A program made the position numbers and the translations under genes. Below, piece after piece: positions 1 through 64,000 of a stretch of DNA of 64,000 bases (positions are counted from its first letter, which is position 1; every line of letters begins with the position of its first letter). The notes beneath the pieces are model-generated. The model searched no databases. It was not told where the DNA came from and saw nothing but the letters and a program-made list of their open reading frames with translations. The stretch covers positions 62,001 through 126,000 of the forward strand of contig CM030732.1 in NCBI GenBank assembly GCA_018127085.1. Reading direction: 5' to 3'. The stretch is from Pneumocystis sp. 'macacae' (Eukaryota; Ascomycota; Pneumocystomycetes; Pneumocystales; Pneumocystaceae).

Positions 1-178
1 TTTTTTCATTCAATACTTTAATTTCTATATAATTATAATACATTAAAAATTATTTGTAAATCGAAAATCGATCAAAATATTATAATTTTATATTCTATAA
101 AAAGAATTAATTAACGAATCATCAATACTATTGTATTTCACTGATTTAAGTGTTTTTTTATGAATAGATTAAAAAACA

Positions 179-2828
179 ATGAGCCTTGAGAAAATACAAT
201 ATAATAAAAAAATAAATCAAGTGATTCAAGATGCCCTTTCGCAATTTAGACAAGATCATAACGAGTTTGTTAAAGTATGTAAATTAATATTATATAGAAT
301 TTCTTTAATTCTTCGAAGAATGAATTGAATATTGCTCGAAATACAATTCAACATAATCAAAATATACAATGGTTTAACGGTCTAGATAAAAATATAATAA
401 AAAATGAGTTTTTTGTTCCGGAGTCTACTTCTCATAATAAAAAAATAGCTTTCCATATTAAAGTAGTCTTTTTATTCTATAATTGATATACTAAAAAACT
501 AGAGTTTTAATCATTTAAAAACTAATACTTGTATTTTTCAAAAATTAATTAATATTGAAGATATACCAGGACTCCCGAAATATAAAGAGAACACACCATT
601 AAGACTTAATGTTATTAAAAATGATGAAGAAGCTCTTCGATTTATACCTTATATTGGAGAAGGCAATGAAGACAGTGATCTTAATTTACATGAGACATTT
701 GATATTAAAATAAAAACTCAAAATAAAGAAAGAATTATAGAAAGAATGTATTCAAATTTTCATCATCTTTTTTAACTTGTTTTATAGTGGCAAGTGACTT
801 ATCAAATATTTTAGTTAAAATACTGTCAGAATGCGAAATTACTCTTTCATTACTTTATGATTACTATCTAGATTCTAGAACTAATATTGAGATCCCTCAT
901 GATTTTAAAGAAGACTGGATTTCCTTTTTAAAACATTGCAAAAAAAATTCTTCTAAAATCGCTTTAAATGAAAAATATTATTGTATTGTTGAAATTTTTT
1001 CTTCTTCATGGAATTATTACATGCCTGTAGAACTATGGATAACTATACAATGGTAATCTAACATATATTTTTATATATCAAACTAACAATATTTAGGATA
1101 AATAAAACATCTAAGTTTTGTACAAGAGAGAAGTATTTTTTATTAGATTTTCATCTTCAATATTAATAAAACAGGACTACTGTATTGAAACCATCAAGTT
1201 CTGATCCTTTAGATTCTTATTCGCAGCTATTATGTATTTTTTGTTATGTAAATGAATGTCCTTATCACGGTAAATATACCATACAATAAAAATAATTTTC
1301 ATTATTAATAGGTTCTTTTGTTACACGGCTTCCGGATCTTTCTTTCCAAATGGAAGAACCTTATGATAAAGAAATACCTTGTTCTGAAACGTGTATTTTA
1401 AATGTATATTATCTAAGTATCCGATATATAAAATATTTAACATTCGAAGGCGTCAGCATCTAAAGATATTTCACAATCTGAATGGACACCTGATGACATA
1501 TCTATTTTAGCAAGTTCTGTAAAAGTTTTGAATACAAACCCTAGGCATTCATGTTTAATTGCATTAGGTTTAAATAGAACCTGTATAGAGGTTTATTAAC
1601 AATAAGTAATATTTCAAATACTAATTTATAGATATTTAATAAAATAAATGACGATTCCTTTAAAACATTTTTTAAAGATTTTCGTAAAATAAATAATATA
1701 GAAAATCCTTTAAAAAATAATAAAATAATAACTTATCAAAAGGTATTAGGTAAAAGAAAAAGATGGACATCATATCCAGATGACTGCGATAAAAGCGGAT
1801 TAAGTACAAAAAGAGCAGAATTAAAACCTTGTGACCATTTAGGTTTTTGTGACGAAAATTGTCTATGTGTACAAAATAGAGTGTTTTGCGAAAAATTCTG
1901 TCTTTGTCCTAACAATTGTCCAAGAAGATGGCTAGGATGTGTATGCAAAGCCAACAAATGTAGTACTTGGGCATGTGAATGTGTGAAATGGAAGCGAGAA
2001 TGTGACCCTGATATATGTATTTCATGCGATTCAGCAGAAGCTCTTGATCCAATAAATAGACATAATCCGGATGTTCTTGCTCTAACGTGTCAGAATGTAC
2101 CTTTGCAGCAAGGAATAAGTTGTCGTGTAATATTAGGAAAAAGCAATATTTCTGGATGGGGTATATTTATTGGAGAATCAGTAAGAGCTGATACATTTTT
2201 GGGAGTAAATATAAAAAACATTACATTAGTATACTAAAGATAACTACAGGAGTATAAAGGAGAGATTATATCCCATAATGAATCTGAAAGACGCGGGTAA
2301 GTTTATAAAATTATTTTAACAATAATAATTATCATTATAGGAAACTTTATGATAAAATTGGTATATCTTTTCTATTTAATTTAAACAAAGGTAAATACTA
2401 TATACTTTTTGTATTTAAAAATATTCTTTTAATTATTTAGATCAAGTTGTAGATGCTACAAGAATGGGTAATAAATTTAGATATGCTAATCACTCTAGAA
2501 AAAGACCCAACTGTTTTGCACGTGTAAGTCTAGTAAATGGTTGTCATAGAATCGGATTTTATGCTATTAAAGATCTTAAAATTGGGGAAGAAGTAAGTAA
2601 ATATATATTGAAGTTATATAATAATAATTTGCCCTTAAAGCTTTTGTTTGATTATGGGTGTGAAATATTGTCAAAAGAAAACTATTAACAGCTAATATCA
2701 TTAGATATAATCAACAAACAATTCATTTTGTACCTTTAGAATTATGGGAAAAAAAAGATAAACCAAATGTATATAATAAAGATAAAAAGAAGGATTCCAA
2801 ATCTCTAAAAAATCCAAACAAAGCATAA
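179..2828 (+). CDS. E(z)-type histone lysine methyltransferase (CXC + SET)
   Basis: Probable histone H3K27 methyltransferase of the Enhancer-of-zeste family, the catalytic subunit of Polycomb complex PRC2. The C-terminal half shows a Cys-rich CXC block at about 1830-2030 ([40 protein letters not shown]). A SET domain follows, spliced over five exons: [48 protein letters not shown] and EELLFDYGY. These match EZH2 signatures nearly word for word, including the NHS and FDY elements of the active site. The start ATG opens MSLEKIQ; the first donor is at 275. I extended past the in-frame stop at 2688 because a 47-base intron (GTGTGAAAT to CATTAG) restores [12 protein letters not shown] and a Lys-rich tail ending at 2828. 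The N-terminal half is poorly conserved. Exon joins between 480 and 1740 are less certain than the SET part. Confidence 0.85.
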
Positions 2829-2990
2829 CAAAAAACTTTAGATAATAATGTATGTATTCTGTGTTAATTTCCTTAAATTAATATTTTTAGTAAGAAATAA
2901 GAATACAATATTTCTAACTTAATTCTTTTATCATAAATTTTAGACCAGTTTATTTGTTTTTCTGGAGTAAAATAAGGTCTTCATACATAA

Positions 2991-5900
2991 TTAGTTAATA
3001 TACTTCTTTTTCTTTTTTGTATTTTTAAATATATATTTTCTTTTATTAAGATTCAAAGTTGAATCTAAAATTTTACTTCGTTTGTATTTTTGAGTATTTA
3101 TTGCAATGTTTATTTCATCTACTGAGCTTTCAGTATCATTACAAGAATCTGAAAAGTCCTTAGGATTATTCATAACATTTTCATTATGTATTAATTCTGG
3201 ATTCCGTACTTCATTAAATAATGTTTTTTTGGATTTCTTTAAATTATTCAGAGCTTTAGTAAATCTAGTAATCTTAGTTATTTTACGTTGTGAAACAAAA
3301 GTATTAATAGAATTAGTAGACCAGTAATCTTTTAATGTTATTTGAATTTTGTCTATATGTCCAAAATTCATATTTCTAATAACAGGAATAACTATTTCAT
3401 TAATCTTTTGTGAAGACCATCCTATTGTAGATTTTAAAAAGTTAGTTAAATTATCTAAATCAGGGATCTCCCATTTAAATTGTTGAGAACATGAATCAAC
3501 ATTAGGTTCAAGATATGCTTTATCAACTAATGGATTCGGAAAATCTTTCGGTAAAATAATATTATCAACATTTTTTTTAAATTTACATTTAAAAATTGAT
3601 TCTTTATCATTATCAGTTTCCTGAAAATTTTTCACACGATTACACCATTCTTTAAATTCATTTAAATTATTTGAATCAGGAAATTCAGACAAAATCTCAA
3701 GAGCTGTAACTGGTCCAATTTTCTGAATACCTTCCGCATAATCACTTCCAAGAAGATGCGCAAGACGAATTAAATTTTTTCTATCCAGGTTAAATTCCTG
3801 TTCTAAATCAGATAAAAGATATAATTCAACATATTTCGAATGATTAAACATATTTCTATAAACATTAGTACCTCCAAAAAGAAAAACATCTGAATCATCA
3901 GTTATAATTCCATCTGCAAGTCCTAATCTAACAAGTTCTGCACACTGAGCTTCTGCTTCCGCAGGTGCTATGATATAAGGTATTCCAAATAACTTCAAAA
4001 GGATTCTACATTCTTCTACCATTATTTGAGTCACATTGTCTGCATTTTTTTTATTTTTTCGATATTGACCCATAAGTGTTTCTAATTCTTTAAAATGATT
4101 CTTACTATAGTTATCTATATTGTTTAATTGAGAAAAAAAACTATTATGCTTTTTATTTTCTTTAAAAACATGTTTTGATAATAGGTCATTTTCTATATTT
4201 AAGTCATAGTTTTCATAATCGTTTATATCAAGAACACTATTAATTGAAACATTACTAATTTCGAATGCTTCCTGACTCTTTTTAAATGAATCAGAAAATT
4301 TAGTCATAACAAATCCTGTCTCATCAAATTTATTAACTACAGGAAAGTATGATGCTGGATTATCAGTAGTTTCCAAGACAGTTCTATTTATTGGGATTTT
4401 ATCTTTAAAAAACGCATTTTTGATAGATTCAATATTAACTTTATTAATATCGAAAGATCCTGTATCTTTTTCTAATTTTTTTTAAAAATTAATTTGAAAT
4501 TTACAAAAATTTTAAATAACAAACCATCAATTTTATTATTAAAATATGTACGATTCTCTTGTTCATTCGAAGAAAATAATTCATCAACTAATATCATATT
4601 ATTTAATAATTTAAGAAATATTTTTTCTATTACAAAACTCTCGAGTTTTTAATAATTCTTTATTATTCGTTTTAAAAGAAAAAATATTATTTGGCAAAGC
4701 TAAGTTTGCAATTTGACCAAAATCAATTTTTTTTTTTGATAAATCCGAAATATATTCTGGATTTTTTAAATCAAACAATATTTTATGATTATTTGATTCC
4801 AAGATTCCATCTCTAGATGAAATTGAATGATTCTTTTTCTCAAAATTACTAGTATTTGTAGAAACCTCTACAGATTTTTCTGAAAAAATATCACATAGCT
4901 GAGGCAAAAAAAGTTTATTATTTGATTTTAATCTAAAATATTAATAAAAAGTCTGCATAAAAATTAAACTTACTTTTGAGATTTAATTTTATTTTTTTTT
5001 GTATTTACACACGGTTTTAAAGAGTAATAATTTAATTCTAGATTTTTTTTAGAATCTGTATTTTCTATACGTAAAGAATCTTTATTTTCTCTAATTAAAC
5101 TATATTTCTGATCCTCATTAATATCAAAATCATTAAAATCATCAGAATCATCAGATAATAAAAACAATGGACTATTTTTCATATTATAAGCAGAGTCAGT
5201 TCTATAAAATGATTACTTTAAAATAAATACATATTTATATGTACAATATATCACTTTCAGATTTCCTTAATAGCTCCTCAAGATTAATATTTAAAAACTT
5301 GGATTTTTTTCCTAAGTTTATACTAAAAAAATAAGTAATAAAACATAAAAACAAATTTCCACTTATCTAAAGGAATATCTTCGAATTCCTGATTTTCATA
5401 ATCAACATCTTTATTTTCATCATTAATAACAACATCATTTTTGATTTCTGAATCAAAACTTAATGTCCAACCTGGTTTAACATTCTCGTTTTTTACCAAC
5501 AGATACTCTTTATTTGGTTCCCCAGCAACCCTTAAAACCCCTGTTTTATTTGTCCCATTAAAATTAAGCAACCTTTGTGTCAAATCATTTCGTTCTTTGA
5601 CTCTATTAATTTGAAATTTAGAAAATTCCATAGAGTCAGGAAACATTGTCATAAGCTCATATGCTGATAAACCTATACGAAGTCGTGATTTTGAACGAGC
5701 TAAACTTAAAATATTATATTGGTCAGTTAATGATAAAGACTTGAAAAAATCAGAATTAAAATCAATTTTTGAAAACTATATATTCGTTAAAAATATAAGA
5801 TTTAAAGTAATTAATTACATCTAAAAAATTAAGATCATCACTATTAAAATTTTGCATAGATTCAGGAATATTTTCTTCATTTATTATCCTAAAATCATCA

Positions 5901-6640
5901 GACCGTCGCATTTTTCTATAAAAAATTAAATTATATATATATATAAAAACAACTTACTCAAAAGGCAATTTAAGTTTAGGTAAATCATAGATGTCTTTAG
6001 CTTTATCTTGTAAAATCTTAATATTTTTCGATAAAACTTCCATATTTCTAAAATAAGGCGATTTTTTTGAAGTATTCATTAAAATATTTCTAAGTATTTT
6101 AACAGTCAAACAATTAATAAAAAACTTACTCTTGTTTTTTTTGGATTTCTTTTTCAATAATTTCTTTTATTTGCAATAAGAATATTTTTTCTGCAATTTT
6201 TTCTGAATTTTCATCATATTTAAGTCTTTTTTCTGCTCTTTTTTTCTTTTCAATAAAATAAGTATTAAAAATAAATTCATAACAAAATTACCATAATTCG
6301 TTGTTTAAGGAATGGAACATTTCCATCAAAAACAAATATTGGTTTAATTCCAAAGAATAAAAGTTTACATATTCTTCGAAAAAATCCAATAATATGACCA
6401 TTATTAATATAATTTCCTTCTTTATCCCTAAACGCTTTAAAAAACTTTAATAGTCAATCTAGAAAAAAATCTTCTGATATTTCTTACATGATACATCCAT
6501 ATAGAAGCATCTACTGCTAATATTTTTCCTGAAAGACTAACTATATAAGAAAATGACATGAAACATTTATTTATTCACGTTTCTAGTTTAACTAATCGTG
6601 ATGCTTCTTGCAGTATACTCCATAACTTATTAACACCCAT
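2991..6640 (-). CDS. RAD2: XPG/Rad2-family DNA repair endonuclease
   Basis: Structure-specific endonuclease that makes the 3' incision in nucleotide-excision repair (Rad2 in budding yeast, Rad13 in fission yeast, XPG in humans). The ATG at 6640 opens MGVNKLWSILQEASRLVKLET, followed after an intron by LAVDASIWMYH, then FRDKEGN, GFFRRICKLLFFGIKPIFVFDG; this is the N nuclease block. The I block lies far downstream in the large 3' exon: FGIPYIIAPAEAEAQCA, ITDDSDVFLFGG and LLGSDYAEGIQKIGP, with its acidic metal ligands intact. The long spacer between N and I (about 4.4-6.3 kb), and a spliced length near 1100 codons, are typical of Rad2/XPG and argue against FEN1 or Exo1. The Lys-rich C-terminus may be a nuclear signal. 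It is divergent from NOP7, with about 165 bases between the two starts. Confidence 0.93.
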
Positions 6641-6806
6641 CAATCCTTAAGAAATATAAAAATTATAGATTTATTTCATCAGGCAAAACAAATAATCGCT
6701 ATTTATTTCCAAAATTATTAGCTTTAAATTAGAGAGAAAACGTTAACGATCTTTTTCAAAAAAATCTCCAAAATTTATATATTTTAAAGAATTTATTATA
6801 AAGAAA

Positions 6807-8725
6807 ATGACAAAAATAAAATCTAAAGGTAATGACTAAGAAATACTCTTTTTTCTGTTTTTTTATCCTTTAGGTGAATCAGGAACAGCAAAAAATTATA
6901 TTACTCGTAATCAAGCACTTAAAAAGTTACAAATAACTCTTGCTGATTTCAGAAGATTATGTGTAAAAATTTCCTGAAGAAATAAATTCTGTTTCATGTT
7001 TTATTTAGATCTTTAAAGGAATATATCCAAGAGAACCACGAAATAAAAAAAAAGCAAATAAAGGGTCTACAGCACCAGCAACATTTTACTATTCTAAAGA
7101 TATCCAAGTATTTTTATTATCCTAAAATTTAATAATCATACTAATTTACTAAGTATCTTCTTCATGAACCCATTATTGATAAAATACGTCAACATAAAAC
7201 TTTTATAAGAAAATTTAATCGTGCACTAAGTCGTCAAGAATATGGAATTGCAAAATCGTTACAGAAAATTAAACCTTCATATACTTTAGATCACATTATT
7301 AAAGAGAGGTCAATATAGTTTTTTGTTTGATTTTTATTAATTTGTTTAGATATCCGACATTTCTTGACGCTATCCGAGATCTTGACGATGCACTTAGTAT
7401 GCTTTTTCTATTTTCCTCTATACATGTTACTGATAAAGTCAATTCATCTGTTATTTTAAACTGTGAACGGTTGTGCTTAGAGTTCCAAAATTATATTATA
7501 GTATCAAAATCGTTAAGAAAAGCTTTTCTTTCTATTAAAGGCATTTATTATCAAGCTGAAATAAGAGGTCAAGAAATTACTTGGTTAGTTCCATATAAAT
7601 TTTCTCAAAAGGTTTGTATTGTTTATTAATATTTCATTATTTATTTTATTTTATTAGATACCAGCTGATGTAGATTTTCGAATTATGCTTACTTTTCTGG
7701 AATTTTATCAGACTTTTGTTGGTTTCGTTAATTTTAAATTATATAATGATTTTGGTTTAACTTATCCGCCCCCTGTTAATCTTTCTCTTCTTGAGGGAGC
7801 TGGCGATATTTTAGCATATAGTTTGGAAAAATCAAAAACTCAAATTGAAGATAAAGATAAATTAGAAGACAATCAAAAACCTAAAAATATAGAAAGACAA
7901 GTTGATACATTAAATAAAGAATTAGATAAAATATTTGTAGAAACTGAATTTTCAACTCATAATTCTGAAATTTCTGAAGATATAAATGACGATGTCATTC
8001 TAGACAATTTTCATATGCAATCTGATTCTAATAATTCTCTCAATAAATTAGTACAGCCAGTTACTCTTAATTCTGAAGAAGTTAATATATTTCAACATTT
8101 TATTTTTTATCTATCTAGAGAGGTTCCTCGCTATTCTTTAGAATTTGTTATAAGATCTTTTGGAGGAAGAGTTGGATGGGATCCTGTTCTTGGAGATGGA
8201 TCTCCTTTTAAAGAAGATGATATGACAATTACGCATCAAATTTATGATAGGCCAAGTTTAAATAGAAGAATTATAACTAGAGTTTATATTCAACCACAAT
8301 GGGTTTATGATTGCATTAATAAAAAAAAGATATTAAGTACAGATGAATATGCACCTGGTTCTTTACTACCAGTTCATTTAAGTCCATTTGTAAATATAAA
8401 TGACGATGAATATAATTCTGAAATAAAAGAAAAAAATAATGATATGGAAGATAAAGATAATTCTAATGATATATCGGATAGTTATAAAAAAGTGGACTTA
8501 CAAAATACTTCACTTTTATATAATGTCGAAGAAATGAAAGAATTAAACAAAATTGAGAAAACAAAACTAGAAGAAGTTAAGAATTTAGCAAAAATCATGC
8601 TGACAAACAAACAGAAAAAACTTTATAAAAAAATGATTTACAGTAATTTAAAGAAAAAAGAAGAAATGGATAAATTAAAAAAAAAACGTAGAAAATTAAT
8701 GCAAATGAAGAAAACAGAAAAGTAG
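6807..8725 (+). CDS. NOP7: Pescadillo / Nop7 ribosome biogenesis factor
   Basis: Nucleolar protein of the PeBoW (Nop7-Erb1-Ytm1) complex needed for 27S pre-rRNA processing and 60S subunit assembly. The ATG at 6807 gives MTKIKSK, then a 45-base intron, then [20 protein letters not shown], the standard Pescadillo N-terminus. Conserved N-terminal block: [51 protein letters not shown] and [22 protein letters not shown] domain follows in the last exon ([23 protein letters not shown] to [10 protein letters not shown]). The tail is acidic, then very Lys-rich with a predicted coiled coil, as in homologues. Spliced length is about 565 codons, close to the usual 580. Introns are about 45 bases. Confidence 0.95.
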
Positions 8726-8856
8726 TGTTAAAGTTTGAAATTTAGTAATATAAGTATATTAAAAATATAACAATATCATATCTCAATATCATGTTTCAAA
8801 AAATCAATTCTTGTAAAAAAATATAAATAATTCTTTGGATTTCATTAAGTAAATGC

Positions 8857-9102
8857 TCATGATTGTCTTTGTTTATGCTTTTTATTCACTTTGCATAATA
8901 TGTAGATTCTTCCTTTTCTTCTGACATTATAACAATGTTCACATAATTTTTTGACTGATGATTGATTTTTCATTCCAAAAATTTGAAATATAGGAAAAGA
9001 AGCATTGTTTATACCAAACTTCGATCTATAAGACTTAAACTCAGGAAATAATCCGGAAATCCACTTTCTTAATACTATCCATTGTAAATAAGAATGATAC
9101 AT
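8857..9102 (-). CDS. RTC6: mitochondrial ribosomal protein bL36m
   Basis: Large-subunit mitoribosomal protein of the bacterial L36 family, 81 residues in one exon. The C-terminal 37 residues carry the family core with the zinc-binding pattern C-x2-C-x12-C-x5-[34 protein letters not shown]. The N-terminal ~44 residues ([19 protein letters not shown] and onward) are basic, lack acidic residues early on, and look like a mitochondrial presequence. It starts at an ATG. It lies about 130 bases from the NOP7 stop in a convergent arrangement. Small size and the sharp motif make the call safe. Confidence 0.9.
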
Positions 9103-9296
9103 TTTTTGCTAACGATAAAAGAATTTTAAAAATAAGTAACGAAATATATTTATAATTAAAAGCAATTGTAAAAAATAGTTATTATTATTAAAATATTTTA
9201 AGTACCTACTACGAACTAAATAATATTATTATTAGAGATCTTTTCTAATTTTTATTATAGTTTTTTATAACAAATTTAAAAATTTTCTAATTCTTA

Positions 9297-11679
9297 TTAA
9301 ATTATTTTATATTTCAGAAATTCAGGTGGAACTAATTTTGGCCATGTTACATAATATAAACCATTAGTTATTATATAATAGATTGACCATATAAGTATAA
9401 AAAACCAAAAAGTTAAAAAAATATTAAAAGATAATATAACATCTAAATTACATTATGTATAAGCATTTATATTAATGTTTTGTTACCACTTGAACTAGGT
9501 AGAAACATTTTCGCTAAAATCATAAAAACGGAAAAAAATAAAAGATAAGGAACCTAACGCGTTTAAATTTAATAAAATAAAAAAAAAATTAAAAAATACA
9601 AATTGAATAAATAGAGGCTTATAACTGAAAAAAGGAGATTTTCCAATCTGTTGAGGTATATAGTTCCCAAGAAACAAGTCATATGCATCTTGACGAGGTC
9701 CATCGGTAAAATTGTTTTGAAAATATCGTAAAACTGAGTTTATAAAATCACGAAATTCTCCTTTCTTTGTACGTTTTCCTGTCCTTTTAATAATTAGTAA
9801 AAAATATATCTTAAAATTCATTACCTTGTAAAATCTGTCTTTAAAGCACTTGTACCAGAATAAGAAATACTTATAAAATCAGCATTGTCGGCCCACACTA
9901 TTTATATAAGATAAAAGCATGAAAAATAAAAATTATGTATACTATTTCTAAATAAATTATCAAATTCAGGATAATCTTCGATATTTTCATTTTTATTAAA
10001 TATAAAAATATCTCTTAATTGTTTAGTTAACATCCATTTTGCTAATGCAGATTGTATAACATTCGTACGATCCAAACAATCCATACAATTCGTACGTACT
10101 ACTGATGTTTGAATATGAATTGGAGATGACCGATCAGAAGAATTAATATAGCAATAACTATAAAAATAAGTGCTAATAAAATCTTAAGTATATATTACTT
10201 TTGCTTATGAAGAAGAGGTAAAAGCTGATCTATTAAAATTTGGATTCTATACCATCTCATTTTTAGACATTCTTGATGAAAATCAAAATATAAATATTCT
10301 ATTTTAGGTTCTTTTAAAATCCTAATAATTTCTTCAAAAGCTGCTTTAATATTATATTCACGTCCACGTTGATTCACTAAATTTATTACAATTTGTTCCC
10401 CATAAATCCTAATTTGCTTGTCAAAATGTAATTTCGAAGGATAAATCTATTATTATTAATACATATGTATATAAAACGATATAATACAGAATTATTTATA
10501 TCAAAAATATGTAAATTTGGCTTATATTTGAGGTCATTTATTTCTGCCCAAAATATCGGAACACTTCCTCGTATCTGAACATATGATAATTTTAATAATT
10601 CGGCAACTCCTGAAAGTTTATTTGTATTTTCAAATAAGACAATCTGTTCCGTCTCATTAAAATTAGAAACATTTCCTTCTTCATCAATTCCTCTTGAAAA
10701 ATATCTTGTTCCTAGTAAATGTTATTTTTGGTTTCAAACAGAATAAATTATACCTGCTCTAAATCTAGAACGTCTTGAAATTAGAACAACAACTAAAAAA
10801 TAACCCTTAATCACTATATGAGTAATTTTTATGACTAATTTTTCATTAAAATACCAATACCATGAAATTTCTTACTTACAACCATAAATAACGGGCAAAA
10901 TATAGTTATTTATCTATATTATATATATAAATTATGATACATATATACATATATATACATACATCAGAGTGAAATGTCTCCTTTAAATTAATTAAATCCG
11001 ATTGAATAAATTTATTCCAAAAGAATCGGTCATCCGCCTAGTTTTAATAAATATTTTTCTAATAACCGTTTCAGAAAATTACTGTTTTCCATATAGGCAT
11101 TTTAATATCTGTATATAGAGCTGCCTGTCTTTGTACTGTATTTGTAATATCAAGTGTGTATGAAAAATAAAATGGACCTGTTTTCAAATGTTTTTTTATC
11201 AATTTAATGTACTCTGTTTCATCATAATCCTATGTTATTGTTTAGTTAAAATTATCTAGAAAACACGCAAACAACTATTATTTGTTTACTCCTCAAAGGC
11301 ATAAGACGAAATGATTTCATTTTGAATATCTCATCTTGGCCAATTCTACCAATGATTTCTCGTTCAGTAATAACGATTATATATTTATCTATATATAATA
11401 AGATATATACCATTATTTTAATACGAAAAAAACCATATTTTAAATGGATAATACCAATAATACCATAAATACGTAATAAGGATTGACTAATTTTAGCATG
11501 GTATATTTCTCTTTCTATTTAAAAATATTAATAAACATCAAGAACATGTATAAAAACTAACGATATAGACTTATTTTACCATTTAATCGATTAATAACAA
11601 GTAGTTTTCCAGATTTATCTTCTGGAACAAAGATAAATTCCTCCTTAGAGTTATACAAATACAAAACATGGTACAACAT
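9297..11679 (-). CDS. SAC1: Sac1-family phosphoinositide phosphatase
   Basis: ER/Golgi membrane phosphatase that removes phosphate from PI4P and related lipids. The catalytic CX5R motif is visible as CLDRTN within MDCLDRTNVIQSALAKWML. Flanking Sac1 blocks are REYNIKAAFEEIIRILK, YLYFDFHQECLKMRW, TGKRTKKGEFRDFINSVLR and TDGPRQDAYDLFLGNYIP. The C-terminus has two hydrophobic stretches (from about 9610, and VILSFNIFLTFWFFILIW) with GLYYVTWPKLVPPEF, the tail-anchor hairpin that separates Sac1 from Fig4 and synaptojanins. I chose the ATG at 11679 (MLYHVLYLYNSKEEF) because FVPEDKSGKLLVINRLNG follows, as in Sac1 N-termini. A splice then gives REIYHAKISQSLLRIYGIIG and YIIVITERE. About ten short introns; some joins around 10.8-11.2 kb are approximate. 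Confidence 0.9.
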
Positions 11680-12010
11680 AATATAATACGAAAGTAGATT
11701 TAATCGAAAATATAAGAGCTTTAAAGATAAAGGGGGAAAACACAAAAATATATAAATTAATTTGCTTTCATTAATGATATAAAATTTACAATAGAAATGC
11801 AACAAAGGCAATGCATTAGATATAGGCACTAATGACCAAGAGATATATATAATGAGTGTTAGATATGAAAAAATGTTATAAATAAGATTTTTGTAAATAA
11901 ATATCAAGCGAAACATGTCCAAATAGATTAGCCGCTCGGTGCAAAAAATATTATTGTTATAGCTGTTATAAATATATTAGGCCGAAAAACGTCTGAAAAC
12001 AATAAATAAA
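11680..12010. other. intergenic spacer, SAC1 promoter side
   Basis: 331 bases between the cyclin stop and the SAC1 start, both genes on the minus strand. It holds the cyclin 3' flank and the SAC1 upstream region. An open frame covers part of it, but it is a hydrophobic, AT-driven extension of SAC1 exon 1 with no homology to Sac1. I see no gene. Base composition is AT-rich, so the GC island has not begun here. Confidence 0.6.
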
Positions 12011-13258
12011 TTAAGTGATCATAGGACTTGCATCTACATAATGAATACGTTGATTTTCATCTGCAGGAGGCGTAGGAAGACCATTCTCATTCCCTTGTAT
12101 GTTTTTAAGTTCTGCAGAAGAATCCGATGCATGATTATTGGTATTAATGCAAAGATGAAACTGAGAGTGTTGACGATGCTTATAATGCGGAGGCGTATGT
12201 GAAGAATCAATTTGTAAAGAGCCGTGTCTTGATGATATAGAGGCAAGATAATCAGAGATAACCTTTTTAACACCAATATGCGAATACTTTTTAAAAAGAA
12301 CATTAGAAACATCACTAAGATGATGCTGAAGCTTATGAATGCACGAAAAAACATCCGACGATGAAACTAAATAATGTTTTTTGGGCTGCAGTATAGATTG
12401 CGCAAGAAAAAGCGAAGCTTCTGCAACTGTACTTGAAAAACATATAAGATCACGATGGAATAACGCAAGTTCTGTAAAAAACTGCGCAAGCAAAACAACC
12501 CTTTCTGGAAAACTAGACTGCATTGTCATCATCTGAAGAAATGTAATCGTCGTCGGATGACCGATCACCCAATTAAGCGTCTTGATTATATGACTTTCCA
12601 TCTGAACAAACATTTCCTCACGATAACTATCACAACACATAGTACAAAGCTCCTTAAGTGTCGGAACACGGTCCTTCAGCTCCTCAAACTTAGCTGCAAT
12701 CCAAAGAGCCGAACATCCAAGAAGTTGGTAATGCTTCTTAAACACTACCCGCTTCGACGTATACCGGTCAATAAGATTCACTGTAAGATAGAGCGTTGTT
12801 GGCTGTAGACGAAACCCAGAATGCACCTCAATGATAAAATCAATCAAGTATGGCCGCATATACCATTCAAGCTCTGGTTGCAGGTCCATCATCTCTGGAT
12901 GCGCCTGTGTCTCTTTCTATTTCATTATTAGTCCTATTCTCACTAAAAATCGTCATCAAATCTTCTGCCACATCCAAAACGACTTGAAAATCAATCTCCA
13001 ATTGCATTCTCTTTCCAATCACCGTACAAAGCCACTCACCTCCATTGTTTTCATATATGCCTCAATTTCTTCCATATATTCCCGTTCAATTAGCCCCAAT
13101 TCCTTGTTCTGCTCCTGAATATCGCTCCACTGCCTCTCTGCACCCTCTATCCGTGCTCCAGAGACCGGTGACAACGGCGTATACGCCTTATGTCTTGTAA
13201 TGCTTGTTTTTGCGTATCTGTCTACTGAAACCCGTCTCTTAACTGCTTGAGACGGCAT
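12011..13258 (-). CDS. G1-type (Cln/Puc1-like) cyclin
   Basis: Cyclin that should activate Cdc28/Cdc2-type CDK around G1/S. The cyclin box lies in the 3' exon: [68 protein letters not shown]. The MRPYLIDF and KFEE signatures, together with the CCDSY block, resemble fungal Cln-type G1 cyclins more than B-type cyclins. The tail after the box ends in a short PT/SP-containing stretch ([12 protein letters not shown]) that could be a degradation or phosphorylation region. Exon 1 ends [11 protein letters not shown], and a 123-base intron (13039-12917) joins it to [16 protein letters not shown] chose the ATG at 13258 (MPSQAVKRR); the frame stays open upstream to about 13370, so an extra 5' exon is possible. 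The gene lies on the AT-to-GC ramp: the 5' exon is richer in GC than the 3' end. Confidence 0.85.
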
Positions 13259-14584
13259 TCTGTCCGTGCTTTGCTCCTGTCTGGGATTCCCGCTTTTAAC
13301 AAACCCTATTGCTTCAAAGCCCCTCTCAATTTCTCCAAACAACTTGTGTTCCTCCGTACAAGATCAATCCAGTCAATAATCTCCGACAGATTCACCAAGA
13401 TTACTGTGTTTCAAGCACTTCTCAGCGTTATACGCGTCTACAGGTCCCTCCACACATCCAGTGAAACTTTATACACCACCTCTGCGCGTCTGCGCCCGTT
13501 AAGATTTTAAGCGGTCGTCGTAAGGGGACGTGTGCACCCAACGCTTAACGCGAGGAGACGAGCCCTTCAGGCACGGTACTGCCGCTTTTCTGTCTTAGAT
13601 TCTCTCAATACAGCAATTTGCCCGAAGTTTCTCTTAAAGCTCTTAGGAATAATGCAGAGCTTCTGCTTGTCTCCTACTAATGCCCTTTTGAGTCCTCATT
13701 AAGCCCAAGTCTATCTGTAAACAATAAATAGACCGTTTTAAAGTAGATTAGAACATGTTTAGAGCTTCTTTAGGTGCAGATTTCAGGGAAATTAGAAGAT
13801 GTGTAAAACAGGCTTTAGACGTATAGAGATTGATAGTTAGAGAGGGGCTAAAAAACAGGCTAAACCATGGACAGAAGCGGGAAAGGAACAGACGGGCACT
13901 AAATAGGTTTATGAAGGCCAAGTAGTACACAACTACGCTGTTTGTGATCAGTGGCTCCTGTATTTGGAAATCAGCGTGCAGAACCATCCCAGAATGATTT
14001 GTTAAGACCCTGCAAAGGCTCTGCAAGATCGCTGCAGGGCTTGCTCCGCATTCTCCACAGCGGTAAGAGCGGTGGAAGCGAAAGTATAGTTTAACGGCCC
14101 CTTGAATGATACTAAACAGAGGTATTCAACACAGGAGTGCAGCAACGTAAGTGCATGGAGATGCAGATGAAATTGTTTATGTACAAAGGGGTAGCAAGGG
14201 AATTAGGAGGGCATGTTTAGTTTGGGGCTGAGCTTTAGTTTGGGTTCTTGAAGATTTAGTTTTAAAGAGCGTTTAAGTGAAAATTAAGTGTTTAATCATT
14301 TCTAAAAATTTCAAAGATTTGCATAAAAAGCCGTTAAAAATCCTAAAAACATCTAAAATGTGCCGAAAGCCAGCAAAGAACCCCAGGACACCGATGCCTG
14401 GTTCCTCGGTGCTTCCGGCTCCTGCTTCACGAAACAAAAGGACAAGCTCTGAATAACATGTAGAATGCGGACATCTAGGATACAAACCAGTTGTGCACTG
14501 CGGGCACCCGCCGCCGGCACCCTTCCCCTGCTACTCCATCGCTCTGCACATCCACACTTCCCCGGGACCACCTGCAGCACTCGC
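13259..14584. other. long intergenic region inside GC island
   Basis: About 1.3 kb between the cyclin 5' end and the syntaxin stop. Composition is intermediate and rises towards 14.5 kb. Several short open frames occur on both strands, but none shows a recognisable domain or plausible exon joins, and high GC alone lengthens chance frames. It must hold the cyclin promoter and the syntaxin 3' end. I see no RNA gene. Confidence 0.5.
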
Positions 14585-15667
14585 TCATGTCTTGCAGACA
14601 CCGCCAACACACTTGATAATAACCACAACCACCGCTACCACAGTAAGCTTCACATTATGACAAACACCCCGACTTACTGATGGCAACAAGAATCAGGATC
14701 GTCAGTCTGTTGCCTGTAAGCACTGTTTGCCTCTGCCCCGCCCACTACTCACCCCAGGCAGTAGCATCGCTTCCGCCGCGCCGCACGTATGTTCTCTATT
14801 GCCTTGTCCTGGTGCTGCAGACCCTGCTCAATGTTCGTGTGGACCGCCTCTGCCTGCTGTGCAATAATCTGCAGCGGCTCATCCTGCTGGTCCACCAGAA
14901 TACTCATCTCGTTAAACAGCTCCGCCAGCTCCCCAATCGTCCGTTCAATCTGCTTGATGTCCTGGTGCCGCTCCTGCACCTCCCGCAGCGCCGTCCGCGC
15001 CTCCCCGTGCCGGTTGCTACGCAACAGCTGCCCCATCAGCCCCCTCCCCCCCTGCTTCTCCCCTTACCGCCTGGCTAAACACCTGCAGCCCCCGCTCATC
15101 CCTCAGCGCCGACTCAATCTCCTCCTGTGTAATCCCCGGGTTCACCGTCTCCATCTGCCGCACTACCCGCTGCCGGTACCGCTCATTAAACGTGCTCTCC
15201 ACCCCCGAGTAGTGCTGGATCGACTCCATAAACTTCTTCCGCATGTTGCTTGTCTGGATCTCCCGGATCTGCACATCTCCCCTCGGCACTGGCCCCCTGT
15301 TCTTCCTCTCCAGCGTCTTGATGTCGTCCCGCACCACATTCTGCATCTGCCGTGTCCGCGCCTTCAGCTCCTCCAGCTTCTCCTGCAGAAACGCCGTCTG
15401 CTCCTCTGAAATCTCGTTCAGCAGCCGCTGGTGCAGCCGCTCAATCTGCTGCACATTCTCCTTGATCTGCAGCACCATCCCCCGCAGCTCCTCAATCTGC
15501 CGTCAGCACTGCCTCCTTCTCCGTCCCCACCTTCTTGAAAAACTCTGGCAGTGTCGTCTTCTGCTCCGTCTCATACTCGATCTGCTTCTCGTCCTCCCTG
15601 CCCGTCAGCCCTGTCTCTTCTCCCCCACTTACTGCTTCTCCTGCTCCCCTTCCTGCCCTCCACCCAT
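14585..15667 (-). CDS. plasma-membrane syntaxin (Sso1/Psy1-type t-SNARE)
   Basis: Qa-SNARE for fusion of secretory vesicles with the plasma membrane. Spliced order: ATG at 15667 (MGGGQEGEQEKQ), a short intron, EDEKQIEYETEQKTTLPEFF, a 34-base intron, then KKIEELRGMVLQIKENVQQ as the Habc domain. The SNARE motif follows: DIKQIERTIGELAELFNEM, with the zero-layer Gln in LVDQQDEPLQ, then HTNIEQGLQHQDKAIENIRA. The last exons form a tail anchor after RRKRCYC, read as LTILILVAITVVVVIIK with the stop at 14585. Two small introns surround this membrane helix. All introns here are about 34-45 bases and GC-rich, unlike the AT-rich introns elsewhere. The gene sits in the middle of the GC island and shares a 315-base divergent promoter with eIF4E. 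Confidence 0.9.
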
Positions 15668-15982
15668 TGTGCAACAACAACACTCTCCGCCTTCGCCGCA
15701 GCCGCCCTAACCCTCCCCGGCGGCAGCCGCTGCTGCAGCAACCCTCTCCATGGCAACCGCACCCGTGCCCTGCTCCGTGGAGGCGCCCACCGCCCGTCCC
15801 GCAGCAGCCCGCATGCACTGCCCAGCCCAGCCCGCACCTCTCTTCCAGCCCTAACCCTAACCCCACATGTGCACCGCCTGCCAACCCAACCCTACCCCAA
15901 CCCGCCAACCAAACCCAGCCCTAACCTAGCCCTGCCCAGCCTGCCTCTGCACAGCTCTCCAGGCGAGCACCGCAGCACACGC
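15668..15982. promoter_or_regulatory. divergent syntaxin/eIF4E promoter, telomere-like tract
   Basis: The 315-base gap between two divergent start codons at the core of the GC island. It is strongly pyrimidine-biased on the plus strand. It contains CCCTAACCCTAACCCC at 15849-15864, another CCCTAA at 15919-15924, and degenerate CCAACCC/CCCTACC units between. These match the TTAGGG telomere unit read on the other strand. CCCTAA (telobox) elements also act as binding sites for Tbf1-like promoter factors in yeasts, so a regulatory role is the conservative reading. Confidence 0.6.
15849..15924. repeat. interstitial CCCTAA telomere-like repeat
   Basis: Two exact tandem CCCTAA units followed by CCCC, then degenerate C-rich repeats and a third CCCTAA at 15919. 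It is short, so it could be a promoter telobox cluster or a relic of telomere DNA. Single telobox copies also occur at 55206-55212 (upstream of Rab5) and 63589-63597 (spacer beyond MIC60). Confidence 0.6.
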
Positions 15983-16739
15983 ATGGCCGACACTGCAGAC
16001 GACACAGCGGACACTGCGCCACAGGCAGTGACGGTCTTCCACGACCCACGCAACTTCACCGTCAAACACCCGCTGATGCACCGGTGGACACTGTGGTTCA
16101 CAAAGCCACTGACGCCCGGCCAGCGCGCAAACACAAGCGACGCATGGGCCGACAGCCTCAAGGAGGTCATCACCTTCGACAGTGTCGAGGAGTTCTGGGG
16201 GTGCGTCGCGCCAGTAGAGGCAGTCTGACAGACAGAATATACAACAACATTGCGAGGGCGTCGCAGCTGCCGCCCAAGAGCGACTACCACCTCTTCAAGA
16301 CGGGGGTCCGGCCCGAGTGGGAGGACAAGCAGAACCAGCGCGGCGGGCGGTGGTCATACAACAACCGGGACCGGCGGTCAGTCAACATAGACGAGCTGTG
16401 GCTGCACATTGTGAGTGGGGCGGGGGGGACTGTGCTGACGGTGCAGATGCTGGCGGCGATTGGGGAGACGCTGGAGAACGAGGGCGACAACGAGGTTATG
16501 GGGGTTGTGGTGAATATCCGCAAGGGCTTTGTGCGGCTGGGGCTGTGGACGCGGTCGACGAGCAACGAGGAGGTGCTGCGGGCGATTGGGTAGGGAGCGG
16601 GGAGGGGGCAGGCTGACGGGGCAGGCGGCGGTTCCGGGAGGCGATGCGGATCCCAGACAAGGAGACGGTGGAGTTCTACTCGCACTCGGACTCGGCACAC
16701 TCGGGGAGCACGCGGGCCAAGTCGCGGATGTACGCGTGA
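15983..16739 (+). CDS. translation initiation factor eIF4E
   Basis: mRNA 5' cap-binding protein. ATG at 15983 opens MADTADD. Core blocks: HPLMHRWTLWFTKP, VEEFWGIYNNIARASQLPPK, DYHLFKTGVRPEWED, GGRWSY, LWLHIMLAAIGETLE and VMGVVVNIRKGF. The cap-stacking tryptophans are present in HRWTLWF and EWED. Three introns of about 35, 36 and 36 bases are needed: after VEEFW, at 16411-16446, and after LRAIG. The last joins RRFREAMRIPDKETVEFYSH and a C-terminus ending KSRMYA. The spliced length, about 215 codons, is normal. The 36-base intron at 16411 has no in-frame stop, so retention would add 12 residues. GC content is extreme for this genome in exons and introns alike. Confidence 0.93.
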
Positions 16740-16917
16740 GCATGGCAGGAGCGGTGCCGCGCGGCGGGCGGATGTGTGGGCGGGACAGAGGGCGGCGGCT
16801 ATAGGACGAGAGTGTGGGGCGAAGGCACAAGACAGCACAAGACGTGTGGGACAGTAGAGGTAGAGTGGGCTGCAGAATGGGTGTAGGGAGATAGGGCAAG
16901 GTGTAGGGTAAGGCAGG

Positions 16918-18659
16918 CTATGGGGGAGGGTGTTTGGACCAGAGCTGTGCAGCGAGGACGGCCATCTCGAGGCTCTGGGAGTAGTTGAGGCGGGGGTCGC
17001 AGAGGGTCGAGTAGGCGGTGGAGAGGTCGTGGTCGCGGACGAGTGTGGAGCCGCCGAGACACTCGGTGACGTCTTCGCCGGTCATCTCGAAGTGGACGCC
17101 GTCGAGGCGGGAGCCGCAGGCCCTGCAGATGTCGAAGCAGAGCTGGAGCTCGAGGAGGATGTGTGAGAAGTGTCTTGTCTTTAGGTGTGGGTGGTGGGTG
17201 GAGAGGAGGGTGTTTCCTGGGGGTGAGGGTGGGGAGGGGGGGAGGGGGGGGATACCATGCATTGGGTCGCTTATGAATATGGCTTTGTGGTTTGAGGACT
17301 GGACGGCGCGGATGTGGAGTGGGAGATATGTTTTTATCTGGGGTTATTTCGGGGCTTGGTGGGCGGGAGGGGGTACCTTGTCGTAGCCGTAGCGGAATAT
17401 GAGGGTGATTTTGCCGGTCTCTCTGTGGGGGTCGAGGATGTCGAGGAGCCGTATGAGTTCGTCGGGGTCCGTTGTGGGGCCTATTTTGACGCCTGGGGCG
17501 GTTAGAGGGTTTCTGGTTTGTTGCAGAGCAACCTATTGGGTTTTCGATGCCTCTAAAGTACTCTACGTGAGCGCTGTCGATGTTCCTGGTTCTGTCGCCT
17601 ATCCATAGGAAATGGGCGCCCAGATTCCACCATTTTGTTTCGTTTGTTTCTGAATCTTTTATTCCCCGGGTCATGGACTCTTCGTAGTCCAGTAGAAGGC
17701 CCTGTTTCGATGTTAGCTGCTGTCTTTGAGGGACAGGGCATGCCTCGTGGCTTGTAAATATGCATGGTTTCTGTGACAGAAGATTGCTATTTATCTCGCT
17801 TGTTTCCTTGAGATTGAGTAAATCAAGAAACCGAGTTTTTTCGGTGCCTGCAAAGCAAGTGCGTTTGCTGTTTTCCAGAGAGATGTCTGGGCTTATCAGT
17901 GCGTATAGGCCAGAAGCACTGGATGACAGTAGCCTGATGTAATTAAGAGTTGCCGAGGAGTGAAAGTACGCTGTTAGCAGTCTTTCCGGGTCAGGCTGTC
18001 GCTCGTCAATAGAATAGCCGTTGACGGATTCTCCTCTGAAAGACAGTATTTCTTTTTTATCTACTATTTCCGTCAATTTTGATCTTGGTCTTAGAGATTA
18101 TAAGGTTTTATGATATAAAAATAAAGCAGATACTTTGCAAATTGCCCAGCTATTCGAGCTACTGTAACCACAGGAGTATTGATGCCTCTATATGTCAAGA
18201 AATACTCTTTTATGCCAATGAATTACCCAAAACCAAAATAATGCTCATTTGCAAAATAACCTTGAGTTTTGAGTTGATCAGATCCTTAAAAGGTGTTACG
18301 AAAAGACAGTAAAGGATTTTCTATACTGGTGTACAAGAACTAAAGGACTCTGCACAGTCTCCTCCTTGAAGCAAAAAGGATTTATGAAGAGCAACATCCT
18401 TAAGTCTCTTTTTTAGTAATAAAATCTAAAAATAAATAATAAGATAAAAATATTTATATAAATACTTCTTCATAATGAACCAAAGGAGGTAGAGATCGCA
18501 ATTTATTTAAAGACTTCAATCAGCTTTAGTTTTTCATAAGTTTGTTCTTACTGTCTTGAGTGCTTCTTGATTTTCGTAAATTACTCCCTGCTGTATAGGT
18601 TTTGACTTCCAAGATGCAGGATTCCAACAATTTTCTGTATTTTCTACTAATTTTTGCAT
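16918..18659 (-). CDS. class II 3-deoxy-7-phosphoheptulonate (DAHP) synthase
   Basis: First enzyme of the shikimate pathway: condenses phosphoenolpyruvate and erythrose 4-phosphate. It is the class II (plant/actinobacterial-like) form, not the Aro3/Aro4 type. The ATG at 18659 gives MQKLVENTENCWNPASWKSK, then after introns LRSLPPLVHYEE, FLLQGGDCAESF, ARIAGQFAKPRS, HSSATLNYIRLL, FTSHEACPV, GAHFLWIGDRTRNIDSAHVE, YFRGIENPIG, ISDPMHGN, GVHFEMTGEDVTECLGG and CDPRLNYSQSLEMAV. All family signatures are intact. Splicing is supported by about seven introns, including a 41-base C-tract intron splitting MHG from NTLLS. The 5' half is AT-rich and the 3' half GC-rich, with the change at about 17.6 kb, inside one continuous gene. 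It is convergent with eIF4E. Confidence 0.92.
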
Positions 18660-19041
18660 CTCATAAACTTAGATTACTTAATATTCTATATCAAATATTC
18701 GATGAAACATGTATTTCAACAGTATATAGATATTTACGAAATTATATTAAAGGGAACATTAATGTGCTAAAAAACGAAGCGTTTCTAGGTAAAAAAGATA
18801 AAGAATGTTCTAAAATGTATTTATTATGCAAACAACAAGTATACAAATGCTTAAATTAATAGAAAAGATCCGTCTTGATAAAAACAAATCAAATTTCTTT
18901 TTAAAACGTTAAAAACAGGTATAGAAACCCTATACAAATGACCCCTAAAGTTGTTAAAATCAATCTTAAATCATTAATCATCAGAAGAACGGCAAAAATG
19001 AACTGTAAAAAAATATATTGCATAATGAAAAGATACATGAT
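18660..19041. other. intergenic spacer
   Basis: 382 AT-rich bases between the DAHP synthase start and the phosphatase stop. A weak frame on the plus strand overlaps the DAHP synthase 5' end and shows no domain. Composition is back at the AT-rich background, which marks the right edge of the GC island. No gene seen. Confidence 0.6.
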
Positions 19042-20789
19042 TTAAAATGACTGAGGGTATTGATGTGCAGGCGGAGACAAATGAATATGAGCACTATAAA
19101 TTATTAGCAAAAGTAATTTGAATACAATAAAGCTACAATACCCATTTCTACGACTTTTTTTCATCTTTTGTTTTAATTGTTGGGAATCTAAGGGCTTTAA
19201 CAACTCAAATGAGCATAAAAGCTCTTCCGAAACAGACATAACAGCACCAAAATTGTCCTGAAAAACAATATAAGTGATAGTCATAAAAGTAAATTTAAAC
19301 ATACAAACTCTCCACAGTAATTTGGGGCAGAAAATATAGTGACCAGCGTACGTTCATTAAAAAACTCATATCCATCTTCTACAACCATATGTGCTCGACA
19401 TATTAAATCGAAATCATGTCTTTGAAGAAATTGCTGAATAACATTTTTTCCAAAACAATAACTTACACCGCGTTCATTATCCTCCCAACCATTCGTCGTT
19501 TCTGTAGGATCAGACCACAAGAGATCATTAAGCAAACCATAATCAGGAACGTCGGTAGGACGTTCAAGCTGTCGAATTTCATCCATATATGAAAGTGAAG
19601 GTGATAATCCCCCATGCACACAAAATATCTTCGAAGCAACAATAGATGCAATTGGCAATGTATTAAACACATCAACGAATGTCTTCCATATCTTAATATT
19701 GCATCTTCGCTTGCATTCATCATAAAAACCATAAACTAGATATAATCAATATAATTAAATATAGAAAAGCTATTCAAAACCTCTCGTAACATTAGCACAT
19801 TCATGATTCCCTCTCAAGAGGAAAAAATTATCTGGATACTTAATTTTATAACATAATAATAATAATATTGTTTCAAGACTTTGCTTTCCTCGATCTACAT
19901 AATCTCCAAGAAATAAATAGTTTGCTGATGGAGGAAATCCACACATTTCGAACAAACGGATCAAATCAGCATATTGTCCATGAACATCACCAACAATTTT
20001 AACGGGAGGTGTAAGCTCCAACAAAGAAGGCTGAGATAAAAATACTTCACGTGCTGCCTGGCATATAGCAAAAACTTCTGCATTTTTGAGGCATATTGCT
20101 TTTGTTATTTTTCCTGAATACCCTGCATCCAACAATCTTTGAATCATATCGTCTATATCTAGATTTTTAAGAGCAAGGTATGAGGGAAAAAACATAAAAC
20201 TAGAAGGTTCACCATTGGCATTTAACGAATTAAACGATGGTACTGTATCCGAAACGGTATCTATCTCACGTTTAGTATGAATAGTATCTTTAGGTTGAAG
20301 AATAGATAAGGATGGCTGTGTAATAGAAGAATTGGATAGAAGTCTGCAGCTATCTGCTTCATTTTCCTTATTACGAACAAATCCTTTTCTTTGCTGAGAA
20401 TCTTCAAGAGGAGAAAAAGACGGTATAGAACCTCGGTTATAACCAAAGTTTTTAAATGAAAAAGCATCAGCTGCTGATGCTCCGACTGTTGCTGCGCGCT
20501 CTGATAGTTCCAGTTCCGACATTTTATCTGAGAACTTCTCAGTAGTAAACGCTTTTTCCAATGCTAAACTTTCTATAGTCCTTCCTGAAGCTTCTTTACC
20601 TGTCCCGTCAACTCCTTTTAAACGTTCTTTTTTTTCCTTATCATATCCACGAAAAGATGCACTCTTTTGAGATCGATAACTCCCTAAAGATCCTTTAAAC
20701 AATCCAGAAGACCCTTGCATTTCATATCTATCAAAAAACGCAAATGCATCGGTCTTTTCATCTTCTTTCCGGCTTTGTATTTGTCCCAT
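19042..20789 (-). CDS. PPZ1: PPZ-type serine/threonine protein phosphatase
   Basis: PP1-like phosphatase linked in yeast to ion homeostasis and cell integrity. The N-terminal ~200 residues are Ser-rich and specific to the Ppz family; the C-terminal ~300 are catalytic. Metal and catalytic motifs are intact: [33 protein letters not shown]. The start MGQIQSRKE has Gly2, Ser6 and a basic run, the signature of N-myristoylation known for Ppz1. Three introns: after [11 protein letters not shown], after NYCGEF, and a probable one near the end. The last removes a hydrophobic stretch and joins KKSRRNG to [16 protein letters not shown]. The two flanking genes have no functional link that I can see. Confidence 0.92.
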
Positions 20790-21394
20790 TATTTTTCACC
20801 CAATTTTTTGAACTTCTTCGCCTAATAATATATTACTAAGCGTAATAACATGTATCCCTGCACCTTACGTATTTCAAACGCACTTTTCTGTCACTCTTGA
20901 GCCAATGCATAGACGTTTATTCCTTTCTGCAATCTCTATACTTAGGTCATTTTTCACGTAAAAAAAACGAAAAAAAAAACAATAACATACCCGCACCTTT
21001 TTAAGACTAAGCGTTTGTATTTTTTCTCTATTTATTCTTCTTTCCCAGTCTTTCTTCCACTTTTACTTCTTTGTTACTTTTTAATCACAATCTACGTACT
21101 CGTTTTCTATGTGCTCGTAACTTCAATGTGTATATCTCATCGATCTATAAATTCGAAATAATTTTTTTAAACGTTTTTACATCCATGAAATCGTTAAGAT
21201 TCCCTCTTTTTTTAACGTGTTTTCTTGGAACATTTGCTAACTTTATTTAGTGTCTTATTTTCTTTAAACATTTGAGTTTATAGAAAATAGATTAATTTTG
21301 TGGTAAAAAAGGAGCTTAAATCCGTTTTTTTTTAAATTTTTATAAAAAAATATATTAACGTTTAAATTAACAATAAAAATAAAACATACGAATA
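20790..21394. other. divergent promoter region PPZ1/SUR7-like
   Basis: 605 bases between two divergent starts. It is rich in T and C runs on the plus strand, with TTTTTCT blocks. No coding frame or RNA gene is visible. I found no strong palindrome. Confidence 0.5.
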
Positions 21395-22530
21395 ATGCTT
21401 TTGATACGTTTTTTCCGTGTGATCCTACCATTGTTGGCAGCTTTTGCTGGTCTTGTCTATATTAGTTTGACAATGGCGGGTGGTTTTAAGAGACACTCCT
21501 TTCTTGATAAAGTTTATCTCTTCAAGGTGTGTTACTTTTATTTCGGAATTTTTTAGTTAATCAATATATTTTCTTTTGTTTAGATTGATGCTACTAATAT
21601 TAAAGCCTATAAGTCTCCAGCAGGGCGTGCGCCTAATACATCACCTGCAGAGCATATCGGGTATGTCTCTCTACACTAGATATTGGCTATATTGTGTGCA
21701 CTCCGTTTCTTGACATATTCATTTTATTTCTTAATATATACTTCTGAAAGTTGAAGTGTATATTTTAGAGCAACTATATTTTCAAAATGTCATTTATAGA
21801 TCCGGAAGGATTAGTACTGTGCATGAAATTCCTTGATTCAATGCCTTTGATTCACTTTTCTGTTTTCTAAACTATTGCTAACTATTTTAGTCTGAGTAAT
21901 AATTATTACTTTTATATGTGGGGGTATTGTCACTCACGTTATCCTATGCGTTTTAAGTATTGTACAAAACCTAAAATTGGCTATTATTTTAACCCCCTTG
22001 GTATTTTGAAGAAATATCTTGTTAAGGAATCAGTAGTTAAAGTTCCATCTAAAACGGGGTCATTCATCGATAAAGTTAAAATAGGTAGCATGATGTAAGT
22101 ACTCTTTTGCGAAATATCACAGAATATTGAGTTCTATTTTGCAATACTGTGGATTTTTTGTATATTCCTTGCTAATAAATATAGTATGACAGGATTCTAT
22201 GCAGCAGGACTAGTTTTTACGGCTTTATTATTGCTTTTTAAATTAGTGGTCGCTATTTTTGATCTTGGTGATAAAGCTCCTAGGATTATTGGGTGTCTTG
22301 CGATGATTTTTACCTTACTTGCTTCAATTTCTTCAACAGCTTTGATTATTGTGATAAAGAGAACAATCAAGAAGGATGCAGGTTATTTGAACCTCAAAGT
22401 TCATTATGGAAAATCATCTTTAATTTATTCATGGGTTGCTGCTTATACTGTTCTTATTGCTTATATTAGTTTACTAATAGCAAACCGACAGCTTCAAAAA
22501 AGAAGACAGGCAACAGAGAAGCTCTATTAA
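21395..22530 (+). CDS. SUR7/PalI-family membrane protein
   Basis: Four-helix plasma-membrane protein related to Sur7 (eisosome/MCC) and PalI. The first exon encodes a helix in MLLIRFFRVILPLLAAFAGL, then a loop with DKVYLFKIDATNIKAY. After an unusually long intron the conserved extracellular motif appears: LSNNYYFYMWGYCHSRYP. Helices 2-4 lie in the last exon (GLVFTALLLLFKLVVAIFDL, IIGCLAMIFTLLASISSTAL, LIYSWVAAYTVLIAYISLL). The cytosolic tail is short and basic (KKRRQATEKLY). The 230-base intron (21661-21890) is five times the local norm. The family is assigned from topology and the W-G-Y-C motif, not from strong identity. Confidence 0.75.
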
Positions 22531-23983
22531 TATGGAATATCATTCTTCTATTAAAATATGATGAAAGTTTTACTATTTTTATTAAATATTTCTATCTTTA
22601 GTTAGCTATTTTTATATATTTTTATTTATTGTCGTTTTAATTTTTGTAAAATTAGAAAAAAGAAAAAAAATGTATTTTTTTCCACTAACACTGTTTTTGC
22701 TTTTATAAATAGTTTTCTATGAGTTATTAAAATCCTGTTTTTATGTAAACTTTTCTTATTTATCTTTTTTAAACCATGCATTTGAAAATAATATTAATTA
22801 TATTTTTATTTAACTTAGCACATATTTTATATCATTTATTTTTTTGATTTAAATAAATTTTATAGCAAAAATATCTTTAAAATTAATATCGTAAAAATTA
22901 AAAGTTTAAATATTCAGTAAAATTCTCTTTTAAAGTTTATAAAATATACAACATTTTATATTTTTCTAGATTAAAAATGTTATTAAATTTACTTTATTTA
23001 GACTATAAAATTTTAAAATATAATTGCGTCGTTTTTATATTATTTGAGATTTTATATAAACATATTAAATGTTCAATTGATAGAAACATATTAAATACTA
23101 AAAGTAATTTAATAATAGTCTTACAAAACATAATTTAGAAAAGATAAAAATTCTTAAATATTACAATGGTTACAAAATGTTTTAATAAAAAATACATATT
23201 TAAAACAAATACTAAATCAAAATTATATTGACAAAAAATTTAGATAGAAATTCAAAGTATAAAAGTTTGTAATATTTAAAACCATTATTTAAATATTAAA
23301 AAAATATTTATATTTTTTCAGAATAAGGCTAAAAACATCTTTATTTAAATTTTCAACAATTTTAAATTAGATTTCTACTTATTTATTAGTATAATTGCAA
23401 ATATATATATTTTAAAATATTAAATTTCTTTAAAATCAGCAACTGCTAGTTAATCACATATTTCAGAAACAGCTTCTAGTTGATTCTTTTTTTATAATTC
23501 TCATCACATAAAAATTCCAGAAAATTACGATATTTAAGACATACCTCATTATATTCTTAATATAAAAAAGCTTAACCATAAATAATTATATATTTTATTT
23601 GAACAATATTTATCTAAAGATATAATTTAATAGCCGATATTCAGTTTATTTCTTTGAAATTAACTAAATTATTAATAAGTGATTCTTTAATATCATATTT
23701 TTAATGTTTAATTTTTTTCCGAAAAATCAAGATTATTTTAAAAACAATTATAATTACTTTGAAATCATTATTAAAGTTGAGACTTTTATATATATATTAA
23801 TAGAACCTTTTATATAATATCAAAAATATTTAAATATAATGTATATTTAAATTATATCAAAATGTCATAAAAACATCATCAAAATGTAAAATCAATATAT
23901 GTTTTACTTAATTTTCAAAAATCTGACCCATAAATAAATGATAATATATAACTAAAAAGACTATGATTCAAAAATTATTTTAA
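22531..23983. other. long AT-rich gene-free spacer
   Basis: About 1.45 kb between the convergent SUR7-like and FPGS genes. It is among the most AT-rich DNA in the window, with long A/T runs and no open frame of interest on either strand. No tRNA, repeat unit or palindrome recognised. It is long for a convergent gap in this compact region. Confidence 0.6.
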
Positions 23984-25617
23984 TCAAAATTTAAATTTAT
24001 CAAGAACAGTTAAAAAGCCTCCAATTAGATGCAAACTTCCAGTTACAAATACATCAATATCAAATAATGTAGCCTGAGAACGAACTAAGCTTACAGTATC
24101 CTCTATATTGTCTATAACATTAATTAATGCACTATTACCATCCAACCGAATCCAACAATCTCTTAAGCTATATTGTATTTTAAGATTTTTAATTTGTTTA
24201 GTATCAGAGTTAATATTTACAAGATCTAAATGTTTAAGATCATAAATATAAATATAAACTAAGAATCACCTTCATCATACGTCCCATCTTTCCATGTGAC
24301 ATTCGTTGGAAATACAATCATATAAAAAGGATTATCGCCTATTTTTTCAATTATTGCATTATATAAAGATTCTAATAACAGTATAGCATCTCGAGTTTGT
24401 TGATTAAATATCAATATAGATTTTCTAGGCGAATTATTTGATAAGAAAATAGAATTTGCATACCAAATAACAGCCTCTTTTATACTCTCAATAGTATGTG
24501 CACCATCCAAATACCAAGAAATATTATTTTCTTTACGCAATTGACATCTTCCAGGCCAAAATGCATTTTCAAGACCCGCTTTTATAATATCAAATGCAGT
24601 ATATAATGAATTCAAAGAAGGAATATTCAGATAAGGTAAATGATAAGATACAAGCGCAAAAGCAAGTGATGCATTAATATATTGAAAATCGCCTGATAAA
24701 CCAAGTTTAATTTTTTTTAAATCTGGATTAATAGTAATAACAGAAAAAAGTGCCTTTATTTAAGCCTATTTCTGGAAAATCAACAAAATTTACCTTGCGT
24801 TCAGATGCCCTTTTTTTTAATACATTTAAAGCAGGTATCGATTGTTCTACAGTTAACGCAGGAACATTTTTTTTAAATATTCCTCCTTTATGCCATGAAA
24901 TTTTTTCAATAGTATTACCTAATATTGGAACATGATCTATTCCTAAACTAGTAATACCAGTTACAGTAGGATTTTGAATAATATTTGTTGAATCATATTC
25001 CCCTCCAATTCCTGTCTCCATAATTAAAGTGTCTATTTTTTCTGAAATAAATACATGCCATGACATAAGTGTTAAATAGCGGAAGTAAGACGGTTTAATG
25101 ATAGGATCCAGTTTTTTTTCAATAGCAGTTTTTTCTAAACGATCCCAAACTTCAAAAAAATACTTTGCAAATAATGTTTCAGAAATAGGAATCCCATTAA
25201 TCCTAATTCTCTCTCGCACAGCTACTAAATGAGGTGATGTATACATTCCAAATCGTATAGACTTTCTATATCTATCTCTCAATTGTTCTAAAATAGATGA
25301 TATAAATGCACATGTAGAGCCCTTCCCCTTTGTTCCTGCAATATGAATAACATTTAACTTGTGAATATCATCGATCTAAATTGCATTTTGTATACTTTTC
25401 TTGGGTAAGATGATTAGTTTTACCTTATATCCTATTCTATGTAACCATTCTATCATTTGAGGTAATGATTGCTTATTCAAATCCTCTTTTGAGCTCGAAA
25501 TAGTCTTCAGTACATGGGAATTTGTTTGCAATGTGTTTAAAGCATTTATAGCATCCTTTATTTGTCAAATCGTTAAATATTAAAAAATCAACTAACTTTA
25601 TATGATCGAGACATCAT
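23984..25617 (-). CDS. folylpolyglutamate synthase
   Basis: Adds glutamates to folates, retaining them in cytosol and mitochondria. The start MMSRSYK is spliced to DAINALNTLQTNSHVLK. The ATP P-loop is in NVIHIAGTKGKGSTCAFIS. Further blocks: FGMYTSPHLVAVRERIRING, DTLIMETGIGGEYDSTN, ITSLGIDHVPILGNTIEKI, WHKGGIFKKNVPAL and YLDGAHTIES (the FPGS His/Asp region). The C-terminus reads DVFVTGSLHLIGGFLTVLDK, ending at 23984. Spliced length is near 480 codons, normal for the cytosolic/mitochondrial enzyme. Pneumocystis relies on de novo folate synthesis, so this gene belongs to a pathway of medical interest; that statement rests on prior knowledge of the genus. Confidence 0.92.
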
Positions 25618-26723
25618 ATATATTGATTTTGAAAAAAACAGTAGCACTTAAAACATTTTTAGATCATTTTAAAACGCAGAAGAACTTGTTTTAATTATGT
25701 ATTAAATTAAATAAAATAGAAAATATTTTTTAATAAGGTTGAATCGACATTAGTGTTAATAAATACAATACATGAAATTTTTTTTAAAATCATATTTCTT
25801 AAAGAAAATAATTTAAACTTTAAACATTTGTAAACAAATATTAGAAAAAATATATTCTATATTCTTATATAAATATATATTTTTTCTAATAAAAGATATA
25901 TAAAAGAAAATCAATTTAATGAATAAAAATATAAAATAAATCAAAAATTTGTATTATTAAAATAATATTTTAATGATTCTCAAATATATTAATAAGTTAA
26001 AATAAATTCAAGTTTTAATTATTTCAAAAAATAAAATATCTAATTATTATTAATTTTGCAAGCTATATAAAATATAAATATTGAAAATAAACGATATAAT
26101 ATTTGATATTTTTAAAAAATTCAAAATATATATTAAAAAAAATATAATTCAAATATTTTTAATTTTTTTTTAATAAAATAAAAAGCATTCATAATAATAA
26201 TAATAATTATTCATATATTTTTAGACCATCTTTTTAAGTTCATATGTATTTTTAAAATTTATAAATTCAAATTTTTTATAAAAATATTCCAAAAATAAAT
26301 AATTTGATCATATTAAAAACTTTTATAGTCACACGTTTCAGAATAGACTAAACAAATTTTTACAATTTTTAATTTCAAAGACATACCAAGAATTAGCAAG
26401 ATTTGTAAAATAATACTCTTTATAAAATCTTCCAAATTATTGAAAACATCCACAGCATAAAGATAACATTAAGACCGTATAATAATACAACCTAATTTCA
26501 TATTTATATATACTAATCTATACTGAGTAAAAAACTATCAAACCAAGTATTAAACACAAAAGAATGGATATTTAAAATACGCTAAATTTAAATCTCTTGA
26601 ATGCTTTTAACGAAAATTTTAATCCTAAACCAAATAACACCACAAAAAACAAATTCAAACACAATATAAGAATAAATGAATTTCAAAAACAAGAAAAAAT
26701 CAAATCCCAGTAATTCCAGGAAG
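25618..26723. other. AT-rich gene-free spacer
   Basis: About 1.1 kb of very AT-rich DNA between the FPGS start and the small coiled-coil gene. Long poly-A/T stretches and ATAATAATAAT near 26190. No open frame with domain character. It holds the FPGS promoter and the 3' end of the next minus-strand gene, whose terminal exon may reach to about 26600. Confidence 0.5.
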
Positions 26724-27312
26724 CTATTTATCATTAGAAAAAAACAAAAACATTAAAGAGTCAACTTCAGTATGTGAACGGTATTTCCGACAAGCAAAAG
26801 GTGATTTATCGGAAAGTTGTTTAAGCCAATAAAAAATACTCCGAGATTTTACTAATAAATGTTAAAAAAACAAAAGAAGAAGAAAATACATTTATGGAGT
26901 CTCAAATCCGACAATTCTGCTTTCCATGTATCTATTTGACCCTGATACCAATTAATTTCTTGACAAATCTGTTCTATAAAAATTATAAGCAAAAATTTAA
27001 AAAAAACATTAAAAAACCATTTTTTTGACGCAACTTCATCAATTTTACCAAAGAAAGCTGCCACTCAGACTGTGTTAAATCCTCGCATCGACTATTTGAC
27101 AAATATTGCTGAAGTTCCTATAACACATTAAAATCAAGACTTTCCTCTCAAAACAAAGTTACAAGTTCCCTCTTTCGATAAAGCTTAGCCTCTGTCTTCT
27201 TTACTTTAACTTTTAAGGTTAAACTATGCAGCATTTCAGTCATATATAATTCCTTTTCCTCCCATGAATCCAACTCCTGTTCATTTTGCACAGACACATC
27301 TAAATTCTCCAT
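26724..27312 (-). CDS. unidentified small coiled-coil protein
   Basis: I do not recognise this gene. The ATG at 27312 opens MENLDVSVQNEQELDSWEEK. Three short introns join exons reading LTLKVKVKKTEAKLYRKRE, ELQQYLSNSRCEDLTQSEWQ, EQICQEINWYQGQIDTWKAE and LKSRSIFYWLKQLSDKSPF. The chain is charged, heptad-rich and has several tryptophans, about 145 residues, so a helical subunit of a larger complex is plausible. The GT-AG joins keep one frame, which supports a real gene. The 3' end is uncertain: the listed stop follows FFSNDK, but a 29-base intron could instead extend it to about 26600. Confidence 0.5.
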
Positions 27313-27791
27313 TCTTTCACAAGGAAAAAATTACAAAAAAATCCAGACGTTCAAAAAGTAGGTCTAAAAACTATATTGCATTCTACTGCAGTGTTTTGTT
27401 AAAAACACATTCTTTTCTGACCTTGTCGATCATTGCATGAAGAGAACATTTTCTCTTCGACAACCTCGAAAAAAATTATAACGAATAAAGCTAAAGATTA
27501 ATATAAACGAAAAAATATTAAAAAATCTATAGAATATATATTTTTCTGTTGGATATTATATCAAGTATTTTTTTGCAAAAAAAATCCATATTTTGTCTAA
27601 AAATATAAATTTCTGAATTTTAACAAATACAAATCTAAAGGATATTTTGTAAAATCATATAAAACAAAACAACTGTTATTCTTCTCTATAAAACAAACAT
27701 TTTTTAGCATTAAGACCATTTTTTTAATATTTATAAATCTGTTAAAACATCTTTTTCAAATATCAATTGACTAAAACGCAAAAAAATCGGA
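27313..27791. other. divergent promoter region
   Basis: 479 bases between the coiled-coil gene start and the N-myristoyltransferase start, which diverge. AT-rich, no open frame, no repeat or RNA gene seen. Confidence 0.5.
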
Positions 27792-29583
27792 ATGAAGTCG
27801 ATTAAAGATCTATTTTGTCATAAAGATCAACACCTTTTGAAAAAGAGAAAAGTAGAGAATATAAGAGTCAATACAGGAAAATTAATTGCTTTTAGAAATG
27901 CAAAAATTTTCAACATTCATGGAATACTGAAACAAATTGCCTTAATACATCAAATGAATTAGATTTAACAAAAAATGGGGAAAAAAAAAATGAAAATTGT
28001 TACGTAAATTCAAACGAACTTTCAGTAGTTGAAAAAACAATGAAACAAAGCGAAATCAATGAATTATTAAATGAACTTTCATTAAAACCAATAAAAAAAA
28101 AAATGAGCGATTATAAGTTCTGGAATACTCAGCCAGTATGCTCGTTTGGTAATCTTAAAGGGTTTGGAAACCATAAGATTGTTAATAATGACTAGATGAA
28201 GAAATCAACGAAGAAGGACCAATAGATGATAGTAATGATCTTGAAAAAGTCAGGAAAGAACCATATTCACTTTTAAAAGAGTTTGAATGGACTACTTTGG
28301 ATATAGATAATGAAGAAGATGTATAAGCATTCATATAAAAGTTTCTTATCTTATAAATTATTTAGTTGAAAGATCTATACCAGCTTCTTACAAAAAATTA
28401 CGTTGAAGACGATGATTCAATGTTTAGATTTAATTATTCAACTTCGTTTCTAAAATGGTTCTTTTAAATCATTTCACTTTTATTGCTAATAATTTAGGGC
28501 TATGAAACCTCCTGGATTTCATAAAAATTGGCATATTGGAGTACGTGTAAGCTTATCAAAAAAACTGGTCGCTTTTGTTTCGGGAATACCTATTTCTTTA
28601 CGTGTTAAAGATCGTATTATCAATTGTAGCGAAATAAACTTTTTATGTATACATAAAAAACTTAGATCAAAACGATTAACACCTATTTTGATAAAAGAAA
28701 TAACTAGGCAATGTAACCTTTTAGGAATTTGGCAAGCTATTTATACAGCTGGCGTTATACTTCCTAGTCCCATATCGTCATGTCAATATTATCATCGTAG
28801 TCTTAATTGGCAAAAATTATATACAATAGGATTTTCTCCCTTACCTAAAAACTCTACAATAGCTCGACAAATTCAAAAATTTAAATTGCCAAATGAAACA
28901 TCAACCCCTGGTTTAAGACCTATGACAATTTATGATCTCGAACAAGTTTCAGAATTATTGAGATCTTTTTTAAAAAAGTTTGACCTTTCTCAAATATTTT
29001 CAAATGATGAAGTGAGACATTGGATAATCCCAAAAGAAAACCAAAATGGTGAAACTACAATATTTTCATATGTTGTTGAAGTAAGAATGTCCTGTAGTAT
29101 CTTAATATAAACCAATACGCACCTAGGATCCTTTAACAGGGAAAATAACGGACTTTTTTTCTTTTTATTCGCTCCCTTCTAACATTATTACGGATGCAAA
29201 ATATAAAACTCTTAATGCAGCATATCTTTTTTATTATGCATTAAAATCTGGTATTAAAAAAGATATGAACCAGATTGAACATAAAATGTATACTGACAGA
29301 TTAAATCTTATAATGAAAGATTGTTTGATTATTGCGAAAAATGTTGGTTATCTTTTCTTTTACAGTATTTTAATATTTTCTATAGAAGAATTTTGACGTT
29401 TTTAATGCATTAACGCTAATGGATAACCCATTTTTCCTTGAAAACCAAAAATTCGGTCCAGGAGATGGAAAATTAAATTATTATTTATTCAATTATCGTG
29501 CAAAATACATAAACCCAGGAGTAACCGAAACAGGGAAACTAGATATAGAAAATGGATCATCAATAGCGGTTGTTATGTTATAA
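27792..29583 (+). CDS. NMT1: glycylpeptide N-tetradecanoyltransferase (N-myristoyltransferase)
   Basis: Transfers myristate from myristoyl-CoA to N-terminal glycine; essential in fungi. Seven exons are joined by introns of about 45 bases. Motifs: [106 protein letters not shown] and the C-terminal [16 protein letters not shown]. The first exon codes only [20 protein letters not shown]; a 45-base intron from GTAGAG to CTTTTAG follows. The usual C-terminus ends in Leu-Leu carboxylate used as catalytic base; here it ends VVML, which keeps the terminal Leu. Length about 500 codons. A likely substrate, the PPZ phosphatase, is encoded 7 kb away, by chance as far as I can tell. Confidence 0.95.
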
Positions 29584-29781
29584 TAGAACATAATACTAAT
29601 TATGTTTTGCTATTTTACAACATTCAGATAATTTAAAGGGCAAAAACGCTATTTTCATAATTAAAAACATTGTACTAAAACATTTTTAAAATAGTTATAT
29701 TCTGCTTTTTATTCTTGTACAAAGTTTTATATTAAAGTTGCACTGAAAAACATATTATCAGAGTAAATAGTCAGAACAAAA

Positions 29782-30701
29782 TCAGTTTTCAGTATCTAAT
29801 TTATCTATATTATGTATATTATTAATGTTCATAAGTTCGTCTGGTCCTAATTTGCCTCCATCAACAGTTCCTAAAAGAGCATCGAAAATTTCAGAGTGTA
29901 CGGGACATGCTGTTTTTAAATCATATTTTTCTTTTTTATTTTGTAAGAACTGAATATTATAACTCGGCGGTAATCCAGTAGGAATCTCTTGAAAACATTT
30001 ATTTACAGCATCATCTAATTCCTCAATAGTAGAAATAAATTTTTCTGAATAAGAATATAAAGTAAGAAAGTGATGTAGTCTATCTTTATATATTTTTTTT
30101 TTTGTCATCTCAAAATTATGTAATTTACGATTTATTTTATCTAATTTATTTATGTCTTTAAGTGGATAATCACTATCGAATAGAGACTGAATAGTAGGCG
30201 TAAAATGTCCATAATTTTTATCGAGAGAAAGATATGATTTTTCTGTTTTAAGAACCCGTTTCTTTTCTTCAATCATTTTCTTCTTTAAATCATCATTTCT
30301 CTTCTGTTCTGAAACATATTCAATCAAATATTGACGTCTTATTTTTGCCATAGCATATTTCCAATTATTTAGTCTATCTTTTAAATTTCTTGGCTTTGGT
30401 TCAGGAACAGTTTTATATAAATTCAAATATTTTTTTTTTTTAAATTTAGAACTAATTTTTCTGAAAAAATAAAAATAAAAAAAGCATTGTTTTCTTTCAA
30501 AAACTGAATTGAAAAGACTGAATGTTATATTTTGATTTTTTTTATGATATTTTGATAATGTAGGTTGAGTAGAATAGTAAGAAAAACATTTTCTTAAAGG
30601 AAAACCAGTAAAAAGCTTTATGGAGAAAAACAAAAGAGATTTTCTGGCATATGCATACTGTATATTTAAGTCTCTTTATAGAATTTAATTATATTTTTAC
30701 C
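29782..30701 (-). CDS. mitoribosomal small-subunit protein mS26-like (Pet123)
   Basis: Probable mitochondrial 37S ribosomal protein. After a basic, hydrophobic presequence (YARKSLLFFSIKLFTGF, RKCFSYYSTQ) it has PRNLKDRLNNWKYAMAKIRR, a long charged helix and the conserved C-terminal region ending in LLGTVDGGKLGPDEL. The helical middle and the G-x-VDGGK-type ending resemble fungal mS26; the call is by pattern only. The long open frame has no in-frame ATG near its start. A 45-base intron (30698 down to an ACAG acceptor) joins an ATG at 30699-30701 directly to the presequence, so the first coding exon is just the start codon. A tempting donor at GTTTTTG further in was rejected because it breaks the frame. 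Confidence 0.65.
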
Positions 30702-31027
30702 ATAAATTTTTTTTATTGATCTATTGTCGATTAAGAAAACATTAGATAAGTTTTAAAAATAATTAAAAACAAAATATAAAAAACTTAAATAACTTTTACC
30801 CAAGAACTATATTTTTAACTAAAAAGATATATTATAAATCAAAGAATTATATTTATATTAATCTCATTACACTAATAAGAATATATGCATCTAAAATATA
30901 TCATATCTAAAAAACAACATATTCTTATATAAAAAAACAAATGAAACAAAAATGAAAATAATCTGAAAATATTTTACTCATAAACTTAATTAAATAAAAA
31001 TATTTCAAATATATTTGTAATTTTGAA
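30702..31027. other. intergenic spacer
   Basis: 326 AT-rich bases between the hydrolase stop and the mS26-like start, both minus strand. It contains the mS26-like promoter. No gene, repeat or site recognised. Confidence 0.5.
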
Positions 31028-32339
31028 TTAACTAGTATCATTAGACCCTTCCAACAATCTAGATATAACTCTATCATGCATAACAATTTGGTTGTGATCT
31101 TTAAAAATTAAATATTCTTTTCTCCTATACTTAAAAGCTTACCTCCCCATAAAACTTGAAAGTACGCAATTCTTTGACGACCATTATTGGATGTAATAAA
31201 AACTTCGCCTTTTCTTTCAGTGAAAGTTACTAAATCTCTCCACGTTTCATTTTGTTGAGTAATAGTTGCATTAACAGCAGCGACAAAAAGTTCTAAAGAG
31301 TGATGAAAGCCAATATGAGTATCATCTTTTGAATGAATAAATGTTATACGTGTTCCAACTTTTTCGGAATTCTTAGAAAAAGTTACTATTCTATGTAGTG
31401 AATCCCAATGATGATATAAAAATTTAAAAACAAGTTTTCGTATACCAGGATACATTTTCAAAGGAGATAAGAAAGGGAAATAACCCCCTAATTTATATGA
31501 AGTTAATAAAGATCGAACAGAGGAAAACCCTGCAATCAAAATCAAGTGACCTACGTGTATTGGATTTTTCAATGTTAATAATTTTTCTGCCACTCCAATA
31601 ACAACTGCTGTTCCAAGACTTTGCCCAACAAGAAATATAGAAGAAGGATTCATATCTGCTACTTCAACAGCCCATTTTACAACAGAAATACCATCTTCAA
31701 TTAAGCCATTTTCACTTGGTTTACCCGAAGATTTTCCGAATCCTCTATAATCTAAAGCAAGAACATGAACATCATCAAAAGATGTTAAAAGCCGATACAT
31801 GCTTAATCTATGTCTTGCAGCTATATTGCATGCAGTTCCATGGACTAAAATACATTAGAATAATTACTTATCATATTATTTAGTTACAATAAATAATAAG
31901 TTTTGATCTAGGATTTTTTGCAATTAAAGATGTCGAAAAGTCTTGCAATTCATCCCCTTCAAATTCAGAAAGTCTTGAAAGATATTTATAATAAACATTA
32001 TGAGGTAAAATGTGCCAAACAAAAATATCTTCATTATCAGATGTTTTTAAAAAAAAAGGATTAACTCTTCGAACTTATATTCCATTAGTATTTCCGTTAC
32101 TTAGACCTTATTTTCAATGATATACATGAAAATCCAAGAGATTCCGGGTATAATACATCACCTTTTGCGCATTTTTTTAATTTATGCAAGTAAAAAACAC
32201 TAAAATATAAATTTTTTAAGAATTTTTAAATAAAACCTCACTTTCTTTGAACAGAAGGTACTGTAAGTGCAAAAAGAAAAAAAATATATGAAACAATAAC
32301 ACCTAAAAGAAAATAATATCCTTTGTTTAAAATACCCAT
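31028..32339 (-). CDS. membrane-anchored alpha/beta hydrolase (ABHD12-like)
   Basis: Serine hydrolase, probably a lipase acting on lysophospholipids or monoacylglycerol at a membrane; substrate inferred from the family. The ATG at 32339 opens with one membrane helix (YYFLLGVIVSYIFFLFALTV). The hydrolase fold has VLVHGTACNIAARHR as oxyanion region, ALDYRGFGKSSGKPSE, the nucleophile elbow VGQSLGTAV, an acidic residue in FIHSKDDTHIGFHHS and the catalytic His in LWGDHNQIV. The last intron splits WG and DHNQ, so the active-site His is on the terminal exon. N-terminal exons 31.85-32.3 kb join as VFYLHKLKKCAKGDVLYPES and FVWHILPHNVYYKYLS. Starts 116 bases from the divergent GATA-finger gene, with a CACGTG palindrome between. 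Confidence 0.8.
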
Positions 32340-32380
32340 TTTTCGTATATTAATTAAAGATTATGTAAAATCAGAAACAA

Positions 32381-32390
32381 ATCACGTGAT
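32381..32390. promoter_or_regulatory. ATCACGTGAT palindrome (Cbf1/bHLH-type site)
   Basis: Perfect 10-base palindrome around an E-box CACGTG in the 115-base divergent promoter between the hydrolase and the GATA-finger gene. The same core is found upstream of RIF1 and MIC60. In budding yeast this extended form is the Cbf1 site; the factor here is unknown. Confidence 0.55.
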
Positions 32391-32454
32391 GTACAAGACC
32401 AAAAAATGATCATAAAAGATTTTTTAAAAGAAATAACAAGTAAAGCTCTATAAA

Positions 32455-34288
32455 ATGAATAAGAATATAAACGAGTCGGAAAAAGATGCATTTTCTCCAA
32501 AAAAAAAAGAACATTTAGAGTCCAAAATATTAGTTGCATTTGGGTTACCTGTAATTGATAAACCTCAAGTTATTTTAAAAGAAGAGAAACATAAATACAA
32601 AACAATTAAGGAAAGGTTTTCATATTCTTCTGCTACTAAGTAGTCTAAAGAGAATTTTAGCGGTGTTCTTTCATCAAGCATCTTTCAATCACGACAAGCA
32701 TTGCTTCAAGGATTCATTTTTAAAAAATTTTTAAATAATTCAATATCAAAAAAACAAAAAAATGGAAAAGAATTAGTAAACAAGGAACACAGAATTTCAA
32801 AAATAGGAGAATTTACTTTATGTATTGAACTTTTTTCTTTTCCAAAAACTATATTTTATTTAGTAAAATATATCACAGAAACAAGCGATCATTTATTACT
32901 TTCAAAAGATTCAGAACACTATAGGAACATGGATGTATTATTCCCTGAAAAAAACACTAAAAGTGCAGTTATCAGTTCTATTAACAATAATTTTGATTTT
33001 ATAAAATCCGAAAAAGAATTATCTTTTCTTTTATTAAATTCAAATAATGATGCAAACCATGAGACATATGAACATTCTCCATTGTTTTCAGAAGATCCAT
33101 TGTTTTCAGAAGAAAATTGTATGGAATTTTTCAAAAATTACTTTTTAAAGATACTTAAAGACGATCCTCTCAAAATAGAAAAAACTAACAAAGCCATAGA
33201 ACGGTTAAAAATAATTTCATTAAACTCGAAATTTAAGGAGATATTGTACTTAATTATGTCTGAACAAGCAACGTTAGAACAAAAAACTATATTTAATTTA
33301 TATATGATATCTTCAGAATCATCCAAAATACCATTTAATTATAATATAAAAGAAGAAATATTAGAGTTGCATCTCTTTCAAAATAGTAAAAACATAGAAA
33401 ATGAAAAATATAACGAAGAAATTACAAAAATAAAACAGAAAAAAAAAAATCATGAATATATGGATGCTGAAATTATTTTTGAATTTAAAGAAAATCCAGG
33501 AGAAAAATGGATATTACCCAAAAACATTATAGCAGAAAAACTGGGCACAAATGAGCCATTTGAGGTAACTTTTAATCCTCATAATAATATATTTTTTATA
33601 ATTTAGATCCTTGCATCATTTATACATATTCAGGACTCTTTACCTCAATATTTTCAGCCTATTACTTTGAAAATTACTTCCTGTAATCAAAAGTTATGGG
33701 ATTTTATATTAAAATATTCAAATAAAAAAGAAAAAGTATTTGAAATTATGTCGAAAATTCTATTGGGAAAACGGTCAGAAAAATTGTATTTTCAACATCA
33801 AATTTTAGTTACAGATACGAAAACATTTAAAAATGAACAAGAAGGAAAAATAAATATAGCTTCTCCGCGAAATAAAAAATTATTACTTTCTCAAAAAAGA
33901 AAAACGGTAAATACTAATATTTTATCTTAAATAACATGCCAAATTTGACATAGGTAAATGAAAATAATACTATTGTGTCTTCTAATGATAATAAAAATAA
34001 TAAATCACTCTCACAAACAACTCTAAAAAAGACTAAGACTAAAAAATATTTAACTTTACCTAAAGATTGGTATTGTAGTATATGCAATACTACAGAAACT
34101 CCTTTAAAACGTCGAGGCCCAAATGGCCCTGGAACATGTAAGTTTACAGTTAATGATATTCATTTTTGATTTATAACTTAGTATGTAATGCGTGTGGTGT
34201 AAAAATATTATATATTTTATAATATACAATAACAATATAATAGGTAAAATGGAAAGGAGGAAGAGGTACACTAGTTCCTAAAGATTGA
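32455..34288 (+). CDS. C-terminal GATA zinc-finger protein
   Basis: Probable nuclear DNA-binding protein; the family below domain level is not recognised. The start is MNKNINESEKDAF. A 46-base intron removes an in-frame stop after SSATK, and others remove the stops at 33606 and 33930. The body is Lys- and Asn-rich. A conserved-looking block reads WILPKNIIAEKLGTNEPFE, then ILASFIHIQDSLPQYFQP and ITLKITSCNQKLWDFILKYS. The last 50 residues are a GATA finger: WYCSICNTTETPLKRRGPNG, then TLCNACGVKWKGGRGTL, i.e. C-x2-C-x18-C-x2-C, with the stop just after it. Two introns interrupt the finger. An Ams2-like histone-gene regulator, which also has a C-terminal finger, is one possibility but the N-terminus does not show it clearly. 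Confidence 0.75.
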
Positions 34289-34717
34289 GGAAGAATTAGT
34301 AAAACAGATTTAAGTAATAAAAATTGAAATCAAATAATAGATTCTTCTTTAAAAAGTAAAATTAATAAAATCTCCCAAAATAATTAACAAACCTTTTATC
34401 CTTTATAAACCTAGGTTCTTTCAAATATAGTACTTTATATTAATCAGAATAATATACAAAATACAATTCTCTTCATAATTTTACAATTAGTTTTTTTAAA
34501 AATCAGAGTTCTATAAATAATTTAAACATGCTGTTTTCATATAGAATCCTTATTAGGCAACTGGTAGTTTTAAAACCTTAATAATAAAATATTTAAGAAA
34601 TTGTATGTTATTATACTTTTTTAAATAAAATAGGAACTCTTTATACTATATTACCCAAATTCCTCTAACCTTTAAATTTGGGTAAATGAATATTTACTAT
34701 AACCTAACGTTAAGAGA
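34289..34717. other. convergent intergenic spacer
   Basis: 429 AT-rich bases between two convergent stops. No open frame or structure recognised. The minus-strand gene could end slightly inside this gap if its last intron is used. Confidence 0.5.
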
Positions 34718-36287
34718 TTATAAGAAGTTCATTATGACAAACCTTATTCCAAAATTCCCCTGTCCATCTCTAATAACCATACCTTTAATAACACCTAATA
34801 CATGATGAGGTTCTGGCATTTCAATTCTTGTACCATCCATCGGCCCAAGCATAAAATCTGAAGGAAGAGGTAAATGTTGATGTCTTCCTTGTTGTTCTGA
34901 AGTAAATGAAGCGTTTTCTTGAGAATTCAGAAGCTGATGAGTATTAGAATGTTCAGTTTCTGAATAATTATGAAGTTTTTGATATTGATTATTTATTAAT
35001 GGAGTGCCGTATTGAAAATTTTGAGGAGGTACATATGTATAGTATGCATTATTATACTGTATTGGATAAGATGGTGTATTAAGAGGTTGCTGAACATGAC
35101 TATAATCTATATACATATCAAAAAATACCCTTATGATCATCATTTTTAACCTGTATAATTTTGTGGCATATAGTTATTATATGGAAGTGTAGAATGTTGA
35201 AAATTATGATGAGTATATCCAGGTATAAAATTAGAAGAATTACTATAAGAACTCTCAGTAGATTTTTTCTCAACAATTAAACCTCCTTTATTTCGATAAC
35301 TATGATCCATTGACATATTACGAAACTTTTTTCGTGTTTCCTGTCGTCCTCGTCCTCGACGAGAATCCCCATAATGATTCGATAAAGAGTTATCTGTATA
35401 TTGCAAATGTTTTTTATCTCTATGACGAGAACGCTGACTACGAGACATATTCCGCTTTTGTTCCATATTTTTAGGTTCTCGAGGTGGATTTTTTAGAGGA
35501 CGTTTTATTTCATTTTTTGAACGATTTGGTGTTGTAAGTTCATACCAAATTTTCAAAGATTTATTTATACCTAGAATTTTTTTCAGAAAGAAAACAAATA
35601 AAAAGCATATTACTATCTTGATTTAATTCATCAGTAATATCTTTAGATTTTTTACTATTCTCATAATATAATTCATCAATAGCATCTGAAAAAGATTTTA
35701 TAACAGCATCTCCCTCATCAAAACGAAGACTTATTATCTTCTAATAGTCAGAAAATTAATTAACATTTAAATCTTTTAACCTCAGAATCTAAATTGATAT
35801 CTTCAAATGTAGAATTTTTATTCTAAAATAAAAAATAAAAATAAAAAACAAGAATAGAAACAATTACCTGAGAAAGTATTGCAGTTTTTGCATTTTCGAG
35901 CACGTCATAGCTACAAAATAATTTTAAATCATCTTTAAGCTTATTTAGATCAGAAATAAGTTGTCTTTGACATGATTCAGATTTTCCTGTAAAACATGAA
36001 AGAATATACTAATTCAAATAATAAATACAAAATATTTTTCTTATAAAATGTACCTGTCGAGAACATTCTTGAATCAAAATATGAAGAGGATTATTCAGCC
36101 TTCGAGGTTTTTTTGGAAAAAATAACATATCGCTATCTTCTTGACTAGTTTCCCCGAAAGATACCATTTTATCAGCCCATTTTGACGCCTTTTGCTCATC
36201 ATCTTGAGAAATAATAGTAGTATCATTTAAAATTAAATTATCAGTATTTAAACCAAAATTCAAATCCTGTTTTTCAATACTAGTCAT
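34718..36287 (-). CDS. unidentified fungal basic/RG-rich protein
   Basis: I cannot name this gene. Exons joined by ~45-base introns give MTSIEKQDLNFGLN, KASKWADKMVSFGE, NNPLHILIQECSRQ, a helical block with CQRQLISDLNKLKDDLKLF and SFSDAIDELYYENSKKSKD, then INKSLKIWYELTTPNRSKNE. After that comes a basic Arg/Ser/Gly-rich segment (RSQRSRHRDKKHLQY, DSRRGRGRQETRKK), a Tyr/Asn/Pro-rich stretch (NNAYYTYVPPQNFQYG), and a short conserved-looking motif EMPEPHHVLGVIKGM near the end. The layout suggests an RNA-associated protein. The start ATG at 36287 is good; the C-terminus is uncertain because a GTTTGT to TTATAG intron could replace the last residues. Confidence 0.6.
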
Positions 36288-36436
36288 TATTTCTTTATTT
36301 TAACTATTTTTTAAAGAAAATCATAAGAATTTAAATAAAACCTAGAAGTTTTTTCTTAAAATAAAATAAGATTTTTTGACGTCGTAGTCTGATAACGGCA
36401 AATTCTTTAGAGCTAATATAAAAATCAAAAAAGACA

Positions 36437-37218
36437 ATGACGTCAAAAATTGAAGCAAATCAAATAGAAAATTTTGAAGATGTAATAACAATTGATATAA
36501 TTATCTTTTTTTTAAAAACTTAATATTTTTCATAGATAGAAAAACAGGTTTAAAATAATATTTGTTGAACCTTATAAAATACTTAAAATATATACTTAGT
36601 TCGCTGTTAAAGTAGTACAACATGCACGTAAGATGCATACATTTTTGTATTTCTCTTAAAATACTTTAGAAGTTTATTGGAATTTGCTAACACAAACAAA
36701 AGGCAGTACTTTACATCTCACTAAGTTTCTCGCCTATAGTATATCTATAAACTAATAAATAAAGGATTGATGATGAAATATACGCGCATTTCATCAACAC
36801 TTTTCCAGAATACTCTTCTTCAGCATCAGTCTCTTTGATTGATGAAGATAAAATAAAATCCTCTGAAGATAAAACAAAATGGCGCAAATTTATGATGGCC
36901 TATGAAAACAAGGTTTGAATGTATACTATTTTATTTAAAAAAATCTAACAATATGAGTCAGATTGATAATTTTAATTTTGGAACATTATTAAGAATAGAT
37001 GCTAATAAAGAATATCAAGAAAAAACTACTATTTTTGGTAATAGTATCTGCTATTATTTTTCATAACTAATCAAAACCCTCTAGTTCCCAGAATACAGGT
37101 AATTATTACATTTCATTAAATTCCTAAATTTTAAAATTTAAAGTTTTATACAATTGAAATAGCACGTAATCGACATAAACTTAATGATTGGATTTATGAA
37201 TTACATAAATCTAATTAA
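36437..37218 (+). CDS. PBDC1/YPL225W-family protein (eEF1A chaperone family)
   Basis: Small cytosolic protein of the PBDC1 family; its yeast member YPL225W is reported to help eEF1A fold. The ATG at 36437 gives MTSKIEANQIENFED. After introns come VYWNLLTQTKGSTLHLT, DDEIYAHFINTFPEYSSSA, DKTKWRKFMMAYENK, IDNFNFGTLLRIDANKEYQE and TIEIARNRHKLNDWIYELHK. The run YNFGTLLRI-like plus EIARNRxxLNDW is diagnostic. At least five short introns in 780 bases; the one around 36540-36600 is only loosely placed. Length is about 150 codons, typical of the family. Confidence 0.85.
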
Positions 37219-37420
37219 AGCTAACATAAACCAACATTTTTCTGTATTTTTAGTATTTTTTTAAGAATGACAATTACTTTTGAATTTTCTTACATTGTAT
37301 CTCGAGTAACTATACTCAATTAAGTTAAGGCCACAGATAACAGTTAAATATTTAAAATAAATAAAACATAATTATGATCTAAAATATTTAATATTTTCTT
37401 CAAAAAACGCATATGTTTTT

Positions 37421-40400
37421 ATGGAAAAAATTGAAATACCATCTGATTTGAAGAAATCTAGCCTAAAACAATCCACGGAAATAGTTAATACAAAAAAAAT
37501 AAAAAACAGAGTATCTTTTCTAAATCTTTTTAATTTTACAGAAAAAAGAGATGCGTTTTTGCTTTTTTTCGCGTTTATTATATCAGTTATCAATGGATTA
37601 TTTGCTCCATGCATGACATTTCTTTTAGGAAAACTTTTTCATGTTTTTTCTTTAATATCATTAAAAAAAATTACAGAAAAAGGATTTGAAAGTGAAGTAA
37701 ACCAATATATACTTTACTTTGCAATTTTGGCAGCTGTCTCTTTCATTGGTGGATGGTTGTTTGAAACATTATGGTACATTTTTGCTGAAATTCAAATCAT
37801 GCGTGTTAACAAGCAACTATTTTATAATTTCGCATCTAAAGAAATTAAATGGTATGATCTTTGCCATGGGGGAGTTGCAGGTGTTATTAGTCGTTGTGAA
37901 AAGTTCATAATATTTTTTAAATTATATCTCTTAACTTTTTTTAGAAATATTGAAATTTTTCATTATACACTTTCAAATACTTTAGGGAAAATCATATCAT
38001 CTACTATTACATTCTCTGTCTCGTTATTTCTTGCTTTTTGGTACTCCTGGAAATTGACATTTGTAATTTTAATTTCTCTTCCTATTATTGTTTTAATTGC
38101 TGGTATTACGTCTTATTTCATTCGACCTTATATTTCTCGTGAAAAAGAGGCCATATCTCAAGCAGCAACACTTGTTGATCAAGCAATTGTAAATATCCCT
38201 ATAGTTAAAGTATTTAACGGTCAGGACTATGAGTTTCAGAAATTCGACAAATGTATATTAAAATCGAGTCATATTGTATGTTACTGGAAAAAACTTTATG
38301 CTTTACAACAAAGTCTTGTTAGATTTTTTATTCTAACTATGTTTGTACAAGGGTTTTGGTATGGTTCACATTTAATTATTAAAAAAGAAATATCTACTGG
38401 GAATGTGTTAACCGTTTTTTGGGCATGTCTTATGGTGTCTTTTTCAATACAGACAATCGTTCAGCATTTAATTTTTATTGATCAAGGCATAATTTCAAGT
38501 GCTGATTTACAAAATTTGTTTAAAGATGAAAAAACACAAAAAACAGACTGTAAACTATCCGGTCATTTTTTCCCAGAAAAGTGCTACGGAAACATAGTAT
38601 ATGACTCTGTATATATATATATATATTTAAAAATTCTAAAAAAAATAGGTTTCATTTGCTTATCCATCAAGACCTGAAAAAATAATATTAAAAAATGTTT
38701 CTTTATTTTTCCCTCAAGGAAAAACTACATTTGTTGTTGGTGCTAGTGGGTCAGGAAAGAGCACTCTTGCAGCTTTACTAATTAGAATTTACGAAATAAA
38801 TACTGGTTTTATTTATATAGACAATAAAAATATCCAATTATTAGATATAAATTGGATACGAAATAATATAACTTTAGTGCAGCAACCAGTAATTTTTAAC
38901 GAAAGCTTAAAATTGAATATAACAATTGGCAATTCTTCCCCCGATCTAGTAGATATTTCAGAAATTAAAAATGCTTCTAGAATGGCTATGTTAGAAGAAA
39001 TGGTTTTTGAACTCCATGATGGATATGATACTAAACTTGGAACAAATGGATTATCATTAAGTGGTGGACAAATGCAACGTGTAGCAATGGCTCGTGCAAG
39101 ATTAAGAGATACTTCTATTTTGATTCTTGGTAAGAAATTATTCTATTTTTTTTTTTTTATATGATAAGATGAATCAACTAGTTCACTTGATTATATTAAT
39201 CGTTCTTTGATCTATGATGCTATAAAATTTTGGCGAAAAGACAAAACGACTATTATTATTACCCATGACATAAGTCAAATAGAAGATTCAGATTATGTAT
39301 ATGTTATGAATGATGGATCTTTAATGCAAAAAGGACTTAAAAAGACTCTTTTGGAGGATAAAAACGGATTGTTTTTTAATATTTATCTAAAAAATGAAAA
39401 GACTAAGACATCATTTTCAACTCAAAAAAAAGAAAGTATTTCTTTTAAAAACAAACGAAGCGATTTTCTGATTGAATCCCTTCCTTGTAAACCATATATA
39501 AAATCAACTTTCAATTTTTTAAAAACAAATCTAAGTGTCGAAACACTTTTATTAAATTCTGCGAATGTTATAATTAAAAATCGTAAAAATACTACTAATA
39601 TACGAACTTCAGTTTCTTCAAAAGTAAACGATTCAAAAATTATAAAAAAACTTAGTTTTCAGAAAAAGTATTTTTTATTAAATATATCATTATGGAATTT
39701 GTTAAAAGACAATTGGAAATATGTCAATAAAAGGACCTTTCTTATTCTAGGATTATTTTTTTGTATAGGAAATGGTATAGCTACTCCTCTTTTTTCATAT
39801 GCATTATCTAGACTTCTTGCATCATTTTTTTCTCCAAAAAATACATCTGAAATCATAAGTAAATCATTAAAATCATCAATATTTGTGTTAGGTGTTTCAT
39901 TTTTTGATTCATTAACTCTTTATTTGAAAATACTTTTTTTTGAACTTTCTTCTGATTATATGATAACTAACATTCGTTCAAAATTACATAAAAGTGTACT
40001 ATTTCAGGATATGTTTTATTTTTCAGAAAAAACATGTTCTAGTAAAAATATTACAAGAATTATAATTAATGAGACAGAAATAATGAGATCCATTTTTGAA
40101 GGAATTTTAGGAAACATTCTAGTTGCGATTGTTATTGCATCTATAGGAATTATATGGTCATTTATTATTGCATGGAAATTAACAATTATAACAGTGGGTA
40201 TATTACCGTTTTTATATATTTCAATTCGATATCATTCTTATATAAATAACATATGGGAACAAAAATACAAAGATGAAAATATCAATGTTTCATCTATATT
40301 ATATGAGGTACTTTTTCATGCCAATTTTTAATTTATTCACATAATTATAGTTTACTGAGAATACATTTACAGTTAAAGCTTTGTTACTTAATAATTTTTT

Positions 40401-41649
40401 TAAACAAAAATACATGTTATCAGTAGAAAAGGTTTTTATAAAAGGAGTTCGGAGAGCTATTTATATTGGATTCGGTTACGGATTTATGGAAAGTAGTGTG
40501 TTTTTCTTTAAGAGTTTAAATATTAATTTTCATAATTTAAAATCTAATGTTACTAGCATTATTATTTTTTTATGGTTCAAAATTTATTTTAAAAAAAATA
40601 TATACACCGATTGATATTTTAACAGTATTCACTTTAATTATATTCTCAATTATTACTGCATCTCAATTTTTATCAATGAGTAAGTTATAGAAGTATAGTT
40701 TTAATTTATATACTTAACTATTAAAGTTCCTCATTATAATAAAATTAGACAAGCATCTAATGATATTAAAGTTTTATTTAATATATCAAAAAAAACTACT
40801 GAAAACGAAGGTTCACTAACTGCTCCTTTGAATGGAGAGATTATTTTCAAAAATGTAACATTTTCTTATCCTGGACACTGCAATGAAGTGCTTCAAAATA
40901 TAGATTTAAAAATAAAAAATCACGAGAAAATCGCATTAGTAGGGTAAATACTTCTCATATGTGTATTATAAGCTTTTTAAATAATACTAGTTTATCTGGA
41001 TCTGGGAAGTCTACAATAATTTCACTAATTCAGAAACTATATCAAGTCCAAAAAGGTATTATCACAATAAATGGGTACAATATATCGTCTATTGAAACTA
41101 AATGGTTAAGAAATAATATTGCAGTCGTAAGACAAACTCCAATGTTATTTAATACGACTATTGAACAAAATATTGCATATGGTCTAAGTAATGATTAAAA
41201 CGTTTTAATTTATATAAATAACAAAAATAGGTTCATTCGATAGACTTAGTGTTCATAAAGCAGCTCAAAAAGCAAATATACATGATTTTATCATAAAATT
41301 ACCTAATGGATACGATACAATGTTAGGTGATTATGGAAAAGGATTGTCTACTGGACAAGCTCAACGAGTTTCACTTGCCAGAGCATTTATTAGGAACCCA
41401 AAAATTCTCATTTTAGATGAATGTACAAATGCTTTAGATTCTTTTTGTGCTCTATCTATTCAAGAAATTATAAAAAATATTACTAATATTACAGTTATTA
41501 TTATAACTCATTCAGAAGAAATGATGAAATTAGCAAATACAATTGTATTATTAAAAAATGGACGAATTATTGAAACTGGTACATACGATGAGTTAATGAA
41601 TATAAAAAAAAATTTTTGGACATTAATACAAAAAGGAGAATGGACATAA
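37421..41649 (+). CDS. full-size ABC-B exporter, STE6/Mam1-like
   Basis: Two membrane domains and two ATPase domains in one chain (about 1290 residues). In fungi this class exports the farnesylated mating pheromone (Ste6, Mam1) or drugs; pheromone export is inferred. TMD1 starts at FLLFFAFIISVINGLFAPC. NBD1 has Walker A GASGSGKSTL, signature LSGGQMQR, Walker B ILIL spliced to DESTSSLD, and H-loop ITHD. The linker is Lys/Ser-rich. TMD2 begins at LILGLFFCIGNGIATPLF. NBD2 has a Walker A spliced across an intron (GLSGSGKST), signature LSTGQAQR with Thr in place of the first Gly, ILILDECTNALDS and ITHSEE. The intron before NBD1 contains a (TA)n run. Membrane-domain exon joins at 37.9 and 40.3-40.7 kb are approximate. 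Confidence 0.85.
38610..38626. repeat. (TA)n microsatellite in intron
   Basis: Short alternating TA run beginning at the donor of an intron in the ABC exporter gene. Likely length-variable between isolates. Confidence 0.6.
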
Positions 41650-41742
41650 CTATTATATATATTAACATAAATTCAAATTGAAATTCTATATACTATAATT
41701 TGCTATAATGAATTATTCGTGTATATAGATCATTTCTTATCA

Positions 41743-43892
41743 TTAATATTTCCTATATACATTTAATTCATAAACAAGTTTCTTATTTTCTTTTTTTAAG
41801 ATTTCAATTTCTTTATTTTTAAATTTCAATATCTTTTCAAATTCCAGTTTTTGTAACATAAACTGTTTTATTAACTCAACATGTAGACATTGAATATCTT
41901 GTCGTATACCCTTTTGTACCTCAAAAAGCATATCTTTAAACATCAACATATCAGTAGAAAGACTCTTTGGATCAAATTCTAATAATTCTTTGTCTATTGA
42001 AGATGAATCGAAATTCTGAAATTTAGAAAAATTCGCAAATATACTAAGAGTATTTTTTATTGGTTTCTTTGCTTCATGTGTTTGAATATTTTCTCCTACA
42101 GGAGAGTTATTTAAAAATGGACATTCAGCATCAACAGTTTGATCGGTCCCGAGCTTACACCATATATCAGAAGTATTAGGAGTTTCTAATTTCGTTAAAT
42201 ATTTTTTTGGTGATTTTTCTAAAATTAATTGATTTTTTTGAAAACTAGACTCATTACTAGAAAACTTAATGGATAAATTAGTCTTTTTTTTTGATGTTTT
42301 TGGAGTTTCGAATTTAAATGTTGATTGAATTTCATAAACTTTACTAGGTGAAAATACATTGCTTTTATTGACATAAGATGTGGATGATTCTTTCGTAGGC
42401 GTATTCATTATAAAATTATTTTTAAAGGGATCCTCAATAGGTATATTTTCTTCACAAATTAGGAAAAATAATTAATCAATATATATACCTTTTCCAAGAG
42501 AAACAACAGATAAATTATTTTTATTAACACATAACCCTATATAAAAATTTAATATAAAAAACATTATTTCAAACAAAATAATTACTTTTTTCAAAATCAA
42601 GTTGAGTTTTATCAATTTTAGTTTTCAAAGAATTATTTGTCGAAGAAATTAGATCTGAAATTTTATCATTAATTAAAGGTTGTATTTTCTCATCAAAAAA
42701 ACATCCGTGTAGGTCTTCAGAGATCAAAAATTTGGAGATATTAGAATTTGAATCTTCTATAACAATATCCAAAAAGTCATCATTAATAGGTATATCATTT
42801 TCTAACTAATATTCAAATCAATAAATATAAATAACAAGAAAAATCAAAATACAGTAGAAATTTGTAAAATTCTTTCCGAATCAATAGAATATTCAGAAAG
42901 TTTTACACCTTCTTGATTAAAATAAAAACATTTTTCATGTGATGCTAAAACAAAAATATTCCACCCACCACATTCTAATTCTTTAATAGATAAAGAACCA
43001 CCAGGCGCATTTATAGACCATTTCATCTGAATTTCCTTTTTTTCAAAATCAATAATAGAAAATTGTCCATTTAAATCAATACTAAGAGCAGATGATTCTT
43101 CATTCGGCAGAAACAGTGCAGATGTGATAAATACATCTTTTACTCTGAATATAGGGTGGGTTAGTTTTTTTGCATCATAAAAACCAATACCATTAGTAAA
43201 ACATAGAAGAAAAATATTAGATTTCTTTGGATGAAAAACAGCACTTTTAACATTTCCAAAAGATGCACCAAGGACTATCTTATCCGTTAAATGAGTCATG
43301 CAATCTTGAAGAAAGATAATAGATGGATTTTCTGAAACGGTTAAAATAAATCTAGAATCTTTTGATATTGCTATATATCTTATTGGTGAAGGATGTCTCT
43401 AGACAACATCAATTTTACTTAAAAATACATATTATGTACCTTTTGAGTTGATAAAGTGACAATCTTTTTACTTTTAATATGATAATTCATAATTGTAGTA
43501 AGTTTTTCTTTAACAAAAAAAATTTCATCTGAATTCCCTCCAAAAACAAGGTGTTTAGTATTCTTAAAAAATTAAATTATTTATATATAAAAATATATAT
43601 ACTTTGGTTCCTGGAATAAGTAACAATTTTCCCGGATTCTTTAAATCATACAAATAGATAAAATCCGCTGCAATCGCAATAAATCTTCCTTTTTAAGAGT
43701 AAATTTCACACAAAATGTTAAATATAGAAGAATAAAACCATCTAAAGAATGTGATATTGCAAATATAAAAGGAAATGAAATCTTAAGACGTATTTCTGGA
43801 TTAAAAAAATAATTCGACAATGTCTCTTTAGAGCGAGAAAATTCCAAAATTCTTGCATAAGACTCTGTAGATAAAAGGATCCTGTGTTTCAT
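41743..43892 (-). CDS. NEDD1/GCP-WD-like gamma-tubulin recruiter
   Basis: Probable WD40 protein that brings the gamma-tubulin complex to microtubule-organising centres. The N-terminal half (43.9-42.85 kb) has weak beta-propeller character: LGASFGNVKSAVFHPKKSN, FLLCFTNGIGFYDAKKLTHP, FLPNEESSALSIDLNGQF. The middle is low-complexity Ser/Asn/Lys. The last exon ends with a helix typical of NEDD1: FKDMLFEVQKGIRQDIQCLH, VELIKQFMLQKLEF and ILKKENKKLVYELN. That C-terminal signature is the main basis of the call. The start ATG at 43892 (MKHRILLSTESYARILEF) lies 120 bases from the divergent NOG2 start. Some exon joins at 42.4-42.9 kb are uncertain. Confidence 0.6.
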
Positions 43893-44012
43893 ATCTATTT
43901 AATGTAGAAAATCTGCAAAAAATCCCTAAATAAATAGCTAATTTTTTGTCTATTTCGTCCGATTTAATGAAATTATCAAAACATCGATTTAAAAATCTTA
44001 ATGTAAAAAAAA

Positions 44013-45988
44013 ATGGGGAAAGAAAAAAACAGAAAATCAGAGAAAAGAAAAAATAAAACAGATTCATCAGGATCTTCGCGTGTAAAAGGAGTGAATTTTT
44101 ATCAGTAGTTTTTTCGAACAATTTTTTTTAATATAATTTGACAATATTTAGTAATGCACAGAAAGTTAGACGTATTAAACTTTTAAAAAGCGGAAAACCT
44201 GTGCGAAACAAGGAAGGAAAGATTATTAAGCATGCAGATTTTCAGTCAAAAGAGGTACCTAATGCACGGGTTCAGCCAGATAGGCGCTGGTTTAACAGTA
44301 CACGTGTAATTTCTCAAAATACGTTGGATCTATTTCGTCAATCTTTTTCACAAAAATTAAATGATCCATATCAAGTTTTACTTAAGCAGAGGAAGTTACC
44401 CGTATCTCTTCTTTCTGAACCTTCTAAGGTTTTGTTTCACAAAAACTCTGTTCGTATATTTATTAAATCAGATATCTAAAACTCATATTATTGATATGGA
44501 ACCATTTTATGATACATTTGGTCCAAAAGCAAAAAGAAAACGTTCAAGGCTTTCAGTTGTTTCTATAGAAAATCTTGCAGAATCAGCTTCTCAATCTTAT
44601 GATGATTTTACTAAAAAAAATTCATATGAACTTAAAATTTTCGATAATTACGCACAAGAATCGCATAGTGCAGTATTTTCGAAAGGAAAATCTAAAAGAA
44701 TATGGAATGAGCTTTATAAAGTATTACAAAAAGTTATTATTTCTATAATAATCACTACAGGTGATTGACTCATCTGATGTAGTAGTACAATTATTAGACG
44801 CCCGTAACCCATTAGGTACTAGATGTAGGTATATTGAGCAGTATCTTCGAAAAGAGAAACCTCACAAACATATGATTTTCCTTTTAAATAAATGCGACTT
44901 AATTCCTACTTGGTGTACGGTAAGTAACAATGTTCTTTATTTATAATTATCTACCCACTGTTAAGTCAAGAAGTTTTTAAAGAATATATTTTTGTATTCC
45001 TATTGATTAACTTCTGTTACAACTTTGGGAAAAAAATATTGATTTATTTTGGTATTTTTTAAATAAAAAACTTCTAATATAAATCAATTATGTTTTTTTT
45101 GAGTTGAGAGCTGAATTGATTTTAAAATCAAACATTTCTTCTCTCTTAGTTAGAAAACATATATAATTTATATATATATATGCGTATTTACTAATAACAT
45201 AATTAGAAACAATGGATTAAACAGTTATCAAAGGAATACCCTACTTTAGCATTCCATGCATCAATAAACAATCCGTTTGGGAAAGGGAGTCTTATTCAGT
45301 TGTTACGTCAATTTTCTGTGTTGCATTCTGATAAACGCCAAATTTCGGTAGGATTTATTGGTTATCCTAATACTGGAAAATCCTCTGTAATAAATACTCT
45401 AAAATCTAAAGTATAACACCTATTTTTGCTTTAAAATATCTATTAACATATTCAGAAAGTATGTAATGTTGCACCTATTCCAGGAGAAACTAAAGTGTGG
45501 CAATATATTCGTATGACTTCTAAAATATTTATGATTGATTGCCCTGGTATTGTACCGCCAAATGATAATGACAATGAAACAGAAATTATAATGAAAGGAG
45601 TTTTCCGAGTAGAAAAAATTTCTAATCCAGAACAACATATTTATGCAATTTTAAATCGATGTGAAACTAAACATCTTGAGAAAACTTATGAAATTTCAGG
45701 TTGGGAAAACGATCCTATAAAATTTTTAGAACTATTAGCCCGAAAAACTGGGAAGTTACTTAAAGGTGGAGAAGCTGATGAATCAAATATTGCAAAAATG
45801 GTTTATTTAGAATAATTTATTTATTTTAATATTAATTACAACCAGGTAATCAATGATTTTATACGCGGAAAAGTAACTCTAATATTATTGTAAATTATTA
45901 TTAATTTCTCTAGATCCCATGGTTTGTAGCACCTATTAAGGATAATTCACCAACTTCTGAATTGCCTACTGTACTAGTCAAAGATTAA
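44013..45988 (+). CDS. NOG2: nucleolar GTP-binding protein 2 (Nog2)
   Basis: Circularly permuted GTPase that proofreads pre-60S particles before export. The ATG at 44013 gives [15 protein letters not shown] and VKGVNFY, then a 47-base intron, then [40 protein letters not shown] and [14 protein letters not shown] motifs appear in permuted order: G5-like DARNPLGT, G4 NKCD, then G1 GYPNTGKSS and G3 [19 protein letters not shown] and [19 protein letters not shown] follow; the chain ends IPWFVAP and VLVKD. Introns are 40-50 bases except the one at 44920-45206, which is 287 bases and splits LIPTWCT from [19 protein letters not shown]. In budding yeast the NOG2 intron encodes the snoRNA snR191. Confidence 0.95.
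44920..45206 (+). ncRNA. candidate intronic H/ACA snoRNA in NOG2
   Basis: A 287-base intron where neighbours are about 45. Two inverted repeats can fold: AGAAGTT 44969-44975 with AACTTCT 45009-45015, and AAATCAATT 45081-45089 with AATTGATTT 45114-45122. An ACA lies at 45132-45134, ten bases after the second stem. This is the hairpin-hinge-hairpin-ACA order of an H/ACA snoRNA, though the H box is not clear in AT-rich DNA. The host gene matches that of yeast snR191, which guides pseudouridylation of LSU rRNA. Candidate only. Confidence 0.4.
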
Positions 45989-46180
45989 ATCACTAGTAAT
46001 GGAAACAATTAATAATATACCTATTGAAAAAAAATGCATAATTACATTTAATAGTTCTTAATTTGTGTAAAAAATAACAATTTAGATACTTAAGTACTAA
46101 GACTAGAAAAAATAAATGATATCTATTATATATAATATATATCAAATAATTAAATAACTTTCTAAATATTATTTATACCA

Positions 46181-49100
46181 TCAATTATCCGAAATTACTT
46201 CTATGCATCGTGTACATAAATCAAAACCTATATTTGCAGTATACATCCAACAACGTAAACATTTTTTTTTCTCCGAAGGTTGAGCTATTAAATAACAAAT
46301 ACTTCCAAAAAGGTTCACTTCTTCATATTCATTCCATTTTTGATTTGGGGATTCCGAATCAATAGAAATGATTGAAATATCAGAGACAATAAGCAGTTCA
46401 GATAACTCGTGTTCTTTAAAATATTAAAATTAGCTAGATAATTAGAAAATAAAACCTATTTTTTTTAAAAAACAAAATGCTTTTGTATCCGGAGGTGCTT
46501 TTATAATCATTATAGATTCCAAAGAGCTTCTTATATGTCTTTAAAAAATTAATTACAAATATTAAATATAAATTTCATACTTATTTTTCCTAGCTTTTTC
46601 TAAAACAAGATTACATGCAGACCTAAGTAATTGTATATTTCGAAAATCTTCTTGCAACTCCAAATTTGACCATTCTTTTCTACACTTATACCATCCAGTA
46701 TGAAAAGGTGTTTCTACTTCTCCAATAATATTTTTTCCAGCAAACTTCCATGCTTCTAAAGCAAGTAATGGCACTATAGGTGAAATTATAGATATATAGT
46801 TTAGAAAGATCTAGCAAAACTTAACACAAAAAATAACAAAAAACACATACATGAAAAAGAACAGTCTGACAACTAATTCTATTTTTACTTGTACGATAAT
46901 CAGCATAAAGTCTATCTTTTATTATTCCAAAATAGAAAGATGAAAGTTGATTATTCGTATAATTAGCTATGGTATGAATGACTAAAAACAAATAAATTAT
47001 TTAAATATTTAGAGAACTAATACCAATACCTTGAACAAATAAAAATTTATCATATAATTCTCTAGCCTTAAAATTAAATTCATAAACTTGAGCCAATGCA
47101 TATTGATCAACCTAACAACTGAATAAATTGTATAAGAATATAAATTTATATACCTTTTTTAAATTCTCATATTCTAATTCATTACCAGACCAATCATAAA
47201 GATTCCCCAAAAGAAACTTTAAAACTGAACGAATTTTCCTTTGCATTTCAGCCATATTTCTTAAAATTGTAGAACTAATATTAACATCATTTGCAAAATC
47301 ACTTCCTGCAACCCATAATCTTAAAACATTAACACCATAAGCTGGATCCTTCTTAGTATCTTTTCCACCAAAAATAATATCTTTAGGATTTATAACATTT
47401 CCAACAGATTTAGACATTTTCTGATTATATTTGTCAAGAACATGCCCATGTGTTAAAACAACTTTATATGGAGCAATACTTGAATTATGTTGAAATGAAA
47501 TAAATGTTAACAAAAGAGACTGAAACCATCCTCTATGTTGATCAGATCCTTCGATGACAAGATCTATAGGTACATTTTCTTTTCTTCTAATTTTTTTTAC
47601 AAATAATTTCTTTAAATTAATCTGACTTACGGAATACCATTATAATTATGTTCATTAGAAATAATATTCCATGACACTCCACTATCAAACCAAACATCCA
47701 TAATCTCCCTTTCTTTTTTGTATTTTATTCCATTTTTCTTGTACTCTAGAGCAACCCAAATATCTGAGTCTGAATTTTTCCACCAAGCATCTATACCATA
47801 TTTTTTAATTGTTTTTATAATATGATCTATATTATTCGTTGTTAGTAACGGCTCACCGGTTTCTAAATTATATAATACAGGAATAGGAACACCCCATGCC
47901 CTCTGCCGAGATATACACCATTCTGACCTTGATTGAATAAAGGAAATAAGTCGAGCTTTTCCTAAGTCTTATTAATTAATAATTATAAATAATGAGAACT
48001 GCCAACCAGATTCCGGGATCATCTTAACATTTTCAAGAGCTTTAATACACTGACATTTAATTTTCTCAAGATCCATAAACCACTGAGAAGTTGCTCTTAA
48101 AATGACAGGTTTTTTCGTCCTCCAATCACATGGGTACTTATGAAGATACTTTTCAGAATGAACAAGCATTTTTTGAGTGTTAAGAAATTCAATCACTTTT
48201 TTATTTCCTTCTTCCAACACAAATAATGACTTTAATTCTCCATTAAGTACATCTTGAGTAAAACAACCAGAATCATCAACAGGTGAAAAAACATCAATAC
48301 CATGTAGTGCACAAACTTTATAATCCTCCATACCATGTCCAGGTGCAACATGAACTAATCCTGTTCCTAATTCCGAAGTAACATATGCTCCATGATAAAA
48401 TGGTAACGCTTGATAATTTTTATCAAGAGGACTATAATATGTTGTTTCTAACAACACTTTCCCAAAAAAACTTGCAGATATTTGAGATATATCTAAAGAT
48501 TTCGGTAAATAATTAATTCGATCATATGCAACAATTAAACTTCCATGTTGGATTGTGTCAACGATAACATATTTCATATCTTCATGAATAAATATTGCCT
48601 AAATAAATTAATATGTATTATTTAGAACTATTTTATAAAACCTTATTAGCAGGCAAAGTCCATGGGGTTGTTGTCCAAATTAAAGCATAAATTTGTTTAT
48701 AATTTTCAGAATTTATCATAGTAGATAGATTACCTAATATTTAAATATAAAATAAAAAAACAATTTAAATTACCTAGACCAATCAAAGGAAATTTAACAT
48801 AAAGTGCGTTGCTTATATAGTCATTTTTATATACTAATTCTGATTCAGCTAATGCTGTTTTCGAAGAAGGACTCCAATACACCGGTCTACAACTTCTATA
48901 AATTAAACCTCCAATATTTTAAAAAATACGCATAAAAATAAATTTATACTACCTTTTTCTACCATATTTTTAAAAATTTCAAGTTGAAAAATAGAATATG
49001 ATAAATCTTTTTACATTAAATCTTTCCAAAAGATATACATCCTACAAACCCATTGTCTTATAACTCTTATCCCAATCAGCCATAATTCCAAGCTCCTTAA

Positions 49101-49744
49101 ATCCTTCTTTTTGGTATTCTATTGTTTTTGAAGCATATTTTCTCGCATCTTGTCGTATTTTCTCTGGAAACTTATACGATCTTTCCAATTCATGTGATTC
49201 CAGAATCTTAGTCTCAATTGGCAGTCCATGACAATCCCAACCCGGTATATACAGCACACGTCGTCCATTCATAACATTTACTCGCAATATAATGTCTTTA
49301 AGAATCTTATTAAATGCATGTCCTTTACAATTCATCAAAATATTTTTTCCATGTATTTTTTAATAAATATACCTACATGTAGCATTCCATTTGCGTATGG
49401 AGGTCCATCATGAAGAACAAACGTATTTTCACGTGGTAGATGCTCTTTCTAAGTCATTTAACTATTATAGCTATCTAAATTAATAAAACTACCTGCCATT
49501 CATATAAGTTCTGAGTAGACAAAGCAAGAATTTCAGGATCAATTAAACTATTAGGAGACCATAGAGGAAACTGAGTTTGAGGAAGAGATAATGTTTCTGA
49601 ATATAGACTATTGGTTTTTTGTTTTAAAGCGGAATATAGTCGAAAAAAATACTTCAAATGTCCACAAACTATCTTGAATCTATAACATTTAGATGCTAAA
49701 AATCATCAATTTGTGTCAAGTTATTTTAAAATTTCCAAACACAT
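46181..49744 (-). CDS. ISM1: mitochondrial isoleucyl-tRNA synthetase
   Basis: Class I synthetase charging mitochondrial tRNA-Ile. Motifs in order: [17 protein letters not shown] (HIGH region), [17 protein letters not shown], the editing-domain [40 protein letters not shown], the KMSKS loop in [36 protein letters not shown] and a C-terminal zinc knuckle ([19 protein letters not shown]). It is the bacterial-like form, hence mitochondrial. The frame before [20 protein letters not shown] has no ATG, but a 45-base intron (GTTTGG to TTTTTAG) joins ATG-T at 49741-49744 to it and gives [19 protein letters not shown], a good presequence. A dozen short introns; about 1000 codons. Confidence 0.93.
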
Positions 49745-50045
49745 AAAATACAAAAATAAAGCACTCAAAAATATAAAAGATTGAGAAATCTTTAATTTTG
49801 AGCCTATATACTTAAATTTTGGATCCACATAATTCAGTTCTGCATCACAATATAGTATTGTTTTATATACTATATATGCGCTACTTTGCACCACATACTA
49901 TTTATTGAGGTATTTTACTTCACTTAAATACTATTTTTATACACTTACTTTGCGCCACTCATACGTCATCAATTAACAAGAACTTTGCATTAAAATAAAC
50001 CTAATAATCTATAAATAATAAATTTCAAAACTTTAAAAACGAGTC
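49745..50045. other. spacer between IleRS and tRNA
   Basis: 301 AT-rich bases carrying the IleRS promoter and the tRNA 3' flank. A few imperfect repeats of TTTGCGCCAC-like sequence occur near 49880-49970 (for example TACTTTGCACCA and TACTTTGCGCCA). No gene seen. Confidence 0.4.
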
Positions 50046-50118
50046 TGGACGAATGGAGATTCGAACTCCAGACTTCTCGCACGCGAAGCGAGCACTCTAC
50101 CAACTGAGTTATACGCCC
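50046..50118 (-). tRNA. tRNA-Ala (CGC)
   Basis: Folds as a 73-base cloverleaf without intron. The anticodon stem CTCGC/GCGAG encloses loop TTCGCGT, anticodon CGC. The T-arm TGGAG/CTCCA encloses TTCGAAT. The D-arm contains AACTCAGTTGGTAGAGTG. The acceptor stem starts GGGCGTA and pairs with TTCGTCC. It has the G3-U70 wobble pair that defines alanine identity, with one T-T mismatch at pair 6-67. Discriminator base is A. It should read GCG codons. Confidence 0.92.
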
Positions 50119-50250
50119 AAAACATGTCTGGGCGAGATCAAACATATATTTAAATAATTATGAACAATAAAAAAGAAGTACTATATAATATATATAATTT
50201 AATTTATAATGAATTAGAAATGTCTATTTTTTCTATATATTTATAAATGC

Positions 50251-53200
50251 CTAATGCATGCTCATAATAGATTTTTCACGTGTTTTCCATATAGTGTTCT
50301 GCAAATGCAGGAGAATAGATTCAAGTTTTAGTAAAGATTGATGTGTCATCTGAGGGATTATGTGTTCCATTTGAGGCAACAACTGTTCCAAATGAGTAAA
50401 TAAACTGGTACTTTCGGACTGTACAACAGGAATGTCATCAGAAGATGTATCTATGTGATTAGAATGGTGACTTTTTGTATATTTAGAGATTTCTAAGCTC
50501 ATAGGAGAAGTTTTAGGATGATTGTCTGCAGATCGTCTTGGCCGCAATCTTCTTAACAAAGGAGAGTCATCTAAAAGGGAATCTATAAATGATTAATTTT
50601 AACTATGTTTTTCCCTTAAACAAAATACCATTAATTAATTCGGAATCATGCTTTCTTTTCTTAAGAGAATCATGTTCCTGATTCTTAGTGCTATTATTTT
50701 CAAATGTTTTATTACTTTTAAGTTTAATATTTTTTGAAATACTCTTCTTAATAGAAGGCAAAAAATTCTCATCTTTATTAAATTCTAATGTTTTTCGAGT
50801 CTTTTTAAGAGAAGAAAAATCTGCAGAGTTATTATATTTATCATCAGATATACAATTTTTTGATATCCCATTATTTTTGTCTTGTCGAATATTCTTTGTA
50901 GAATCAGGTTTTAATACATTTTGAGAATCTTTTTTTTGCAAAGATTGCGCCAGCTCTGCTGACATTCTTCTAGTCACTATCGTAAAAGGCTCGATTGGAA
51001 TTCGTATTTTTTTACTGATTTGTGCTTTTCCTAATGATGATGGTATATTAGTTTTATCTAGTGCTTGATTAGTAGTATTCTCTATAACTTCAGATTTATC
51101 AATTAATGTTGAAAATTCCTGATTCTCCATAATCGCATTATTAGATCCCACAACAGAATCTTGAATAAAAGGTGTTACAAGGTTTTCCTATAAAAAGTAA
51201 AAACAAAATTTAAAAAATTATAGAATCATCTTTACATTATCTAAAAGAATAGGAAACGAAGGTAGCAAAATTTTGGATGTTTTAGAAAGAAGCTCCAAAA
51301 TTCTAACAATTTCAGATGGATAATCTAATACAGTTTGTTTTCCAAATGTTTTATTCCATGTTTCAACAGTAGAAAGAACAATAATATGATTTTTACTTCT
51401 AAATCCAGATTCTAAAAGAAGAGATAATGAGTGTAATAGTGAACTTTCATAAGAATCAAGACTTTTTAACTTTGACAAAACAGAAGACCATAATTCTTTG
51501 ATCTAAACTAAGTCAATCTGAAATTATTTATTTATTATTAGAATATTACTGTATAACATATTGCTTTAGAGCATTTTTTAACTATCTCTTTTTCATCTAA
51601 TATCCATAATGAAAGTCCTCCTTGTATACATTGCAAACTTTGCATAATTTCATAAATAGGAATTATTTTTATATAATCAGAAACACTTTGAATAAAAGAA
51701 AGAATAGATTTATCAGGATTATGTTTATAAGAAAACACCAAAAGATTACTTATTAACATATTAAAATTCTCATAAGATCTAAAAAAATTAAAGCAAATCA
51801 ATTGTTAAAAATATATTTACATTGTTTTTTTTAAAGTTTTTGCAATTTTCAAATTTGATTCAGATAAATTGATCATTGAAATATTATCAAAAGAAGGAAA
51901 TTTAACTTTTTTCGTTATAATTGTACAAATATTATAAATATTTCTAAAGTTATCAGTTAAATTGCAAAAACTAAAAAAAATACTTGTTGATTTCAGGAGA
52001 TTCTTGAAGAAAGGATTCAGCTAGAGGCTCAATAATTTTATAACCAGCACCAGTCACTCCTATAATAGACTCAATTTTCTGATAAAATATATCAAAGAGT
52101 ATTTCCCATTCTGAAAGACAGTTTATTTCCCTATTTTTTAAAATTCTAAATTAGATGAATATTTTTATTTTAAAAAAAACTAACCGATTCCCCCATTCTA
52201 GAATTTTAAATATAGAATTTCTTTGCTTAATAGTATCTTCTAGATCAACAAATGATACATGCAAAGAGTGTGTAGGTTCAAAAAAAAACTTTTTAGTGAT
52301 TTCCGGAAACAATTTCCATATTTGTATCTGAAGATTATGGTCTTTAGTGCAGTCAAAAGCAGATAAACATTCAACCAGCAGATCAATCTTCTCAGAATCC
52401 TTTGACTGTAACAAACCAATATTAGAAATAACATCAAATATAGCCTTAATATATGTTTTATTTACTAATGCACGAGGAAATGGATTAAGAAAAAGTCTAA
52501 AAAGAAAAGCCATAGGAGTATAGAGATTTAGTTGGCATGATGAATTTTTAGAACCAGTCACTTGTGTTGAGATCAGATCTTCGTTTTCTATAATACATGA
52601 TTTATTCATAAAATACATGTAGCCTATTATTTCAAATGATATAAAAACAAGCTGTGCAAATAAGTTAACATGCTCATCTAATTCATTTTCTATAGACTTT
52701 AACTAAATGAAAAAATAAAATTAATATTACCTGTTTTTTTTATAAATAAATTCTGTTTAGAAGATAAAAACCAAAAAGATTTTAATAATCCACAAACTTT
52801 TGAAACTGCATCCATTGCTTCAAAAGTTATTTTTATTTCTTTGTTACTAACAAAATTAATTGATTTATTAAAATTTCTCCAAACTAATAATTTAGAATCC
52901 TTTGATACCGCTGTAGATACTAAAATTGCTTCAATAGCTGACCTCGTGATAGAAATGTTATTTCTTATCCATTTAGGTTCTATTCTTGGGATTTCAGATG
53001 GCTCTACATAAGAATTATCCATAAGACGATCATCTTTCCATGGCTTAATTTTTTCCACGTCAAATAAAGATGCTATTATTTTACATCCACTAAGTGCATC
53101 ATGTTGACTAGACTCTATCATTTTTTTAAATAAAGGAAAAATAACATTTTCCCATATAGTTGTTATATCTTTCATTGAAATTCCAGGACGCAAAATAGAA

Positions 53201-54662
53201 TAAAATAGTGCACATATTGTTTTTATTGCAGTCTTTTTTACCGGAGAAGATACAGTAGATTTCGATCCTAAAACTAATTGCATCGGTTGAGACAATAAAG
53301 AAAGTCTTTTTAGTGGAATTGACTGAGTTTTAGATGATAAAGTAAAAACATATATAAGACGAACCCAAGCCATTTGAGCAGCTATTTTTGTCGAGATATC
53401 ATTGTGATTAAAACACAACTTAAAGTATTATAGTAATAATATAACTTTAAGCTAACTTACTTGAATAATTTTTAACCATACGTTCAATTTGTTCCATCTG
53501 GAAAGTATTAAAGTACCCATAATCGTAACAAGAACACTCCATGATTGTGCTACAAAAACACCATTACCATCCTCCTTCAAAATCTCCTCAAACCGTGTAG
53601 AAAATATATCTATCATTAATTTCCCTTTGAACTTTTCTTTCATATTATCTATAATAGCTAAACCAATTTTAGATTCATCATGCATAACTTTTTCTATCTC
53701 AAAGGCACACTGCAAAGCATTCTCCCGTATGGGTCGAGACGTATCAATTAAAGAAATATGCAATATTGGCACCCATTCAGACGCTCGACGAATAAAAATT
53801 TGAGGACATTGATTCATAATCCGAATTAAAACACTTAATCTTTCTTGAGAAATTGTTATAGAAGAAAGAGTTATCTTTAAACACGCAGAAATAATTCTAT
53901 CAGCTATATCTGGGGTTATAATAGCCGACGGTAATTTCTGTATACTTAAAAACCAAAGATGCATAGTCGCAGATGTCTATAAATATACATTTTAAAAAAA
54001 AAAAAAAAATAACAAACCTTAGTAAGAGACGGACTTTCTAAAACAGATACAGAATATTCAATAAAAAACTTAGCATCAGTAAGATTAAAAACATCAGAAA
54101 TCTCTTGCTGAGATAAAAGATAACCTAAAACTTTAAAAGCACTAGAAGCCCTAATACAATTAGAATATTTTAAATACAAAAAAACTACATTTGATAATCG
54201 CCTATATCACGTGATTGGTTCTGAACTGCATCTCTTTTAATACATCGAACAAGTTCAGGGATATATTGAAACAAAGGCAGTTTATCAGAAATAGTCTCAT
54301 ATGAACGAAGAAATACAGAAAGCCTAATATATGTCTCAATCTTTTTAGAACGTTGATCACCAGAAAAAATCTCCTTGGCTAATGCAAGAAATGCAGAAAA
54401 CTCGGTCTTTTGCGGTAATTCTTCTGCTGGACTTAAACATGAATCATTTCCAACTAATTCTAATTTCTGAAGCGACACTGTAGTCTTAAGAATGCTTTTT
54501 GGCGGTCTTTTGACCAATTCTTCAAGCGTTTTTTGAGGCGTCGATTTTGGTGTTTCTTTTGCCTCTAAAACACATTTCTATCAATAAAAACCTACAAAAA
54601 AGTACCTTCAATTTTATACCGCTCCCAAGAAACTGCGAAAATATCACTCGCTTTTTTTCCAT
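50251..54662 (-). CDS. RIF1: Rif1 telomere/replication-timing protein
   Basis: Large HEAT-repeat protein that recruits PP1 to delay origin firing and regulates telomeres. Spliced length is about 1290 codons. The N-terminal half is helical repeat: FSAFLALAKEIFSGDQRSKK, AFKVLGYLLSQQEISDVF, TSATMHLWFLSIQKLPSA, SERLSVL-like IRIMNQCP and AWVRLIYVFTLSS, typical of Rif1. The first in-frame ATG (54662) gives MEKKRVIFSQF, an RVxF PP1-docking site. A SILK site follows in RPPKSILKTT, the same pairing as in yeasts. The middle is low-complexity; the end has a helical domain (FTHLEQLLPQMEHIIPQM, LLKLESILLHLQN). The frame is open for 95 bases upstream of 54662 to a TTTCTAG acceptor, so one more 5' exon probably exists. 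Confidence 0.88.
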
Positions 54663-54890
54663 CACTTTTTCTTTCGCTTTTTCCTGATCATTTAGATATG
54701 GTGTGTTTTCCTTATTTGATGCTGTAACATAATTTTTTGCTTCAAAAAACTTCTAGAAAAAAAATACAATTTTCTGCATGTTTTTACACGTATTTGTTTA
54801 TCTTTTTCTCCTCTTTAATTCTTTTTTCTGATAAACTTTTTGTTCTATTCGTATTATTGAACTTTACCTCGGATGATCTTATCTGTAGTC

Positions 54891-54900
54891 ATCACGTGAT
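54891..54900. promoter_or_regulatory. ATCACGTGAT palindrome upstream of RIF1
   Basis: Same perfect 10-base CACGTG palindrome as at 32381. Read on the minus strand, its last AT begins an ATG (ATGACTACAG), so it abuts or overlaps a possible RIF1 first exon. Confidence 0.5.
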
Positions 54901-55215
54901 CAGAATGCTAATCTATCCTCAAAATATACAATCTTCCTTTCTTCTCAACATATATCTACAATTATCATTATCTTGAGAATGTATATATTATTTTACTTGA
55001 AAATGTGTTTTTTCATGTTTTTTCCTCAGAGATTTTGTTCTAATTTTAAAGGAATGTCTTTATAGACAATTAATAGCTTTTCTGGGTAATCTATGCACAA
55101 AATTACAAAAAAAGCAGCAAAATAGACTGAATTGAATATCTCTCTATAAATACAAGAAAAAAGGTTTTTAAAACTTCTGTGCAAAATCTGAAATCTTCAC
55201 AACCTAACCCTAAAT

Positions 55216-55272
55216 ATGCGGCATCAAGCCCTCGAAGAGCACAAAGAAAAGCACAGCTTGCAAGAACTATAG
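55216..55272 (+). other. upstream open reading frame before Rab5
   Basis: An 18-codon frame (MRHQALEEHKEKHSLQEL, then stop) ending 79 bases before the Rab5 ATG. If the transcript starts upstream of 55216 it could lower Rab5 translation. Transcript start is not known. Confidence 0.35.
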
Positions 55273-55351
55273 GGTAGAAAGGGTATTAAACAAATAAAAT
55301 TAAATAGAAAATACCAGTATTGATAGAAGAGATAAGAAGAGGCGTGAAAAG

Positions 55352-56386
55352 ATGGAAAATACACGATTTTCTAATGCAAAACTTGTACTTTTGGGAGAGT
55401 CTGCTGTGGGAAAGGTATGTTTTGTACAAGAAATGCTCTACTGATACAACTATAGAGTAGTCTTGTTTTACGCTTTGTTAAGGGGCAATTTGATGGTATG
55501 TGTAGCTAGATTTTTAATACTGCTTGCCTGTTTATAGCATCAGTGCAGTAGAGAACGTTCTGTGTTATAAATTTTTATTTTATGGACATACTAACGATGA
55601 TAGAATGTCGGGAAAGTACAATTGGAGGTTGGTTTTTCCTTTTACACAAGGCGTTAACCCATAAACAGCTGCATTTCTTACGCAGACACTATGTTTGGAT
55701 GAAACAACAGTAATTAAGTTTGAAATATGGTTAGTTATAATGTTATAGCTAACAGCTATTATTTTTTTTTTTCAAAAGAAGCTGTATAGCTGGTATTTAT
55801 GTATAGGAATACTTATAGATTTAGGGACACAGCTGGACAGGAACGATACAGGTCGCTTGCACCAATGTATTGTAAGTATAACTAAATAGGAAATGCCAAT
55901 ATTAAATCTTAAGACCGAAATGCAGACTGTGCGATTGTTGTATATGATATTACACAGCTGGTAAAAGATAATGGGAAGGAAATGAGGTATTAACAAGCAG
56001 ATAGGAATCACTAGATAAAGCAAAATCATGGGTAAAAGAATTGCATCGTCAAGCTTGTGGAAATATTGTGATTGCTTTGGCTGGGAACAAAGCGGATCTG
56101 GCGTCACGACGAGCAGTTGAAACGGAAGATGCACAGGCATATGCAGAAGAAGCAGGACTTATCTTTTTTGAGACATCTGCTAAAAGTGCACAAAATGTAA
56201 ATGATTTATTTCAAGCTATTGGTAAGATTTTTTTGAAATAAATACATTATTTACAATATGAATCTAGCCAAGAAATTGCCTCTAAATCGCTTAGCCTATA
56301 AACCACATAGCTCAGGATTAACAAAAGACATTGATTTATCTCGACGATCGTCTGTTGCAAATACATCATCAACGTGTAATTGTTGA
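55352..56386 (+). CDS. Rab5-family small GTPase (Ypt5/Ypt51)
   Basis: Controls early endosome traffic and vacuolar sorting. Start [21 protein letters not shown] (P-loop) at 55352. At least six short introns split the rest: [25 protein letters not shown] (the Rab5-type switch I), [18 protein letters not shown] (switch II, full Rab5 match), [22 protein letters not shown] and [18 protein letters not shown]. The hypervariable tail ends SSTCNC, a CxC prenylation site. The DTAGQE glutamine for GTP hydrolysis is intact. The frame ending at 56241 is only an unspliced read-through of the penultimate intron; the correct stop is at 56384. Confidence 0.95.
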
Positions 56387-56685
56387 TAAATTTGAATGTA
56401 GAGCGACGTGTTGCTTCACTAGATAATATGGGATATATATATTATTATGTATAAGTGTATCGATATTAGTATGATATAGAGCTAGTTATCATTTAAATTT
56501 CGTTTCTATTTCATTGCTAATCATTTTTAAATAAATGTTTTTCTTTTTTGATATCATCAGTTAATCAGATGACTGATGACTTAGTTTTGTTTCTGTTTTA
56601 TGAAAGATAAAAAATAATTACAATAAAATATCATATAACTCATAGAATAATAAATTAAAACGGTCTATGAAAATTAAACAGGTGG

Positions 56686-58954
56686 TTATGAAAAAATAGT
56701 AAGATATACTTTTGTAATGAATTTTATGCATTTAATAATTTTAACATCGAATATATAAAAATTAAATTTGGTTTTATCAAATAATACTGAAAATATTTGT
56801 AACCATTTAATATTTCGTAATAATCGAAAAACAAAAAAGTAAATTGATCGAAATATTAAAATCTTGTTCTTTAAAGAGGTTTTCTTGTTATGACAAAATG
56901 TAGATTTTTCCTCTAAATATGCAAGGTTTCCTTGAGATGGGATAGGCATAATACGTGATGATTCTTCATACTCATTGAATTGTAATGGTTGATCATTTTC
57001 TAGAATATTTTGAAACTATTATTCATTAACTCAACTTTATATGTTATTCATTTAATACAGTATATTTTTTTGAAATTCTAATGATGAATTCAACAATCTC
57101 TTGAGATGAAGGTCTTTTATGAGGATCAGGTGATAACATAGTTTCTAAAAATATGTATAAATCTTCTGGTATATTTGATGTTTTAGATTGATGTTGATAA
57201 CTATATTTTTTTAAAAAAATATTTATTCAATTTTTTTGTAACTTACCCTTTAAAATTTAATATTTCTGATTTTAATTTATCATATTCTTCCGCAGAATGT
57301 TGATATGGAAGTTTTCCTGTAAAGAGTAACCAATACAAAATTAACCCAAGAGAAAATATATCTGATGCTGGTGTAAAAAATCCTTTTGGTTTTCCATCTT
57401 CTCCTACTATTGAATTATAAATATATTATCTGCATCTATATAAATACTCTTACTAAATAGCACTTCTGGAGCTGTATATCTGATATATTTTAGACTATAA
57501 AATTAAAAGAATTAAAAAATATACTCTAATGTTCCTGTACCACCAGAACGAGAATCTACTTCAGTTGCTACCTGACTCTCTCCAAAATCACTAACCAAAA
57601 CCCTTGGGAAAATGTTATTTTTTGTGCTCTGAAGTAAACAATTACCCGGTTTTAAATCTCGACTTAAATATTTTTTAATTTAATTTAAAATAATAATAGT
57701 AATACTGACTGGATCAAATTATTTTCATGAAGAAAACTCAGACCAGACGCAATATCTTTAATAAAAGAAATCACCATTCCTAATGGAAGCACAATATCAT
57801 TGTCCATTTTTGTAAAAAATGGTCTTGCTTTTAATCTTTTCACTTTTTTTTTAAAATCGAAAAATGTTGGCTCATTAGGCGTAACTAACTCTTGAATAAA
57901 ACTTTCTAAATCTCCTTTATCACAATACTAATAATATCTTTTACTAAAATTAGATATTAAGTATTTTTTTACCTCTTGTAAAATGTATAAAACTGGAACG
58001 GTTGGACCAAATTTACTTAACTTTGAATTTTCAAGCCCTTCAACAAAGCTTTTCAGCCTTATTACTTCAAAAGCTACGTTTATATCTACTTACAAACATG
58101 ATTATAATTAACTAAATTAGTATGTCGTAAACGTAACAAATGAACTTCTTTCAATAACTTTGAAATAAAATCAATATTACATTTTAAAACACTATAAAAT
58201 AATTTTATACCTTTTTAAGCCAAGAATGACTATCGCCGACAGGAATACGTTTAACAGCATCTATAAAATTATTTAAAACAACTTTTATTATGTAACCAAC
58301 ACACAATGACCAAGTGGAACACCATCCAATACATGTAAAACCTTAAGTACTTCTCCACGAGAGCCTTCCACAAAATAAACAATGTTCAATATATGCAAAG
58401 AAGATACCTCTTCCAAGTGATCCTTCTGGAATAAAAAATCTGTTAAAAAATAAGATTTAAATAAGGAAAAATAATATATAAAAACCTTTTAAAATAACCC
58501 TGGTTAAATGACATTGATGAAAGAGGTGTAGAATTCGAAGAAGAAAAATTAGGAAGCGAAGGGTTTGTTGATGGACTTGATAATGGTTGAGAGATATCTA
58601 GAGGCCTTTCTGTATCATCCCAAGTGAAGTTTTCAAGAAAACGGAAATATCCGGAATCTATAAACGTCTGAAGTATCATAGACGACTTATCAAATGTTGA
58701 GTGAAGGTCATTTTCATGAAATGGCCGATAACAAAGAGGACAAAATGTTGTACCTGATTTTTGAATAAAAGAGTTTTTAACATTTCGATATAAGCTTAGC
58801 TGTTTGTTTTCACGGTTAAACAAAACAACTGCTCCAGACACAGAATCTCGACTAGTTTTTTTACATTAAAATTGTCAACAATATTCAAATCTTACAATAC
58901 AACGTTCCAATCATTACATTCAGTAAATGGAATTATTGCCTGATTTTGTGCCAT
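56686..58954 (-). CDS. IKS1-like serine/threonine protein kinase
   Basis: Fungal kinase of the Iks1 group, role unclear. ATG at 58954 gives MAQNQAIIPFTECNDWNVVL. An N-terminal Cys pair motif FCPLCYRPFHENDLHSTFD is typical of Iks1. The kinase domain has a Gly-rich PEGSLGRG-like loop, VIK, LHENNLIQ and DLKPGNCLLQ, the DFG as VSDFGE, GTLEYTAPEVLF and SDIFSLGLILYWLLFTGKLP. A Ser-rich linker lies between. I extended beyond the stop after SKKYTVLNE because a GTATTAAAT to AATAATAG intron joins FQNILENDQPLQFNEY to MPIPSQGNLAYLEEK and a basic hydrophobic C-terminus ending at 56686. The HRD region is split by an intron at about 57670-57710. Confidence 0.8.
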
Positions 58955-59220
58955 GTAGAAAAAAAAGAAATTATTAATAAAAATAATAAAATATAATCTT
59001 TAAAATTGTTAAACAATATTCTATGATTTTTAGGAATATTTAGATACTTATAAATCGTTGCTTGTAAGTAATCGAACGAATTAAAATGATAAAGCGAAGA
59101 TATAAAGAAAAATGAAAGTTTAAAGAAAATACAAATAAAAAATAAAAAAATGAGAAAAATTATTTGAGTATTAAAAAACAAAAGAAATCAAAAAAGAAAT
59201 GAATATATTTTTAAGTAGAA

Positions 59221-61003
59221 TTAATCAGAAAAACGACCAGATTGAAGAATATCTTTGATAGGATTTTTTACAGAAAGGACACCATTTTTTTCAAGCCTAA
59301 AATAAAATCAATTAAGTCATATTTCGATAAAAAAATAAAGGACCTTTGAAACATAACAAAAAGTCTCTCAGCATCACGTTCTTTTTCTTCTTCTGTCATC
59401 TCAGGAAAACTAGAAAGTGCCATGCGTTCTGCTTCAAGTGTCTGTCCAGTAATGGGATTAATGCCATCCGTTGCTTGGAAATCTTTGCTGTCTGGAGAGG
59501 TAAAAGGAATACCTTGAGAAACAAGAAAGCCGGAAGCATAACCAAAACCAATGCTATTAATAAAGGATGTTTCTATAAAGATTCAATCTATACATATTGA
59601 TTAAGACAAAATGCTAACTTACCATCAGAGTGATTAAGTTCATATAGTAACCATGAAATTGATTCACGAATCAATGGAAATGGAACAGTCATAGCTCTAA
59701 GAGCTCTAGACGAAAGGGTATCCCCTCTTCCAAGAATATGCTCACGATCTCTGAAAAAATCAATCAAATAAAAAATATTAAAAGAAACTCACTTGCTTTG
59801 AGGTAATAAGTGAAAAGCCAGCAATGTTTCTATTGGTTCTGTTGAATGTTTAAGAATTTTTCGGAAAAAAGTTATTAAAGAAAGAATTTTTGTTTCGGTA
59901 GCAGAATCAAGATTAACAGAGGGAGATTGATCATTCGAATGAACACCTAGATCAATACTTAATAAAAGTGTATCTAGGATTTTAAGAAGTTCTTCAATGC
60001 AATACTCTGGGCAATTTTCTGGATTTAAAAATTCGGCAATTGGAAGATTCAGTAAACAATTAACAATTTCAAAGGTAAGCTGTTGATTAGAATGAGAAAG
60101 TGATAAATTTAAAAGTCTAATAAGAGAAAGTATATTGCTAGTAATCATTAGAAGAATAAAAAAGTTTAAAAATTATACACTAGAGATTCGTTTGTTTCTC
60201 CTCGTACTAAATTAAAAAGCAATTTCATATATTCTTGAATAGTGGAAATATTTTGTTTTCGCCATACATTAGAAGATTTTAAATATGTTTCAAAATATTC
60301 AAGATACTTGAGTATTTTTATTAAACATATTTAAAATAAAATGATATACCTGGTTAATTACTTGAAAAATGCCCAATTCCATTAATGTCGTCATTGCTTT
60401 TCCTGGTTGTGTCGTTAATAAAAACAAAATACGTGTATATATAAACATAAAGTCAAAGCTATCCTATACAACGATTACTACTATTATAAAAAGCTTTTCG
60501 TTTATTATAATTAACTTCATTAATCAAAGGTAATTTTAAAAAATTCGTATATTCTTTCATAATATGTTGAATACCATCATTTTCAATAAAAATATCCCTA
60601 GAATCCGAGTAAAGGAGCATAGTATTAAAAATGCATCGTGCTGCATCTGCTGATTTTTGCAGTATTGTTGGATCAGAAAATGCTAATTGAAATAGGATAA
60701 GAAATCCCTAAAACAGTTTAAACAATTTAAAAAAAAACAACAGAAAGGTCTTACGCGTTTTGATCCTATTATTTTAGCACAAGAAATATCTGTAACCAAT
60801 GATTTTAGTCGAGAAATAGAATTATATCCTTAATCTTAAACTTTATTTATATATTGATATAAAGCATACTTATTTTAAAATCTTCTTTAATATCTTTCTC
60901 TAAACAATTCAATAAAGCTTCTACTTCTTCCTCGTCTAAAGAAATAAGTATTTTTATTCCAGAACTATTTTCTTAAAATACTATTTTCATATGTCTCAAT
61001 CAT
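59221..61003 (-). CDS. RIC8: Ric8/synembryn, G-alpha chaperone and exchange factor
   Basis: Armadillo-repeat protein that folds and activates G-alpha subunits. The ATG at 61003 gives MIETYEN; a 46-base intron joins it to NEEEVEALLNCLEKDIKED. Later exons: SLVTDISCAKIIGSKR, FQLAFSDPTILQKSADAA, LNRLLNLSLSHSNQQLTFEI, CPEYCIEELLKILDTLL, FRKILKHSTEPIETLLAFH and LSSRALRAMTVPFPLIRES. The C-terminus is diagnostic for fungal Ric8: DGINPITGQTLEAERMALSS, then MTEEEKERDAERLFVMFQR and LSVKNPIKDILQSGRFSD. Length is about 450 codons. It implies a heterotrimeric G-protein pathway, probably the mating or nutrient one. Confidence 0.88.
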
Positions 61004-61165
61004 GTTGATAAATAGGTCTTGGAGAAAATATCGAGAAAAAAAGGCAACTTTAAAAGTATAATTTTTATATAATATTAAAAAAGAAATGCAAAATCTACAA
61101 AAAATATCAATAAAATGTTTTATTTTACACAAACAAAATAGATTGCAAAAGCGTATATGTTTCAA

Positions 61166-62968
61166 TCATCTAGAATAATTAGAAAAAATAGTAAAAAATA
61201 AATCAAATACATTAAGAGCTTGTATAACTTCGAGGTTCTGACGAGCATATTTAAGCCAGTCAGAAGCAAGTTTTTTTGGAACTCCTTTAAGTTGATTTAA
61301 TTCACGTGTTGCAGCATCCAAGTTATTTTTTTCAAGATAGGTTTCAGTACGTGCAAGAATATGGTGAACATGGTCAGAATCAGCCCTTCCTGTTCTTCGA
61401 AACATGAAGAAACTCAATATCCTGCTAACCACATACCCTAAAACACCTGTATTATCTGGACATAAACTAACTTTATAGATTTCATTAGCTAGATGATGAA
61501 ATCGATCTGTTAGTTGGGCTTTACTCATAATTCCCTGTTCATGAGTTTCTCTCTTAATTGTATGAATTACTGTTTGTATGAATTCGTCTTGTTCTGATAA
61601 ATCTTTTAAGACATAAAGCTCTTTTGTAAATGATTTTTGTTGTGGATCTTCTATAATTCTTCGTAATGCCTGTGATGCAATTTGTAGCCGTTGAACATAC
61701 ATAGTACCTTCAGAGAAGATCTTTGCTTGTGAAAATATGGATTCTAATTGCTTTACATGTTTATAAAGATGTTCTAATTGTCCTAATCGCCTGCCACGTT
61801 GTTCTTCAACACGTGCCTTCATTTCGCGTATCCATCGTCTTTGTAGTTCAATTGCTTGCTGAATAAGCTCATTCTTAAGCTTTTTTTCATTTAGCTCCTT
61901 TAATTTTTCTAACTCCCCTAATAACCGTTCATGATAAGTTTTTGCAAGACGTTCATATTCCTGTTTTAAAACTGTCATCCAATACGTCTCCTTATTTGCT
62001 AACTGTGTTTTAAAAGCTGTTTCCTGAGCTTTTAAAATATCTTCAAAATATACCTTTTGTTCAGATAATTTTTGATCTATTATAGTCTTTGCTTGAATAT
62101 CTGTTTGATATAGAACAGTATTTAAGGCAGTAATATCAGCTTTCAAAGCATCAAGTGGCTCTTTAAGAATATTAGTTGAAGATAAAGCCAGTACTGCTGT
62201 TATTATAGCATTTATTGACTCTATCAATGACCGAACAGATGGATGTGTCTCTTGATTTAAAGATACAAGAGATGTTGAAACTGAAGGTGAAGTTGATGAA
62301 TCTTTTAGTAAAACATTTTCTGAAGATGATTTTTCTTCTATATTTACAATAGAACAAGTTGAATCGGTGCAAGGTTTTGACTGTGAAGTTTCCGATTTCT
62401 TATTTGATGTTTTATTTGTAGAATGTTCTTCTTGAAAAGAAGTTTCACTTCTTGATGCACTTTCTTTTACAGAAGGAGTTAGAATCCCTTTTTGCTTTGA
62501 TGACATAAATGGTTCTCTAATAAATGTTTCTTCAATAATATCTATTGAATTAGACTGGTGATCCTCTTTTGTTTGCTGCGTAATTGCTTCTTTTATACCA
62601 GGATACCTCTCATAAAATCCGTAATCTCGAATTGCCAACACTAGACTTTCAATAGAAGGAAACCATACGTAAAACTTTTTGCTAAGCCAACATTCATCTT
62701 CATATACTTCAAGACAAATAGTTCCTGCCACAAGCGCCACTCCTGCACCAAGAAAGCTAAAAACAATCCATTGTATAGGTTTCCAGATTCTTTTAATATT
62801 TCTTTTTCGTTCATTAATTGGAATATCATTACTAACACGTCCAATTTCACTAAAATGCCGGGTAGTTTGATAAAACGGATACTTACAAGACCTAAAAAGA
62901 AAATTTCTGTTAGAATGATAAAAAATTCTCCTGAATGATCTATTAAAGCTGCTAGAAATCTTTAGCAT
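61166..62968 (-). CDS. MIC60: MICOS subunit Mic60 (mitofilin)
   Basis: Inner-membrane protein that forms crista junctions. Single exon, 600 residues. The N-terminus is a basic presequence (MLKISSSFNRSFRRIFYHSN), then a membrane helix (IQWIVFSFLGAGVALVAGTI), an acidic Ser-rich region and a long coiled coil (LLGELEKLKELNEKKLKNEL and following). The C-terminal mitofilin signature is present: LYKHVKQLESIF, ASQALRRIIED, RILSFFMFRRTGR and ATRELNQLKGVPKKLASDWL. A GTAAGT to TTTTAG pseudo-intron near 62880 would shift the frame and is not used. The ATG is at 62968, about 55 bases downstream of a CACGTG palindrome. Confidence 0.95.
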   Translation of the reverse strand: MLKISSSFNRSFRRIFYHSNRNFLFRSCKYPFYQTTRHFSEIGRVSNDIPINERKRNIKRIWKPIQWIVFSFLGAGVALVAGTICLEVYEDECWLSKKFYVWFPSIESLVLAIRDYGFYERYPGIKEAITQQTKEDHQSNSIDIIEETFIREPFMSSKQKGILTPSVKESASRSETSFQEEHSTNKTSNKKSETSQSKPCTDSTCSIVNIEEKSSSENVLLKDSSTSPSVSTSLVSLNQETHPSVRSLIESINAIITAVLALSSTNILKEPLDALKADITALNTVLYQTDIQAKTIIDQKLSEQKVYFEDILKAQETAFKTQLANKETYWMTVLKQEYERLAKTYHERLLGELEKLKELNEKKLKNELIQQAIELQRRWIREMKARVEEQRGRRLGQLEHLYKHVKQLESIFSQAKIFSEGTMYVQRLQIASQALRRIIEDPQQKSFTKELYVLKDLSEQDEFIQTVIHTIKRETHEQGIMSKAQLTDRFHHLANEIYKVSLCPDNTGVLGYVVSRILSFFMFRRTGRADSDHVHHILARTETYLEKNNLDAATRELNQLKGVPKKLASDWLKYARQNLEVIQALNVFDLFFTIFSNYSR

Positions 62969-64000
62969 TTTGTCTTTTTTGTTTAGACTTATTTAAGTAA
63001 AATTAAATGATGTTCGGTTAATCACGTGAATGATATGTACTAAAAACCAGATTGGAATTGAAATATTATAAAAATATAAGAAAATGGAATATTCTATAAT
63101 GAGAAATACTTTAATTGCATAAAAGAATCTTAAAAAATATTTAAGTAAAATTAATTTTCTTTTTTCTTCCTATCACTTAATCATATTATTACCTTGATAA
63201 TCATCTGATGTATAAAAATCTGATTCTTAAATCCAAAAGAATAAAAAAATATAAAAGGAGAATATAATATTCCTGTATTTTAATATAAAAAACGGCAAAA
63301 AAATAAAATTATAAGTTTTTATTTTAAATTTAAAAAAATTTCTTTAAATAATCTTTAATCTGTACTCAAAATAAAATTTATTATCTAATTAGCCTAGATT
63401 AAGTTTGAAATGTTCAATATTCAAGGTATTATAAGGAAATACGTGAGTATTTTGAAGTTATTTTAAAAGATTTAAAGAATATTTAGATATTTTAAACATA
63501 TTATATTTAAAGTATTTATTCAAAGTTCTGGAATTACACAGTTAAACAATGATTCAAATATTGTAAAAATCGATATTGAAGCTAAAAATTAGGGTTAAAA
63601 ATCATGTTAGCTCTGAAACAGGATGTTTAACCCGATTTTAAGAAACTAAATATTAAAGTTTTTATTATGGGGATCTAATTGTGAAAGAATAGAATAATAC
63701 ATAGACCAAAATAAATTTGAAAAAATAATTTTAAAAAAATGTATAATTAAAAGAGGACACTAAGAGAAAGAGAAAATAAAATAATAAAAATAAAATGATA
63801 TTAATGTTAAATTTACTGTTTACACAAGATACACGTTCAATACTAGGCTAGTTATTGAATTAGGTTTATTTAGAGTGGAAATTTGAAGAATTAAAATTGA
63901 TCAAAAAACTGAGCTCAAAAAAAAATTTTAAAAAACAATTAAAATATAGAAAAACTTCGAATATACATAGGTATTCAATTGACTTTTGAAAGGTATTTTT
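62969..64000. other. AT-rich gene-free spacer
   Basis: About 1 kb of AT-rich DNA beyond the MIC60 start with no open frame of interest. It holds the MIC60 promoter, including ATCACGTGAA at 63021, and one TTAGGGTTA telobox at 63589. No repeat, tRNA or other RNA gene seen. Confidence 0.5.
63021..63030. promoter_or_regulatory. ATCACGTGAA site upstream of MIC60
   Basis: CACGTG E-box with nearly full ATCACGTGAT context, about 53 bases before the MIC60 ATG. Same class of site as at 32381 and 54891. Confidence 0.5.

What the first reader, a model, noticed from the sequence alone, without database searches (positions are those of the whole stretch)
12000..18000. A 6-kb GC-rich island in a very AT-rich genome
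Composition climbs from AT-rich background at 12 kb to a GC peak at about 15-17 kb (42 of 60 G/C at 15001-15060, against 9 of 60 at 23041-23100) and falls again by 18 kb. Genes inside (cyclin, syntaxin, eIF4E, DAHP synthase) are ordinary fungal genes with the same intron style. Introns and intergenic DNA are GC-rich too, so codon selection and gene transfer explain it poorly. Smooth shoulders fit GC-biased gene conversion at a long-lived recombination hotspot.
Basis: partly seen in the sequence, partly recalled or inferred. Interest (0 to 1): 0.85.

Follow-up and report, generated by a model that had tools for sequence, protein, structure and literature searches.

The report
Strand-polarised GC islands at probable recombination hotspots
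A very AT-rich fungus of macaques carries dozens of evenly spaced GC-rich islands; in every one examined the two halves are C-rich and G-rich in mirror image, which looks like a lasting footprint of DNA breaks repaired at the same places for a very long time.

Summary
The island is real: the best 1-kb window is 65.8% GC, against 26.3% (sd 3.4) outside the region. The organism is Pneumocystis sp. 'macacae'. The island is not unique: G/C-run searches give 56 interior clusters on 16 contigs by my grouping. I read 25 of them besides the window's; 30 are unread. All 26 have one design: a plateau near 64% GC, about 4.3 kb wide, smooth shoulders, and GC skew negative left and positive right of the midpoint (26 of 26). 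In the outer shoulders C alone rises on the left, G alone on the right. Third-codon-position skew has the sign of the arm in 26 of 27 exons, whatever the gene direction. Transcription, transfer and codon selection do not explain this. Best reading: long-lived meiotic break hotspots with GC-biased conversion, plus a strand-specific repair bias that standard gBGC does not predict. A SPO11-type domain is encoded. No recombination, polymorphism or sister-species DNA was available, so the hotspot claim is inferred.

The parts
12001..18400 (.). GC-rich island including shoulders
   Evidence: 200-bp GC profile; 1-kb peak 0.658 at 15772-16771
14316..17836 (.). island core (GC above 45% in 500-bp smoothing), 3.5 kb wide
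14316..16177 (.). left arm: C-rich on the + strand (GC skew -0.36 over 1.5 kb)
16178..17836 (.). right arm: G-rich on the + strand (GC skew +0.36 over 1.5 kb)
16076..16177 (.). island midpoint to point of skew reversal: inferred break zone, inside eIF4E exon 1
   Evidence: the break is inference
12014..12916 (-). cyclin exon (Cyclin_N, Cyclin_C), GC3 0.38, in the left shoulder
14588..15667 (-). syntaxin (plasma-membrane t-SNARE, PMAC_000902), GC3 0.79-0.86 in the two exons measured; ends of the gene inferred
15983..16739 (+). eIF4E, four exons, GC3 0.79, 0.88, 0.87 and 0.92; three GC-rich introns of 35-36 nt (16201-16235, 16411-16446, 16590-16624)
16921..17532 (-). class-II DAHP synthase, two Pfam-matched exons (the rest of the gene, to about 18.1 kb, is inferred); - strand on the right arm, third-position skew still follows the arm
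15675..15982 (.). divergent intergenic stretch between syntaxin and eIF4E, 69% GC, with telomere-like CCCTAACCCTAACCCC near 15850
17219..17252 (+). G-run tract on the right arm

Best explanation
The island is one of about 56 or more fixed recombination hotspots of Pneumocystis macacae, probably meiotic SPO11 break sites used at the same place over evolutionary time. Repair of breaks near the centre has two effects. (1) GC-biased gene conversion raises GC over about 2.5 kb on each side, from 26-27% to an apparent plateau near 64%. (2) A strand-specific repair bias enriches C on the strand that would form the 3' single-stranded tail of a central break (top strand on the left, bottom on the right), and therefore G on the strand that is resected and resynthesised. 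Shown: the composition profile, its recurrence, the mirror-image skew, its independence of gene direction and its confinement to the island. Inferred: that the cause is double-strand-break repair, that it is meiotic, and that the sites are old. My preferred source for component 2 is DNA synthesis in the extending D-loop (mutagenesis of the displaced strand, or strand-biased mismatch correction), because damage to the 3' tail itself should leave that strand poorer in C, not richer. That last step is a guess.
For: Same design at unlinked places: 20 islands and 5 more, chosen by G/C runs alone; with the window's, 26 of 26 are skew-negative left and skew-positive right of the GC midpoint. Mean width of the 26 is 4.33 kb, sd 0.86. 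Folded onto the tail strand, ln(C/G) is 0.01 at 3-3.5 kb, 0.73 at 1-1.5 kb and 0.25 at 0-0.5 kb, with ln(A/T) between -0.10 and 0.10. Third codon positions, pooled top-strand skew: left arm -0.45 (6 exons pointing away from the centre) and -0.55 (7 pointing toward it); right arm +0.45 (9 away) and +0.50 (5 toward); 26 of 27 exons have the sign of their arm. GC-rich introns and intergenic DNA. Ordinary genes inside. TP6A_N (SPO11-type) domain at C12:219.9 kb. Human hotspots: no strand asymmetry in the central 100 bp either side, strong asymmetry in the flanking 2 kb, off-centre mutation peaks at 700-800 bp (PMC7615360, section 4 read). Cluster spacing more even than random: CV 0.56 against 0.85, sd 0.10, P 0.001. 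Amino-acid changes specific to P. macacae: eIF4E 4 GC-raising, 0 lowering, 1 neutral; syntaxin 8, 3 and 2.
Against: No recombination, DSB or polymorphism data. Standard gBGC does not choose between G:C and C:G, so it does not predict the skew. From the text of PMC7615360 I infer that ssDNA damage depletes C and A on the 3' tail strand; here that strand is C-rich, the opposite sign. No sister-species DNA could be read, so age and conservation are untested. Syntaxin GARP/FYMINK is 0.92 in P. macacae, 0.74 in its closest relative and 0.46 in P. murina, but 1.00 and 0.81 in the two outgroup fungi, so the value is high only within the genus, and the island may be weaker or absent in relatives. The mirror polarity is also that of a bidirectional replication origin. 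Gene direction is not random about the midpoints (32 of 48 coding-like ORFs point away). The chosen control gene had only one relative outside this species, so the amino-acid result has no control.
Confidence: 0.64

Rival explanations
1. Islands are fixed bidirectional replication origins. Leading-strand asymmetry gives G-rich leading strands on both sides, and something at origins raises GC.
For: The sign of the skew is that of leading-strand skew (negative left, positive right). Even spacing, mean about 106 kb.
Against: Replication skew should extend over the replicon. Here it is gone by 3-3.5 kb from the midpoint on average, and in the window the 44 kb to the right has skew -0.05, the same as the 11 kb to the left, although single 4-kb blocks reach -0.17. 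Origins are not known (recalled) to raise GC from 27% to 64%.
Confidence: 0.12
2. Divergent transcription with R-loops (GC skew downstream of promoters, as at human CpG islands) sets the skew and the GC content.
For: Among 48 coding-like ORFs in 20 islands 32 point away from the midpoint and 16 toward it. The window's midpoint lies close to a divergent gene pair.
Against: Third-position skew is the same in exons that point toward the centre (-0.55 left, +0.50 right) as in those that point away (-0.45, +0.45). DAHP synthase, antisense on the right arm, has top-strand third-position skew +0.73 and +0.77.
Confidence: 0.06
3. Foreign DNA, contamination or assembly error.
For: Extreme composition contrast.
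Against: Genes inside are Pneumocystis orthologues: eIF4E 95-96% identical to P. oryctolagi, canis and murina; syntaxin 100% over 94% of the query to PMAC_000902. eIF4E and syntaxin carry neighbouring locus tags in P. murina (PNEG_03112, PNEG_03113). Smooth shoulders, and 26 islands of one design. Read coverage was not available.
Confidence: 0.02
4. Selection on codon usage or on GC-rich gene content (highly expressed genes).
For: Some island genes are highly expressed types (core histone, ribosomal L6 and S9).
Against: Introns, intergenic DNA and mirror-image skew; other island genes are of many kinds (squalene synthase, UCH, PIN, USP).
Confidence: 0.02
5. Mitotic (not meiotic) recombination or fragile sites, for example breaks at telomere-like repeats or at GCATAYA arrays, with the same repair footprint.
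For: CCCTAACC in 19 of 26 islands, 90 against 2.6 expected; GCATACA in 21 of 26, 154 against 12.3 expected.
Against: The window's island has no GCATAYA at all, and 7 of 26 lack CCCTAACC. The telomere-like repeats may be a product of the C/G polarity: their orientation follows the arm (left + 94, left - 0, right + 7, right - 43).
Confidence: 0.14

Closest known systems
GC-biased gene conversion islands at recombination hotspots (for example GC-extreme regions of gerbils: PMC7403616, passages on 'GC skew' seen; PMC7574485, title and start of abstract seen in the listing)
   Same: Local GC far above the genome, affecting silent and amino-acid sites of ordinary genes; attributed to recombination.
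   Different: Here a kilobase-scale unit repeated dozens of times in an 8.3-Mb fungal genome, with mirror-image strand skew. In PMC7403616 'GC skew' means GC excess, not strand skew.
Strand-asymmetric mutagenesis at human meiotic hotspots (Hinch et al. 2023, PMC7615360: section 4 read; passages and legends seen)
   Same: Asymmetry confined to about 2 kb on each side, none at the very centre, off-centre maximum.
   Different: There it is a mutation-rate signal over 25,440 hotspots; here it is base composition visible at each island read. The sign, as I read the text, is opposite to damage of the 3' tail.
Replication-origin skew jumps (human N-domains, bacterial origins; recalled)
   Same: Negative-to-positive jump.
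   Different: Confined to about 3 kb each side and coupled to a GC rise.
SkewR / R-loop CpG-island promoters (recalled)
   Same: GC-rich DNA with GC skew around promoters.
   Different: Skew is independent of gene direction.
Sparse DSB hotspots of Schizosaccharomyces pombe, with short DNA motifs that activate them (recalled)
   Same: Same subphylum; widely spaced hotspots; motif arrays in many islands.
   Different: I recall no S. pombe GC islands and did not search for them; motif function untested here.

Membership tests
GC-biased gene conversion island | Elevated GC at coding, intronic and intergenic sites alike | tested here: met
   GC3 0.79-0.92 in the four eIF4E exons, 0.79 and 0.86 in two syntaxin exons, 0.70 and 0.81 in two DAHPS exons; introns 0.63-0.77; intergenic 0.69
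GC-biased gene conversion island | AT-to-GC substitution or fixation excess | tested here: inconclusive
   Amino-acid changes only: eIF4E 4 raising, 0 lowering; syntaxin 8 raising, 3 lowering; no control gene
GC-biased gene conversion island | Coincides with high recombination rate | not testable with these tools
   No population or cross data held
GC-biased gene conversion island | No preference between G and C on a given strand | tested here: not met
   ln(C/G) up to 0.73 on the tail strand: gBGC alone is not enough, a second process is needed
Meiotic DSB hotspot | Organism encodes SPO11 | tested here: met
   PF04406 (TP6A_N, shared with archaeal topoisomerase VI A) at C12:219.9 kb, 52.3 bits, cut-off 26; that it is SPO11 is inferred from the domain in a eukaryote
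Meiotic DSB hotspot | SPO11 cuts or DMC1/RAD51 binding at the centre | not testable with these tools
   no such data
Meiotic DSB hotspot | Kilobase-scale, two-sided, strand-polarised footprint around a centre | tested here: met
   26 of 26 islands read
Replication origin | Skew that persists over the replicon | tested here: not met
   ln(C/G) 0.01 at 3-3.5 kb; 44 kb to the right of the window's island -0.05
R-loop promoter island | G-rich non-template strand downstream of the promoter | tested here: not met
   Toward-pointing exons keep the skew of the arm (12 exons)
Pneumocystis centromere | One per chromosome; GC on average 3.9% lower than the rest in P. murina and P. carinii (PMC10327204, passage seen) | tested here: not met
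   2-5 S-run clusters on each of 15 contigs and 1 on C12; GC far above the mean

The most novel reading that the evidence does not exclude
The genome of P. macacae carries a readable fossil map of its break sites. Each island records, in one sequence, the position of a permanent break centre and the polarity of its repair, through a strand-specific base preference (C on the 3'-tail strand) that acts beside gBGC and that I have not found described as a base-composition signature. Hotspots would be fixed by local DNA, evenly spaced, and would have been used for millions of years without the self-destruction expected of hotspots.
Probability: 0.42. Interest if true: 0.9.

Novelty: new variant of a known kind. 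Interest (0 to 1): 0.8.

Why it matters
If the islands are break sites, the hotspots of an organism that cannot be cultured (PMC7940399, start of abstract seen) could be mapped to within a few hundred bases from sequence alone. The mirror-image skew would make a hidden step of break repair (which strand is favoured, and over what distance) measurable from base composition at single loci. It would also give a fungal test case for the hotspot paradox, and an example of a non-selective process that rewrites housekeeping proteins (for example K-to-R changes in eIF4E).

Tried and rejected
Foreign DNA and contamination: rejected by orthology and neighbouring locus tags. Transcription and R-loops: rejected by third-position skew in both gene orientations, although genes do point away more often (32 of 48 ORFs). 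Replication origin: not excluded, but weakened by lack of long-range skew. Centromere: too many islands and the wrong GC sign. A shared DNA motif as the cause: GCATAYA arrays and telomere-like repeats are enriched, but the window has none of the former and 7 of 26 islands none of the latter, so neither is necessary. An array does not guarantee a full island: of two places picked by array alone, L031 is an island missed by the G/C-run search (its right end is cut off by the 4-kb stretch) and L030 only a hump of up to 42%. G:T mismatch glycosylase as the enzyme: the UDG superfamily is present at two places, but the domain search does not tell TDG from UNG. Control gene for the amino-acid test: failed, one partial relative in P. 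canis besides the species' own protein. An error of mine: eIF4E exon 4 was read one base out of frame; one search corrects it (GC3 0.92, skew +0.39 instead of 0.53 and +0.10), and the pooled value for that class stays +0.45.

Pneumocystis with recombination hotspot (6 of 6 listed), with biased gene conversion (4 of 4 listed), and with GC content, genome assembly and chromosome (25 of 29 listed) showed, by title and start of abstract, no report of these islands. Two broader searches (15 of 49 listed, 12 of 40 listed) returned mostly or only papers without the word Pneumocystis, so they say little. The main text of the P. macacae genome paper has 0 occurrences of 'GC content', 'GC-rich', 'G+C' and 'isochore' by the tool's count (passages seen); the 2016 genome paper has 2 of 'GC content', both on the whole genome, and 0 of 'GC-rich' and 'isochore' (passages seen). 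Supplements and subscription papers were not searched, so this is not proof of absence. Recalled prior work on nucleotide skew at mouse hotspots could not be checked: searches (15 of 22 listed; 12 of 14 listed) showed no title on it, and apart from PMC7615360 and PMC7403616 I opened none of those papers.
Full report
Observation. The window is 64 kb of contig 13 (62001-126000) of an 8.27-Mb, 19-contig genome. Its GC content is about 26% except at 12.0-18.4 kb, where 200-bp bins climb to 0.72. The best 1-kb window is 0.658; outside the region the mean is 0.263, sd 0.034, maximum 0.362. The organism is Pneumocystis sp. 'macacae': syntaxin matches PMAC_000902 at 100% over 94% of the query.

Genes. 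The four named genes are right: cyclin and class-II DAHP synthase by Pfam, eIF4E and syntaxin by homology. eIF4E has three introns of 35-36 nt with GC 0.63, 0.72 and 0.77. The divergent intergenic stretch between syntaxin and eIF4E is 69% GC. GC3 is 0.38 in cyclin on the shoulder, 0.79 and 0.86 in two syntaxin exons, 0.79-0.92 in the four eIF4E exons, and 0.70 and 0.81 in two DAHP synthase exons. Coding, intronic and intergenic DNA are all affected, so codon selection does not explain it.

The island is one of many. Patterns of 13 or more uninterrupted G/C bases (and 22 with up to 2 mismatches) were searched over the whole genome. By my grouping they form 56 interior clusters on 16 contigs, 39 of them with two or more entries and 17 resting on one. 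I left out contig ends, simple G or C runs and the small contig C19. The listings were cut at about 100 rows, and one further island (L031, C1:560-564 kb) was missed by the runs and found by another motif, so the count is rough and probably low. I fetched 20 of these places, the first in contig order, and then 5 more on C10-C16, all chosen by G/C runs only; 30 of the 56 remain unread.

One design. All 25, and the window's island, show a plateau near 64% GC; mean width of the 26 is 4.33 kb, sd 0.86. The stretch for L029 begins inside its left shoulder. All 26 have negative GC skew left of the GC midpoint and positive skew right of it. The midpoint was defined by GC, not by skew. In bins centred on the midpoints of the first 21, 0 of 21 are positive at -1500 to -1250 and 21 of 21 at +750 to +1000. 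At -2000 to -1750 C is 0.33 while G is 0.17, near background; at +1750 to +2000 G is 0.33 and C 0.19. Folded on the strand that would be the 3' tail of a central break, ln(C/G) is 0.01 at 3-3.5 kb, 0.73 at 1-1.5 kb and 0.25 in the central 0.5 kb; ln(A/T) stays between -0.10 and 0.10. So two components are superposed: a symmetric push to G+C, and a strand-specific preference for C over G. For scale, background 1-kb skews in the window have sd 0.11 and reach -0.30 and +0.20; the weight lies in the recurrence.

Not transcription. Of 30 ORFs scanned with Pfam 23 matched a family; without the 4 from the window it is 20 of 26, ordinary genes on both strands of the islands. Over their matched ranges, plus eIF4E, syntaxin, cyclin and DAHP synthase, pooled top-strand third-position skew is -0.45 and -0.55 on left arms for exons that point away from (6) and toward (7) the centre, and +0.45 and +0.50 on right arms (9 and 5) (with eIF4E exon 4 corrected). 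Of 27 exons 26 have the sign of their arm; the exception is eIF4E exon 1, centred 16 bp from the midpoint (-0.19). Three are near zero (UCH -0.09, ribosomal L6 +0.07, ribosomal S9 +0.03). Against this, genes do point away from the midpoint more often (32 of 48 coding-like ORFs), so centres may tend to lie at promoters.

Not an ordinary replication skew. On average the skew is gone by 3-3.5 kb. In the window the 44 kb to the right and the 11 kb to the left both have skew -0.05, with single 4-kb blocks down to -0.17. Origins remain a rival because the sign is right.

Mechanism. A central double-strand break with two-sided resection gives a centre, two arms of one to a few kilobases, and opposite strand polarity. 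Human hotspots show this geometry in mutation data: no asymmetry within 100 bp of the centre, strong asymmetry in the flanking 2 kb, off-centre peaks at 700-800 bp (PMC7615360, section 4 read). A SPO11-type domain is encoded. gBGC would raise GC; from the composition I estimate a symmetric log preference of about 1.6-1.7 within 1 kb of the midpoint relative to background. The C/G polarity is not predicted by gBGC. As I read PMC7615360, damage to the 3' tail should deplete C and A there, whereas here the tail strand is C-rich; events on the displaced strand of an extending D-loop, or strand-biased mismatch correction, would have the right sign. This step is inference.

Age. Amino-acid changes at columns where the sister sequences agree and P. 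macacae differs lean to GC at the first two codon positions: eIF4E 4 raising, 0 lowering, 1 neutral (6 sister sequences); syntaxin 8, 3 and 2 (4 sister sequences; four partial relatives left out). Syntaxin GARP/FYMINK is 0.92 here (1.02 for the deposited protein), 0.74 in the closest relative, 0.62, 0.55 and 0.46 in three others (the last P. murina), 0.57 in P. carinii (partial); three short or misaligned relatives gave 0.88, 1.15 and 1.42, and two outgroup fungi 1.00 and 0.81. So the value is high within the genus only, and there is no control gene. The reported divergence of P. macacae and P. jirovecii assemblies is about 16% (PMC7940399, passage), while a rise from 27% to 64% GC needs change at a large share of sites; so either the islands are older than the split or substitution in them is fast. 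No sister DNA was available to decide.

Spacing. On 14 contigs of known length 52 clusters are more evenly spaced than random (CV 0.56 against 0.85, sd 0.10, P 0.001). Incomplete detection could affect this.

Motifs. Against a first-order Markov expectation two short sequences stand out in the 26 islands: GCATACA, 154 against 12.3, in 21 islands, often in arrays with 11-bp spacing; and the telomere-like CCCTAACC, 90 against 2.6, in 19. Simpler words are also in excess, less strongly (for example CTGCTGC, 177 against 50.8). Three-unit GCATAYA arrays form 32 places in the part of the listing shown (100 of 126 hits, C1 to C10), 24 of them within 4 kb of a G/C cluster, where about 5% are expected by area. 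Interstitial CCCTAACCCTAAC forms 24 places by my grouping, 19 of them near a cluster. Telomere-like octamers follow the arm: left + 94, left - 0, right + 7, right - 43 (overlapping hits, not independent). Their role is unknown.

Verdict. The gBGC-hotspot reading is the best available and is partly supported; the strand polarity is the new element. Direct recombination evidence is missing.

Noticed in passing
L004, L005, L006, L008, L011, L015, L016, L017, L020, L021, L022, L028, L031 (for example L022 6825-7015): Arrays of GCATAYA with a regular 11-bp spacing, part of a dispersed repeat (124 bp at 91% between L004 and L015; 154 bp at 81% between L005 and L011), mostly inside GC islands but absent from the window's island.
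   Followed up: partly
window 15850-15926 and 18 other islands: Interstitial telomere-like CCCTAACC repeats whose orientation follows the arm of the island.
   Followed up: partly
L030 (C10:255500-259499): A place with a GCATAYA array but only a GC hump of up to 42%, with skew negative left and mostly positive right: perhaps a young or decaying island.
   Followed up: partly
L014, about 794-849 bp right of the skew centre: Cluster of four CACGTG palindromes within 55 bp.
   Followed up: no
contig ends, for example C3:305-330, C13:6509-6533, C16:10593-10616: A nearly identical G/C-only repeat of about 22 bp near several contig ends.
   Followed up: no
window 22501-24000 and 25501-26500: Very AT-rich stretches (1-kb GC 0.155-0.158) to the right of the island.
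   Followed up: no
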